The translations under genes and the position numbers were made by a program. The notes beneath the pieces were generated by a model. It made no database searches and was not told the origin of the DNA. It saw only the letters and a list, made by a program, of their open reading frames with translations. Source: Siphonodentalium dalli (lineage: Eukaryota > Mollusca > Scaphopoda > Gadilida > Siphonodentaliidae). Taken from it: a stretch of DNA of 64,000 nucleotides. The first letter of the stretch is position 1. Every line of letters starts with the position of its first letter. Positions 1 to 64,000 of this stretch are shown here, piece after piece. The stretch spans positions 100,840,278-100,904,277 of the forward strand of contig CP136069.1 in the NCBI GenBank assembly GCA_032622095.1. Direction: 5' to 3'.

Positions 1-2
1 AT

Positions 3-1001
3 TCCATTCACCCAAATATTAAAGTTGAACTGCGACATCACGACAAATGTATTGAATTTTTGGACACATACGTGAAAATTTGTAACGGTAAAATATATAC
101 AGATCTGTACAAGAAACCGACAGATAACCAACTATACCTGTATCATAGTTCGGATCACCCATCGCACACGAAAAGGTCAGTGGTATATTGCCTTGGATTG
201 AGAATCAAGCGGATATGCACTCGGGAACAAGACTATATACGACACCGCATTGAGCTGAAAAAGCAATTGAGGAGACGAGGATACAGTGGTAGTTTTATTG
301 AGAGGGAATTGAGCAAAACAGACTTACTGAAACGAGAGGAGTTGTTGACGGGGAGGAGGCAGCGGAAGAAGAATAACCGGGTACCCTTAGTAACAACATT
401 CTCAAAAGGACTACCAGACCTGCCAAAGATAACGAGGAAGTATATGGGAGCATTACACGAATCAGCTAGGATGAAGAAAGTCTTTGATTCTCCCCCTTTA
501 ATATCATATCCGAGAGACAACAACTTGGGCGATATATTGGTACACAGAAAGACAGCTAAAGCCGTCTGTACTCCAAACAACCTGTGCACAGATGAATGTG
601 AAGTATGCAAGATAATAATTACGGATCCCATCAAATCGACGGACTTGATTAATGAGTACAAAGTGGCACAGAATGCTAAATGTGATTGTTACAGGAATGT
701 CGTATATGGCCTAATTTGTGACAAGTGTTCGTGCACGGTGTATGTGGGAGAAACATCACGGGAACTGAAAGAAAGAGTTACAGAACATATGCGAGACATT
801 CGCCTGCATCCAGATAAGCCGGTGTATGACCATTTCAATACAAATGGACATTCACTTCTAGATATGAAGGTAGTCGTGTTAGAGTATGCTAGTGGGAGTC
901 GCTACTTCAGACTTATAAAAGAGAATGGTTGGATACGCCGGCTAAGAACGTGCTACGGGGTTGGATTCAACACTAAAATCAACAACATTGGCGCCAGGTA
1001 A
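3..1001 (+). CDS. Penelope-like element: end of reverse transcriptase and GIY-YIG endonuclease (5'-truncated by window edge)
   Basis: The frame is open from the first bases of the window to the stop at 1001, so this is the C-terminal part of a longer protein; the internal TTG/ATG-like starts are not real starts. It begins with a RT-to-thumb segment (FLDTYVKI, then YKKPTDNQLYLYHSSDHPSH), which is typical of Penelope-like elements. A basic linker follows, then Cys pairs (CTDECEVC, CDC). The last third is a GIY-YIG endonuclease: VVYGLIC, CTVYVGETSR, then the conserved Arg and Glu/His region (KERVTEHMRD), about 100 residues before the stop. Such proteins copy the element RNA into chromosomal DNA in the nucleus. 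No stop or frameshift interrupts the visible part, so the copy could be young. The family is clear; the clade (Neptune or Poseidon-like) is not. Confidence 0.85.
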   Translation, partial: SIHPNIKVELRHHDKCIEFLDTYVKICNGKIYTDLYKKPTDNQLYLYHSSDHPSHTKRSVVYCLGLRIKRICTREQDYIRHRIELKKQLRRRGYSGSFIERELSKTDLLKREELLTGRRQRKKNNRVPLVTTFSKGLPDLPKITRKYMGALHESARMKKVFDSPPLISYPRDNNLGDILVHRKTAKAVCTPNNLCTDECEVCKIIITDPIKSTDLINEYKVAQNAKCDCYRNVVYGLICDKCSCTVYVGETSRELKERVTEHMRDIRLHPDKPVYDHFNTNGHSLLDMKVVVLEYASGSRYFRLIKENGWIRRLRTCYGVGFNTKINNIGAR

Positions 1002-1141
1002 TTTGGCGCGAAATGAAATCGATCACTAACGTACATGACGTCAGGTAAACAAACTCAATGAACGTACGTTATCCGTCTGGCATTTACGAATGAGTTGATG
1101 TCAGAGCAACATGTAGACTTTACTGTGTTAATCGTTTTCCA

Positions 1142-1183
1142 CTGACGAAGGCCTATGGCCGAAAGCTATGGAATGAGCTAATA
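1142..1183 (+). ncRNA. hammerhead-ribozyme-like core in the 3' region of the Penelope-like element
   Basis: The sequence CTGACGA is followed by a GGCC/GGCC stem II with a TAT loop, then GAAA. AGCT/AGCT could form a short stem III and leave a U-A cleavage position. Hammerhead motifs of this kind are known in Penelope-like elements and lie at their ends. One extra A sits between CTGACGA and stem II. I see no good stem I, so activity is uncertain. Confidence 0.35.
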
Positions 1184-1935
1184 AATCATGTTATACAGGT
1201 ATTTAGTTTGTAACTAAATCTAGAAATATATAATACTCGAGCAGTGTTCGAGTCTATAACACACATAGATACATGCATTCATAAGCACATGCATACAGAT
1301 ATTCCAAAATGTATAATAGATAGCTACAAGAATTCTATGATAAATAGTTCATGGGTGACCTGATGCATGCATCTTAGTTTTCTTGTTATATCTATGAACC
1401 AGGACAGTCATGTCGACACGATGTCACAAATAACCATTGTAAATACAAAAAAACAGGCATGGGGATCCACAAAAAAACTTTAAGGACATAGATGGTGATC
1501 GGTGCAAACAAGAGCTCGTCGGTGGTCGTGAATAGAGAAGAGTACAGTAACACAGATCTATGTTTTGCATATATATAATTTTACAATGTTTACTTATGAT
1601 TGCAATAAACTATTTCAAAATTATTTGTTTTGTGGTTAGTATTATACTATCCGAACCATTTCGGCATGAGTATCTTAACTCAACAACCGATTTACTACTT
1701 CTTAGAAGTCCGGGGCGTGCTGATATGTTCGCATTTGTCCAGTATGATCCACCTAAACTACCGTATTGTACGAATGGACTTGTAATAATAACGGGTGGGG
1801 GTAACATTTTAGTGATAATACCAGATAATACAGTCGAAAATGGACAACAAAACACGTTTTCCTCGCGAATAAAGCCTGCCAAATCCCATCTGGCAGATAT
1901 TAATTATCACCCATCAGCGGATAAACTAATCCATG
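1184..1935. other. AT-rich stretch without recognisable gene
   Basis: Contains the last bases of the Penelope-like tail, then unremarkable AT-rich DNA. Short ORFs around 1560-1997 have no recognisable motif and overlap a repeat. Confidence 0.4.
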
Positions 1936-2013
1936 AGACAGAACTTTGTGTTCGGCTTTTCTATGCCGAACACAAACGCGTTATACAAAACATCTAACAA
2001 AACAATCATTATT
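1936..2013 (+). repeat. left half of an interspersed repeat split by the foldback element
   Basis: Contains a 12-bp hairpin stem (TTTGTGTTCGGC / GCCGAACACAAA, 1945-1956 and 1965-1976) and ends in ATTATT. The same repeat continues at 5631 and is present as an uninterrupted second copy at 5806-5960. Confidence 0.7.
2008..2013. repeat. target site duplication ATTATT (left) of foldback element
   Basis: ATTATT directly precedes the first base of the inverted repeat (GGGGACATGACAATC) and recurs right after its last base at 5631-5636. Confidence 0.75.
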
Positions 2014-2448
2014 GGGGACATGACAATCTGCGGGATGGGATGGGATATGGGACAAAACGACAATCTGCGGGACAGAATTTCAAATTGCGTGGGACGGCCG
2101 ATATCTCAAGGAATACAGGGCGTAGGGGGCTCATTTTGGTGTCTAACGAAAGGCCCACGTTCGCCCTATCCAAACATATTAACCCCGCCACTGACCGGAC
2201 ACCAGAAGTTGCATTATTTGATCGACAACTGACCTAACATGGGGTGGAATTTGGGATAGCATGACAATCTGCGGGACAGGATTTTCAAATTGCGTGGGAC
2301 GGCCGATAGCTCGAGGAATACAGCGCAGAGAGGGCTACTTTTGGTGTCTAACGAAAGGTCCACATTCGCCCTATCCACACATATTAACCCCGCCACTGAC
2401 CGGACACCGGAAGTTACATTATCCGGTCGACAACTGACCTAACATAAA
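2014..2448 (+). repeat. left terminal doublet of the foldback element
   Basis: Two diverged ~210-bp tandem units. Both contain GACAATCTGCGGGACAG, GGTGTCTAACGAAAGG, and an end at CAACTGACCTAACAT. Confidence 0.8.
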
Positions 2449-3000
2449 ATGCCACAAACACGAAAAACTGCGTTCGACATTAATGTTTAGAATTTAGATT
2501 TCTCGATGAATACACTAGCAAACAACAAGTTTTAGGTATCAAATAACGCAGTGGAATACTGTGCATCGTTTTTAGCTACAATATGGCTGTTTTAGTGCGA
2601 ATATTGTAATGGCGAACACGCAAACACGCTCCGATAAAACAGCTAAAAATAGACTCGATGTTTACAATTACAGTATCGATTTCAGCCGGTATATTCAATA
2701 TAATGGGGCGTATAGTATATCAAAATGTAGAATTAGACACAGGGAATGTATTTTTTTCCAAATGGGTCCACCAGGCGGTGAAATTGTTGCAGAAATTCGC
2801 TCCGAGATATTCGCACTTATTTTTATTTCAGTTGTGACTAAAAGCCCAGATGCCGGAGCCCAGCGACTAAAAGCCAAGTTACAAAATAGATCAACTGGTT
2901 TGAACGAATGAATATGTCAATGGTAAGACTATTCAAAAGAATATTCAAATCAAATAGTGTTTATAGACTTAAAAACTTATGTGTCCGCCATTCATATATG

Positions 3001-4370
3001 AGGTGAAGTTCTCATATTATCTCCCAGTAATTCGCGGGGGAGGTTCTCATATGAACATATTATCTGCCGGTCATACACGGTGGAGGTTCATATTATCCGC
3101 CGGTCATACGCGAGGGAAGTTTTCTTATTATCCTCCAGTCATACGCGGGGGAGGTTCTGATATGAACATATTATCTGCCGGTCATATGCGGTGGAGGTTC
3201 ATATTATCCACCAGGTCATACGCGAGGGAGGTTCTCATATTATCCTCCGGTCATACGATGGGGAGGTTCTCATATGAACATATTAACTGCCGGTCATACG
3301 CGAGGGAGGTTCTCATATTATCCACCGGTTATACGTGAGGGAGGTTCTCATATTATCATCCGGTCATACATAGGGGAGGTTCTCATATGAACATATTATC
3401 TGCCGGTCATACGCGGTGGAGGTTCATATTATCCGCCGGTCATACGCGAGGGAGGTTCTCATATTATCCTCCGGTCATACATAGGGGAGGTTCTCATATG
3501 AACATATTATCTGCCGGTCATACGCGGTGGAGGTTCATATTATCCGCCAGTCATACGCGAGGGAGGTTCTCATATTATCCTCCGGTCATACATGGGGAAG
3601 GTTCTGATATGAACATATTATTCGCCGGTCATACGCAGTGGAGGTTCATATTATCCACTGGTCATACACGGTGGAAGTTCTCATATGAACATATTATCCG
3701 CCGGTCATACGCGGTGGAGGTTCATATTATCTGCCGGTCATACGCGAGGGAAGTTCTCATATTATCCTCCGATCATATGTGGGGGAGGTTCTGATATGAA
3801 CATATTATCCGCCGGTCATACGCGGTGGAGGTTCATATTATCCGCCGGTCATACGCGAGGGAGGTTGTCATATTATCCACCGGTCATACGCGAGGGAGGT
3901 TCTTATATTATCCTCCGGTCATACGCTGGGGAGGTTGTCATATGAACATATTATCCGCCGGTCATACGCAGTGGAGGTTCTCATATGAACATATCCGCCG
4001 GTCATACGTGGTGGAGGTTCTCATATGAACATATTATCCGCCGGTCATACGCAGTGGAGGTTCTCATATGAACATATTATCCGCCGGTCATACGTGGTGG
4101 AGGTTCTCATATGAACATATTATCCATCGGTCATACGCGGTGGAGGTTCATATTATCCGCCGGTCATACGCGAGGGAAGTTCTCATATTATCCTTCGGTC
4201 ATAGGTGGGGGAGGTTCTGATATGAACATATTATCTGCCGGTCATACGCGGTGGAGGTTCATATTATCCACCGGTCATACGCGGTGGAGGTTCTCATATG
4301 AACATATTATCTGCCGGTCATATGCGAGGGAGGTTCTCATATTATCCACCGGTCACACCCGAGGGAGGAT
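3001..4370 (+). repeat. inner tandem array, left arm
   Basis: Alternating units of about 33-43 bp built on GGTCATACGCGGTGGAGG and TTCATATTATCCGCC, arranged in a loose higher-order pattern. Units vary by small substitutions and by presence of the TCATATGAACA block. The repetitive peptides translated from it are by-products of the array. Confidence 0.85.
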
Positions 4371-4690
4371 ATGACCGGCGGATAATATGTTCATATGAGG
4401 ACCTCCCCAACGTATGACCAGAGGATAATATGAGAACATCCCTCGCGTATGACCGGTGGATAATATGAACCTCCACCGCATATGACCGGCAGATAATATG
4501 TTCATATCAGAACCTCCCCCGCGTATGACCGGAGGATAAAATGAGAACTTCCCTCGCGTATGACCGGCGGATAATATCAACCTCCACCGCGTATGACCGG
4601 CAGATAATATGTTCATATGAGAACCTCCCCCGCGTATGACTGGCAGATAATATGAGAACCTCCACCGCATATGAATGGCGGACACATAAG
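4371..4690 (-). repeat. inner tandem array, right arm (inverted)
   Basis: Same units as 3001-4370 on the opposite strand, but only ~320 bp. The turn-around point lies near 4370 with almost no spacer. Confidence 0.85.
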
Positions 4691-5196
4691 TTTTTAACTC
4701 TATAAACACTATTTGATTTGAATATTCTTTTGAATAGTCTTACCATTGACATATTCATTCGTTCAAACCAGTTGATCTATTTTGTAACTTGGCTTTTAGT
4801 CGCTGGGCTCCGGCATCTGGGCTTTTAGTCACAACTGAAATAAAAATAAGTGAGAATATCTTGGAGCGAATTTCTGCAACAATTTCACCGCCTGGTGGGA
4901 CACATTTGGAAAAAATACATTCCCTGTGTTTAATCCTACATTTTGATATACCATACGTCCCATTATATTGAATATACCAGCTGAAATCGATCCTGTAATT
5001 GTAAACATCGAGTCTATTTTTATCTGTTTTATCGGCGCGTGTTTGCGTGTTCGCCATTACAATATTCGCAAAAACGAATGCACAGTATTCCACTGCGTTA
5101 TTTGATACCCAAAACTTGTTGTTTGCTAGCGTATTCATCGAGAAATCTAAATTCTAAACATTAATGTCGAACGCAGTTTTTCGTGTTTGTGTCATT

Positions 5197-5630
5197 TTAT
5201 GTTAGGTCAGTTGTCGACCGGATAATGTAACTTCCGGTGTCCGGTCAGTGGCGGGGTTAATATGTGTGGATAGGGCGAATGTTGACCTTTCGTTAGACAC
5301 CAAAAGTAGCCCTCTATGCGCTGTATTCCTCGAGCTATCGGCCGTCCCACGCAATTTGAAAATCCTGTCCCGCAGATTGTCATGCTATCCCAAATTCCAC
5401 CCCATGTTAGGTCAATTGTCGATCAAATAATGCAACTTCTGGTGTCCGGTCAGTGGCGGGGTTAATATGATTGGATAGGGCGAACGTGGGCCTTTCGTTA
5501 GACACCAAAATGAGCCCCATACGCCCTGTATTCCTCGAGATATCGGCCGTCCCACGCAATTTGAAATTCTGTCCCGCAGATTGTCGTTTTGTCCCATATC
5601 CCATCCCATCCCGCAGATTGTCATGTCCCC
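5197..5630 (-). repeat. right terminal doublet of the foldback element
   Basis: Reverse complement of 2014-2448, with scattered substitutions. Confidence 0.8.
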
Positions 5631-5720
5631 ATTATTGAACCAAACTCCACCAAACTTCGTATATAGTTTGAACGTGAATACATATACCTATGAACTTTAC
5701 AAGGTGGTCGTATATTTAGT
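5631..5720 (+). repeat. ATTATT duplication (right) and right half of the split repeat
   Basis: Starts with the ATTATT copy, followed by AACCAAACTCCACCAAACTT. The same words follow TTATTATT in the unsplit copy at 5870-5905. Confidence 0.7.
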
Positions 5721-5805
5721 AGACTGTATATATAGTTATATATCTCAAATGCCAGCTAACGCCACATCTATGTGTTAATTAATTACCGGTGACTTAGTGT
5801 CGAAC

Positions 5806-5960
5806 ATAAGCTTGTGTTCGGCTTTTCTTTGCCGAACACTAAACGCGTTTTACAAAATATCGAATAAAACACTTATTATTGGCCCAAACTCCGCCAAACT
5901 TCGTATAGTAATAGTGTGAACATGAATACATATGCCTATGAACTTTATTCTTGAAATTTC
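5806..5960 (+). repeat. second, unsplit copy of the target repeat (related empty site)
   Basis: Carries the same GTGTTCGGC/GCCGAACAC hairpin (5814-5839), then ACGCGTTTTACAAAATATCG, TTATTATTGG, CCAAACTCCGCCAAACTTCG and ATACATATGCCTATGAACTT. It matches 1936-2013 joined to 5637-5700. Confidence 0.7.
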
Positions 5961-6260
5961 CCATTATTTGGACTTGTGTTCGGTTATGTTCGTTTGTGTT
6001 CGGTTGTGTTCGGCTTTTATATGAGCTCCCGATCTACCGACTGGGTGTGGGGTGTCTCAGACCCCTCCCCCCAAATCAGGACCATAATTTTCAATAGTTT
6101 CAATAGTCAGGTCGTTCAAGCATTTGACCTAGAACAAATTGTTGACAAGCTGTTTTTGGTGTCATTTTGTCAGGCAGAATCTTGGGAACAACATATCCAA
6201 AATCCGCTTTGGGGAAAATTTTCTAGAGCATTTTGAAGAAAGGTCATATTTGTGGTTTTT
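5961..6260. other. no gene; short TGTTCGG minisatellite
   Basis: Around 5970-6020 the word TGTTCGGT/TGTTCGTT recurs several times. The rest shows nothing recognisable. Confidence 0.4.
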
Positions 6261-6261
6261 A

Positions 6262-6680
6262 GCTCACCTGAGACGAAGTCTCCGGTGGAGCTATAGTCAT
6301 CACTTCTCGACCATCCGTCCGTCCGTCAAGAATCATCTTCTCCTCCAGAACTGTAAGACTGAATGGGTTCATATTTGGTGTGGATGTTCCCTAGGTGAAT
6401 CACATTCAGATTTGTTCAAATGAGGTCACCCGGTCAAATAGTTGCGAAGCTAGGACCATAACTCTTTTCCACCATTGTAATTCTTACAGTGACTTTTTCT
6501 CGAATTTCATTGGGCCGAATGGGTTCATATTTGGTACAAAGGGTCCTTGGGGGACTGTGGGTAAGATTTGTTCAAATGAGGTCACCAGGTCGAATGTGGG
6601 CGGAGCCAGTGACATAACTAAAAAAAAAAAATTTGAAAAAAGTGACACCATTATAACATCTGCAGAGTTATGAAACTTTA
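6262..6680 (+). repeat. interspersed repeat with AGCTCACCTGAG-type start
   Basis: Starts with an imperfect palindrome (AGCTCACCTGAGACGAAG, then CTCCGGTGGAGCT) and contains repeated phrases such as TTGTTCAAATGAGGTCAC and GAATGGGTTCATATTTGGT. This style of repeat is frequent in mollusc genomes from memory. A related phrase recurs near 12,100. Confidence 0.45.
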
Positions 6681-7020
6681 CTCTTTAATGAAATTATGGA
6701 AACATTCCATTACCCATCCCCCCTCCCATATGGCCCAGACCCACCCCACCCTGCCATCAACTAACATCCCTTCCAACCCATATCATCTCCCAATTTAATA
6801 CCTCTTCTCACCACAGAAGCAGATATATGTTTGCAAAGACACAGGTCATTAATTTAGATTATAATAATAGATGTCATCTGGCAGGCTTGTATAAACATAA
6901 CTGCTAGCAAATTAAAAACAAACTGCTGTTCCCAAGGTTAGGTGATGGCTGATGGGAATTGGTTTCCCTGCCATACAATGGTACTGTGAATGGCTTAGAT
7001 TTCTTCAAGTCTGGAAATAG

Positions 7021-7430
7021 TGTCTGACATTTGCAGAATGAGGTCCCCAGAGGGTGAATTTAGTGTTGCTACCCCATACAGCAGGCTAGCATCACCAAAT
7101 ACACCCTGCATGGACCTAATTCTGCTTAGGCCTCATCTTCTGGGAAGTATCCTGAGTATCAAATTGAAATTTTGTTTTAGTTACTTTTTGACTTTTTCAC
7201 ACCTGTTCATTTTCAATGACCCCTAATTTGCAGAAGATAAACTGCATAATTGAGGTGCTCAATGGGTGTGCATCACCAACTTCAACTGTAGATCTTCAAT
7301 CTGTTCCTAGGTTTTTATTGGCTGTTGAGGCCTACTCAGACTGAGGATGAATTTGGTGATGCTAGCCCGCCTTGCGGAATAGTGTCATTACATTCACCTT
7401 TTGGGGACCTCATTCTGCAAATGTCAGACA
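7021..7430. mobile_element. MITE with ~45-bp terminal inverted repeats
   Basis: Ends are TGTCTGACATTTGCAGAATG and its reverse complement. The inverted similarity continues through GAGGTCCCC and GGTGAAT. No transposase is present. A partial relative lies at 12,133-12,225. The target duplication is not clear. Confidence 0.65.
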
Positions 7431-7466
7431 CACTAAATTCAGGCTTGGCGGTTTCATATTATTTTC

Positions 7467-7856
7467 TTAACCCTTTACCCAACAGAACGCCCCTGTGCCA
7501 ATGCATTCTCTTATATATGCGAGTCGACCATAGGTCGCCTCGCATATATAAGAGAATGCATTGGCTTAACACATTAAAAATTATAAAATTGTTAAAGAAT
7601 GTAAGAAAAAATGGTAAAAAGTGTTAAAAAAATATTTTTTTTAGGCCAATGCATTCTCTTATATATGCGAGGCGACCTATGGTCGACTCGCATATATAAG
7701 AGAATGCATTGGCACAGGGCATAACTGTAACTATCACAATGTGGTCAAGGAGCCGGTTCCAATGATATCCATATTTGTATGGTTTTATTGAGACAGACCG
7801 AAGATATTTTAGGCTGTTGAAGCTTTATTTGGCCGGTTTGTTGGGTAAAGGGTTAA
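7467..7856. mobile_element. piggyBac-like MITE in a TTAA site
   Basis: TTAA followed by CCCTTTACCCAACA at the left, and TGTTGGGTAAAGGG followed by TTAA at the right. The CCC start and TTAA duplication are hallmarks of the piggyBac superfamily. The 382-bp inside has no ORF. It carries a striking nested palindrome pair (7497-7713), so the internal DNA may be a second element. Confidence 0.75.
7497..7713. repeat. palindrome within palindrome
   Basis: A 69-bp near-perfect palindrome at 7497-7565 (GCCAATGCATTCTCTTATAT and its complement around TCGACCATAGGTCG). It recurs in reverse complement at 7645-7713, with 79 bp of AT-rich spacer between. Confidence 0.85.
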
Positions 7857-9008
7857 AGGATGTATTCGGTCTAGAAACTACAAAACGCAATCAGAAAGCC
7901 CTCCCTGTTGTGATTAAAATGATCCAAGTCCCATTCCGATCGCATGATAAATAACCCGTAAAATAAATAAATAATACCACCACCGGTATTCGGAGATTTC
8001 CTGGACTAAGCTACGAGTGACGTAGTTGTGGGAGAGCAAATTAAAAACACAGATTCAGAGCCAGAGTTTATTATGCTGACTACGATGACGTAATCGTAAG
8101 TCAGCCGATACTAAAATGCGGAGTCATATGTGCGCGTGTGGTGTATAGATTACGTCGCTATTCAATGTGTTATCTAATTAATAAAGATAGTGTGACCGCT
8201 TTGGCCGTTTATCTGGAATAGAAGACAATAACTATGTGAATAAAGTAATTAGTAGTGCCTAGAATGGTTGTTTTTGTAGCCATTAATAACATGCCAGAAC
8301 GTGTCTGCTTTGGTGAATAGATGGCAGTAATTAGCGCTTTGATTGTCTCGTATTCACTTGGTGATTTGTAATCACTCAGTGACTATTCATCAGTGTCAGT
8401 CGCAAACTTGTTTGCACTCTAAAATGCCCCAAAGTGAATAGAAAGGACGACGGAGGATCCCATTCACATGGTCATACACAAGAAGCGCCCAAATGTTATA
8501 TAAACACTGTGCTGAATAATGTTAACTCTATTTAGGCGCTTTTGTTTTTTGTTTTGTGTTTTTTTTTACTTTCAATATAAATATCCCGAGTATCTGTCAT
8601 CTCCACACATGCCAAGATGCCTAGTATATGTAGTGTGTTCGGTTGTGGGCGGGCTAGCGATCCATTATTAAGTACCTCCAAAAAGACAACACTGCGTAAT
8701 TTAGAATGCTCTTTATTGTCTACCGCTTTTGGGAGACGGAAGCATGGACGCTCTTTATATTTAAATGTCACAACACCATACAAAATCACCCATGACATAT
8801 AGAAATAGAGCACGTTCATAATTGAGAACGCTCTTTATTGTCTATACCGCGACGAAAACATGGACGCTCTTTATTAGAGGCAATCATTGGAATATTTTCT
8901 AGGCTTTTAAACAATTAAAAAAAAATCCTCTCTAGAAAATCAATATCTGCATCAAAACGTAAAATACAACAAACACAAACTGAAAAACAATGCCAGGCGA
9001 GCCTTCAA
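7857..9008. other. no supported gene; small direct repeat at 8709-8876
   Basis: GCTCTTTATTGTCTA, then a GACG(G/A)AA-type phrase, then CATGGACGCTCTTTAT, occurs twice (8709-8758 and 8834-8876). A 61-residue ORF at 8617-8802 begins like a THAP zinc finger (MPSICSVFGCGRAS) but lacks the later Cys/His pair. Confidence 0.4.
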
Positions 9009-9012
9009 TTAA

Positions 9013-9471
9013 CAAATAAGTACTTCATTATTGGTGGAACGGATTAATCGCGATAAACAGAATGACAATTGACAAGCTGAGCCACTACTTATATTCCATG
9101 ACTGTAATAATCATGAGTATACAATTTATGAGAAAACGTATAACACTTTAAGCAAGAGCATTCTCTATTCTCAACAAATATCCACAGCATACATTAACCT
9201 GGGCAACGCCGGGTAACCCTTCGCGAGATCTCATTTCACACTAGCAGGGTTACCCGGCGTTGCCCAGGTTAATGTATGCTGTGGATATTTGTTGGGAATA
9301 GAGAATGCTCTTGCTTAAAGTGTTATACGTTTTCTCATAAATTGTATATTCAAATAGCATCACAAAACATGATTATTACAGTCATGGAATATAAGTAGTG
9401 GCTCACCTTGTCAATTGTCATTCTGTTTATCACGATTAATCTGTTCCACCAATAATGAAGTATTTATTTAT
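9013..9471. repeat. long inverted repeat (~200-bp arms), MITE-like
   Basis: Left arm from about 9013 to 9207, right arm from about 9248 to 9471, with a short loop around TTCGCGAGATCTC. Arms share GTACTTCATTATTGGTGGAA at the outside and GGTTACCCGGCGTTGCCCAG at the inside. The right arm has ~25 extra bases near 9350. No coding content. Confidence 0.8.
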
Positions 9472-10700
9472 TTATAACTGCGTATACATTAGACGTTATA
9501 GTATGATACATGAACATCATAAGCACATTAGTTCGATAAAATATGATAATTGGGTTTTACATATTGAGAAGTATCAATCAATCTAGTGGGTTGGACTAAG
9601 ATCTCGAGGACACCTGGCTATCATATCTCCATGAAGATACAGATGTTTCAAAGAAATTTCCAGGTGCTCCTCTGTTCATGGTGCTATATATTGGCTAAAT
9701 ATTCTTAGTTTAAACGAAATGTTGCTGCGCAAATATATAAGCTACATGTGACAGGCACAGTGCGAGATTTTGAGTTGTTTATGTCAGTCGATGAGTCTGT
9801 TCTAAAACCCTTGTCAGATGTCAGTATTGGTAGGATCCTGAAAAGTCTTGTGCTACTAACTGCATTTTCTTGTATATCAGAAGAAACTATATTTGACTGC
9901 ACACTGTGACCACTATTTTTGAACAGGCCTTCCATATCTCTTGACAAATTGTAACTTTTTGTGGAAACTGTATTGAATGGAACAGACTAAAAAAATTTAT
10001 TATATATATGCAATCCTCTGACGGTTCGAGGTATCTCAGTTTGCACGAATATATGTATCTCTTCAATAAAATGATAAATATACGTTTAATGATTCTTCTA
10101 GTTATCTCTTTTTGCTAGCTCATTGTGTGAATGCCTTGATTGCCATTCCCATATAAATATGACTGTTAAGAAGATATAATTGTTCAAGTGACTTATGTGT
10201 GTCACCATATGTCGGGATTGTGAAATGTGAACGCACAACTACTTAAAATGATATGGATGTGGCCTGGTGACTGTATATAACTTATATGTGGATATCGGCG
10301 AATAGCAATCTTATCAATGATAGTGCATATCCGCTCGCCATCCGTTATGCAAACGACACCAAATGTTATTTAATTCATGGCATATCATTAGAGAAAAACG
10401 TGTATGAATTTGTTGGAATTTGGTTTATTAAATCAATTGTTGATGCAACGCTGACTCGAACAACGCCATGTTGCGAAGGTGATTATGTATTCGTTTGGCG
10501 GAAATCAGCGACAAAACTATTTCACCATATATTTTTAATTTCCCCTCCTCCCAACAACAGCGTCGTTTTAGAAAATTTTAACCCTCACCATTATCTTCCT
10601 TGTAAAAAGTTACCCCTCTTAGAACGCCTTGGTGCCACCTCGATTGTACCGCGTGAAGTTATATATAGAACGCACACAGACAGACAAAAAGACAGACAGA
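9472..10700. other. no recognisable gene
   Basis: AT-rich DNA. The 168-residue ORF at 10,286-10,792 runs into the ACAGACAGAC motif of the following repeat and shows no domain. Confidence 0.4.
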
Positions 10701-12060
10701 CAGCACGATTTTATTTCTTGTATCATTTGAGAAGAACGTGTCTGAATTTGATGGTAATTGGTACTAAAAATATTTTGTATCAGTTTTGGTGACCCTCCCG
10801 TCCCTATTTCGGACTCAAGCTGTACACACTAAGACTCATTAGAGATTAGTGATGCATATATATGAAATTGGTGAAAATTGGCGAGTATACAAATTCGTAT
10901 GAAATTTAAGGTCCCCATATCTCTCACCCATAGGGCACCAATTTGGTGTATCTAAACCACACGATAAGATTCCTCGTATCACGGAGAAGAATATGTATCA
11001 ATCTGGTGGAAATCGGCACTAAACATATAGATATAATTTTTGAGCCCCTCTCATCTCTATACACCACTGACTCGAATGGCCCAACTTATGACATCCTTAA
11101 ACCACACGATTACACTCCTGATATCATGGAGATGATTGTTTATAAGTTTGGTGATAATCGGCGACTAAACATTTTTTTTATCAAATTTGGTGCCAATCCC
11201 TCCCCTCTCCATCTCTCACCTAAGCAGCACCACTATGGCGTCTTTAAATCACGATTAGATTCCTCGTATCATGGATAAGAACGTGTATCAATTTGGTGGA
11301 AATTGGCGCTAAAAAAAATTGTGCATCAATTTTGGTGCCCCTGTCCCTTTCAATGCAACCCTGACTCGAATGAGGCCACATTTGACAGATAAAAGCCACA
11401 CCATTAGACTCCTCATACCATGGGGATGATTTTGTATAAGTGTGGTGGCAATCGGCGACTTATTATCAATTTTAGTGCCCACCCCTGCCAATCTCTCATC
11501 CAAAAACAACAATTTGGCGTTGTTAAATCTCACAATTAGATTCCTTGTATCATGAAGAAGAATATATATCAATTTGGTGGAAATCGGCGCTAAAATTAGT
11601 TTTATCAATTTTGGTGCCCCTCTCCTCTTCCGTTCATTCCTGACTCAAACGACGCCACTTTTGACATATTTAAACCACACCGTTGGATTCTTCATATCAT
11701 GGGGATGATTATATGTAAGTTTCGTGACAATCGGCGACAGAAAAAAAATCTGCCCCCCCCCCCCTTCCGGGCACCCCTGACGCGAACGGCGCGACTTTTG
11801 CCATATTTAAACCACGCCATTAGATTCCTCATATTATGGGAATGATTATATATAAGTTTGGTGGCAATCGGCGACAATTTTTGTTTCTGCCCTCCCCCTT
11901 TTCTGCCCCTGACAACAACGGCGTCACTTTAGAAAATTCTAACCCCGACCATTATCTTTCTCGTAAAAAGCTACTCCTAGTAGACCCCTTTGGCATCATC
12001 TAGATGGTCCCCTGTGAATTTCTATAGAACACAGTCACAGACAGACAGACAGACATTCGC
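10700..12060 (+). repeat. degenerate tandem repeat, ~285-bp period (two ~140-bp half units)
   Basis: ATTAGATTCCTCGTATCATG recurs near 10,970, 11,260, 11,540 and 11,825 in slightly changed form. It is interleaved with GTTTGGTGGCAATCGGCGAC and GGAAATCGGCGC. An ACAGACAGACAGACA run precedes the array (10,675-10,705) and closes it (12,030-12,055). Confidence 0.75.
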
Positions 12061-12132
12061 AAATATAGATATAAGATGGAGGGGCCTTGGGTGACCGGGG
12101 TTCAGATTTGTTCAAATGGGGTCATTTTTAGG

Positions 12133-12225
12133 AAATGAGGTCTCCAGAGGGTGAATTCGGTGATGCTAGTCCACCTTGCGGAATAGTGTCACTAAATTCA
12201 CCTGCAAAGGTCAGACACACTAAAT
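12133..12225 (-). repeat. partial copy of the 7021-7430 MITE
   Basis: Shares GAGGTCTCCAGAGGGTGAAT, GGTGATGCTAGTCCACCTTG and GGTCAGACACACTAAAT with the earlier element. Confidence 0.55.
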
Positions 12226-12264
12226 ACAGACTTGGCTGTTCCAATATTATTTTTTTAACCACCA

Positions 12265-12688
12265 CTTATCCAGGTGAAATCATACCCTGATTTTTCAAAG
12301 AAAGATTGGGGGTATATTGGATATTGGGGGGTATATTGATATTACTAAATGAATCGATCTCAAAGATGGGGATTCACATTTGTTCCAATAGGGGCAGAGA
12401 TAAGAGATTTAACTCTCCTCTATGCTGTTTGGTACTGGTATAATAATATTTAGGCAGCCTGGGTGGGGGCAATGGGGAGGGAGTGTAGAGGGGTGGATAT
12501 TTGACCCCCTACTTTGATCAAAATTTAAACAGTTGAAAATTTCATGCCTGATACTACATTAGTTGAAGTTTAGATGTTCACACCAAAAATAGGTTAGAAT
12601 TGTTCTCATAGTTTGGTTTGATTTTCCAACATGTATGTTTTTAAACCAACAGTCCATATGTTCCTACTTCAGGTTAAACTGTTGGACC
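12265..12688 (+). repeat. segmental repeat A, first copy
   Basis: Nearly identical to 14,758-15,176: both begin CTTATCCAGGTGAAATCATA and end CTTCAGGTTAAACTGTTG. Confidence 0.9.
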
Positions 12689-13862
12689 GAATTGGCCACA
12701 AATTTTAACTTTATGGGGGGTGTCAGGTTGGTAATTTTCAAACGTTTGAGAGCTTGAAGTACTGGTATCAGTCGTAAAATTCAACCAAAGAGGGATGTAC
12801 AAAAGATTTTTGTGAACTTAGTACTGTGGTATTGTTGTCTTCTTTAAAAGGTAAGAGGTTGGAGATTTGTCAGTGGTGTGCAATTAAGTAGAAATTTCAA
12901 GGCGAAGAGCCCTGCTCATCGGAGAACTTCCAGCTATGTCCATGTTTAGAACTACTTGTCTTAAGTGATTTTGTCAGGTACTGACTCTTGTAGTCTTCAG
13001 AGTCCCCGTCTTCTCGGTCTTTACAGTCTGGTGAGCGACCCACAGTCATTGACTGTCTTGTTATGTATGATTTTCCGTTCCTTATGAAATGTACACTTGA
13101 ATGGCATTTAAATTAAAGTTATACAGATGGGAAAATGTACCATAAACAAAATATTATTGTTGCCATGAGAGACTATAATGTCATTTCGTGTACAATTCGA
13201 TTGTCAAAATTCAAAATGGCAAACGAAAATTGGTAAAATTGGGAATTTTTGCTAAATTTAACCAGATTGTTTCCATTTATAAGAAATTTGGTTTAAATGG
13301 CAATTTGAGCCAACATATAAAATTTTAAATCAATGTCTAATGATTGTGAATCATATATCACGAGGATTGGGAATTTGGGCCCTCCAGTGTCCCACAAATT
13401 TGAAAAGTTGTACTAAATTTCGAAGAAAAGTCACACCAGTATACTGAATACTCATTAGATGTCAGATATGAACAACTAGTGCCCATTTTAGCCATGAAGC
13501 CATCACTTCCTAAAGTAGGGACAACATGGCTTCCAAAGTTTTAGTAAAATTGGGCAATTTTCGCTAAAGTTCACCAGATTGTTTCCATTCAGAGGAAAAA
13601 TATTTAGGTAATGACAAGCACCACAAAAAATCATGTCGGATCCTAATCAGATAGTAATGAGCTATAGGTCGAGAATTTGTCCATACAGTGTCCCAAAATG
13701 GCGGCAAAAATTGCAAACAAAAGTAACAAATTAAAAATATTTCATTGATTTGTAACTGAGGTGTCATTTACACATAGCTGGTTTATAGTGATCTAAGCGG
13801 TGAACCCGTTAAAGGGCGAAAGTTACTGCCGACTGTTTACCGGCGAAGATAGGCATGTATTC
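12689..13862. other. no gene; weak ~320-bp tandem similarity
   Basis: TAAAATTGGGAATTTTTGCT / ...ACCAGATTGTTTCCAT at about 13,230 recurs in diverged form near 13,545. Confidence 0.4.
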
Positions 13863-14346
13863 ATTTTTATGTTTACCCATATCATAGTATGGAAAACATA
13901 GTGTCGTTGTCCGGATTGACCACTCGTCGTTAGTCCGTCCGTCTGTCTGTAGACACTTTACGCATGGTGCGATAACTGAAATAGTTTCTATCTGATCGGA
14001 ACCAAATTTGCTATGTGAGTTTCTCAGCCCAAAATACAGATCGAGTTCGATTATGGGTTTGATCTAGGTTTTTTTTACGGAGTTATGGCCCTTTTTCTAC
14101 TTAGAATTCACAGAATCTATGATAACTAAAAAATATTTATCTGATCAGAACCAAATTTGGTATGTGAGTTTCTCCACCTAAAATACAGTTCGAGTTCGAA
14201 TGTGGGTTTGATCAGATTATTTTTAATGGAGTTATGGCACTTTGACATAGAATTCATGGATGCTTCGATAAAGCAACCAGTTTTCATCTGATAGGAACCA
14301 AATTTGGTATGTGAGTTTCTTAACTCAAAATACAGATCGAGTTTGA
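13863..14346 (+). repeat. interspersed repeat with internal ~125-bp tandem units
   Basis: Contains GTCCGGATTGACCACTCGTC, AGACACTTTACGCATGGTGC, and three diverged units built on GGAACCAAATTTGGTATGTG and CAGATCGAGTT. A second copy of its start lies at 15,664-15,890. Confidence 0.65.
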
Positions 14347-15592
14347 ATATGGGTTGATCTGATTTGTTATACCAGAGTTATGACCCTTTTTCAACTGAGA
14401 ATTGAACAGATTTGAGTTTTTGATAACCCAGGTAGATTATAATTAACTACCAGTAATACCAGCTTAACTGCAGTAGAGAGTTTTCTGAGAGACTAGCTAT
14501 AGTGTTGTCTTATTGAATTAGTTATTTTTAGCCACCATATATATCACATAGCAGTGAATCTGTAACTCATTCATTATTCAATGGACTCTCCCATTCAGTT
14601 CTAAAAGTTTTAATTGAAATAGTAAATTATTCATTTGTAGGGATGTTCTCATTATAATTTTCAATTAATCATTCTTCTGTTATATCTCCAGGTTTCTCCT
14701 CATTCATTTGCATGGATTTCTGTAGTTAAAGATTAACACGTCTCAACATTCCTGATACTTATCCAGGTGAAATCATACCCTGATTTTTCAAAGAAAGATT
14801 GGGGGTATATTGGATATTGGGGGGTATATTGATATTACTAAATGAATCGATCTCAAAGATGGGGATTCACATTTGTTCCAATAGGGGCAGAGATAAGAGA
14901 TTTAACTCTCCTCTATGCTGTTTGGTACTGGTATAATAATATTTAGGCAGCCTGGGTGGGGGCAATGGGGAGGGAGTGTAGAGGGGTGGATATTTGACCC
15001 CCTACTTTGATCAAAATTTAAACAGTTGAAAATTTCATGCCTGATACTACATTAGTTGTAGATTAGATGTTCACACCAAAAATAGGTTAGAATTGTTCTC
15101 ATAGTTTGGTTTGATTTTCCAACATGTATGTTTTTAAACCAACAGTCCATATGTTCCTACTTCAGGTTAAACTGTTGATATGGGTTGATCTGATTTGTTA
15201 TACCAGAGTTATGACCCTTTTTCAACTGAGAATTGAACAGATTTGAGTTTTTGATAACCCAGGTAGATTATAATTAACTACCAGTAATACCAGCTTAACT
15301 GCAGTAGAGAGTTTTCTGAGAGACTAGGTTTAATGTTGTCTTATTGAATTAGTTATTTTTAGCCACCATATATATCACATAGCAGTGAATCTGTAACCCA
15401 TTCATTATTCAATGGACTCGCCCATTCAGTTCTAAAAGTTTTAATTGAAATAGTAAATTATTCATTTGTAGGGATGTTCTCATTATAATTTTCAATTAAT
15501 CATTCTTCTGTTATATCTCCAGGTTTCTCCTCATTCATTTGCATGGATTTCTGTAGTTAAAGATTAACACGTCTCAACATTCCTGATACTTT
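14347..15592 (+). repeat. B-A-B segmental duplication
   Basis: Block B (14,347-14,757; ATGGGTTGATCTGATTTGTT to CAACATTCCTGATACTT) is followed by the second copy of A (14,758-15,176), then a second B (15,177-15,592). Copies differ by only a few bases, which implies a recent duplication. Confidence 0.9.
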
Positions 15593-15663
15593 CATCTGAT
15601 ACCATGTCTCATTTTATATTGGTTTATTTTGACACACTCTTTGCCCCTATTGATTGATTTATT

Positions 15664-15890
15664 TTGATTTTTATGTGTACCCATACCATAGTATGGTACA
15701 CATATATTGTCAACATCCGGATTGACCACTTGTCATGCGTCCGTCTGTCAGTAGACACTTTACGCATGGTGCGATAACTCAAACATTTTTTTATTCGATT
15801 GGAACCAAATTTTGTATATTTGTTTCTCAGCCCAAAATACAGATCGAGTTAAAATATGGGTTTGATCCAAGTTTTTTTTAGCTCAACTTT
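15664..15890 (+). repeat. second copy of the GTCCGGATTGACCAC repeat start
   Basis: Carries ACCATAGTATGGTACACATA, the TCCGGATTGACCACTTGTC phrase and AGACACTTTACGCATGGTGC, as at 13,863. Confidence 0.65.
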
Positions 15891-16330
15891 ACTTTGTAAA
15901 GTTTGAGCTATTGCCATGGCTTGATATCCATCGTCCGTGTGTGTTTACATGTGTGTGTGAGTCGTCAACAATACAGGCTACAGGTCGGATCATTATGAAA
16001 TTTGTCATAGCTGTTGACATCAACATTTAGACCGGAACGATTCATTTTAGGGTCATTCGGAAAAAAACATGGCCGCCAGGCGCCATCTTGGATTTCAAAA
16101 TTCAATCCATTAGCACGGGCTACAGGTCGTACTGTTCGTCTGATCATCATGAAATTTGCCATGGATGTTAATATTGACATGTAGATGGGAACGAGTAATT
16201 TTGGGGTCATTATGCCAAAAAGCATGGCCGCCAGCAGCCATCTTGGATTTTACTCTTTGCATGACTAAATCCTTTGGCACGGGCTACAGCTACGATCATC
16301 ATGGTCATTGTCAGTTTTGAGATCTTTTTG
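15891..16330 (+). repeat. interspersed repeat with CAGCAGCCATCTTGGATTT units
   Basis: Opens with an imperfect palindrome (AGCTCAACTTTACTTTGTAA / AAGTTTGAGCT). Tandem ~150-bp units then follow, each containing TCATCATGAAATTTG, GGGAACGAGT(A/C)ATTTTG and CATGGCCGCCAGCAGCC. Confidence 0.65.
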
Positions 16331-16769
16331 TCGCAAATTGGTGTCTAATCATTCGGATTGGATTTTCTATTATATATACAAGTTTCAACATCGCGACTCA
16401 AATGTGACACATTTTCCGTTTGCACATATACAATAAAATATGTTTTTCATTTATTTGGGCGTTCACCATGTCCATATATACAGTGTGTCATCCCAACTTT
16501 GATCAAATTATTTAAAAGCTGGAAATTTCACACCTAGCTGACACGACATTAGTTGGAAATTTGACATCAACAATATATTAAAATTGTTCTTGTAGTTTGA
16601 TTTTCGAACAATTTATTAGTGGGGATTTTTTTTAGACCAATGTTGCCCAAATTATTGGACTGACATGGCCATCAGTTAGAAATGATCCAACCTTTAGAGG
16701 GGTGTCAAGTTTGGAAAATGTCCAACAATTGGAAAGATTAAGGCAAGTCTGGGTGCTAGGATTTTGTAT

Positions 16770-17800
16770 TTGCAAACCATCCAAATAGTGCCCAAACCCG
16801 TCCAATGTGTGTTCCATACCATCCAACGATTGCCATATGTAACCCAATCGAGTGTCCCAATTCATGCACGTGGTGTCCCAAAACCACACAAATGGGCATC
16901 TCAAACCAACAAGTGTGTACCACAAACCATCCAATGGGTGTCCCAAACCAACAGATGAGTGTCCATAATCACCCGATGAGTGTCACAAGCCACACGATGA
17001 TTATCTCAAACCAACAGGAGTTTCTAAAAACATCCAACTATTGTCTCAAACCACCCACTGAATGTCCCACATCTAATGAGTTTCCCAAACTTGTGTACAA
17101 AACCATCCATCAAATATATCAAACCATGTTTTGGTAAACTTATTGGATTGTTTAATAAACTCACTTGATCGTCTGAAATACTCGATGGAGGGTTTTGTAC
17201 ACTATTGTAGATGTATTGAGATGACAGTTGGTAGTTGATTTGTAACACCTGTCCAGTGGGATGGATATGGAACTCATTGGATGGTTTGTGATGCTAGTTT
17301 TATGGTTTGGGTCACCCGCTAGGTGATTTGTGACTTCAGTTGGATGGTTTGGTGCACCAATTGGGTGTTTTTTTCACATTGAGTGGTTGGGGAACACTCG
17401 CTTTTGATTTTAAACACTGGTTATGTGCACAGTGCATTGGGACACTGCATGGACGATTTAGGTAATTGATTGGGCCGTTTGGGACACTATAGTTGATTGG
17501 ATTGAGATGACAGTTGTATGTTGTGTGACATATGATACTCTCTCGATATCTTGGGATACTAGTTGTGTGGCATGGGGTACATATTGGATGCCTGCCACTC
17601 GTGTGGTTTCGGACACCCGATGGATGGTTTGGTTACCTTGGTACACCCATTGTGTGGTTTAGGGCACTGGTTGAGTGGTTTGACACACACTTGATTGGTG
17701 CTCTATGTATGGTTTGTTTTACTCATTTGATGGTTATGGACACTCACAGGATAGCTTTCAGTTTGGACACATGTTTGATGGTTTGGGACACCTGTGTAAA
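16770..17800. repeat. foldback minisatellite of ~22-bp units
   Basis: From 16,770 to about 17,110 the units read like CAAACCATCCAATGGGTGTC; from about 17,260 to 17,800 they read like GGATGGTTTGGGACACC, the reverse complement. The units are degenerate, so the inverted design is older than the foldback element at 2-5.6 kb. ORFs here are by-products. Confidence 0.7.
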
Positions 17801-17814
17801 TCGTTTGGCACAGG

Positions 17815-18260
17815 CTACATGTTGTATCTTTAATCGGATCATCATGAAATTTGTCGCGGATGTTGACAATGACATGTAGATGCGAACGAGTCATTTTGAG
17901 GTCATTCGACCAAATAACATGGCCACCAGCAGCCATCTTTGATTTTACTCTTTGCATGACCAATCCTTTGGCACGGGCTACATGTCGTACCTTTGGTTGG
18001 ATCATCATGAAATTTGTCATTAATGTTAATATTGACATGTAGATGGGAACGAGTCATTTTGAGGTCATTCGGCCATAAAACATGGCCGCCAGCAGCCATC
18101 TTGGATTTCACTCTTTGCATGACTAAATCCTTTGGAACATCCTACAGTCCTCTTCCCTCATCCGATCATCACCAAACTTCATATTAATCTTGATATTGAT
18201 CTACTAGATGGAAGCTATCAAATGTTTTTGAATTTCATTGAAAAACATAGCTATCAGCAA
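17815..18260 (+). repeat. second array of CAGCAGCCATCTTGGATTT units
   Basis: Three diverged units as in 15,891-16,330. Another fragment sits inside the hAT-type MITE near 48,730. Confidence 0.65.
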
Positions 18261-19138
18261 CCATCTTGGATTTTACTTTATATATCTCTTCATGTTGATA
18301 ATCTAGTATTACTTCGAAATTTCAACTTTCCGCATTCCTAATCGCTACATTGACTGTAACACATGACATTATTCCCTTTCCAAGTTGAGCAACAGTGTCA
18401 TTGACACTTTCATGTTTAGAACATCAGATATCCAATTCAGATTATATGAATAAAATTCAATGAGTGACAAAACATAGATTGGAATGAACAGAAACGGTGA
18501 GAAACCTTAGAACAATCGGACTGTCCAGTCATCATGTGCGACCAGTTATCTGCGACACTGCCGGCAGAATTCCTATAAATTACCTAAATTACGGGAAATC
18601 AAGTGCGTTACACCAAGTTTTGATCGGTTGAATCTTGTTGATAACATTTAGCACTTGTAACTTGTGCCTGTTTTCTGGGACCCCCCTCCGTGAAGACTAC
18701 TGTGAATATGTGATGTAGGTGTTTGATCTATTGTGGGGTGAATAGTTTAACAGGAAAGTCCACTTGTGTCAAGTCTTTATTATCTTCATTAAATAATGTA
18801 GACAAGTGACTTACATTCCATGGGGTTTGTGATACGTTGATTGAACTGTCTTTAAGTGTCTTACTGTCACTTCTTGTGTCATGTTTGCCATGACACAGCC
18901 ATATATATAAATTCAATGAAACATATCCCAAACCCTCATGAGACTGAGAGTGACTTGCCTATGTCATGATTTTCCTAAAAAAAAGTTCCAACGGATGCTT
19001 AAAGTGGATATGTCATAATTTGGCTATGTTATAACTATCCGCCGAATTCTATAACGGCAGTCGGCTTATATCTATAAATAGAAACATTACCTCGCATTAA
19101 TTCCTGCGACAGTATTATTGCATGGCTGGAGAAGCCTT
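18261..19138. other. no recognisable gene
   Basis: Nothing beyond short AT-rich ORFs. Confidence 0.35.
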
Positions 19139-19140
19139 TA

Positions 19141-19590
19141 GGTTACAGTGAAGTAATTCGATTGGTGCGCCCTCCAACGGATTTTGGACCAAGATGCAGG
19201 AGAGAATTAAAAATATTCTGGGCTCTGGTTGGTTAATAGTAGTTTCGATATTTAAACATATAAAATACATGCAATCACTCCTCTTGAAATTTCAGACTCC
19301 AAACAAAACATTGGCACACTGTAAAGCACGTCGTTCCTAGATTTTGTTTTTTTGGTGTGAGGTGAAAAATGTCAATATTTTTTTCATGCAATTCTGACTC
19401 TCGATTATAAATCCCAAATTTAAAGCTACATTCCATGCTCAACGATATGATTTTTTTCATGCAGAAACTTTGCGCAGATGCCAATTCCGGTGACCATGTA
19501 CTCATTTATCACAATTCGTGGATAGTCAGGGCTGCAGGCCATTATATGTTAACACTGAGGCCTATGGGAAATAATTACTTCACTGTAACC
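19141..19590. mobile_element. 450-bp MITE, copy 1 (TA target)
   Basis: Ends GGTTACAGTGAAGTAATT and its inverse, flanked by TA on each side, which suggests a Tc1/mariner-like origin. No transposase. Confidence 0.7.
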
Positions 19591-20480
19591 TAAAGCACAA
19601 AAATTATCCTTTTTCTCATTTGGGCCCAGTGGTGGGTTTCCTATAAGCACTGACCAACAAACAATTAGGGAACTTGTAGCACGTGGCATATTATATTATT
19701 TGAGTCGGTGGTAATCAATGAGAAGCCAATATTAACCCATCTGGGACAATTTTTGCTTCAAATTTTCACCTCGAAAATCTCCCTTTGTTGTCCGTTATGA
19801 ACCCATATGTGTACCTTTAATGAATGTCATGGTAACAAATCACGCACTGAACATCGAGGGTCAGTACACAACTGAAATAAAGGCTTTTCGACTAGCCATG
19901 AGAGCAAACTACATCGCTATCTGTGGCAGGTCTCTAAAATTTGATGTAAATCATGACAAGTGCAGGGTTAAATGGCAGCCAATTAGTCTGCTTGAGGTGG
20001 CTTGTCGACAAAAAGTGTAACACGGTGGTGTGTTTGAGTGATGTGGCTGTTTCCATGCACATACATGTAGGCACATAATCATTCTGCTGCACTCAAAACT
20101 TCAGTTTTTGTCAAAAATTTCGTTTACCAGGACTCAGAATTTGTCAAGTGCGCCCAATTCAAGCTCCAGCGTGTCCATGTTTATCAGGCGAACCATCGTC
20201 CATATTCTCAGAGAGAAATCGGTCATCTTTCACACCAATGATGGGTATATATGCTACCATCGTTTACTTTATCGACATGGACCTCACATGGTGACTTTTC
20301 GTGTTCATTTTAAGATATTTTGTGTTGCAATTGTAAACAGGGGTGGGGTCAGGAAAGGGTTAATAAGACGAAAACAAAGTCATGGATAGAGATTTTGTAT
20401 TTTATTTTCAAATGTGAAGAGTCCAGTGACCGATTTGTGTCATTTTCAGATGGCATGTCATTGACGTTGTTGTCACTTTA

Positions 20481-20930
20481 GGTTACAGTGAAGTAATTCG
20501 ATTGGTGCGCCCTCCAACGGATTTTGGACCAAGATGCAGGAGAGAATTAAAAATATTCTGGGCTCTGGTTGGTTAATAGTAGTTTCGATATTTAAACATA
20601 TAAAATACATGCAATCACTCCTCTTGAAATTTCAGACTCCAAACAAAACATTGGCACACTGTAAAGCACGTCGTTCCTAGATTTTGTTTTTTTGGTGTGA
20701 GGTGAAAAATGTCAATATTTTTTTCATGCAATTCTGACTCTCGATTATAAATCCCAAATTTAAAGCTACATTCCATGCTCAACGATATGATTTTTTTCAT
20801 GCAGAAACTTTGCGCAGATGCCAATTCCGGTGACCATGTACTCATTTATCACAATTCGTGGATAGTCAGGGCTGCAGGCCATTATATGTTAACACTGAGG
20901 CCTATGGGAAATAATTACTTCACTGTAACC
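20481..20930. mobile_element. 450-bp MITE, copy 2
   Basis: Practically identical to copy 1; same TA flanks. Confidence 0.7.
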
Positions 20931-21821
20931 TAAAGCACAAAAATTATCCTTTTTCTCATTTGGGCCCAGTGGTGGGTTTCCTATAAACACTGACCAACAA
21001 ACAATTAGGGAACTTGTAGCACGTGGCATATTATATTATTTGAGTCGGTGGTAATCAATGAGAAGCCAATATTAACCCATCTGGGACAATTTTTGCTTCA
21101 AATTTTCACCTCGAAAATCTCCCTTTGTTGTCCGTTATGAACCCATATGTGTACCTTTAATGAATGTCATGGTAACAAATCACGCACTGAACATCGAGGG
21201 TCAGTACACAACTGAAATAAAGGCTTTTCGACTAGCCATGAGAGCAAACTACATCGCTATCTGTGGCAGGTCTCTAAAATTTGATGTAAATCATGACAAG
21301 TGCAGGGTTAAATGGCAGCCAATTAGTCTGCTTGAGGTGGCTTGTCGACAAAAAGTGTAACACGGTGGTGTGTTTGAGTGATGTGGCTGTTTCCATGCAC
21401 ATACATGTAGGCACATAATCATTCTGCTGCACTCAAAACTTCAGTTTTTGTCAAAAATTTCGTTTACCAGGACTCAGAATTTGTCAAGTGCGCCCAATTC
21501 AAGCTCCAGCGTGTCCATGTTTATCAGGCGAACCATCGTCCATATTTCTCAGAGAGAAATCGGTCATCTTTCACACCAATGATGGGTATATATGCTACCA
21601 TCGTTTACTTTATCGACATGGACCTCACATGGTGACTTTTCGTGTTCATTTTAAGATATTTTGTGTTGCAATTGTAAACAGGGGTGGGGTCAGGAAAGGG
21701 TTAATAAGACGAAAACAAAGTCATGGATAGAGATTTTGTATTTTATTTTCAAATGTGAAGAGTCCAGTGACCGATTTGTGTCATTTTCAGATGGCATGTC
21801 ATTGACGTTGTTGTCACTTTA

Positions 21822-22271
21822 GGTTACAGTGAAGTAATTCGATTGGTGCGCCCTCCAACGGATTTTGGACCAAGATGCAGGAGAGAATTAAAAAAATTCT
21901 GGGCTCTGGTTGGTTAATAGTAGTTTCGATATTTAAACATATAAAATACATGCAATCACTCCTCTTGAAATTTCAGACTCCAAACAAAACATTGGCACAC
22001 TGTAAAGCACGTCGTTCCTAGATTTTGTTTTTTTGGTGTGAGGTGAAAAATGTCAATATTTTTTTCATGCAATTCTGACTCTCGATTATAAATCCCAAAT
22101 TTAAAGCTACATTCCATGCTCAACGATATGATTTTTTTCACGCAGAAACTTTGCGCAGATGCCAATTCCGGTGACCATGTACTCATTTATCACAATTCGT
22201 GGATAGTCAGGGCTGCAGGCCATTATATGTTAACACTGAGGCCTATGGGAAATAATTACTTCACTGTAACC
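21822..22271. mobile_element. 450-bp MITE, copy 3
   Basis: Same element, but the right flank is TATAGATCC rather than TAAAGCAC. This marks the right edge of the original locus. Confidence 0.7.
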
Positions 22272-24611
22272 TATAGATCCTATAGCACTGCAGACATAGA
22301 ACCTGTTGATTCATCTACTATATCTCTAAATGGAAGAAGAAAGCGATGGGCAAAAAAGTGTTTGGCTCGTCATTCCAGCATGATCCTATCGTTGCAAGTT
22401 CACGAAGTGCAAGAATATGTGCAAGGAGGAGTGGGGAAAAGAGGGCCTTGTCGGTGTTTGACTTGCGGCGCTTTTTGCAGCCAATTTTGCAAATGCGCTG
22501 TGTATATTGTGAGCGGTCAAATCCAAATTGGGCCTTAGTTTTCGAGATACCCAAGCATGTACATTGGTAGAAAAATGTGTAACCAACGTTTTATGGAAGG
22601 TAAATCTATATATCATTTACGAAAATGATTCGTGGCCTTATCTGAATTGGCGGAAGCTATGTGTGGTAAGACTATTTGTGAGTTTTCGCAAATAACAGAA
22701 TCATGACTATTCCGACAAACTGTCACTCGTCAACTCGGCACAAAAAATAGATCGTTGGACGTAGCACCCATATGTTATCGTTTGGGGGTGGAGCATTTCC
22801 TACCTAAAAATGTAAACCTTATTACAATAAATATACCCACAAATGTTGAGATAATAGGCAAAAATATAACCGGCCTCCCCAGTGCCATACAATTCAAAAT
22901 AAAGCCATCACTGGCAATAGGAACCAATAATGGTGAATAATGCGACGTATTTGGTTTTATTTAATATCAATCACACATAAGAAGTGTCAGATGCGAATTT
23001 CCATCCATATGCACTGTTATAATTAAGAGTATCAAAATCCAAGATGGCATCCAACATGGTGGCCGATTTTAATTTTAACACTTACTGAACTGCCATACGA
23101 AAATCAAGAAAACGGTATATCGCAGTGGTATATTTTATATTATTGTTATGACTACATAAATAACATTTCATCAAACTGTAGTTTCAGAGTAACTCAGAGT
23201 AAGTCAGCGTGGTGCAACTAAACACTTTTATAAATGCCATGATATTGTGAGTAATTTGTAGAGTAATTTGTGTTTGTCCAGAAAACATGGAAGTGTCATA
23301 TTTAAGTGTCACATTGCTGAAATTGCATAGTTCCACATAGTATGAATCTTAATCAATGAAAATGGGTTAATTAGAAATGAATTTAAGATATGCCCTTGTC
23401 TCTGTATAGTGTATGGTCAACATGTCGTCATCGGAGCCATTGGTGACATTTAGTCACTGAGCGCTAATTGATTGATTCAACATCAGAGCCCATGCAATCG
23501 GCAAACCTCGGTGATTTCCGTATACGCAAATATACTATTTCTGCTAGAACGATAATCCGAGAAGTTGCGATTGTATCAGAGCCATGTAATACTTGTGAAT
23601 GAATACCTGCCCGCGAAGAGAGGCAAATGCTGCTCACCAATTTTAGATTAATGTATGACGCTATGCTACTCCATTCCAAATATTAGAATTAAAAAGCCAA
23701 ATTAATATGTGATATATACAATCAACTATCAGAGCAAACAAGGTGAAACCATTGGAACAGTTACTGAAGACTTCTAAATTGTGAGATTGATTCTTTTTAC
23801 CATCAACTACAATCCTTAGTGGCGCATCTGTGCGGAAGTTTGTGACCGTGTGGTGGTTAAGGGGAAACGCACGGTTGCATAAATCTAGCCCAAAATGGTA
23901 AGATATTTTCAACAAAGAATTTCTCTGGATCTATCTGGCGAAAATCTTGAATTTCACTTATCATCATCTTCATTGTATATATAATCTGAGAAATTATTAA
24001 GAGACGATAAAAACAATGGATTTTAATACATTTGAGAGGTTGGAAATATAATTTTTGTTTTTGTCCATTTGGGTACCAAGAACTGCTCGAATAATAGTAA
24101 TTTCAGTGAAATTATTTCACACAACATAGCTTAATATTGCATTGGCTCTATGCAAGGAGTCTTCATTTGTATCATAATGTTGAGTTAGATTTTAATAACA
24201 TAATATAGAATCATACACCCATATATTATAATGAAGAATAAAGCAGTTACAAGTACTACAGCCCAATGGGAACAACTGTGGTCCCATCAAGCAGGGAGCG
24301 GTCAACTGGAATTAGGCCGCAGTGTTAAGAGATATGGTGGTCAGCTTTAATTTAGTTATCAACACACGAACCAGCCCTTATCTCTGAACAATGTTTCATT
24401 TATCAACATTCGTGACATGAACATTCTCGAATATAGAAAATTCTTTATGGGTAGTTGCCTTTCTAATTGTAAATAATTATTAAATGTCACGAATCAAGAA
24501 AAATTAAGTCTCCTCTCATCATTCTCACGATCTTCAGATATGTCTATGTTCCAGATGGTATACGATTCGGGAATGAGGGACCACACTCACAAATTACACC
24601 CCAATAGATGC
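22272..24611. other. no supported gene
   Basis: Short ORFs on both strands without recognisable motifs. A single CAAGATGGCATCCAACATGG fragment near 23,040 resembles the CCATCTTGG repeat family. Confidence 0.35.
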
Positions 24612-24764
24612 AACAAAGACACCCATTTGCACTTCTTTGCAGACTGAGTGGTGCTTCATTGGAGCGATTTATCACAGTTCGTGGTAGATTCGGAAGACCT
24701 GAAAACCTTCAAAGAAAGACTTGATTCGGAACTTTGGAACATCAGATATCATTTCGACGAGTAA
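24612..24764 (+). pseudogene. LINE C-terminal remnant
   Basis: A frame ending in TAA at 24,764 reads ...DSEDLKTFKERLDSELW near its end. This matches the usual tail of LINE ORF2 proteins, where an FF...VV..W pattern precedes a 'LxxFKxRLD' helix. One in-frame stop lies upstream. It is too short to name the clade. Confidence 0.45.
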
Positions 24765-25144
24765 CAACCTAATACCGCGTACATACATAAACTGTGAACA
24801 GACAGCTTGCAACGCGTGAAAACTTCAAATTATATTTCATATTACGTAACTTGGGCTAAAATTTATTGCGACTTGTTGCCGACATATTTGTGTTATGTTA
24901 TGATATCATGCTGTCTAACAAAACTCAGACCGTGTTTCATTTCAATCAATATATAGATGAAAGTAATGAGACGGAGTCTGGATATATATCAGACTGGATA
25001 TCATGGATATATGAACTGTACGTTTGAAAACAATCTATTTTACAGAGGTTCTTGGAACCGGAAAACAGTGAAATTTTAAATATTTGTCATAAAAGTGAAG
25101 TAAATGATGTTATACTATCCAATGGGTCGATAGTTCTTACATAT

Positions 25145-25856
25145 TGGCTGCGGACACCCGTATTACAGTAGCGATGCCATATAGTAGGTGTGACAATTTA
25201 TTATGGTGGAGTTTGGTGACAATTGATCGTCATAATTATGTGCCATATTATAGCTCGCCATGTTGCCCGCTGAGTTTCCGCACAATGAGTCGACTCGACC
25301 AATTAACCCATTGCGTTTCACCAAGGTTGATCTCTACTCATTACGTTTTGCTACATTGTATTATCTACGATATAATATAATTGCACGATCGATCGTCCAG
25401 AATTGTGTTTGACCGTGGCAATCCCTCATTCACTTACATATCATGCACGTAGTATTTTATTGACATGATCTCACTGCATGTTTATCTACTTATATTAATT
25501 TCATGCGTATTAAGACAGTTCCCCAATTGCATTTTTAATTTTGCGACGTTTAGTTCTACGCATAATTCCGCTAACATTATCATGTGGGCCGATGAAGCTG
25601 TGTCGGAATTGTTGGGAGAAATGTAGCTGAGAGAAAGTATCTGGAATAAACAAAGCGAACAATATATACAAGGACCAAAACAAGAAAAAGGCTGATCATA
25701 ACGAACTTTGGTAGACTCATTGTGCGAATATGCAGCGGGCGACATGGCCAGCTATATGGCATATTAATTGTGACGACCAATTGTCACCAAACTCCACCAT
25801 AATAAATTGTCACACCTACTATGCCATCGCTACTGTGATACGTGTGTCCGCAGCCA
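25145..25856. repeat. inverted-repeat element, ~150-bp arms
   Basis: Arms 25,145-25,294 and 25,711-25,856 begin TGGCTGCGGACAC and share ACAGTAGCGATG, GGTGTGACAATTTATTATGG and TGGAGTTTGGTGACAATTG. The ~415-bp centre has no recognisable ORF. Confidence 0.8.
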
Positions 25857-26710
25857 TTGTGTCACAATAATCGCTTATACCAAATTTCCGAAAGAAATTC
25901 CTGACAGATTTTTAGCAAATACATTTAGACATATACCAGGAAATTTAGGCAAAACATGCATCTGACACTTAAGTCATCATCTATTATGGCACCAATTGAT
26001 AAGATTTCTGAATGGTGAAACTCCTGTCTGATCGGAAATGTTCTTCTATATAGTCATTACAAAACAATACAATATACTATACTGGGGACTCTTATTGAAT
26101 TTTTCGTATGTCCGTTTACTAATTCACAAAATGGTGGCCGCCATAGAGGATGCTTTCTTAGATTTTGATACACTTCTAATTTATGGGGAAATTAAATTTA
26201 GCGTGATCTGTAAGAGTTTGTTTTGGACGAGTATGGTAGGCCGGTCCTGTTTCGCACTTTTCCGGAGAATGGCCCATTTGCTGATCATAATTCTTATTCG
26301 TTGTCTAAAACTTGTCTTGTACTACACGTTGATGCAAAAGTACACTATAAGAAAGCTATAGCAAATGGATAAGCCGGAATAAAGGGAATTGGTATATGTT
26401 ATACTTGCGGCATATGCATTGTGTTGTTATAATATAATTGTCCAAGTTGTATTTCGAATGATGCAGACAATTTGTCATCGAAAAGACTGTCTAAAAGGTG
26501 TCCATCATTGATTATTACCTATGACACATGGAGAAATCACCCAATGTCCAGGGCACCCTTAATTATCGTTTATTATATTTTCGCGATATGAATCTCGAAG
26601 TTTGTGGCCGTTGAATTCCTGGATATCCGGCGGAATCGTCCGTTACAAGAGGAGTTCATTAATTATACGACGTACCATACAACACAAAACATGAGCAGTC
26701 GCAAATGTAT
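25857..26710. other. no supported gene
   Basis: A 107-residue ORF at 26,038-26,361 is hydrophobic but has no recognisable domain or neighbouring exon signal. Confidence 0.35.
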
Positions 26711-27779
26711 GGGAGAGCGGGGCATGTTGGAACGTTTTATATTCAATCACACATACAGGAAAATGTGAGCATGGGCCCCTTCCTTTTTTCAACTATTATT
26801 ATAAAGTATATCAAAGACTTTAAATATGGCATTTCATTATATATGATCCATTTCGCTTTTACATAGAAAAAATAAATTCGTTCCAGCATGCCCCGGGTTA
26901 AATTGTTTGAAACCAGGGGCAAATTGGAACATCGACTGGGGTAAGTCAGAACACTGATCATGTAAGGAACACATATGAAATCAATGCAAAGTTCAAGGTA
27001 AAACTACTAATATATTCCAAGAACTATATTAAATTGCTAGTATAAAACATAATAGCTGAGTCCGAGGCATAAAGTATGTACGAGAAATCGTCATCATTGG
27101 AAAACGCAACACATCCAATGAAAACGTCGTTTCACACACGAGAGGGGCGTAGCAGGGCAAAATTTTGAGGGTTTTTTAGTGCATGCTATCTATACAAACC
27201 TCCCCATTTGCCACACAAATAATTATTCATCAACGAAAACATATTGAAATCATATTTAGGACATGGTTGCAAGCAACTGAGATGAATTCATCCATAATTC
27301 CTTCTGAATTGTTCCATAATGGTTAATTATACTAGCTCAATGCCAAATTTTATGGGGTTTTCCCGTAAGTCGCACTATGGGGACACAATGGGATGTTCCA
27401 ACATGCCCCCGACGTGGAAAAAGGGTCTGATGGTACACGATCTTGGAAAGACACTAATTAATCAGTATTTTGTTTTATTTATGACTGAAATGAAATGAAA
27501 CTGGATCAACTGACATAATTTACAACCTTTACGTCCCGAAATTTTATCTTGAACAATGATAAAACATGAAAATCGAAAAAATTAATTGATACCCCCCCCC
27601 CCCCCCCCAAAGATATTTTTATGCATATCTCTTACACCATTCCGAGAATAGTCAGAATGTTTTTGCGTTATATGTGCATATATGCAAGAGTGTTTTCCAC
27701 AAAATAAGTGGAAATTGTAGATGCTGTTTTAGAGAGGTGTTTCAATATACCCCACGTTCCAACATGCCCCGGTCTCCCC
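26711..27779. mobile_element. non-autonomous DNA element with CGGGGCATGTTGGAAC ends
   Basis: The left end is GGGAGAGCGGGGCATGTTGG; the right end is its inverse (CCAACATGCCCCGGTCTCCC). Two further internal copies of the word (near 26,885 and 27,390) are inverted or diverged. A C19-20 run lies near 27,590. TA flanks both ends. No transposase. Confidence 0.65.
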
Positions 27780-30700
27780 TATACCTTTTTGTTTATTATT
27801 TAATGTTTATGTATTATATGTATTTTTATTATATGCATTATTATTAAATAGAGTTATTATTAACATACATTTGCCTTATTAAAACTTAAAGGTTCCCGCC
27901 ATTATAGCCCAGCGTAACAGCGTTGCCAATTATTGTTCTAGTTAATCCTGGTTAATCCGATAACATGCATGTAGGCTACACATATCTACACGCTCAGTTC
28001 GATAAAATCAACACATTCGTAATTTGTTGAAGTTTTTGCATTCCATAAACCAATACGGACATAAATTCCAAATTTGATTCATATCGTTTGAGAAACAAAG
28101 GAAATAATGCAATATCACGTCCGCCGGCGCTTTTTCACCTTTGAGGCTGTTTGAGGCCGAAATGTCAATTTTTACCACGAAGTTCACCACCCGCAACGAG
28201 ACTTTTCACCGTCGAAATGTCGATTTTCTTACATCTGTTATTTTGGAGCCGGCATCTTACGCTTTACAGTGTGCTTCAGAACGAAACATTTCAATACATC
28301 ATCAAATGTGTGATTTTGTTTAAATTTAATTTAAACGATTATAAACACGGACATACTTTGAAAATTCCATTCATATCCATTGAGAAACAATGGAGTAAAA
28401 CGTACTAAACGTAATCATGAAACTCCGCTTGCAACTTTAATTTAATTGTCGCCGGAGTCGGCTTACACTTTTAGTGTGTTCCTGTAAACAAACGTGTGCG
28501 CATGCGTACAAAATAACTCGACAAAGGGAAGTAATTCTATACCAAACCAATTGTAATCGATTCCCATGGGGGATAACTGAAAAAATAAGGACATATCCAC
28601 TTTAAGGAGATTAACATTTTTATATAATATCTACCGGTAGTGAATTTTGCAGTTTTTTGTCATGAGACACCGAAACTCACACTGGTTAACAATGTCAATC
28701 ACTAGCTGATTCAATTCGAGATTCGATTCGATGTCAATATCAGGAAGGAGATTCGATGGGTCCTACTAAACAACGAACATAAACGAACACAGGTCCAAAA
28801 AGCGGAATAGAAGGGTGAAATTTGGTTTGTGGGTGCGTGTGGGTCCACTCTATGTGTATGTGGTGTTATTTCCAACTTTGATCACTTATTTTTTGAGTTA
28901 TTAGCATTATTTGAATACAAAACTACTAAACAACGAACACAAGATTAGCCATACTGCAAAGGTGTTAATTAACTATATACGGCGTACTCTGTCTCCTTGT
29001 TAATTGCACATCTGTGAGTTGTTTTTACTGCAAGGTGATTGTCAGTTTTGTCACTGATGGCAATTAAAACACGGGAAACATCAGAGGTCGGCGGAATGTA
29101 TGAATTCATGTATGAATGTGATCCGAAGTACGAACTACATGTATTGTTTCGCGCATAGCCACACATACATGTGGTTCTTTCTAAGTTTAAATTCGTCATT
29201 CGATTTTCCACTTCTCCTCGATAGAGGATATTATGTTCGTTATTTTTATCAGTCGAAAAGTTGCACATCAAATTTGTTCAACTTCCATCTTAAGATACTA
29301 CAGGTAAGGTCAGTCCCGTCGTAGTTTAGACATCGAATTGCAGCGACATGAAGTTGAACAAAATTTATGTAGTTCGATCGGTTGTTGTGTTTTATAATGG
29401 AGATGACAGTTCGCCAGACTTGTGTCTGTTTTTTCCTATTTCAATGCGGAAGCGCAGTTGTTTTCTGATTTGAATTGGTGTAGCGAGAATATCTCAGATC
29501 ACACGTATGTATACACGTATACATGTATATGTATTATGTTTCGGACCTTTTTCGTGTGTTGATCGATCATATTTTGTGGGCATGGAACTATATATAGATG
29601 TCTCATGTACCCGTCCACGGTAATATCTATAACCGAGAAACCATCTTTAGAATATTGTGTTGTTGGAGAACAAATCAATGCGACCAGCAGTCTACCAGAT
29701 GGTGAACCAAAGCATTATCAAAAGACCTCAACGTTAGTTATTAACTGAGTTGTTCCTTCGAAAATCCAAAGGATGGATCCAGTCTGGCTTTCATGTTTTT
29801 ATTTTTGGTGAAATTGGTTATTAGGGAAATTCTGTTACGTGTATCTACCGAAAATATTCGCTCCTTCTTCGGAAAATTATAAATACTAGTTTAGAGTGCA
29901 CCTAACCTTTTCCCAGGCTTGTCTGATACTGTGCGCGAGACATAGTTCCAAACCTCTTTTTGTTCCTATTCTTTTGAGGTTTTACAGTTGAAATATAATA
30001 TTATATGTTTAGTGTAAACATATTTTATTCCAATCAAAATAATAACATATTTAAACATTTGACAAACATGTTACAGTAAGACAGAATAATATAAATAATC
30101 GATTGATTGGAAATTATTGTTTCGTTCATTTCCATGGTGCGCGAATGCTTGTGAACCTGGAAAATGTGAGAAGTTATTCTGCGCGTCACGCCATTTTCAG
30201 GCCTATATATATATATATGCATTTTTACCCATTAAATTGAAAGAGACAACCATTCGTTTCCCAAAATGGCAAAGAATAGTGACCACTCGCTCATATACTC
30301 TAACACAATCCCCTCACAAACCGCGAGAGAAAATACAACATATTTCTTTATTAACTGCATGCTGTCGAATTTAACCACATAGGCCTACATAAAATGGAGG
30401 AAAAATTCAGGCTATAGAGAGTTCTATCTCCATGTGCACTCTGATCCGGAAGCGAGACGATGGTTTCGTAAGCAAAAGGGTTCTATCTCTAAACACATTT
30501 TTCTATAAGCCCTCGGGCTTGTTGTCTGATCCTCATTTCCAAAATTAACTCTTATATGTTGTATATTTATGTCATCTGTGTATTATGTCAATTATCACAG
30601 TGGATCAACGGACACGAACCAAAACCGGAAGTCGTAGATTTCGAGGTGGAGAAATATCTGTCGACAAATATTTGTTGACATTTTTTGACGGTTTTTTGGG

Positions 30701-30926
30701 AAAATAAACGCTTGGATAGCATATCTGACCAACTGAAGGTGAGTAAATATTTCTTCGCTAATGCTCGGACACCGACGATCAATTTAAGTCAGTTGCCATT
30801 GTTCGATCGCGGAAAAAATGTCATTTAATCATCGCCGCGAGACGATTTCTTCCCCAAAATATCCCAGAAAATAATACTTTTCACATTCATCGCAGACAGC
30901 TGTCGCAACAACCTATATACCGGTCG
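27780..30926. other. no supported gene
   Basis: AT-rich DNA. Possible promoter-like DNA around 29,100-29,500 cannot be tied to a coding exon. ORFs of 60-100 residues show no domain. Confidence 0.3.
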
Positions 30927-31044
30927 AAAGGCCTGTTTTCCCCCCACGAATGCATATTTTGAGTATTTTCACGGACTGTCTCAAAATTCCAAATTTCATC
31001 TTTTGATGCAGGTACCCACCTCGAAAATACTGTCCGGTTAGTCC
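30927..31044 (+). repeat. 118-bp inverted repeat, left arm
   Basis: Reverse complement of 33,887-34,004 with very few mismatches: starts AAAGGCCTGTTTTCCCCCCA, ends CTGTCCGGTTAGTCC. Both copies lie inside overlapping open frames that read nearly the same peptide; this could be chance or a shared ancient coding piece. Confidence 0.8.
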
Positions 31045-31690
31045 TGTACACCCCGGAATCTAGTTGCAATCCACCAGACCCGGCGGACAGTTTTTGTTGT
31101 TCAATCAAGAGTCGAAATGGATTAGTTGATTGGCTGCCTTTCGTTAACAGTGGCACGTTTTGGGGCAACTGCTTTTCTGTTGCAACTATAGTATACTGAT
31201 CAAGTTTAGTTACCGAGTACAGTTTGCAATTTGCTCTCATATATTCGTTCAGATCGTGTAAGGTCATTAACCAAAGAATCATTTATGGAAATATTGTTAG
31301 AACAAGAATATAACAATGCCCTCCATGACCAAGGCCGTAGCAACAGGATTGTTTTGATGGTGGGAGGTGTAGATGTATTTTCCAATAGTTTGATATTTCA
31401 GCCAGTATATAGCGTGAAATTTGATACTTAAAACAATTAAAATTCGATTAATTTCAGAAAAAACAAATCGTGACCCATGGCTGTTCTTTTTCATTATGGC
31501 CACTTTCGGGACTCACCACCCGAGTTTTGATTACGATTGTATAAAGTTTTAACTACATTTTTCGGGTATATATACACCCCTTTATTTTTATGTTTTAAAC
31601 AACAGGCACCCACCCATATTTCGGAGAATTTTCGCTAATATTACATATTATAGCAATCAAATATGCAGATGTTTATTTCCATTTCTATCA

Positions 31691-32554
31691 GAGGCCAAAT
31701 TCACATTTCATAATTAATTGCAGTTAAGCAATAGCACTTAAGCATAATTATTTGCGATTAAGCGCAATTCATGGTTATACTGTGTGTAACTATGTACTCC
31801 TGGTGAATAAATAGGTGAATCTATAACTAAACCTGAACTCATATTGACATATCACCTCCTTGTTTTCATTGCTTTGGATAGTTGTGATTGTGAACTAGCC
31901 TAAATTCTTTATCAAAATGGGTGACTCGCGACAGTATTACCTTCTGTTTTAGTCGAGTCGAGGAACCAACCCATCAAAGCTCAAGTGTGATCAGATATCG
32001 ATTATTGAAGTTTGTTATTTCAATTGATTGCTGCCCAGAAACACGCCGTGAAAAGGGTGGTTTCGGTCAAAATTGCAGATGCAGATGGATAACTCTAAAA
32101 CAAGTGGTAATACGGTAAAATTTCGTGATACTTTAGTAATTATACGGCCATATTTTGTTGAACAAAATGTTTATAAATCACACGTTTTTGGGAAATTTGA
32201 TACCATAGTTGACAGTGGTCAGCATTATTTTTTGCAGTTAATCGATTCTGATAACTAAAGCTTATTTTGAAGAAATATTGTCGTTGTTGTTGTATCTTTA
32301 TAATATGGGTCTTTCTGATCGGATTGAGGACCTTTAGTTTAAATTAGCCAAATGCAGATACACCCGGTCATGCTAATAGTTAGGTTATATGGGTAGTTAC
32401 ACTTACTCTCAAGCAACTCATAGCGCTTAATCGGAATTAATTGCACTTAAGCGCAATTCATTTCAATTATGCGCAAATGACATATGTGTGCTTCAGCGCG
32501 ATGTGTGGTATATGCGCTTAAGCGCAATTCATTATTAAATGTGAATTTGACCTC
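31691..32554. mobile_element. MITE with GCGCTTAAGCGC-type subterminal palindromes
   Basis: Ends GAGGCCAAATTCACATTT and the inverse of GAGGTCAAATTCACATTT. Several CTTAAG-centred palindromes (GCGCTTAAGCGCAATT and variants) lie just inside both ends. No ORF of note. A fragment of another copy lies at 42,528-42,730. Confidence 0.75.
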
Positions 32555-32957
32555 CCATACAGTTAATGTTTTGTCTATATATATATGAACGAGTAGGGTC
32601 TGTATGCATGTCTTCTGTCCGCTTAAATTTGAATATATAAGCGACCATTTGCGTTAAAAACTTCCCAACCAAATTATCCAGTGTGTGAATCAATGTGGAA
32701 ACAATTAATTATGGCGCGATTTGAATACAACAGGACAAAAATCACGTGCCTATATATTTACAAAAGTAACTTGCATCTGGTTCCACATTCAGTTGTACGC
32801 TATAGATTTGAATTTTACCCGCTATATACATGTAGGAAACACAACACTTCTACATTAATGGACAGCCAAGGTGGGATTAAAAATACAACAACTCGAAAGA
32901 ACACTGGAGTTTTCCTGGTGATGTTTCTATTCTTTATATCAACCGAGAGTACCAATA

Positions 32958-33002
32958 TTTCGTATAGTATTGTATAGTATAGTATTGTATAGTATTTTAT
33001 TA
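32958..33002 (+). repeat. TATAGTATTG microsatellite
   Basis: TATAGTATTG/TATAGTA repeated about five times. Confidence 0.7.
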
Positions 33003-33886
33003 TAAATAATTCATTCGGGTGTTGTAAAATCCCATCGTCGATTGCCTCAGCGAAGCCGCAAGCCTTTGCCGCACAGTGGTTACATATATGAAGGCAGGCA
33101 TGCGATCCTATCGTCAGTAGCACCTGGAATTATAAAATAATATCGCTTAGTGGACTTGAACTTAAGCTAATATTAGTAACAGATATAGCTGTACACCCCT
33201 CCGACTGTATATTTTAGTCCCCTCCACATTATTGTTTTAACCATTTATGAATATTGAAAACAATAATTTTCTAGTCGTAAAATGTCATAACTCCAAACAA
33301 AAAGGTCTGACATATTTCATAATCATATATGTTCGCATGTTCCCATGGTACTAAATATATATATGCCAAGCCAAAAAAACAAATGACCGCAAAACTTAGC
33401 AATAAAAACTCGGAAAATTGCATCCACGAAAGGACGAACAAGCTGCCTCCTGTATAACCCCACAAGTTGTGGGCCACAACTCGTTGCGAGTGTATAATCA
33501 AATATAAAGGGTAAAAATCGGCACACCGCTGCATTTTTCTGAAAAAAGATGGATGTAAATCATTTTTTATGTCGGCCTTCCGAGAGTTAACAATATGACA
33601 TACATCAAAAGTTATATGTTTACCAAACATGTACTTCGTAGTTGGATTTCAGTTACAGGTTACAGTTCAGTTATATAATATAAGTCACCGCCTGGATGTT
33701 ATGTTGTACCAGGAGACATATACAACATTATGAACACCCAGAACCATTGTGGCCACGCAAAAGTCAAATGAAACGCCCATCATCTGCGGCAAAATTGCTT
33801 TTTCGACCAGAAATTGAAGATGGCAGACCTCAGCAAAATCACGACTAAGCGGACAGATTTTTTACAACTAATGATTAAATTTTTCG

Positions 33887-34004
33887 GGACTAACCGGACA
33901 GTATTTTCGAGGTGGGTACCTACATCAAAAGATGAAATTTGGAATTTTGAGACAGTCCGTGAAAATACTCAAAATATGCATTTGTGGGGGGAAAACAGGC
34001 CTTT
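33887..34004 (-). repeat. 118-bp inverted repeat, right arm
   Basis: Partner of 30,927-31,044. It ends 24 bp before the stop of the gag-like gene on the opposite strand. Confidence 0.8.
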
Positions 34005-34027
34005 AATTTTCCAATGTTGTCGGTTAG

Positions 34028-35245
34028 TCATTTTTGTTGAACAGCATAGGGGCAGGCTGGAGAGCATTCTGGGTGACCCAATTTCTCACTTTTCTCTCGC
34101 CAACAAGTGGCACACACATGTTCAACTAAACGTTCACGTCCCTGGACCGTGGCCTTGTGCGGAGCGTTTAGTTTACATCTATTTCGTTGAAAACTAGAAC
34201 AAAACCATGTGTACTCAATTGAAGCCTTACTTTCGGTTGAATTTCCACGTAACGGGCTTGCATCAAGCTTTGATGTTTGATTCCTACCACCAAATTTGAC
34301 ATTGTAATTACTCTTCACAAATCGAGCCAAAATAGGTGTCTCTATTTGAGAAGGATCATCTGCCCAAGTGTTAATTCCCAATTCCAAGCGCCTTAACCAA
34401 TCTGCATAAAAATTTAAGAGAGCTCGCCACTCATAGACTGATTGATAATATGCAATTTTCTTGAGCAAATTTAATCTACCATTGCGCTCTACAGAGCTAA
34501 TATCTGAGCGACTCGTGACTTCGAGCTCTCCTGCCACAAATTGTTGAAAGGTGAGATTTGTAAATGATATATTTGAATTAACATACTCGAACTGCAAAGC
34601 CGCATGTGAAAATTGTTGTGGATATAGTACTCGGTCACTGGCTCTAGCTTTAATCCCAGATCTACGTTTTTTGTTTTTTATTTTCACAGACTTATTTGAT
34701 TTAACATTCAATTCAACGTTTGAGTGAGATTCACCACAATAGCTATCATGTTCATCAGAGTCAATTTCATCCTCAGAGACTGAGGTATCGCTATCGCTGC
34801 CATCGGTGATGAGGGCCAGACGCCTCATTTTGGAATTCACTTGCTTGTTTAATTGTTCAAGCTCTCGCAAGTCTTGAATGTTCTTGGGTTTTTTAACCGA
34901 TTTAATACCTTTAATGTTTTTCTTTTGAGTGTCTCTGATTTCCTTCTCCTTTTCCAGTTCATCTTCAAGTTGTTGTTTGTATCGAAGAATTTCTGTTTGT
35001 CGATTTGCATTTTTTACGCTCGCAAGCTCCTGCTTTAACTTTCTGATATCCTCTAAGACATCATCTTCGTGGTCGGGTTCGTTTCCTTCGAATTCGTTAA
35101 TCACCTCGTTCTCCGACCAATTAGACTCTTCCTTAACATTTTCGTCCTCGTCCGATAGTGGCAGAGGTGGCAGATTTCCCTCATTCATAGCTTTGTAGTC
35201 TATTGGTGGCTTTCCCCTTTTACTTCGAGGATTAGAAGTGGTCAT
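34028..35245 (-). CDS. gag-like nucleic-acid-binding protein of a DIRS/YR-type retroelement, or a domesticated copy
   Basis: Intact 405-codon frame from the ATG at 35,245 (MTTSNPRSKRG). An upstream in-frame ATG exists, but its extension is hydrophobic and unlike the rest. The order is: acidic low-complexity N-terminus; a charged coiled-coil-prone segment (about residues 65-125, QQLEDELEKEKEIRD); an acidic Ser/Asp stretch; a basic patch; then a helical domain (FSHAALQFEYVN, FVAGELEV, LLNFYADWLRRLE). The C-terminus is Cys/His-rich (WFCSSFQRNRC, HVCATCW, HPECSPACP), as in gag-like proteins of DIRS-type elements in marine invertebrates. No RT or tyrosine recombinase lies beside it. Intactness without partners makes it either a recent partial copy or a kept host gene. 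Function and family are from memory of similar proteins. Confidence 0.6.
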   Translation of the reverse strand: MTTSNPRSKRGKPPIDYKAMNEGNLPPLPLSDEDENVKEESNWSENEVINEFEGNEPDHEDDVLEDIRKLKQELASVKNANRQTEILRYKQQLEDELEKEKEIRDTQKKNIKGIKSVKKPKNIQDLRELEQLNKQVNSKMRRLALITDGSDSDTSVSEDEIDSDEHDSYCGESHSNVELNVKSNKSVKIKNKKRRSGIKARASDRVLYPQQFSHAALQFEYVNSNISFTNLTFQQFVAGELEVTSRSDISSVERNGRLNLLKKIAYYQSVYEWRALLNFYADWLRRLELGINTWADDPSQIETPILARFVKSNYNVKFGGRNQTSKLDASPLRGNSTESKASIEYTWFCSSFQRNRCKLNAPHKATVQGRERLVEHVCATCWREKSEKLGHPECSPACPYAVQQK

Positions 35246-35814
35246 GTCGCTTACGAGTTTGAAAATTGTTATGTTTTTGTGTAAACGGTCAAACTTCAAG
35301 CTCTCAATTATATCAAGTAGATTCAATATCGAAAGAACAATCGTATTCAAAGACGATTCAAAAAACAATTTTGTTGGATGTGTTCTGATCAAGAGACGAT
35401 TCAAAAGTGAAGAATTACAGCAAGCAAATACGAAAAAGGTGTGTCTAAATTTTTAACCAATGAGAAACCAGGTAAACAAGAAGAACGCACGTGAGTTGAC
35501 AGGTAAACACGAGAAGGCGTGTAGTGAACAATGAAAAGCGATTAAGGCTCATGAAAGAGATAAGCGAGGTGGCAAGCATATGAAATAGAGAAGTAATCGG
35601 AAACAAAAGGCTAACAAAAGGAACTGCCTGAGTCTTATGTTAATTACATCCTTTGTTAACAAAAGAACTCAATGTGTACAAACTGACTTCAGGATGGGGG
35701 ATTTCGTGTATCTGAGTTATTTTATTCACTCTTCCCACAGAATGACGCAGGGAACTCAATTGTGAGGTTCAATTTACGTTTCACATCACTTTAACAAGAA
35801 ATCAACCTGGCCGC
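35246..35814. other. upstream region of the gag-like gene
   Basis: Contains a direct repeat AAGACGATTCAAAA/GAGACGATTCAAAA (35,351 and 35,393). No clear TATA box or other gene. Confidence 0.35.
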
Positions 35815-36580
35815 ATATGACGTAATCCAAAATTTCGCGATTTGACCCTGTGTCTATTTATATGACGATTGTGGAAAAACTAATTGAGATATGACATTGC
35901 AATGAATTGCATTTTGAATTGCAAATTTGAAAATCAAAATCCAAGAATATGGCACAGAAGTTGAAAAAAATCGTTTTTTTTTTTCAAATTTTTTTTCAGA
36001 AAAAACACAAAACCAATCATAATATGTCACAGATATTTGAACATTATGACGTTTATTTGACCGCAAGTAATCCTTCAATATTATCTGACAAAACAATCTG
36101 TAATCGACAACTCAGGGAGACAGCAAAATGGCCGCCAGTGCGATCTTCCGCAAAAGTCGGTACATTTCGCGATATTACCCTATGTCCATTTATATGACGA
36201 TTGTGGAAAAACCAACTGAGTTATGACATTGCAATGAATTGAATTTGGTTCCTTATGTATTTCTACGTTAACTGGTGTCAAATTTGTAAATTAAAATCCA
36301 AGACGGCCGCCAGAACATGGCTCAGAATTTGAGAAATTAAGATTTTTTTTCAACAATTTTTTTCAGAAAAAACTCAAAACCAATCATAATATGTCACAAA
36401 TATTTGAACATTATGACGTTTATATGATTGTAACTAATCCTTCAATATCATCTGACAAAACAATCTGCAGTCGGCAACTTAGGGAGAAAACAAAATGGCC
36501 GCCATTGCGATCACCCGCAACAGTCGGTACATTTCGCGATATTACCCTATGTCCAGTTATATGAAGATTGTGGGTAAACC
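35815..36580 (+). repeat. tandem repeat, ~365-bp period, two-plus copies
   Basis: TATATGACGATTGTGGAAAA, TATGACATTGCAATGAATTG, and AAAATGGCCGCCA followed by CGGTACATTTCGCGATATTA recur in the same order. Confidence 0.75.
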
Positions 36581-37279
36581 ATTCGCTGTATTACATGTGG
36601 TGTATTCCTCGTACTTTTCTGGTGTTAATGATGCCAGTAAAGACACAAAGTGGCTGTTTTTTACGTATTTTTGTTTATAATTATATAGTCTGGTAGTGTG
36701 GTTTACCTGTTATGGAATATGGAACCCGAGAGTTCTCAGGACTTATTGTTGTATGTACCTGGACACAACTAAAGTAGAACTTTGAATGTTAACAAGAATC
36801 GTCTTAGACGCACATCTCTTAATCCAAAATGGCCACAGGAGGGTGAACAATTTTCGCAAATTACTCCTAAGTTTATAGTTACATGATTGGGGAAAAACTA
36901 TATGAGATATTAAATTGAGGTAAATTTCGTTTTGTTCCTTATACCATTCCACGTATTGTATTATGTGTTCTGTTCAGAGTATAAAAACCCTCCTATCTAC
37001 CCACACCAACGAGGAGGAATCAGGCACCAGGGCCATTGAAATCAAGAAAACCATAGTCAGAAATGGTAACGCCACCAAGATCATGTTATTAGCCATAAAT
37101 ATAAATTATAATACAATTATTCTATAAACTAGCTTTCAAATTTTATCTGGGAAATTTGCATACTTCTATATTTCAAGTTTTCCCGTTTCTCGTGTTATAC
37201 ATTACTTTCTTCAAACTGTCTTCTTTATTACACAAGCTGATGGGCCCGACTTCGTCCGGGATGTTTCCCATCTGATTTC
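36581..37279. other. no supported gene; faint further repeat copy
   Basis: CAAAATGGCCACAGG...ATTGGGGAAAAACTATATGAG at 36,830-36,905 is a worn copy of the preceding unit. Confidence 0.35.
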
Positions 37280-37800
37280 CGGCGAAAGGCGCGATTTGAC
37301 CTTCAATTGACTATTTCGAAAGTCAAGGTCAGGTCAGGGTCATGATTTGACCCGTCCAAAACACCCCCACCCGGAGAAAAGTACCACTAGGTATCAAATT
37401 TCGTCGAAATCCGTCCGTTTTACCCCACTTGACCTTTAATTAACAATTTTGAAGGTCAAGGTAAGGTCGGAGTCATGATTTGACCCGTCCAAAACACTCC
37501 CCCGACAAAAGTACCCATAGGTATCAAATTTCGTCGAAATCCATCCGTTTTACCCGATTTGACCTTTGATTGACCACATTGAAGGTCAAGGTCACGCCGA
37601 TGTCACGATTTGACCCGTTCAAAACACTCCCCGGACAAAAGTATCCCTAGGTATCAAATTTCGCCGAAATTTGTCCGTTTTACCCAAATTGACCTTGCAT
37701 TGCCAGTTTTAAAGGTCAGGTCGGGCTCACGATTTGACCCGTCCAAAACACTTCCCGGACACAAATACCCATAAGTATCAAATTACGTTGAAATCTATGG
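37280..37800 (+). repeat. ~125-bp tandem repeat, four copies
   Basis: Each unit has TTGAAGGTCAAGGTCA, GATTTGACCCGTCCAAAACA, GTATCAAATTTCGTCGAAAT and CCGTTTTACCC. Confidence 0.85.
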
Positions 37801-38259
37801 AAAGCCGAAGAGGACATGTTAGTTGCTAATTGCTAGATATACGACGCACGACTTGTCGCGGTATTTTAAAGGTGTTTCAAACTAGGAGATAGAAGGATTC
37901 TGCGTTTCAAATGGTGATGAATTATAGTAATTTATTCAAATTGTATGGCATAAATTGTTATTAAAACCGTATATACTATAACAAAAATGAATGACTCGAA
38001 AATTAAGTGGGCCTTTAAACAAAGTCACAATTGCAGTTAGGCTCATCTCATACTCGTTTAATCAGCGATATTCTGCTGCGCAGTTTGTTATAGTTCCCAG
38101 TATTCATTGAGCGTTATAGCCCCACTGTTATAATTCGCCTTTAGCAGGCGTACTCTTGCCTCAGATTATTGAGATATTAGGTCACACGTAGTGACATTAA
38201 ATCGCATGGAAACATAGCAATTGTGTGGGCTGCTTGGCGTGAATATTTAATGAGAAATA
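37801..38259. other. no recognisable gene
   Basis: Nothing recognised. Confidence 0.35.
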
Positions 38260-39030
38260 AAGTCATACGTAATGACATTAAACTCAAGAAAACCCGCGAA
38301 AACAAAACAAAATCACATTTAATGTTTTAAGTTATTTCCTTCATAAAAAGAATCTTCGTGATAATGAACCCTCCCAATACTTTAGAATATAGAATTAAAA
38401 TAACAAAAAACCTTCGGAATACAGAACCTTCGGAATAACGAACCTTCTAATTGGTGAACCTTCGGAATAGCGAACATTCAGAGAAATTTCGGAATAGTGG
38501 ACATTCTGGATAGTGAACCTTCGGATTAGAGACATGCCCCCAATATTCATATTATATGCCCAGAGTTCAAAGGTATGGGCCCATAAAATCCTAAATTTGG
38601 CCCTTAAAATATTGAACTCCAAATTGGAACCCACACAGAACACCACTTAAGTCAACGGTACCTGTGTCATGTCCCAATGCGGGAGGGTCCACAATATACC
38701 ACAACATTCATATTATATGCCAAGAATTCAAAAGTATGGGCCCACGTAATGACATTAAATCTCAAGAAATCCCGCGAAAACAAAACAAAATCACATTTAA
38801 TGTTCTAAGTTAAGTTATTTCCTCCTGTATCTGTATCGGTATGCGCGCAGGATCAGTTCGGATGTGAGCGCACACTCCGTAAAAAGAATCTTTGTGATAA
38901 TGAACCCTCTCAAATTAGTCTCAATACTTTAGAATATAGAATTAACCTAAAAATAACAAAAACCTTCGGAATAGAGAACTTCGGAATAGCGGACCTTCGG
39001 GATAGCGAACCTTCATAATAGAAACATGCC
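38260..39030 (+). repeat. ~480-bp segmental duplication with CCTTCGGAATAGCGAA minisatellite
   Basis: ATCACATTTAATGTT, AAGAATCTT(C/T)GTGATAATGAA and a run of AACCTTCGGAATAGCGAA units occur in the same order at 38,290-38,530 and 38,770-39,020. Confidence 0.8.
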
Positions 39031-42000
39031 CCCACAAGTACACCGGTGACGTAAACACATGTGCTAATCTTTGTTGTACTATCGTGACTCTATCGGTAAC
39101 CATAATAATACAGTCGCCCAGAGGCGTTATTTCGCTAAAATCCGATTCAGATTCTGGATTCAGATTACTGATTGGTCCCCGTACGACTTGGTTCGGCAAA
39201 AGAACAGACCAGAAATTGGCAGAATCAGTAAACGAACAGACCGTAATCTCAATTTCGTGGTAATCCGATTGGGATTCGGATTCCGATTACGGACTCAAAT
39301 GTTCGTAATGTAAACAAACCGAGATTTCGCCACCTCGGAGTTTAAAAACACAATAAAACATAAGAATCCGTCTCTTGTGTACAAATTATTGCAGAATATA
39401 AACGATCTATATCAAAGAATTTTAAATGCGGAGACAAATTTGTTTTATTGAATGTAAAATGGGAGAATATTACTGAAATTAGCCAAATAATAACGCTATT
39501 GATAGTAACGCTGGGTGAGCACGTCGGTTGATGGCGAAGCAATTGCAAATCATGGTTGATTGTCACTTTCATATGTCCATTTCATAATTCCATCCTTAAA
39601 ATACCGCCCGAACGCATGTCGATTTCGAATTCGGCGGATACGTCACCATTGACCGAATTCATATGAACCTGCATGGATATGTCTTCTGCTGTGTTCGTTT
39701 TTATAATGTTTCTTCTTATTCAAGAAATAGTAGGATTATATGGTATCGATGGATTATCAGATACACGTATGTACTATCATCTAGTCTTAAAGTTATAGCA
39801 ATTTCATGTTTAACATGTTTTGTTTCGTTATATAAAGTGTAACTGACACGAATTTATAAATCTAAACAATTATATACAATGTAAATGATGCATCTATCAT
39901 CCCTCAATGACAATACAATCGTTGCCAGTCGTGACTACAGCCGAATCGACTACCCGGGACCGATAACTGTAAAGCGCTATGTTTTTGTTATGATTTTGCA
40001 CGAAACACGTGGCCTTATTGCGTGACGTCATAGGCAGAGAACCGGCGTGTCATTTACATAATACATTAGTTCATGACGCAATTCTCTAATTAAATATACT
40101 GATATTCTGGTCTTCAGATTTTCGCAATCTTTCTAATTTGTAATGTGTTTTAAGTTATCTGACTGATATAGTATTCACTGTCAGACATTAACCAAATAAA
40201 TATGTTTATGTCGTGCTTAGACTAAGGAATTTGGAAATTCACGCAAATTTGTCACCATGGAAAATCTCGCTGGATAATCAGCTGCCGATTAGTTTTATTA
40301 ATATTTTAATAGATGACAGATATGCATAGAATAAATCAAATTCTGGTGGTCTGATTGACACTTTCACTTAGAGAAACATTCCTTTCTGAATAATAGCTAT
40401 AGTTCTTCTGGTCACGTCTTCACAAACAATGTCATGATTCTGGGTGAAAAATAAAAACAATAACGATTCACCGGCCGGGAATGGCGAATCTTGAATGACA
40501 TTTGCTTCTCTTACAAGAGTGGGGAAGCCGTTGGCTCGGAATCGTAGTACTGTTATAACTTTACACATAACTGCATGGTTACCGATACTAAATACACCAA
40601 ACTTGTATTTATACGGACAATTTTAGGCCTATATATACCGGTATGTGCACTTTTAAGAATACCGGTACCAATTTCTCATCAACTATCACAATTTTTGTTA
40701 ATCTAATATATAAAAGGCTATCAGAAACGCAGGTAATATGACTATTAATTTGTTATATGACCTCAAATATGGTATTTCATCACGTGATTTCTGTTTCATC
40801 GACAAATTTGTCCATACACTGGGATGTACACATTTTGTTCGAGAATATTTTGTCATTTTTTTGTGTATAATCTAGTGGAAAATAATACTATTTTAATAAG
40901 AAATTTCAACACATACTTTAATAAGGATATATATCACTTGAAGTTGCTTATAACATATATTTATTCCTTTGTTAGGAACTCTTTGTAGATAACATATATT
41001 AAACCTGAGGACCATTGTGGAAATAAGTCTACCCAGTCATTAAAAATAGATATTTTCTTTTCTGTTTCAATAACTGCTGTATACAATCTAAACTGCATGT
41101 AACATCATTCAAACTGTAGGACCTTTTGTAATATGTTTTTACATCGCACCAAATAAATCTATCTATATATCTATCTATACACAACAATGAAAAAGCTCTT
41201 AAGTTTTCTCTACTTTTTAAACTACTTGACAATAAAATATGGTAATGAGACAGGCAATCTTATGTCACAATATAATGTTTATAAATAACTCGCCAGATAA
41301 CCACGCCCAAAATAGTATATACTTCAGTGTCAGTGACAGCCGATGTGCATTCGGAACAAACGCAACACAATATAGATCCTGTGTCAGACATGAACTACGT
41401 ATCTATGTCGGTCTTATTTTTCCACAATGCGCAAAAATAAAACAACAAGAACACACGAGTGTTCTTAAGATAAAATATGTTCCACTGTTAAAAAAACAAA
41501 CGTGAAACCATTTTGTTGGGTATCGGTACCTTTGGCGGAGTGATACAAATTACAAGGCCAGTACACGTGGGTGCTTTGTTGTGTGAAGTTTATTGCAAAA
41601 CGAGTTTCAAAAGTATTCGTTGTACTGCATCGCCAGTTTTGCAGAAATAGAACTTCGTGATTCGACTGTACATCTCAGTCAATATCGGGAGGAATTTTCA
41701 GATACAACTTCATAGAGGAAAAGTGTTTTAAGTGTATGTTTTGGAAGGAATATTTTCATTTCGACACGTCGTGTTGGCTATAATAATTGTATCGCCAGTG
41801 TTTCGTGTGACCTCATTATATTTTATATACAGAATCGCTTGTTTCATGCTCGGTTTATCTGGATATACATTGTGGCAAAGAATTAAAATACATTATGAAA
41901 CTTCGTGGAATCTTCGTATGGTGATAGAGTTGATGGTGATACTACAAGTACTGTTGATAATTAATATGTAGTTCAAAATAAACGTAAATATTTACTGCGT

Positions 42001-42527
42001 AAATGTCGTCAACTTGAACGAGGGCTTGAACCAGTTAATATGCTGGTGACGTGAGTACAACACTTTTCTAATTTGTATTCAATTTCGCACATATCTTATT
42101 TTAAGTCATTTGTCTACGATGAACAGTGTCCCCATCCATAATGTATGCACAATATTATAGTTAAGAGTATATAATTTGGTAGAGTTATACAGAAATTATT
42201 AAAAAATGAAACAATTTTAATACTAACAGGGCTGGACTATATATGTATATATACCAGTCACATTATTAACCCAACATATCAAGGCCGCCAAGTCTAAACA
42301 TCTTGTTTGGTATATATAAGTGGACGTGGGCACACATTTAGTCCATGTTTGACCACCCTCTCATTTATTTTGTGTATGTAATTTGTTTCTTTTTTGCACA
42401 TTCGCTCACAATATTATAGGATCACGTTTTATTTGTAATTGTCATTATTTTGTACTTTCATTAAAATAATCAGTGTTCAGCCCACATGCCTACTGTTTCA
42501 CAGCTAGATAATTAACGCCATTAATAT
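39031..42527. other. 3.5 kb without supported gene
   Basis: AT-rich DNA. A 79-residue hydrophobic ORF at 41,732-41,971 has no recognisable family. Short GATTCGGATTCAGATT-type repeats lie near 39,140 and 39,265. Confidence 0.3.
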
Positions 42528-42730
42528 GGGAGGCCAAATTCACATTTAATAATCCATTGCGCTTAAGCGCAAATACCACATATTGTGCTTAAGCGCAAAT
42601 AGGGCATTTACGCTTAAGCGTAATTAAGCAATTAATTGCGCTTAAGCGCAATCAATTGCGCTTAAGCATAATTGTGACTACTATCTAACCTACCCATAAA
42701 CTATTAGCATGACCTGGTGTATCACCTAGC
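42528..42730 (-). repeat. truncated copy of the 31,691-32,554 MITE
   Basis: GGGAGGCCAAATTCACATTT followed by six CTTAAG palindromes, then ACTATTAGCATGACC. This matches the inverted right end of the fuller copy. Confidence 0.75.
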
Positions 42731-42962
42731 AACACAAGATGAGCATTGGGCTAATTTTGACCTGTATTCAACAGTCAACTGTGAGTATGTGTTCAACAAG
42801 GAGAATCCCTAATTACATATTATCAGCATCCCTCTATCCAAAGAATGGATGTCGCCTTCCCGGAACTCTTAGTAATTTTTTGTATGATGTTTTTAATGTA
42901 TTTTTGCACAGATTTTAGCCTATACATGCATGCGGTGTCACTGCATGAGGGCTTTCTTACCT

Positions 42963-43180
42963 CATACAGTAATGCTCTAATTAATCGACTTCTTAACCAC
43001 AGCAGAATTATGGGTAACGTTTCAGGATTTAGTCGGAAATATGGCTTGTTGCCATTCATCGAAAAGCTCTCGAGAGCTTTCCAATGAATGGCAACAAGCC
43101 ATATTTCCGACTAAATCCTGAAAAGTTATCCATAATTCTGCTGTGGTTAAGGAGTCGATTAATTAGAGCATTACTGTATG
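42963..43180. repeat. 218-bp palindrome without spacer
   Basis: Centre AAAGCTCTCGAGAGCTTT near 43,071; arms run out to CATACAGTAATGCTCTAATT and its inverse, with a few mismatches near the centre and at GTAACG/AAGTTA. The ORFs on both strands are mirror images. Confidence 0.9.
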
Positions 43181-43649
43181 GTTTACTTATTGACTTAAAT
43201 CAGGGGGAAAAAACCCTATTTTCATATTATCAGCATCCCTGTCCAAAAAATGGTGTGTAATCACTGGAGCTTTGGTGTCTCAGTCCTGGAGCTCTAGTTT
43301 TCTTATTAAATCAGCATCTCTTGCACAAATCTATAGTATATCCATGATCATATAGTGTGAATGTGGTGTCACCGAGGGCTTGCTTCCCTCATATGGTGTG
43401 CCTGTATACTCGAAAATTTAATAAAATCAATGTCGCCCCGACTAATACAGAAAGTAATGCTATTGCAAGTAGCCCCAACTAATATATACCGAAGATAATA
43501 TAGAAAGTAATGCTATCACGAGTCGCTCCAACTAAAACAGAAGGTGATACTATTGCGAGTCAGCCATTTTGATAAAGAAGTTGGGCTAGCTCCCTACCCA
43601 ATCAAACCAATGAAACCAAGAGGTGACATGTCAATAGGAGTTAATACTA

Positions 43650-43754
43650 AGGCCTAAACAAATAATACGTTTGTTTCCGCTAACCCGACCGACCCTATTT
43701 TAAACCGCCGACCCTAAACTTTTTATTGCCATTGCAAAACAAAAAAAATTGGAC

Positions 43755-43791
<37 letters not shown>
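43650..43791 (+). repeat. SINE-like repeat with long poly-A run
   Basis: CTAACCCGACCGACCCTATT...CCGCCGACCCTAAACTTTT, then a run of about 37 A at 43,753-43,789. The A-tail suggests retroposition. I see no A/B boxes, so the SINE label is tentative. Confidence 0.35.
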
Positions 43792-43792
<1 letters not shown>

Positions 43793-45078
43793 ATTTAAAG
43801 TTTACAAAAAGATTTAAGTTTAACATTTGGAATCATACTGTAAAGTATGTTTGGCTTTATCTAGCTTTCATCTGTGAAAACTTCAAATAATTTGAGTTCA
43901 GGTACGGTATGTTATCATTCAGCGTTCAGACTTCAGTATTTCAATCAATTACAGCACAGGAACATTAACAATTTGATCAAATCAACCTGGTTATCAAGTG
44001 GGATCTCATAATACCAAATGAAAAATTAACATAGAGATTAGTACCATATATAGTCATTACTATCTTAATACATGTACATTGTTTCTGTACTACATGTACA
44101 TGTAGGATTTCTGTATTACATGTACATGTAGTATATTATGTACCGTGTGTGTCTCACTTGAATTTTATAAAATAGCCTATTTATGAATTAGAGTGATGAT
44201 GGCAAGTCTAATTTCAAGCAGGATAAGGCTTCCGATAAGCATAATCCATAGAACCAAAAGATATCTGACAATAACTTATAAGCATTTCCAATCCATACAT
44301 ATATAAAAAGTTCCAAAGTTATGCTTGAGAAACTTGATAAAATTTGAGTCAGTATTTTGAATTTTACAGAGAGGTCACTCTCTGTAAAATTCAAAATACT
44401 GACTCAAAGAGCCTTAGATTAGATCTAAATGCAATGGATTTTCAAAAATTTTCCAGGGGAAGAACCCCCACCATCATCAGGGGGTCACCCTTCCCAAACA
44501 TTCCTCTGATCAGGCCTTCAGGTTATGCCTTCGGCATATCATTGCCCAAAAACAGGTGTCCCCGCTCGATCAGAAAACCCCTTCGAACTTCGTATAGTTC
44601 TCGAAATAGCCAGCTAATTTAGCTAAATGTTTATGGCATGATAGACTTGACAGTTTAAAATACTTTCGTTTTGTGGACACAAATCTTCTCCACTGTCGGG
44701 CAAGGCTTGCATCTCTTTGGCCACTTGAAGAGAAGATTCTTCTCTTGCTCACAATTTTCGCTAGCATATCACAGATAACAATAAAAAACAACAAATTTGC
44801 AAAATGAAAACTTCGAAACAAGCCGTGGGCCAAGCACTCGGCCGATGTGTTTACGTCCGCATTCTCTGTCTATGACGTCGTGTCACGTGACCGCCGCCAT
44901 GAGACTTTCTAAAGTCTCTCGAAAATGAAAAAAACTAATGTTTTTCCGAGGCGTATATCTCACTAATTAGGCGGTTTCGTGTCGGATTGTTAACTGATTA
45001 TGATAGAATAGGTAATAGTTGTTTAAATAATCGTATTTTCTGCCCGGTTTGAGCTACTTTTTGATCTCTGACAGCTCC
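43792..45078. other. no supported gene
   Basis: Contains ACATGTACATGTAG repeats near 44,090 and the hairpin listed separately. Confidence 0.3.
44343..44408. repeat. perfect 30-bp hairpin, 6-nt loop
   Basis: TTTGAGTCAGTATTTTGAAT...CAGAGA, loop GGTCAC, then the exact reverse complement. Confidence 0.9.
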
Positions 45079-45610
45079 ACTTTAAAGATGGATTATCTCT
45101 TTAAATAACAAATTTTAAATAGTTGCGCGGGTATAAAATAATAGATATGAACTGAAGACCTTTGTCCTGAAAAGCTTCTATCAATTAATATTGATTTTAT
45201 TTCGAATATTAAATCGGGCCCATTTATGTTACTATTTTTAGAACCGACCATTCGGATGAGACCGTATTGCGATATAGAGCACTGGGTTGTTCCTACGGCT
45301 ACGCAACGAATGTCAAATGTCACAGATTGGTTGTTAGTATTATTTTGTTCCACAGATATATGCGATAATGAGTATAATTAACGTTTATTTGTGACAAAAT
45401 TGCACAATATAATTTCTGGTCTCTGTTAACAGTAACCACTATTGTTCGTTAGCTGAACAAACACACCTTTTTAGACCAGAAAATATTCGAAATAAAATTA
45501 ATATTAATCGATAGAAGCATTTCCGGACAGGAGTCTTCGATTCAACTCTAATATTTTATACCCCGGTAACTATATAATACATGTTTACAAAGAGATAATC
45601 CACCTTTAAA
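45079..45610. mobile_element. inverted-repeat MITE with ~140-bp arms
   Basis: The ends read CTTTAAAGATGGATTATCTC and the inverse of TTTAAAGGTGGATTATCTCT. The arms share a diverged GTATAAAATA..., then CTTCTATC...ATTAATATT. No coding content. Confidence 0.7.
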
Positions 45611-47523
45611 TGCAGTCGTTTTGCACAATAGTCTCTGTATAGACAACAGACACATGTTCTAGGGGACGTGGCTAGAAGTTTCCTCAAATTTCGGGCCAAC
45701 TGCACCCCCCCCCCCCCCAATTGAACAAAACATCAATCTCACAGGTTCGCAGAATTCAATTTGCTCCCCTTGGAAATATCCAATCTGACAAACACTAAGA
45801 TTGGAAAATTACCAACTTTTACTGGTTGAAAAAAATCAAACATTGAGAACAATGCCAACCTATATATGGTGTCAAATTAATGTCCAACTAATGTTGTGTC
45901 ATGCATGAAATTTCCGACTGCTGGAATGTACCAAAGTTTAGTTTAGATATATTTATTTCAAATATATATATGTCAAATTTAGATAACACATGATATATAA
46001 CACATACATTTGTTTATACATACAAAGGAATTGGGGGACAAGTACTGACTCACTTAAGGGTACCACCTCTCCCATATGTTATTACACTGAACAAATAAAT
46101 AATTAGTAATGGCAAAGCAACATGACTACCAAAACAAGTTGAACATATATACAGATCACTGGACACCCCCTCTCCCGAGTTAGTCATAAGTTTGTATATG
46201 TATTTATTTAAAATCGGGTTTGTTTATTGCGTTTGTTGGCTTGTACGTATCATTATTTGAAACAGTTAGTCAAAATAATCCTGATTTTCCTCACGTATGA
46301 ATGACTGCACAGCTTAGCAAATTGTACCAAAGTTCGGAGTGGGGGTCGAGACACCGAATCAACCCCTGTCGTCACGTCCCTGTTCAACTGGCAAGTTTCG
46401 TGTGTTCTTCACAACATCTTCGGAATTTGATTCAGGAGGCCTAGAGCTGTCACGTTTAGATATGCTTGCCATCATCAATAAACACACTTTAACTTGAAAA
46501 AAAAGATGCGATTAAGTCGGATTGGCAGCAAATTATGTGCCGTGTATATACACATAGAAGAAAAGCATGACTTTCACAACAAACATGAACTTTATAAATA
46601 TAAGATACAAATGATACTTGTGTCAAATACATGAGCCATGTTTGACGCTGGGAGAACATTAAACATAGTTTCGGAGACCACGTGGATTTCAAAATCTGAC
46701 CTAGAATCGGGAATTAGCCCCGCCCGGCCCGTAATCGGCTTCGGATTCTCAATCCGGATTTTAGCGAAATTACGACTCAGTGGATTATCGATCGACCACA
46801 GAATATGAAAATCTGCGTACCAAGCAACACCACGGTGTGGCGTAATAAATCATGTCACGAATGTGTGACAATTTGTATGTACACGTTACAACAAGTGGCT
46901 CCAACCTCAACATTATTCATCACGAACAGACGCCACGAGTAGCCTATAATAAACAAGACAGGCACCAACTCGTATTTATATATTAATCCTGATATCATCG
47001 GATTCAACATCTTCATCGTCAGAGCTTTCAATGTTTCCTTCGACAAGCAAATCTTAGAGTGTTGGTGGAAGAATGCCACATTCGGCCCACAGTGTCTCTA
47101 AAAGCCCTTCGTCATCGGTCCATCCATTTTTCAATGGTGACAGAATAGTGTACTTATTCACATGACCAACACGGGAGTTCACCCGTTTTATGTGAGGCGT
47201 CAGCGACCTCTTACGTGCAGTCGTGCACCCTAAATCTAGTTGGATGAACGTTGTATACAACTCGTTGGGTGCGAATTTGTTGTGTACTTATTATCCAACA
47301 GTTTAGTACGATGTACACAACTGATTGCGTGAACTGTCTTCTGTGGTATTACTTTTATACCACATTGGATAAAACCGCCGCGTGACCGGGTCATCCAATA
47401 GCAGCGCAATGCCGGTGCGGGCGAGCATGCGAGTTTTTGTTTTGGCTCCAAATATTTCAAAACAAGATGGACGACTGCGTGAAAAAACTCCCGAGCTACT
47501 GGAAAATGGGACAAGACGTCGTG
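45611..47523. other. no supported gene
   Basis: A C16 run lies at about 45,703. The words after 45,780 (CCAACTAATGTTGTGTCATG) recall block A at 12.3 kb. ORFs of 67-114 residues at 46,489-47,580 are not recognised. Confidence 0.3.
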
Positions 47524-47766
47524 GATAGCTTTGCCGGTATAGTTTATACCTTTGTTATAATTATTCTTTGTACGATACACTGATTATGCAGGATTTATGT
47601 ATTGAGTGTATATTTATTTATATTTGCCAAATTTTGATGTTTACAAATTTACACAACTGCTGACGACGTTAATTTGACACTCATACACTCAACACATAAA
47701 GCCTACATACTCAGCGTATCGTACAAAGAATACTTATAACAAAGGTATACTATACCGGCAAAGCTA
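47524..47766. repeat. inverted repeat, ~85-bp arms
   Basis: AGCTTTGCCGGTATAG...ACCTTTGTTATAA...TATTCTTTGTACGATAC runs 47,528-47,610, and inverted at 47,680-47,766. The right arm touches the 3' end of the LINE. Confidence 0.8.
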
Positions 47767-48480
47767 TCTGTATCTGTATCTGTACGTCCCAGTGACCAGT
47801 TTGGCATTTATAGGACGGTGGAGAGAGCGCATTTATTTTTCCGCCCCTAGTTAGAATCGCTTTGAATGTTTCGATATCTGCGGCGTTGACCGTGTCGTCG
47901 TCAAGTTTATTCCAGTCCAGGACGGTGCGCGGGAATAGGGAATATATACTTGAACTGGTCGGAGTTTGCCTGTATTGGTTGGAATGATTGATTGTTGTTG
48001 GTCTCAGACTTTTCCACAATGTTGGTATAGACACGTATTTCTTTGCCTTGATCTTCCTTTTCGATTGGTTTTTTTTTTTTCAGGTAGTTATCGGGTGATA
48101 TTGCGGGGGCCGACCCCTGAACCACTTTGTAAAATAGGGTCAGGCGTTTATTTCTGCGACACTCTTCTAGAGGTGGAAGTTCCAGATGTTTGAGTATTCT
48201 GGTGACGCAGCCCTTATCTCGTGAGTATTGATGAGTACTTACTACTTAGCCGTGTACGGGTCCCAGATTGTGGCGGAGTACTCCGTAATTGGTTTCACCA
48301 GAGCAATATATGCTGTTTTTCTGCATTTTTCTGGGCAGTGTTGGAGGTTCCTCTTCAAGAAGCCGAGGGTGGAGCTTGCCTTCTTGGTGATGTTAGTTAT
48401 GTGTACGTCCCACTTGAGGTCGTTTAACAGTTTGACGCCGAGATAAGGATTTGTGGGTACTTCCGCGAGGATTTTACCGC
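47767..48480 (-). pseudogene. LINE-1 segment: C-terminal part of ORF2 and 3' end
   Basis: Frames read YLGVKLLNDLKWDVHI, then LGFLKRNLQHCPE, then FFPRT/LFPRTVLDWNKLDDDTV and IETFKAIL. This is the usual order of the thumb and tail of CR1/Jockey-type ORF2. Frameshifts separate the pieces. The protein once copied LINE RNA at nicked chromosomal DNA; it is no longer intact. Confidence 0.8.
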
Positions 48481-48486
48481 CCAGTG

Positions 48487-48995
48487 CAGGGGGGGGGGGG
48501 GGGGGGGGTGAAAAAAAAATTCAGGCACGTATGCCGGGGTGGGTGGGTGGTCAAAGCCACCAACAAGCAATTTTTTCCGCAACTAAAAAAATAAGTTCCT
48601 GCTTGTTTTTTAGTGTTTTGGCAATGAGTTGGGCTTCAAAACCACTTTGAATGAGAGAAATAATGTAATTCTAACTGTAAACAGATTGCAGGCAGTTATC
48701 GTGTTGTATTTTGTTGCAAATTTTGAAATCCAAGATGGCCGCTGGCAGCCATGTTTTTTTGGCCGAATGACCTCAAAATGACTCATTCCTCTTTACACGT
48801 CCATGTTAACATCCATGATAAATAGTATGCACAGAAATTCATATACAGCTGTTTTAGTGTTAAAAGGGGGGGGGTGGGTGTCAAAAACTGGTCGGAAAAA
48901 ACTGCCGAAAACGGAAAAAAATTTGGCGGTGGGGGTGGGTGGGTACAACAAATTATCGAAAGTGAATTTTTTTTCCGACCCCCCCCCCCCCCCTG
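48487..48995. mobile_element. hAT-type MITE inserted in LINE-1
   Basis: The left end is CAGG followed by a long G run, then TGAAAAAAAAATTC; the right end is the inverse (GAATTTTTTTTCCGA, C run, CTG). GCCCAGTG lies at 48,479-48,486 and again at 48,995-49,002, an 8-bp duplication typical of hAT elements. One G is shared between end and duplication, so 7 bp is possible. Removing the insert rejoins the LINE frame (…TLGGKIL…). A CCATCTTGG-family fragment lies inside. Confidence 0.8.
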
Positions 48996-49002
48996 CCCAG
49001 TG

Positions 49003-49409
49003 TGTAGAATTTCTGGGTTTTCTGTTGGATGCTCATTATGTAGCATTTGCTGGTGCTGAACCGCACCCCCATTTCTTTGCCCATTCTTCCAGGTTATTCA
49101 GATCGTTCTGTAGTTTGTTGTGGTCTTCGTATTTGTCGATAGGCCGATAGAGTAGGCAGTCGTCGGCGAAGAGTCGGACTTGCGATTTGACTGTGATGAA
49201 AAGGTCATTTATGTGGCACAGAAAAAGCAGCGGTCCTAATACATCACCTTGGGGTACTCCTGACTGCACATCAACTTCTCTTCAGAACTGCCCCTCAAGC
49301 ATGACTCTCATAGATCGTCTGGTTAAGAATGATGTTAGCCAACTATGTATTTGACCATCGATGCCGTATGATGTCAGTTTGTGGAGGAGCTTGTTGTGGG
49401 GCACCGTGT
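49003..49409 (-). pseudogene. LINE-1 segment: middle of reverse transcriptase
   Basis: Reads VPHNKLLHKLTSYGI, then SGVPQGDVLGPLLFLCHIND and RLFADDCLLYR. The catalytic FADD (xxDD) motif is present. One stop sits just before SGVPQG. The right edge, at the D-T-V-P codons, is where LINE-2 landed. Confidence 0.85.
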
Positions 49410-49899
49410 GACTATGACTATGACTATGATTATTCATAACTCATTCATATGATATATACAATTATATACACAGTGTAATATTATAACATTCAATGAGCTA
49501 TCGGGGACAGCATAACCAAGAAGGTTGTCTACCTGCCGTCCCCGTTGAAAAGTAATATAACTATACATGTAATAATAATTTTAATTTATCTAGGTTTTGT
49601 CTTGTTAACTTTAAACATTGGTATATAAATGTCTGTTTTTAAATAAATAATAGTATAATTCGTTTGTCGTTCACCGTTCATCGCTCAGTTTGTGATATGG
49701 TATATAAAGTACAAGCATGTGGAATATGGATATGTGGATGAGGCCAGCGGAGAACCATGATAATTGTTTAACCAATGGGTCGGATAAGGCATTCGAATAA
49801 TACATTCATGTATTTCCTGCGATAGGGTGATGATGCACATGCATTATCTATCCTTCTCTCTTGTTATACAATGTCAGTTATCGCTATACGAATACTATA

Positions 49900-50379
49900 C
49901 TACTTATTAACATCGTTGCAGTCAGGACAATTTTTGTATGTACATTTGGGATTCAGTTGATATGAAGATAGCCTATTTCGAGAGTAATCATTTTTGAACA
50001 TTGTTCGTGTTGGAAGACGTTTTAGTTTGTCGTCCAGGGAATTCCACATCTTCGGAAGATAGTGTTCTGGTAAGTTTTCCGAGAAGACACTTTTCGGTGT
50101 CCCAGATTTGAGCATACCATCTTGTCGCGTGTCATTTTGGGAACTTGTGAAGAATTTTTCAAATGAATTTGGTAACTGGTCGTGAAACCAGTCATGCACA
50201 ATGAGATTTGAATGCAGGGTATAGATATCATTAAATTTTAAAATGTCATTTGTTTTAAATAGCGGATCTGTGTGACTATTGTATTTTTTATTGTTTATTA
50301 TGCGCATGGATTGTTTTTGCAGTTTGAATACTCTATCACTTTTATTCGAATTTCCCCATATATGTATAGCATACATCAA
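49900..50379 (-). pseudogene. LINE-2 ORF2, C-terminal segment
   Basis: Carries RVFKLQKQSMRIINN, then YLPKMWNSLDDKLK, and ends with a Cys cluster (CTYKNCPDC). These are standard features after the RT of CR1/L2-like ORF2. A frame break separates it from the RT part. Confidence 0.8.
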
Positions 50380-50416
50380 ATGACTGAACTATTGCATAGT
50401 ATAACGATTTGAGTGC

Positions 50417-51101
50417 TTAGCGTGGTAAGAAGTGTTTAACTTTATTCAGACTATAATTTGCACTGGCAATTCTAGCGCACACATGATTTATGTGATGATG
50501 AAATTTCAAATTTTCATCCAATTTCACACCTAAATAAGTTAATGATTGTTCGTGTCTCGTGTTACCAACCTGTGTAATTTCGGTGTTGTTGATCCTAAGT
50601 GATAGATTATCGCCCCTATGCGAGTTGTTCATAGGATGAAAGAGAATATATTTACATTTTGAAGGATTTATTTGTATATAATTTGCACAACACCATTCGA
50701 AGAATTTTGCTATTTCGGTATTCATATACGCTTTTAAGTCGCGTGTGTTATTACCATATGTATATAGGGTTGTATCGTCAGCAAATGAAAGTAGCGAGAG
50801 GGTGGTTGCATCTTTCATGTCGTTAACGTAAATTAGAAAAAGAAGAGGTCCAAAAATCACCCCTGGGGCACTCCACAACTAACATCTAAAGTTTCAGAGA
50901 GTGTATTTTTAAAGCATACACATTGTTGTCTATTAACTAAATAGCTACGAAACCAGTCGTTTGTAAGACCTATAATTCCATAGTGGGATAGTTTAGATAA
51001 GAGTATTTCATGATTTATAGAGTCAAATGCTTTCGAAAAATCAACGAATAATGCTAATGTTGAATCTCTAGATATTTGGTCATTATTTTGTGCAACTGAA
51101 C
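50417..51101 (-). pseudogene. LINE-2 ORF2, RT catalytic segment
   Basis: Reads ALFVDFSKAFDSINHEIL (51,060 region), VPQGVIFGPLLFLIYVND and LLSFADDTTLY, then INPSKCKYILF and LTYLGVKLDENLKFHHHI. The RT core with FADD is complete in content, but a frame shift occurs near 50,878. Confidence 0.85.
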
Positions 51102-52310
51102 TTAGGAGTTGAATTGTTGGATGGTAGGTTGAGTGTTTGCTACGAAAACCATACTGGTGTTCGTATAATATATCATTGTCGTTAAGTCTCTGAGTCTGAT
51201 GGCCATTATTTTTTCCATAATTTTGGAAAATATAGGAAGTATACTTATCGGTCGATAATTATTGAAATTAGAATTATCGCCCTTTTTAAAGACTGGAATA
51301 ACTTTCGCCAGTTTCATGTCATCTGGAAATTTCCCCACTTTGAATGAACGATTAATTATGTGGACCAGTGGTTGTGCTACTTCATTAATTGTTACTTTCA
51401 TAAGTTTGCTGGAAATATTATTTAAATCAAGAGTATGTTTTGGTTTTATTTTGAATGCTGTTAGGATTACTTCTTGCTCATTTGTAGGGAGAAGTTTAAA
51501 AATATGTGGATAATGGCCCGTAAGATAATCTACATGTGAGTTTTCAGTATGAGGTATCGAGTTGACTATGTTGTGTCCAACATTAACAAAGAATGAATTA
51601 AAATGGGATGCAATCTCTTTTGGGTCAGATATGCGTTCGCCGTTGCTGATGAATTCGTTTGGTGGTATGAATGATGATTTATTCTTGCCAATTATACTTC
51701 TAAGGATTTTCCAAGTGGCTTTCATGTTGCCCCTGTTTTCATTGAAAATATTCTTATAGTAAAGCGATTTACTCTTCCTGATGACTCTATTATATATATT
51801 GTAGAATGTTTTATATTTTTTTATGTTTAGATCGGTTGGATTTTTTAGTTTCGTTCTATATAGTTTGTTTTTTGTATGCGAAGACGTTAGGACTCCAGAA
51901 GTGATCCAAGGATTTTGTTTTATGAATCTTTTAGGGATGCGAGTATTAGTTACTGGGAAGGCTGTATGGAATACATCAGTATACGTTGTAATAAATCTGT
52001 TGTATGATTCGTTTGGACACTGGCAATTGTATACATCATCAAACGATGATGTGGTAAGAATTTGTTTGAACAAGTTCATATTTTTTTGTGAACAAACTCG
52101 CCGATCACGCGTTGAGCTCATAAGTGGCGCCGGTGATTTAGTCCCATGCATGTAGAAACATGCCAAATGATAAGAAACATCGGTAATTATTATACCCGAT
52201 TCGTTATCATTCAAAACGTTATTTGAGAAAATGTTGTCTATTAGAGTAGCTGAGAATTCAGTTATTCTAGTAGGTCTGGTAATGGATGGTAAAAACCCTT
52301 CTGAGAACAT
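51102..52310 (-). pseudogene. LINE-2 ORF2, end of endonuclease to RT start
   Basis: A 402-codon open stretch. It begins in the last endonuclease motif (ATLIDNIFSN, ITDVSYHLA where SDH is expected) and continues through the linker (KNPTDLNIKKYKTFYN). It then enters RT with PLVHIINRSFKVGKFPDDMK, VIPVFKKGD and NYRPISILPIFSKIMEKIM. A frame break at the end separates it from the catalytic segment. Confidence 0.85.
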
Positions 52311-53037
52311 TGTATCGACGAATTTTTCAGTTTTGTTATGTGTGCCGAACTTTAATAAATCTATATTGAAATCACCGAATAAATAGCAATTTTTTGTGCT
52401 CGTTGTTTACAATACCTAATATGTTTTCAATCGACGATTGGAATACGTCTAAGTCAGCTAAGGGCGCGGTATTTGGTCTGTAGACACAACCGATGATGTA
52501 AGAATTTTTTTTTTCGGGAAATATTTCCAGGAACAGAGATTAAAATTTGTGAGGATTAAAAATTGTGAGATCGTCTCTAATTTTGTATGGTAAATTGTCA
52601 TTAACATAAACTGCCACGCCCCCTCTTCCGTCGTCGGTCTCTGTTCTCGTCTTATATAGGAGAGGGTGGTAACCTTCTAGAGAGAAATCTAGACCAGTTG
52701 TGTGTATTTTGAATACTTCTGTTAGTCCTATTATATCGAATATGTTGTTTTCTTGTTGAAGTTCACAGAGAAAGTTATTTAATTTATCCCAGTTAGCACT
52801 TAAACTCCGACAATTGAGGTTTAAGATGTTTGGCCCTTTATTGTTAGCGTGTTCGTATTTGGTTTTAAATTCTGAAGGAGATAGATATTGACAATTTTGA
52901 TCATGAAGATCAAATGGTGAGTCGGGAGATATTTCGTCTGGATCATTTGTATGTTTTAGAAGTTCCTCATATATTGTAGAAAAATCCATGGCTGGGTTCT
53001 CCTTGACCTCATCAATGCTTATTCTATGTGATGCCAT
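52311..53037 (-). pseudogene. LINE-2 ORF2, AP-type endonuclease
   Basis: Starts MASHRISIDEVKENP at 53,037. It reads LNLNCRSLSANWDKL, IIGLTEVF and GRGGVAVYVND, the order of AP-endonuclease motifs (Asn, Glu and GGV). A frameshift after HKF at 52,540 leads to the YIIGCVYRPN part in another frame. It would have nicked target DNA for first-strand priming. Confidence 0.8.
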
Positions 53038-53205
53038 TATTATAACATGTCACAATGAAAACATAACTGAGCGATGAACTAAGTAACAATTAAATAATGA
53101 ACAAGACTATTCACATTATCATGTATGATGTGCATGTATACGTTGGCGTATGTCATGTTAACCGCTGGCTAATTGTATTCTGTATTTACATTGAAGCCTA
53201 TTAAG

Positions 53206-53849
53206 CAAACGCCTTTGAAAAGTCGAGTATGGCTACGTCAACCTACTTTCCGTTGTCGTATTTTTGAAGTATGTCGTGGAGTGTGACTTCCAAGTGTGTC
53301 TCGCATGAGTATCCAGTTCTGAAGCCATGATTTAGTGATGTTAGGATGTTATTCTCCTCAAGATGTTTCATAATGTGGCGACATATTATATGTTACAGAA
53401 TTTTACAAGGGACTGATGTTAGGGATACCGGTCTTTAGTTTTCAGCCAGGTGCCTGTCTCCTTTTTTTTGTAGATAATTGACACGTTTGCCTTCAGCCAA
53501 TCTTGGGGGAGTTTGCCGGTGTCTAGGGAGAGCTTGAATATAAGTCTGAGAGCTGGTGCTAGTTCCTTTGCGCATGTCTTGAGTACCCGGTTGGGTATGC
53601 CGTCGGGTCCTGAGGCTTTGTTGGTCTTGAGTCTGTGTAGGAGAACTTCTATGCCTTTTATATCCAGCTCGGTGTTGCTGATGCTGTCATACTTCTTATC
53701 CGGTGGTGTTATATCCGTCTGATTCAGTGGTTCTTCCTTGGTGAATACGGACTGGAATTGTCGGATGAGTACTTCGGCTTTGCCTTTGGCGTCATCTATT
53801 AGGGTTCCTCCATCTTTTAGAGGTGACACTCCGATGTTATCGTGTCGTC
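53206..53849 (-). pseudogene. LINE-1 segment: start of reverse transcriptase
   Basis: Reads RHDNIGVSPLKDGG, FQSVFTKEEP, LKTNKASGPDGIPNRVLK, LIFKLSLDTGKLPQDW and, after a short gap, HGFRTGYSCETHLEV and VAILDFSKAF. The next codon lies across LINE-2 at 49,409. One frame break lies near 53,420. Confidence 0.85.
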
Positions 53850-55555
53850 TATGGCAAGCCGTTTTCACATTTTCGATTGATTTGGACGAATTGGACTTAA
53901 GTCAAAATACCACATAATTGTGAATTCGGCGAGGAATTGTACTTAAGTCCAAATGAATTACACTTAAGTCCAAATACAGATATTTTCATCTATTTGGACT
54001 TAAGTCCAATTCCTCGCCGAATTCACAATTATGTAGTATTTGGACTTAAGTCCAATTCATCTGTATAAGAAACATCCCCATCAGATATTAAGCAGGTCTG
54101 GTTTTGCTCATAGGGCGGAGTTGTGGGAAAATGGCCGTTTACATGTGGGTCTAATTCTTGTTGATCTTGTTAATTGTTACCTTTTTCAACATATATAATG
54201 AATCAGCTAGATGTGGACGAGATCATATCAACAATAGCCCGTGTTGTAAGAAGTTCGGAACGATTTTTAACGTATGATGATGTCTGTCTGTCAAAACATT
54301 ACATCGACTGAGTTGACATCGCTTGAGGTGGCCTCACTGACCAGGCTTCACTGATCAGTCAAAGCATTCTTTGATGTCTGCATTTTATTAGTATGGTGGG
54401 TAAATGTCCGGTGGGTAATTGTCCGGGTGGGGAAATGTCCGTATACCGATAATAATGTTACCAGAGTCCGACCAGGTAGATAAAATACCACCCCTTGCTC
54501 TTTATAATTTTAACCTGATAAAAAAGTTACAACTTATGTACAGGGTCCACACTCGATCGAGGCTGCATGCACTAATGGAATTATGACTGCTAATTTGTTT
54601 ATATATTTGACCAAATTTATAGAAATAGTGGGCTAAAGCGTATGTTAACACTGAGTCTGAGAAATATATAATGTAAATTATTTTTGCAATTTTCTTCTGA
54701 TCAAGCCAATTGATGCAAAGAAGTCTCTGTAGAATAGATTGACAAAGTTAACTGAGGCTGTGCTTCACGCAGTCATTACAATAGCAATAGAAGGGGAGTC
54801 ACTCTAATCTATTGTTTTGGCATAATTCGACTTTCGAGTACACCCTTATTACATTGAGTTTGAAAACCGAGCAAATTATACAAATAAGACACTTAGTAAA
54901 TGCAATAAACGAAACTGCGTGTAGCATACACTACATGCTGTCAAATGACAATTGAATCAAGTCGTGAATTAATTTTCATTCATGCATGCATTTAGCATTT
55001 ATTAAGATCCAATTCGGATTCGAAACATTTTCAATCTCGGCATGCCGAAAACAAGCCACGTGGCAAAGGGGACGTACGGAGTCAAGCTGTACGCTCATGC
55101 TATGATTTGTAAGTCCCGCGTAGCATAGGGGACTGAACTCTGTCTTGCAGTTTGGTACGGAATTAGTCTTGATTGACAGCCGTCTTGTGTATGCTTGGAG
55201 TCAGGAATGCCCTGGTTAGTACGGAGTTTGACTGTCAATCAAAACTTGCAGGAATATACCATTACAAAGAAGGGGACTATCGTTTCAAACCAGATGAATT
55301 GGACTTAAGTCCAAATGAATTGGACTTAAGTCCAAATCAATTCGCTAATTGGACTTAAGTCCAATTCATTTGGACTTAAGTCCAATTAATTGCACTTAAG
55401 TCCAATTATTGGACTTAAGTCCAAATAATTGGACTTAAGTCCAAATAATTGGACTTAAGTCCAATAATTGGACTTAATTCCAAATAATTGGACTTAAGTC
55501 CAAATCATTGGACTTAAGTTCAAATCAATCAAAAATGTGAAAACGGCTTGCCATA
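53850..55555. mobile_element. 1.7-kb TIR element packed with GGACTTAAGTCC palindromes
   Basis: Ends TATGGCAAGCCGTTTTCACA and its inverse (~35-bp TIR), flanked by GTCGTC (53,844-53,849 and 55,556-55,561). About five CTTAAG palindromes sit inside the left end and eleven inside the right end, nearly all TTGGACTTAAGTCCAA. No transposase ORF. Removing it with one GTCGTC rejoins LINE-1 as KARRHDNIG. The design resembles the GCGCTTAAGCGC MITE at 31.7 kb, although the TIRs differ. Confidence 0.85.
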
Positions 55556-55561
55556 GTCGTC

Positions 55562-56384
55562 GGGCCTTTATGTATTGCCAAAATGGTATGGTGGTGTTGT
55601 TCTTCAGCCCCTCGGTAATTTGGGTGTTGACAAAGTCTCATTCGGCTTTTCTTAATTCCCGTTTACACTCTCATTGTATCTGCCTGTAGTTTTCCCATTT
55701 CCCTGATCTTTTCGCTCTGTTGTATATTCTTCTCTTCTTTCTTAATAGGCGCTTCGTGTGTTTGTTAACCCAGGGAGTATTGTGTTTAGGTTTGATCATC
55801 TTTGATGGTATATGTTTTCCACGATCTCCTGGATTCCGCCTTTCAGTGTGTCCCACATGGTGCTGACGTAAGGATTCGTCAGTAGCCGAAGGCTTTCCCC
55901 TAGGATTGCCACTTCGTCCGCCACGGCTCCCCAATCCGCTTTCCCGTACATGTATATTTTGCGGGTAGGTGTGTCTTGGTGGTGAGCTTTCATGTCGAAG
56001 TCCGTCACTACCATGGCATGATCTGATATGCCTGGAATGTTGTTTGGTGTCTTCGCCAGTGATGGGGTTTGAGGTGAAGACTAAGTCGAGGAGGTGCTTT
56101 TCTCTTGTTGGTTTGTCGTGGATCTGTGTTAGTCCAGCTCTTGATGTAGCGTGAAGCATTTTTTCTTGGACTTCCATCTCTGGTGCTGGTTTTGTCACCA
56201 TCAGCCGTTTCCAATCCACGTTAGGGCAGTTGAAGTCGCCGCATAGGATGGTCTGTTTATTGTCTCCAGCTGCCAGTTTGATTGACTTCTCTAGCTCATT
56301 TATGTGTTTGTCCTCGCGGTGGGGCGTGTAGAAGGATCCTATCAGGATGTCTTTATTCGATCGTGCCTTTATCTTTACCCACAT
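55562..56384 (-). pseudogene. LINE-1 segment: end of endonuclease and linker
   Basis: Reads MWVKIKA..DILIGSFYTPH, TILCGDFNCPNVDW and HLLDLVFTSNP. In the next frame it reads ISDHAMVVTDF, the closing SDH motif of AP endonucleases, and then a basic linker (KMIKPKHNTPWVNKHTKRLL). Two frame breaks. Confidence 0.8.
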
Positions 56385-57292
56385 TATTTCGCAGTTGGTG
56401 ATGAGTCGTGGCTGCTCCGTTGATATGAGGCTTTTGTGTGCCAGGACGAAGACTCCTCCCCTACTGATTCTCTGTCGTTCCGATATACGTTGTAGTTTTC
56501 GGGGGAAATTTCACTTGATCTGATGTGCCCGTCTGTTGGTTTTTTGCCTGGTTTCACTCCGATCAGCCAAGATTCTGAGCCGCAGATGATGTCCGGTTTT
56601 ACATATTCTATGGTTGCTGCGAGTTCTGCCCTTTTATCCCTGATGCTCCGACAGTTCACAGTGAGGATTCTCAGGTTCCGTTTCGGTGGTAAATCGAAGG
56701 CGCTTGTATGGTTTTGTCTTGGTTCCCCTGTGGTGTTTGCTTTTGATGTGTTGTTTCGCGGTGTTGGTGTGCTCGTCTTCACTGGGCTAAAGGTCGATGG
56801 TGACTCAACAGACTCGATGGTGGAGTTTGGCTGCTCGTAGATGTTTGACGAGAGTTCGTAGCCATGGAAGGTGAATGAGTCCACGTTCATGCTGTCACAT
56901 TTGCAGCATATCCACGCTACACTTGATCTTTCGAGATCTCTAATATCTTGTGTGCAGTTCCCGAGGCAAGAGTGGTGATGCCAGATACTGCAGTGGTCAC
57001 AACAGACGCCACCCACGGACCATGTTACAGGTTTTTCGCAGAATCCGCATGGGTAGATATCCTTTGCCCTGGGTCCTGGTTGGGTTTCAATGTCACCGGA
57101 GAGTATTATCACCAGTAGGATCACGGACATTGGGTTTGCAGCTACAGGCAAATTCATTGGTCCTTTCCTGAAGGTCGCCAGTTTGCTGTTCAAGAGGCAT
57201 GTTGTCAGTTGCTGGTGGTACCATGATGTTGGTGTAAACTGCGCTTTTGCAGCTTGTAGTAGGACTAGTATCGCGACGTATGAGATGAGCAT
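56384..57292 (-). pseudogene. LINE-1 ORF2 start: 2A-like peptide, PHD finger, endonuclease N-terminus
   Basis: The ORF opens with a hydrophobic stretch. A 2A-like sequence follows at residues ~56-74 (VILLVIILSGDIETQPGP), then a C4HC3 PHD-type finger at ~81-132 (CGFC, CCDHC, WHHHSC, WICCKC). After a Ser/Thr/Pro linker comes the start of the AP endonuclease (LRILTVNCRSIRDKRAEL, KPDIICGSESWL). 2A-like sequences cause ribosome skipping and are known in some LINEs. Here Q replaces the usual N before PGP, so skipping may be weak or lost. A frameshift near 56,470 breaks the endonuclease. Confidence 0.8.
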
Positions 57293-57456
57293 GATGTCGG
57301 TATTTAGTAGGATCGTCCTGCTGGCACAGTTAACGATAGGCAGCTCGGGATCAAGTCCTGCTGTTTACTGTGACAGGGTCGACCGCGCCGGCTATAATCC
57401 GATGATTTTAATGAGGTTATTTACCTTAGTGTCTCCGACAGTCCTTTGCGACCTGG

Positions 57457-58014
57457 TCAGCTATCCGATGTAACCATGTTTCTGTTAGAAGCTTCTGGGG
57501 GTGATTCCGTCCACATACAATGAATAATTGTAGTATCTACGAATTCCCTTCTTGTTTGAGAACTTCTGCATCTGGATTTATTGAAGTGTTTCACAGAATA
57601 TGCTGGTACTTCCAGGATGGTAAGTTTACACCCACGGAATTTCGAGATGATGGTTTTCACAGTGTTAAGTTTTTGAGCGATGTCAGAAATTCTCAGCTCA
57701 GCATTTGGATGTAGTTTTGTGAATTTCTTACCTTTGGTTTTGTCAGTCAAATCGCACGTGCCAGGCCATATATAGAACCACACCTTCCCTTTGTAGTGTT
57801 TCGCTATCGTGGCTATGTGTGTCTCCAGTCAGAAGATTGCGTCATCGGTTGTGTACCCCGACGTCGATTTCCACACAAATGATTTTTCTGTGCGAGATCG
57901 GATGTAGTTTTGAAGATAATTTCCCTTGCTGTCAGAGATTATATAGGGAACCCTTGTCGGCTCTTCTTGGATTTGTATTCTATTCACGACGTCTTGCCCC
58001 ATTTTACTTTCCAA
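57457..58014 (-). pseudogene. LINE-1 ORF1: esterase (SGNH-hydrolase)-like protein, frameshifted
   Basis: Starts MESKMGQDVVNRIQ at 58,014 and reads YIISDSKGNYLQNYI (a GDSL-like block I with Ser), then STSGYTTDDAI. After a frame break near 57,820 it reads VWFYIWPGTCDLTDKTKGKK and AELRISDIAQKL. Esterase-like ORF1 proteins are known in CR1-type LINEs and are thought to help RNP-membrane or RNA functions. The assignment rests on motif order, not alignment. Confidence 0.55.
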
Positions 58015-58062
58015 TCAACGTTGGGTAAACTTTCCAATCAACAAATGTCATCAGTAGTAATG

Positions 58063-58276
58063 GTGGGCACTATGGCCCAGTACCCCCCAGACATGGGCAC
58101 TATGGCCCAGTACCCCCCAGACATGGGCACTATGGCCCAGTACCCCCCAGACATGGGCACTATGGCCCATGGGCCATAGTGCCCATGTCTGGGGGGTACT
58201 GGGCCATAGTGCCCATGTCTGGGGGGTACTGGGCCATAGTGCCCATGTCTGGGGGGTACTGGGCCATAGTTCCCAC
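58063..58276. repeat. 214-bp palindrome made of 30-bp tandem units
   Basis: Three and a half copies of a 30-bp unit (GGCACTATGGCCCAGTACCC...GACATG) are followed, with no spacer, by the same units inverted. The centre is ATGGCCCATGGGCCAT between 58,169 and 58,170. One mismatch near the outer ends (58,069 vs 58,271). It lies between LINE-1 and the virus-like block. Confidence 0.95.
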
Positions 58277-58422
58277 CCTGAGGATAGATGTTCCTGTCAT
58301 TGATGTGACATTTCTGATCGAAAAAATGAAAATGGACTTAGAATTATTTTTTTTCAAAAGGAAAATCTCACTTTGGAAAATATCAATTAGCAATCAAGAG
58401 TTTTTCTTTTCGAATATTTGGT

Positions 58423-58438
58423 GGCCCTGAAAAGGGCC
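58423..58438 (-). terminator. histone-type 3' stem-loop, copy 1
   Basis: On the minus strand it reads AAAAC, then GGCCCTTTTCAGGGCC (6-bp stem, TTTC loop), then ACC. It lies 19 nt after the stop of the OTU-like gene. A purine-rich stretch (AAAAGAAAAACTCTTG) about 15 nt further could act as the histone downstream element. Confidence 0.8.
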
Positions 58439-58457
58439 GTTTTATTTTTGTTATAGT

Positions 58458-58922
58458 TTAGAATCCGCCACATTGAACTTCTTTGTTCGCCAAAACTTCA
58501 ATTGATTTGTCTCCTCGCCTCATCCATATTTCGCATTCACAATAATGCTCGTGGCAAACGTGTGGGATCCACACTAGAGTTATTGATGACTTGAATCTTG
58601 GTGTTGATTTGTAGCCGCCTTTGGTAGCATCAAACATGACGATAGGTCGCTGTATAACAGTCGCCGCTAATTCAACCATCAATCTTGATTCAGCCAAAAG
58701 TGGTGTGCGCCGTAAATCTTGTGCCGACGCACCAAGTTCGTCACTCTCTGCGTAGTACAGGTCAACTGCCGCATCTCTCAGAATCATCCATCCATCGGTC
58801 GTCCCGTAAACCCCGAGGCTGAGTGCTCTCCAAAACAGCGATATTTCTTCACCGTACACTGCTTTACAGTATACCCCACCGGCCATTATCTCGTCAAGAT
58901 CTGTTATGTTTACAGCAGTCAT
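58458..58922 (-). CDS. OTU-like protein of the virus-like block, catalytic Cys replaced
   Basis: Start chosen at MTAVNITDLDEIM (58,922), because the sequence upstream from it is the duplicated promoter also found before the 60,529 start; 154 residues. The core EEISLFWRALSLGVYGTTDG, DLYYAE, a hydrophobic ATVIQRPIVMFD strand and HEHYCECE near the end follow the order of OTU-type domains (nucleophile loop, helix, strand, His). Where OTU proteases have Cys (DGNCLFRA), this has Ser plus one extra residue, so protease activity is doubtful. Similar Cys-less OTU folds occur in vertnin and related mobile-element or virus proteins. Ends at a histone-type stem-loop. Paired with the 59,546 gene. OTU assignment is by motif order. 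Confidence 0.6.
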   Translation of the reverse strand: MTAVNITDLDEIMAGGVYCKAVYGEEISLFWRALSLGVYGTTDGWMILRDAAVDLYYAESDELGASAQDLRRTPLLAESRLMVELAATVIQRPIVMFDATKGGYKSTPRFKSSITLVWIPHVCHEHYCECEIWMRRGDKSIEVLANKEVQCGGF

Positions 58923-59545
58923 CTTTGAATGTAGAATAAGTCTGAAGATCCGTCTTGAACATATATCACGATTGCGCGGGCGGTAGAGAAAGCACATGTC
59001 GCATTGACGTTAAAATGACAAATGCTCCCTGACGTTGTGTTTCTTTTCAGTGCATTATCTGTTAGTTTCACCATTTCGATATGATATAGATTAAATTCAT
59101 GATAGTATATGCAATTAATTAAGATATTTTAACATATGAATTCATCTTCGTTCATAAACGATGACCAAGTAAAGTTATCAATTGTAATGATGAAGAAAAA
59201 TGTTCAGTATGTTTTCTTGTGTTCAGTTTTATGTATAAAATATGTACATTTCCAAAACCAAAAACTAGAAAAACATTCCATATTTGCCTAACGAGGTAAC
59301 AAATATATCAATCATGTGTACCAAATAATAGATAATGATCTAACGAAATAAAAAACATTTGTTTGATCGCTATGCAATAATGATCAAGAAAAATATGAAT
59401 GCTGATCCGTCTCTGAAAAAACACAACGCCAGGAAACATTTGTCAATTTTAACGTCAATGCGACATGTGATTTCATTGACGCCCGTGTCAAATGTATAAA
59501 AATATTTTCGAATTTGATCAACGTTACATTGCATTGCTATCAAAG
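58923..59545. promoter_or_regulatory. symmetrical bidirectional promoter region, pair 1
   Basis: A ~62-bp element lies at 58,988-59,050 (minus) and again at 59,413-59,474 (plus), facing outward. Shared words include ACGTCAATGCGACATGTG and ACACAACG(T/C)CAG. TATAAA on the plus side at 59,495-59,500; TATATG on the minus side at about 58,960. The AT-rich middle is repeated in pair 2. Confidence 0.75.
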
Positions 59546-60034
59546 ATGGATCCGTTAACAGAATTTCTTCAGAGTGAGATATACAGTAATCCTGTTGTAC
59601 AGAATACATATGCGGCACCACAGTCAACAGGCCAAGCTAATACGACAATGACTATAGGTGGTGATACACTCATTTTAAAAGCGATTTTAGATGAACTGAG
59701 ATGTCTTCGCAGGGATATTGACGTGAAAACACAAGTAACGCATCAAGAAGTAAAAGTGAATCTTCGTTTCGTTGCAGAAGAGATAGATATACCAATCAGG
59801 GTTCATGATGTTCAGAGATCGAAAGAACAGAAACAGATCAAAAAAGAAAAAATATTGGCGGCGAAAGAAAAAGAACCTAAAAGTATCATGAAGCCTTCTA
59901 CTGAGACAAAAGTCAGATTTCGTCTTCCTTGTAAAGAATCTAAAGATACAGAGAAAAGTGATGAATTCGCAAAAGCTATTGGTTCTCATGGGAAAGATAT
60001 GTCAAGATATAAGAAAAACACAAAACGATGTTAA
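59546..60034 (+). CDS. unassigned 162-residue protein with basic C-terminus
   Basis: The start is the ATG at 59,546 (MDPLTEFLQSEIY). An upstream in-frame ATG at 59,492 overlaps the TATA box and is unlikely. The N-terminal half is mixed and has a helix-prone stretch (ILKAILDELRCLRRDID). The second half is very Lys/Glu-rich (RSKEQKQIKKEKILAAKEKE) and ends RYKKNTKRC. I do not recognise a family. A nucleic-acid-binding or scaffold role is only a guess from composition. TATAAA lies ~46 nt upstream; a histone-type stem-loop follows 22 nt after the stop. Confidence 0.7.
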   Translation: MDPLTEFLQSEIYSNPVVQNTYAAPQSTGQANTTMTIGGDTLILKAILDELRCLRRDIDVKTQVTHQEVKVNLRFVAEEIDIPIRVHDVQRSKEQKQIKKEKILAAKEKEPKSIMKPSTETKVRFRLPCKESKDTEKSDEFAKAIGSHGKDMSRYKKNTKRC

Positions 60035-60056
60035 AGTCAGATGATAATTTTAAAAC

Positions 60057-60072
60057 GGCCCTTTTCAGGGCC
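60057..60072 (+). terminator. histone-type 3' stem-loop, copy 2
   Basis: AAAAC, GGCCCTTTTCAGGGCC, then ACACACA; followed by CCCAAAAGGTTACTCTTTC as a possible downstream element. Confidence 0.85.
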
Positions 60073-60283
60073 ACACACATTTCCCAAAAGGTTACTCTTT
60101 CATTGCTGAAAAAATCAAAAACACGATTGTTCAATTTATATTTTATTCAACAACAAATATTTGCAAGTATATTTTGTTTTAAATTATTCGTGGCGTGATT
60201 TTTTCAAAACAAAACATAGGGTACAAAGAACATTATTAGTTCTTAAGCAATGCTAAAAGTTTTTCTTTTTGAAAAAATTGGTT

Positions 60284-60299
60284 GGTCCTGAAAAGGACC
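60284..60299 (-). terminator. histone-type 3' stem-loop, copy 3, with compensatory change
   Basis: Minus strand: GGTCCTTTTCAGGACC. The third stem pair is T-A instead of C-G, so the stem is kept while the sequence changed. AACC follows, then CAAAAAGAAAAACTTTT. Confidence 0.8.
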
Positions 60300-60311
60300 G
60301 TTTTTGTTTTT

Positions 60312-60327
60312 GGCCCTGAAAAGGGCC
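60312..60327 (-). terminator. histone-type 3' stem-loop, copy 4
   Basis: Minus strand: AAAAC, GGCCCTTTTCAGGGCC, 13 nt after the stop of the 62-residue gene and 12 nt before copy 3. Two such loops in tandem are unusual. Confidence 0.8.
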
Positions 60328-60340
60328 GTTTTGTATGGCA

Positions 60341-60529
60341 TCAAAGTTCACGCCACGATTTTCTTTTGAGACTTTTGCTTTTGTTCCAACGCTGTTGTTT
60401 TTTGCATATTTGCATAACCAGTTTTGCACTGGCGGTTACTTCTTTTGCGTGTCCGGCCCGCATTATCTGGGGTGTTAGCCCTATCGTTCCTCTTAGTATA
60501 GACATCAACGGTTCGGGGGTTTCGGACAT
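60341..60529 (-). CDS. unassigned small basic protein (62 residues)
   Basis: The start at 60,529 corresponds exactly to the OTU-like gene start: both are followed upstream by CATCTTTGAATG(T/C)AG on the plus strand. The protein reads MSETPEPLMSILRGTIGLTP, has a helix-prone middle (AKEVTASAKLVMQICKKQ), and ends in a Lys/Arg-rich tail (KSKSLKRKSWREL). No family recognised. Small basic proteins in DNA viruses are often DNA-packing factors, but that is inference. An overlapping frame (start at 60,557) lacks this start homology and is less likely. Two stem-loops follow. Confidence 0.6.
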   Translation of the reverse strand: MSETPEPLMSILRGTIGLTPQIMRAGHAKEVTASAKLVMQICKKQQRWNKSKSLKRKSWREL

Positions 60530-61425
60530 CTTTGAATGCAGAATAAAAATTGTTCACGGCCGTGTTTGAACATATATCACGATTGCGCGGGCGGTAGAGA
60601 AATCACATGTCACGTTGGCATTAAAAATGACAAATGTTTCCGGGCGTTGTGTTTCTTTACAGTGCATTATCTGTTAGTTTTACTATTTCGATATGTTATA
60701 GATTAAATTCATGATAGTATATGCAATTAATTAAGATGTTTTAACATATGAATTCATCTTCGTTCATAAACGATGACCAAGTAAAGTTATCAATTGTAAT
60801 GATGAAGAAAAATGTTCAGTATGTTTCTTGTGTTCAGTTTTTATGTATAAAATATGTACAATTCCAAAACCAAAAACTAGAAAAACATTCCATATTTGCC
60901 TAACGAGGTAATAAATATATCAATCATGTGTACCAAATAATAGATAATGATCTAACGAAATTAAAAACATTTGTTTGATCGCTATGCAATAATGATCAAG
61001 AAAAATATGCATGTTGATCCGGTTCTGAAAAAACACAACGTCAGGAAATATTTGTCAATTTTAACGCCAAAGTATTATGTGATTTCATTGACGCCCGTGT
61101 AACAATCTTGTGTTCAGTTTTATGTATAAAATATGTACAATTCCAAAAACAAAAACTAGAAAAACATTCCATATTTGCCTAACGAGGTAATAAATATATC
61201 AATCATGTGTACCAAATAATAGATAATGATCTAACGAAATTAAAAACATTTGTTTGATCGCTATGCAATAATGATCAAGAAAAATATGCATGTTGATCCG
61301 GTTCTGAAAAAACACAACGTCAGGAAATATTTGTCAATTTTAACGCCAACGCGACATGTGATTTCATTGACGCCCGTGTCAAATGTATAAAAATATTTTC
61401 ACTTTTTCAGTGAACTTCATTCATT
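60530..61425. promoter_or_regulatory. bidirectional promoter region, pair 2, with an internal ~280-bp tandem duplication
   Basis: Homologous to 58,923-59,545. The plus-side half is present twice (60,826-61,105 and 61,106-61,385). The inner copy has lost the end of the promoter (AAGTATTATGTG for ACGCGACATGTG, and CAAATGTATAAA missing). TATAAA at 61,386-61,391 serves the 61,426 gene. Confidence 0.75.
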
Positions 61426-61722
61426 ATGCCGTCGTTAAAGAAATTTATCAAGAAGTTATGGAGGAAGAGAGATTCAGAGGAGACGAAAATAAGAACATAT
61501 AGGAAATGGCAGGATTCTCCTGAACAAAAGGTGGTACAGAAACAGATGCTAAGAGATTTTCTGGCTCGGCGACGACCATCGCCTGAAGTATGCGATCAAG
61601 CAATCAAGAATCAAGAATCAAGCAATCTTGATCTCGTGGAGATCTTGTCACAGATCTCGAAGAAAGATCTGTGCAATGCAGCAATTGACAGCTTCGCTCA
61701 GGCTGCTGCGGCGCACAGATAA
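61426..61722 (+). CDS. unassigned 98-residue protein, basic N-terminus
   Basis: Starts MPSLKKFIKKLWRKRDSEET, 35 nt after a TATAAA box. The first half is amphipathic and strongly basic (Lys/Arg at 5, 6, 9, 10, 13-15); a DFLARRRPSPE motif follows, and an acidic to neutral helix (LDLVEILSQISKKDL) precedes an Ala-rich end. No family recognised. Composition would suit a nucleic-acid- or membrane-interacting structural protein. Followed 85 nt later by a histone-type stem-loop with ACCCACA flank, the closest match to the canonical form. Confidence 0.7.
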   Translation: MPSLKKFIKKLWRKRDSEETKIRTYRKWQDSPEQKVVQKQMLRDFLARRRPSPEVCDQAIKNQESSNLDLVEILSQISKKDLCNAAIDSFAQAAAAHR

Positions 61723-61807
61723 AATCCTACTTGGTCTGTGACAATTAATCCCAACGGGATATATCCTGATTTGGCAGAATTTTTATGAATTCTGGAAAAG
61801 AAAAAAC

Positions 61808-61823
61808 GGCCCTTTTCAGGGCC
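61808..61823 (+). terminator. histone-type 3' stem-loop, copy 5
   Basis: AAAAAAC, GGCCCTTTTCAGGGCC, ACCCACA, then CCCCAAAAGGTTACTCTTTC. Confidence 0.85.
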
Positions 61824-61891
61824 ACCCACATTCCCCAAAAGGTTACTCTTTCATAGCTGAAAAAAACAAAACACGATTGTTCAATTCATAA

Positions 61892-61897
61892 TTTATT
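61892..61897 (-). terminator. AATAAA poly-A signal for the zinc-knuckle gene
   Basis: AATAAA on the minus strand 15 nt after the stop at 61,913. This gene has no stem-loop, unlike its neighbours. Confidence 0.5.
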
Positions 61898-61912
61898 CAC
61901 ACAACATAATTT

Positions 61913-62539
61913 TCAAATGTTTGTATCGATTCGTTTATCTGTTTTTGGAATGTAGAATGGTCTCAGCTTCTTTTTCTTGGAAGTTTTCTTGGAATTTTCA
62001 AAATCTGGATTTTTATCTTCAGATTTGTTCTGTGAATCATTCGTAGGATCAACAGGTCGGGGTTGTTTGAAAACATCTGATGTTGTAGACATCTCTTCAG
62101 TTTTGATATCTGCATTTTGTTCTTGTATTGTTACTGCTTGTAGACATTTTTGTATAGTTTTCACATTTTTTTTGTCGCCGAAATCTGTTTTACAATGGAA
62201 GGACCAATGGGATTCTTGTCCGCATTTGTAACAGTAACCATATGGCGGTTTCCAATTTTTATCAGCTTTGTTTTTCTCTTGTTTCTCTTGCCATTGCATT
62301 TTGTTACAAAGTTTAAACAAATTGGCAGAGATCTGTCTCATTTCGACAAGATTATCTTGAATTTTTCTAGTCTGTGGCTGTGTAGATTTTTTTGAATCTT
62401 CTTTATGTAGCTCAATATAGCTCTCTTCAATAACTGCAGGCCTTGGTCTTTTTCTAACAATATCTTCTTCGCTGGCGGCGTCGTCTGAAACAGGTCTTTT
62501 AATTCTCTTAAACATTTTTGTCTTGAGTTTTGTCAGCAA
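61913..62539 (-). CDS. CCHC zinc-knuckle protein (208 residues)
   Basis: The N-terminal ~40 residues (MLTKLKTKMFKRIKRPV..., RKRPRPAVIEES) lie in the palindrome and are identical to the start of the divergent polymerase gene. The basic clusters look like nuclear localisation signals. A second Met (MFKRIK) is an alternative start. A single CCHC knuckle follows at mid-protein: CYKCGQESHWSFHC. The C-terminal half is acidic/polar and ends in a Lys-rich stretch (KKTSKKKKLRPFYI). It is probably a nuclear single-strand nucleic-acid binder. Ends with AATAAA rather than a stem-loop. Confidence 0.7.
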   Translation of the reverse strand: MLTKLKTKMFKRIKRPVSDDAASEEDIVRKRPRPAVIEESYIELHKEDSKKSTQPQTRKIQDNLVEMRQISANLFKLCNKMQWQEKQEKNKADKNWKPPYGYCYKCGQESHWSFHCKTDFGDKKNVKTIQKCLQAVTIQEQNADIKTEEMSTTSDVFKQPRPVDPTNDSQNKSEDKNPDFENSKKTSKKKKLRPFYIPKTDKRIDTNI

Positions 62540-62805
62540 AAAATATTGCGACTGGCTTCTTCGGAGTTGAAGTGTAAAGTGTAGAATTACATCTGCTTTT
62601 ATAGCATTTTCATCGCGAATGCTATAAAAGCAGATGTAATTCTACACTTTACACTTCAACTCCGAAGAAGCCAGTCGCAATATTTTTTGCTGACAAAACT
62701 CAAGACAAAAATGTTTAAGAGAATTAAAAGACCTGTTTCAGACGACGCCGCCAGCGAAGAAGATATTGTTAGAAAAAGACCAAGGCCTGCAGTTATTGAA
62801 GAGAG
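62421..62805. repeat. perfect 188-bp inverted repeat with 9-bp loop: shared promoter and shared N-termini
   Basis: Arms 62,421-62,608 and 62,618-62,805 are identical in reverse complement by eye; the loop is TTCATCGCG. Each arm carries a TATAAAAG box (62,623-62,630 plus; 62,596-62,603 minus), the 5' leader and the first ~40 codons. The divergent products therefore begin with the same residues and part ways right at the arm ends. Confidence 0.95.
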
Positions 62806-63388
62806 CGATATGGAAACTGATAAGGTAGAAAATGAAGAGAGCGATATGGAAACTGATGAGGCAGAAAGTGAAGAGAGCGATATGGAAACTGATAGGGCAG
62901 AAAGTGAAGAGAGCGATATGGAAACTGATGAGGCAGAAAGTGAAGAGAGCGATATGGAAACTGATAGGGCAGAAAGTGAAGAAAGTTCTAGTGATGGGCA
63001 GATTGGACGCGGTCGAAGACAGAATAGAGAAATTGGTGGGAAGAGAAAGAGAAGTCTGGCTAGAGAGCGTGTTGTGTTCAATCCAACAAAATATTTCAAA
63101 ATGGAGCTGAACTCGGAGAAATTTTCCAGAAAATTTAAATCAGCATCACGACAATTTGGTGTGAAATTCGAGAAATTTACAGATCCAATCGAAAACATTC
63201 CAGAGATATTTGAGAAGTTGACAGAAGAATTGAAACAGAAATGTTCAGCAAATGAGAAGACAAGAATCAGAGTTACGATAAATCATCCAGGACTTGATAT
63301 GAGCATTTTCATTCCATTCACAAAAGCCAGTGAATTGAATGGTCGGACACTCATGGATAATATTCAAATGTGGTTCAATCAAATGTAG
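62687..63388 (+). CDS. N-terminal part of a Polinton/adintovirus-like DNA polymerase B gene (up to a frame break)
   Basis: Starts at MLTKLKTKMFKRIK (62,687), 57 nt after TATAAAAG. After the shared N-terminus come five 12-residue repeats (EESDMETD[K/E/R][V/A]E[N/S]; 36-bp units, 62,798-62,977), then a basic patch and a folded region (KYFKMELNSEKFSRKFK, ending MDNIQMWFNQM). The frame then meets TAG at 63,386-63,388, while the continuing polymerase region lies in another frame from 63,385. It would be the leading, possibly nuclear-targeting, part of the replicative polymerase. The frame break may be a real mutation, an assembly error, or a natural boundary between two proteins. Confidence 0.6.
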   Translation: MLTKLKTKMFKRIKRPVSDDAASEEDIVRKRPRPAVIEESDMETDKVENEESDMETDEAESEESDMETDRAESEESDMETDEAESEESDMETDRAESEESSSDGQIGRGRRQNREIGGKRKRSLARERVVFNPTKYFKMELNSEKFSRKFKSASRQFGVKFEKFTDPIENIPEIFEKLTEELKQKCSANEKTRIRVTINHPGLDMSIFIPFTKASELNGRTLMDNIQMWFNQM

Positions 63389-64000
63389 CCTTTACAATTC
63401 ATGACGGTGCACTCAATTTCGAAATCTTCGTTACAGATATTCCGGAAGGTGGTACACGACACTCACTACATTATGGACCATTTGCAGACAAGAACAAGTT
63501 GACAAAAGTAAAAAGAAGTATTGTCCGGATTGAAAATGCTGATGATGTTATGTGTATGGCAAGATCTATTGTCGTCGGAATGTGTAAGGCAGATAGTGAT
63601 GGATCTGCGTGCTGGTCAAAGATATGGAAAAGAATAAGACAATCAATATACACAGCACAAACAGATGCAGCAAAAAATCTACTCAACCGTGCTGGCATTC
63701 CACACGATACAGTTTGCAGTATCAATGAGTTCCACAAGATTCAAGAAATATTGTATCCAGAATATGTTGTGAAAATTCACAATGAATTTGCTGGCGCTGG
63801 ATTTCTATTTGAACCTGCAGAAATGTGTTCGGATAGCAAATGTGTACACATCTACTACAACAACAATCACTTCGACACCATAACATCAATCAAAGGATTT
63901 CTAGGCACCAGCTACTACTGCGAATCCTGCGACATTGGATTCCATATGCATGGCGATCATCGATGCAGATTTGTTTGTGCATGCTGGTCATTGACACAGT
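63385..64000 (+). CDS. Polinton/adintovirus-like DNA polymerase B, upstream domain (runs off window)
   Basis: Open for 205 codons to the window end. It carries the arrangement known from the N-terminal region of protein-primed family-B polymerases of Polintons and related viruses: a KRSIVRIENADD segment, a W...RI..S helix region, an HFDTITS strand, and a Cys/His zinc site (YYCESC, HRCRF.CAWC). The exonuclease and polymerase motifs would lie beyond 64,000. It is offset by one base from the preceding frame. The family is assigned by motif order; which group of elements it belongs to cannot be settled without integrase or capsid genes. Confidence 0.65.

Follow-up and report, generated by a model that had tools for sequence, protein, structure and literature searches.

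We found that four small genes at the left end of a provirus in the scaphopod Siphonodentalium dalli end in hairpins of the kind that normally marks histone mRNAs. The genes (A to D) lie in a window of 64,000 nucleotides (contig CP136069.1, positions 100,840,278 to 100,904,277), and the host carries at least 150 near-identical copies of the adintovirus/Maverick-type provirus to which they belong. The occurrence of the histone mRNA hairpin behind four non-histone viral genes suggests that part of the viral gene set relies on an S-phase mRNA-ending system taken over from the cell. We consider it likely that the four left-end mRNAs receive histone-type, SLBP/U7-dependent ends without poly(A), and that their expression is linked to S phase.

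Five hairpins of the sequence GGYCCTTTTCAGGRCC lie 3' of the stop codons of these genes, each on the strand of its gene (5/5). An earlier note on this DNA had described histone-type hairpins on the correct strands behind four genes, and both the coordinates (Table 1) and the pattern counts bear this out. The pattern GGYYCTTTTCAGRRCC, with at most 2 mismatches, matched the window 5 times, whereas 100 shuffles gave 0.26 matches on average and at most 2. Similarly, a relaxed rule for SLBP-type hairpins found 6 sites in the window, the same 5 plus a sixth at 8266; the 30 simulated sequences had 0.4 on average and never more than 3. We rejected a chance origin of the hairpins because shuffled and simulated sequences gave far fewer sites. 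A search with the Rfam covariance model RF00032 (Histone3; gathering score 34 bits), which the earlier note had proposed, placed four of the five hairpins above the cut-off (37-42 bits) and the fifth at 22.2 bits. Hairpins C1 and C2 form a tandem pair, C2 beginning 12 nt past C1, and the compensatory change reported previously in the hairpin at 60284-60299 is real: the third pair is T-A instead of C-G. The stems are preceded by AAAAC and, in A, B and D, followed by AC. No such hairpin was present in seven other provirus pieces.

Table 1. Features at the left end of the provirus (window coordinates).
Feature	Position	Strand	Description
Gene A	58458..58922	-	154 aa, acidic (pI 5.0), no Pfam match
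Gene B	59546..60034	+	162 aa, basic (pI 9.3), no Pfam match
Gene C	60341..60529	-	62 aa, very basic (pI 10.7)
Gene D	61426..61722	+	98 aa in window copy (early stop), basic (pI 9.8)
Gene E	61913..62515	-	200 aa, CCHC-type motif (Pfam below cut-off)
DNA polymerase B reading frame, part	63394..63999	+	leaves the window; open frame continues beyond
Divergent promoter region A/B	58923..59545	.	between genes A and B
Divergent promoter region C/D	60530..61425	.	copy of A/B promoter; further partial repeat 61106-61400
Histone-type hairpin A	58423-58438	-	19 nt 3' of stop; RF00032 41.8 bits
Histone-type hairpin B	60057-60072	+	22 nt 3' of stop; RF00032 40.1 bits
Histone-type hairpin C1	60312-60327	-	13 nt 3' of C stop; exact pattern; RF00032 22.2 bits, under cut-off
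Histone-type hairpin C2	60284-60299	-	RF00032 37.1 bits; compensatory T-A pair
Histone-type hairpin D	61808-61823	+	85 nt 3' of stop in window copy; RF00032 40.2 bits
Downstream region A	58389..58422	-	ACCAAA, purine-rich GAAAAGAAAAACT, ATTGCT; resembles histone downstream element
Downstream region B	60073..60110	+	ACACACATTTCCCAAAAGGTTACT...CATTGCT
Downstream region C	60246..60283	-	CAAAAAGAAAAACT...GCATTGCT
Downstream region D	61824..61868	+	shuffle test against host tails

The hairpins also recur close to the stop codons in other copies of the provirus. For gene A, 55 of 64 frames have the hairpin at 19 nt; for gene B, 32 of the 48 frames listed have it at 22 nt; and for gene C, 4 of 6 copies besides the window have it at 13 nt. 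The 85 nt of gene D, the upper end of the earlier range of 13-85 nt, is peculiar to the window copy, whose D stops at 98 aa. Gene D was compared in 15 other frames that reach a stop, a 16th frame being cut off at the end of its piece. Nine of the 15 encode 116-121 aa and end 18-19 nt 5' of the hairpin, one encodes 112 aa and ends 28 nt before it, and the remaining 5 are truncated, with at most 86 aa.

The hairpin is identical to that of the host. As the earlier note had proposed, we compared it with the host's own histone genes, and found that the H4, H2A and H2B genes (H4, H2B and H2A being recognised by eye) end in the viral 16-mer; the same 16-mer was present in 20/20 loops seen across six host histone array loci, some of which overlap. 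The host also encodes the SLBP RNA-binding domain (PF15247) in two stretches on one contig (60.6 and 31.4 bits), the smaller with its frame interrupted by one stop. For host U7 snRNA, RF00066 gave no match, and neither did the control searches.

We next assessed the viral downstream regions against host histone tails with 1000 shuffles, with and without the first 8 nt. For tail C, no shuffle equalled the host match in either form, and hairpin and tail together aligned with a host histone tail over 65 nt at 84.6% identity. For tail A, 0/1000 shuffles equalled the match, and 4/1000 without the first 8 nt. The corresponding counts were 6/1000 and 55/1000 for tail B, a marginal result, and 49/1000 and 943/1000 for tail D, which therefore has no host match past its first 8 nt. 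These comparisons suggest that the A and C tails most likely come from a host-type histone gene. Together, the Rfam scores, the strand and place of the hairpins, their identity with the host hairpin, the A and C tails and the host SLBP argue for the histone-type 3' ends proposed in the earlier note; tail B adds marginally to this, and tail D does not.

The left end thus resembles a metazoan replication-dependent histone 3' end (RF00032, SLBP/U7) in its hairpin and loop, its A-rich 5' flank, its closeness to the stop, its host-identical 16-mer and, in A and C, its purine-rich downstream region. It differs in that the genes are viral and non-histone, that the viral promoter showed no homology to six host histone loci among the matches listed, and that C carries two tandem loops. 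We propose that the left-end block acts as two divergent gene pairs whose mRNAs would end at the stem-loop rather than by polyadenylation. With SLBP on the viral loop and U7 snRNP paired to the purine-rich downstream element, cleavage of the pre-mRNA would occur a few bases 3' of the loop. The resulting mRNA would lack poly(A), and its stability and translation would be largely confined to S phase, so that the gene block would be made during DNA replication.

The same processing could instead benefit the virus because its mRNA lacks poly(A), for instance during a shut-off of poly(A)-dependent expression or in SLBP-rich eggs, and not through S-phase timing. This reading overlaps with ours in mechanism and differs in purpose. 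It predicts the same anatomy, and it fits the restriction of hairpins to some of the genes: gene E, the contrasting case, has AATAAA 16 nt past its stop and no hairpin. We found no evidence of a shut-off, and nothing separates this possibility from S-phase coupling; we regard it as the less probable purpose, with perhaps a minor share of the likelihood.

Alternatively, the hairpins could be passive passengers, captured with a fragment of a host histone gene, with the true 3' ends at poly(A) sites further on. The host-like appearance of the A and C tails would agree with this, as would AATAAA motifs 194 nt past the C stop and 12 nt past the A stop, the latter ahead of the hairpin. However, passive capture would have to account for four genes on both strands, each with a hairpin near its stop (18-19 nt in most copies for D), and for the joint duplication of promoter and tails around differing proteins. 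Moreover, neither AATAAA nor ATTAAA occurs within 400 nt of the window stops of B and D.

Variation among the copies also bears on passive capture. Across 70 provirus sources, two forms account for 221 of 249 hairpin sites. Rare forms comprise 12 that break a pair, each seen only once, and 6 that keep it (one of the 6 is in both lists), whereas 12 of 72 possible substitutions would preserve pairing at random. Because pair-breaking forms outnumber pair-keeping ones much as random change would produce, single hairpin copies decay freely. The sole variant that recurs within a gene (8 copies) retains a G-U pair. A comparison of 20 near with 21 far copies, which excluded 23 intermediate ones, found fixed differences in 0/64 hairpin columns, 31/623 promoter columns and 7/149 intergenic columns; neutral change would be expected to fix about 3 in 64 columns. 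Behind hairpin A, the spacer had fixed differences in 5/20 columns, against 0/16 in the hairpin itself, which argues against passengers. Other non-coding columns were quiet as well (1/80 past the A tail, 0/24 behind hairpin B and 0/28 behind hairpin C2), and the copies are closely related, so that hairpin conservation is modest evidence for function when taken alone. On balance, we consider passive capture improbable. Most unlikely of all is a role independent of SLBP, be it at the level of DNA, in simple termination or in stabilising RNA: although the hairpins are GC-rich palindromes 3' of stops, with two in tandem behind C, a generic hairpin needs neither the exact histone loop, the AAAAC/AC flanks, the compensatory pair nor the host-like A and C tails.

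The arrangement of the four genes is itself duplicated. Positions 58920-59488 repeat at 60527-61100 with 92% identity over 575 nt, as far as the A and C start codons, and no protein alignment was found for A with C or for B with D. Since promoter and tails recur while these proteins do not align, the two divergent gene pairs, with a common promoter, hairpin tails and unlike proteins, are a duplicated expression cassette; promoter and tails were duplicated together around unrelated coding sequences. No homology of the A/B promoter to the six host histone loci appeared among the matches listed, and we set aside a host-histone origin of the promoter on this comparison. With somewhat less assurance than for the histone-type ends, we favor the view that an animal DNA virus built a portable, duplicated cassette of a divergent promoter and two histone-type ends, into which coding sequences could be swapped while the promoter and ends stay, and from which non-histone proteins would be made, through the SLBP/U7 system of the host, only with DNA replication.

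The identification of the element as an adintovirus/Maverick-type provirus, a context that the earlier note had recognised correctly, is supported by several protein matches. Viral-type DNA polymerase B (PF03175, 1.5e-25) was found by Pfam in the piece adjoining the window, and the packaging ATPase matched PF04665 (Pox_A32-type) at 35.7 bits (cut-off 22.8). The integrase has a C-terminal chromodomain (PF00385, 25.7 bits; cut-off 25.1), with its rve domain under the cut-off (22.5 against 32.6 bits), and a putative adenovirus-type protease (PF00770) scored 20.2 bits, slightly under the cut-off of 21.3. Two ORFs at the place expected for hexon and penton, which we presume to be these proteins from their position, had no Pfam match, and neither did the N-terminal piece of PolB, where an OTU-like N-terminus was looked for. 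Pattern searches of viral contigs matched 8 stretches for this PolB piece, 3 for the hexon-like protein and 76 for the ATPase alignment, and the ATPase alignment matched 39 stretches in prokaryote genome contigs; 0 were confirmed in each case. The PolB piece had no match in phage records. The element shares with adintoviruses and Mavericks (Polintons) its polymerase, its ATPase, a candidate protease and its integrase, the last with the C-terminal chromodomain that forms part of their definition as retrovirus-like integrase bearers (PMC11071296), and differs from them in its four genes with histone-type 3' ends.

Our search of the literature found no precedent for virus genes with histone-type mRNA ends. 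Animal viruses with histone-related parts include those with bracovirus H4 and the adomavirus Histoid genes (PMC11071296 and PMC12819152); those carry protein, whereas the provirus has only a histone-like mRNA end. In the available text of PMC11071296, "stem-loop" is absent and the two histone passages concern proteins; in that of the review PMC9145170, "stem-loop", "SLBP", "polyadenyl" and "replication-dependent" are absent. A search of IMG/VR for relatives with the hairpin outside this genome found none: 3 contigs matched the viral form and 4 a wider form, and we take these matches as chance because none attains the Rfam cut-off. If our reading is true, non-histone viral genes under the histone mRNA-ending system would be both an exception and a natural tool, revealing the sequence parts sufficient for SLBP/U7 processing away from histone genes, and would represent a new viral way to time genes to S phase or to evade poly(A)-based control.

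Protein A had 29 candidates and 0 significant matches among 5.8 billion proteins. A PDB profile search gave two matches, the better of them (E 0.44) to a viral OTU domain whose record reads RNA-dependent RNA polymerase; the resemblance of protein A to a viral OTU domain is faint. An AlphaFold model of the protein was set aside (mean pLDDT 38.5). Of gene C, 9 copies are full-length, 6 of these are gapless and 4 of the 6 lack a stop. Pooled dN/dS was 0.27 for gene A (62 gapless copies) and 0.41 for gene B (35 gapless copies).

The five histone-type hairpins claimed in the earlier note were all recovered from the window sequence, behind four small viral genes (A to D), and four of them scored above the curated cut-off of 34 bits with the Rfam histone 3' UTR stem-loop model (41.8, 40.2, 40.1 and 37.1 bits). 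The fifth, the first of the tandem pair behind gene C, reached 22.2 bits; its downstream side is replaced by the next hairpin, 12 nt on. Chance would give 0.26 matches to the hairpin pattern per window, with a maximum of 2 in 100 shuffles. A relaxed SLBP-type rule yielded one extra site (0.4 expected), which we take as chance. The hairpins also proved to lie behind the stop on the coding strand of each gene, as had been described.

Positions in the window of the genes, hairpins and other features, with the charge of the encoded protein and the stop-to-hairpin distance
Feature	Coordinates	Strand	Protein	Distance (nt)
Gene A	58458-58922	-	acidic	19
Gene B	59546-60034	+	basic	22
Gene C	60341-60529	-	basic	13
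Gene D	61426-61722	+	basic	85
First hairpin behind C (C1)	60312-60327			
Second hairpin behind C (C2)	60284-60299			
Relaxed-rule site	8266			
Inverted repeat	58062-58277			
Inverted duplication	62412-62814			
Polymerase frame	62711-63999			
LINE-like ORFs	49900-57292	-		
Penelope/GIY-YIG-like ORF	3-1001			

The genes form two divergent pairs, A/B and C/D, and a Pfam search of the four proteins gave no match. Protein A bears a weak likeness to a viral OTU domain (E 0.44); the usual catalytic cysteine is not conserved in that alignment. In three host histone genes measured, the stop-to-hairpin distance is 29-35 nt. Gene A encodes 154 aa with a 19-nt gap in 55 of 64 matched frames, and B encodes 162 aa with a 22-nt gap in 32 of 48 among the frames listed (the 12 commonest classes). 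In six other matched copies, C has 62 aa and 13 nt (four copies) or 58 aa and 25 nt (two). The window copy of D is truncated: among 15 other frames with a stop (a 16th ran off its piece), nine encode 116-121 aa and stop 18-19 nt before the hairpin, one has 112 aa and a 28-nt gap, and five are shortened.

We found that the promoter between A and B matches the one between C and D with 92% identity over 575 nt; the match extends as far as the A and C start codons and no further. Similarly, the B and D tails share 90.5% identity over 116 nt, beginning 5 nt before the hairpin, and the tail of A is 80% identical to that of C over 56 nt. DNA self-comparison found nothing in common among the coding parts, and no protein alignment of A with C or B with D was obtained. 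Since promoters and tails are alike and coding parts unlike, what is repeated is the promoter with its histone-type ends, and the genes themselves are not; we regard this modular layout as a second surprising feature.

All 75 host loops scored with the Rfam model (of 409,530 first-look candidates) exceeded the cut-off; they lie mostly in arrays on host contigs C5 and C8, and the C5 piece codes for H4, H2B and H2A, as recognised by eye. The array loops seen carry the same GGCCCTTTTCAGGGCC as the viral genes. Among the matches listed, the C hairpin and tail are 84.6% identical to a host histone tail over 65 nt. When the 45 nt behind each loop were compared with the best of six host tails, shuffles that matched as well numbered 0 for A, 0 for C, 6 for B and 49 for D out of 1000; without the first 8 nt, the counts were A 4, B 55, C 0 and D 943 of 1000. 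These results indicate that the downstream regions of A and C are clearly host-like. The A-rich AAAAGGTTACT behind B and D may or may not serve as a downstream element. The host has SLBP: two stretches on host contig C2, likely to be a pair of exons, score 60.6 and 31.4 bits. An Rfam family search for U7 in the host gave no match, and the search controls gave none either.

In histone mRNAs, the loop is bound by SLBP and the downstream element by U7 snRNP; the transcript is then cut to give an mRNA that ends in the loop and is used in S phase. By analogy, we infer histone-type processing of the viral transcripts in all its steps and timing: SLBP would bind the viral loop, U7 snRNP would bind the viral downstream element, and cleavage would produce a viral mRNA that ends in the loop and is used in S phase. 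The neighbouring gene E lacks a loop; AATAAA lies 16 nt past its stop, and its mRNA would be polyadenylated in the usual way. The provirus would thus run two kinds of mRNA end. The benefit may be S-phase timing, a protein supply in step with DNA synthesis, or escape from poly(A) control. Searches of open-access literature for a precedent turned up no description of a non-histone viral gene with a histone-type end; within that scope the parts are known and the combination is new.

Rightward of A-D lie gene E (a CCHC-type motif, with Pfam matches below cut-off), a palindrome and a DNA polymerase gene. Locus pieces beyond the window contain PolB (PF03175, 1.5e-25), a Pox_A32-type ATPase (8.2e-9), an integrase with a chromodomain (chromodomain just above cut-off, rve below its own), an adenovirus-type protease (5e-4, just under cut-off) and, at the places expected for penton and hexon, two further ORFs without a Pfam match. 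This gene set is that of adintoviruses and Mavericks, as defined in PMC11071296. For the ATPase, 194 of 219 protein-collection candidates were significant, making the element part of a broad group. One 65% identical packaging ATPase lies on a 4.6-kb contig of a Candidatus Thiodiazotropha taylori MAG; this contig is probably clam DNA, which hints at relatives in the symbiont's hosts. No histone loop was found in element pieces L032, L033, L044 and L085, so that in the DNA read, which extends to the right end of L085 except for some 1 kb separating it from L044, the feature is confined to A-D.

The host holds at least 150 matches to gene A (150 of 651 candidates scored), 30 of them 100% identical, the window's own included, and eight with a stop; the PolB piece likewise has at least 150 (150 of 1163 scored). 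Two block copies with identical alignment patterns to the window lie 8.3 kb apart at host contig C1:276523413-276534733. In the window, a 216-nt inverted repeat (99%) of GGGCACTATGGCCCAGTACCCCCC units lies just outside the left gene block, with miRNA family matches all below cut-off. A 403-nt inverted duplication, 97% identical, lies between E and F, and the two divergent ORFs share their first 32 residues. The polymerase frame is open for 1002 aa here versus about 1363-1414 aa in many copies.

We compared 64 copies: 20 loci from the head of the list, the 40 with the lowest scores among the 150 A matches, and four places from the list of host hairpins. Among copies covering each site, the hairpin was unchanged in 60/63 (A), 43/47 (B), 35/38 (C2) and 33/38 (C1). 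Across 70 sources (these copies, the window and five further provirus sources, L004-L008), sites with at most three mismatches and an AAAAC-like flank, a rule that excludes more decayed sites, numbered 249, and 221 had one of two forms. Twelve forms break a pair, each in one copy only; the only variant recurring within one gene, GGTTC/GGACC (8 copies), keeps a G-U pair. In forms limited to a single copy, pairs are broken at about the rate that random change would give, consistent with decay once inserted.

When 20 near copies were set against 21 far ones, with 23 intermediate copies excluded, fixed differences occupied 0/64 hairpin columns, compared with 31/623 in the promoter, 18/465 in the A and 24/489 in the B coding sequence, 7/149 between B and C, and 5/20 in the spacer behind hairpin A. 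At 5%, about three would be expected in the hairpins, so support for their conservation is modest. Other stretches were quiet too: 1/80 beyond the A tail, 0/24 behind hairpin B and 0/28 behind C2. Because these non-coding stretches are as conserved as the hairpins, our confidence in the explanation as a whole is slightly reduced, and we regard it as probable. Point values of dN/dS, given without a significance test, were 0.27 in gene A and 0.41 in gene B; the 24 changes in C were too few for an estimate, and no copy of D was gapless.

Elsewhere in the window, several ORFs resemble, by eye, pieces of LINE-type reverse transcriptase and endonuclease, and another resembles the C-terminus of a Penelope-type or GIY-YIG protein.
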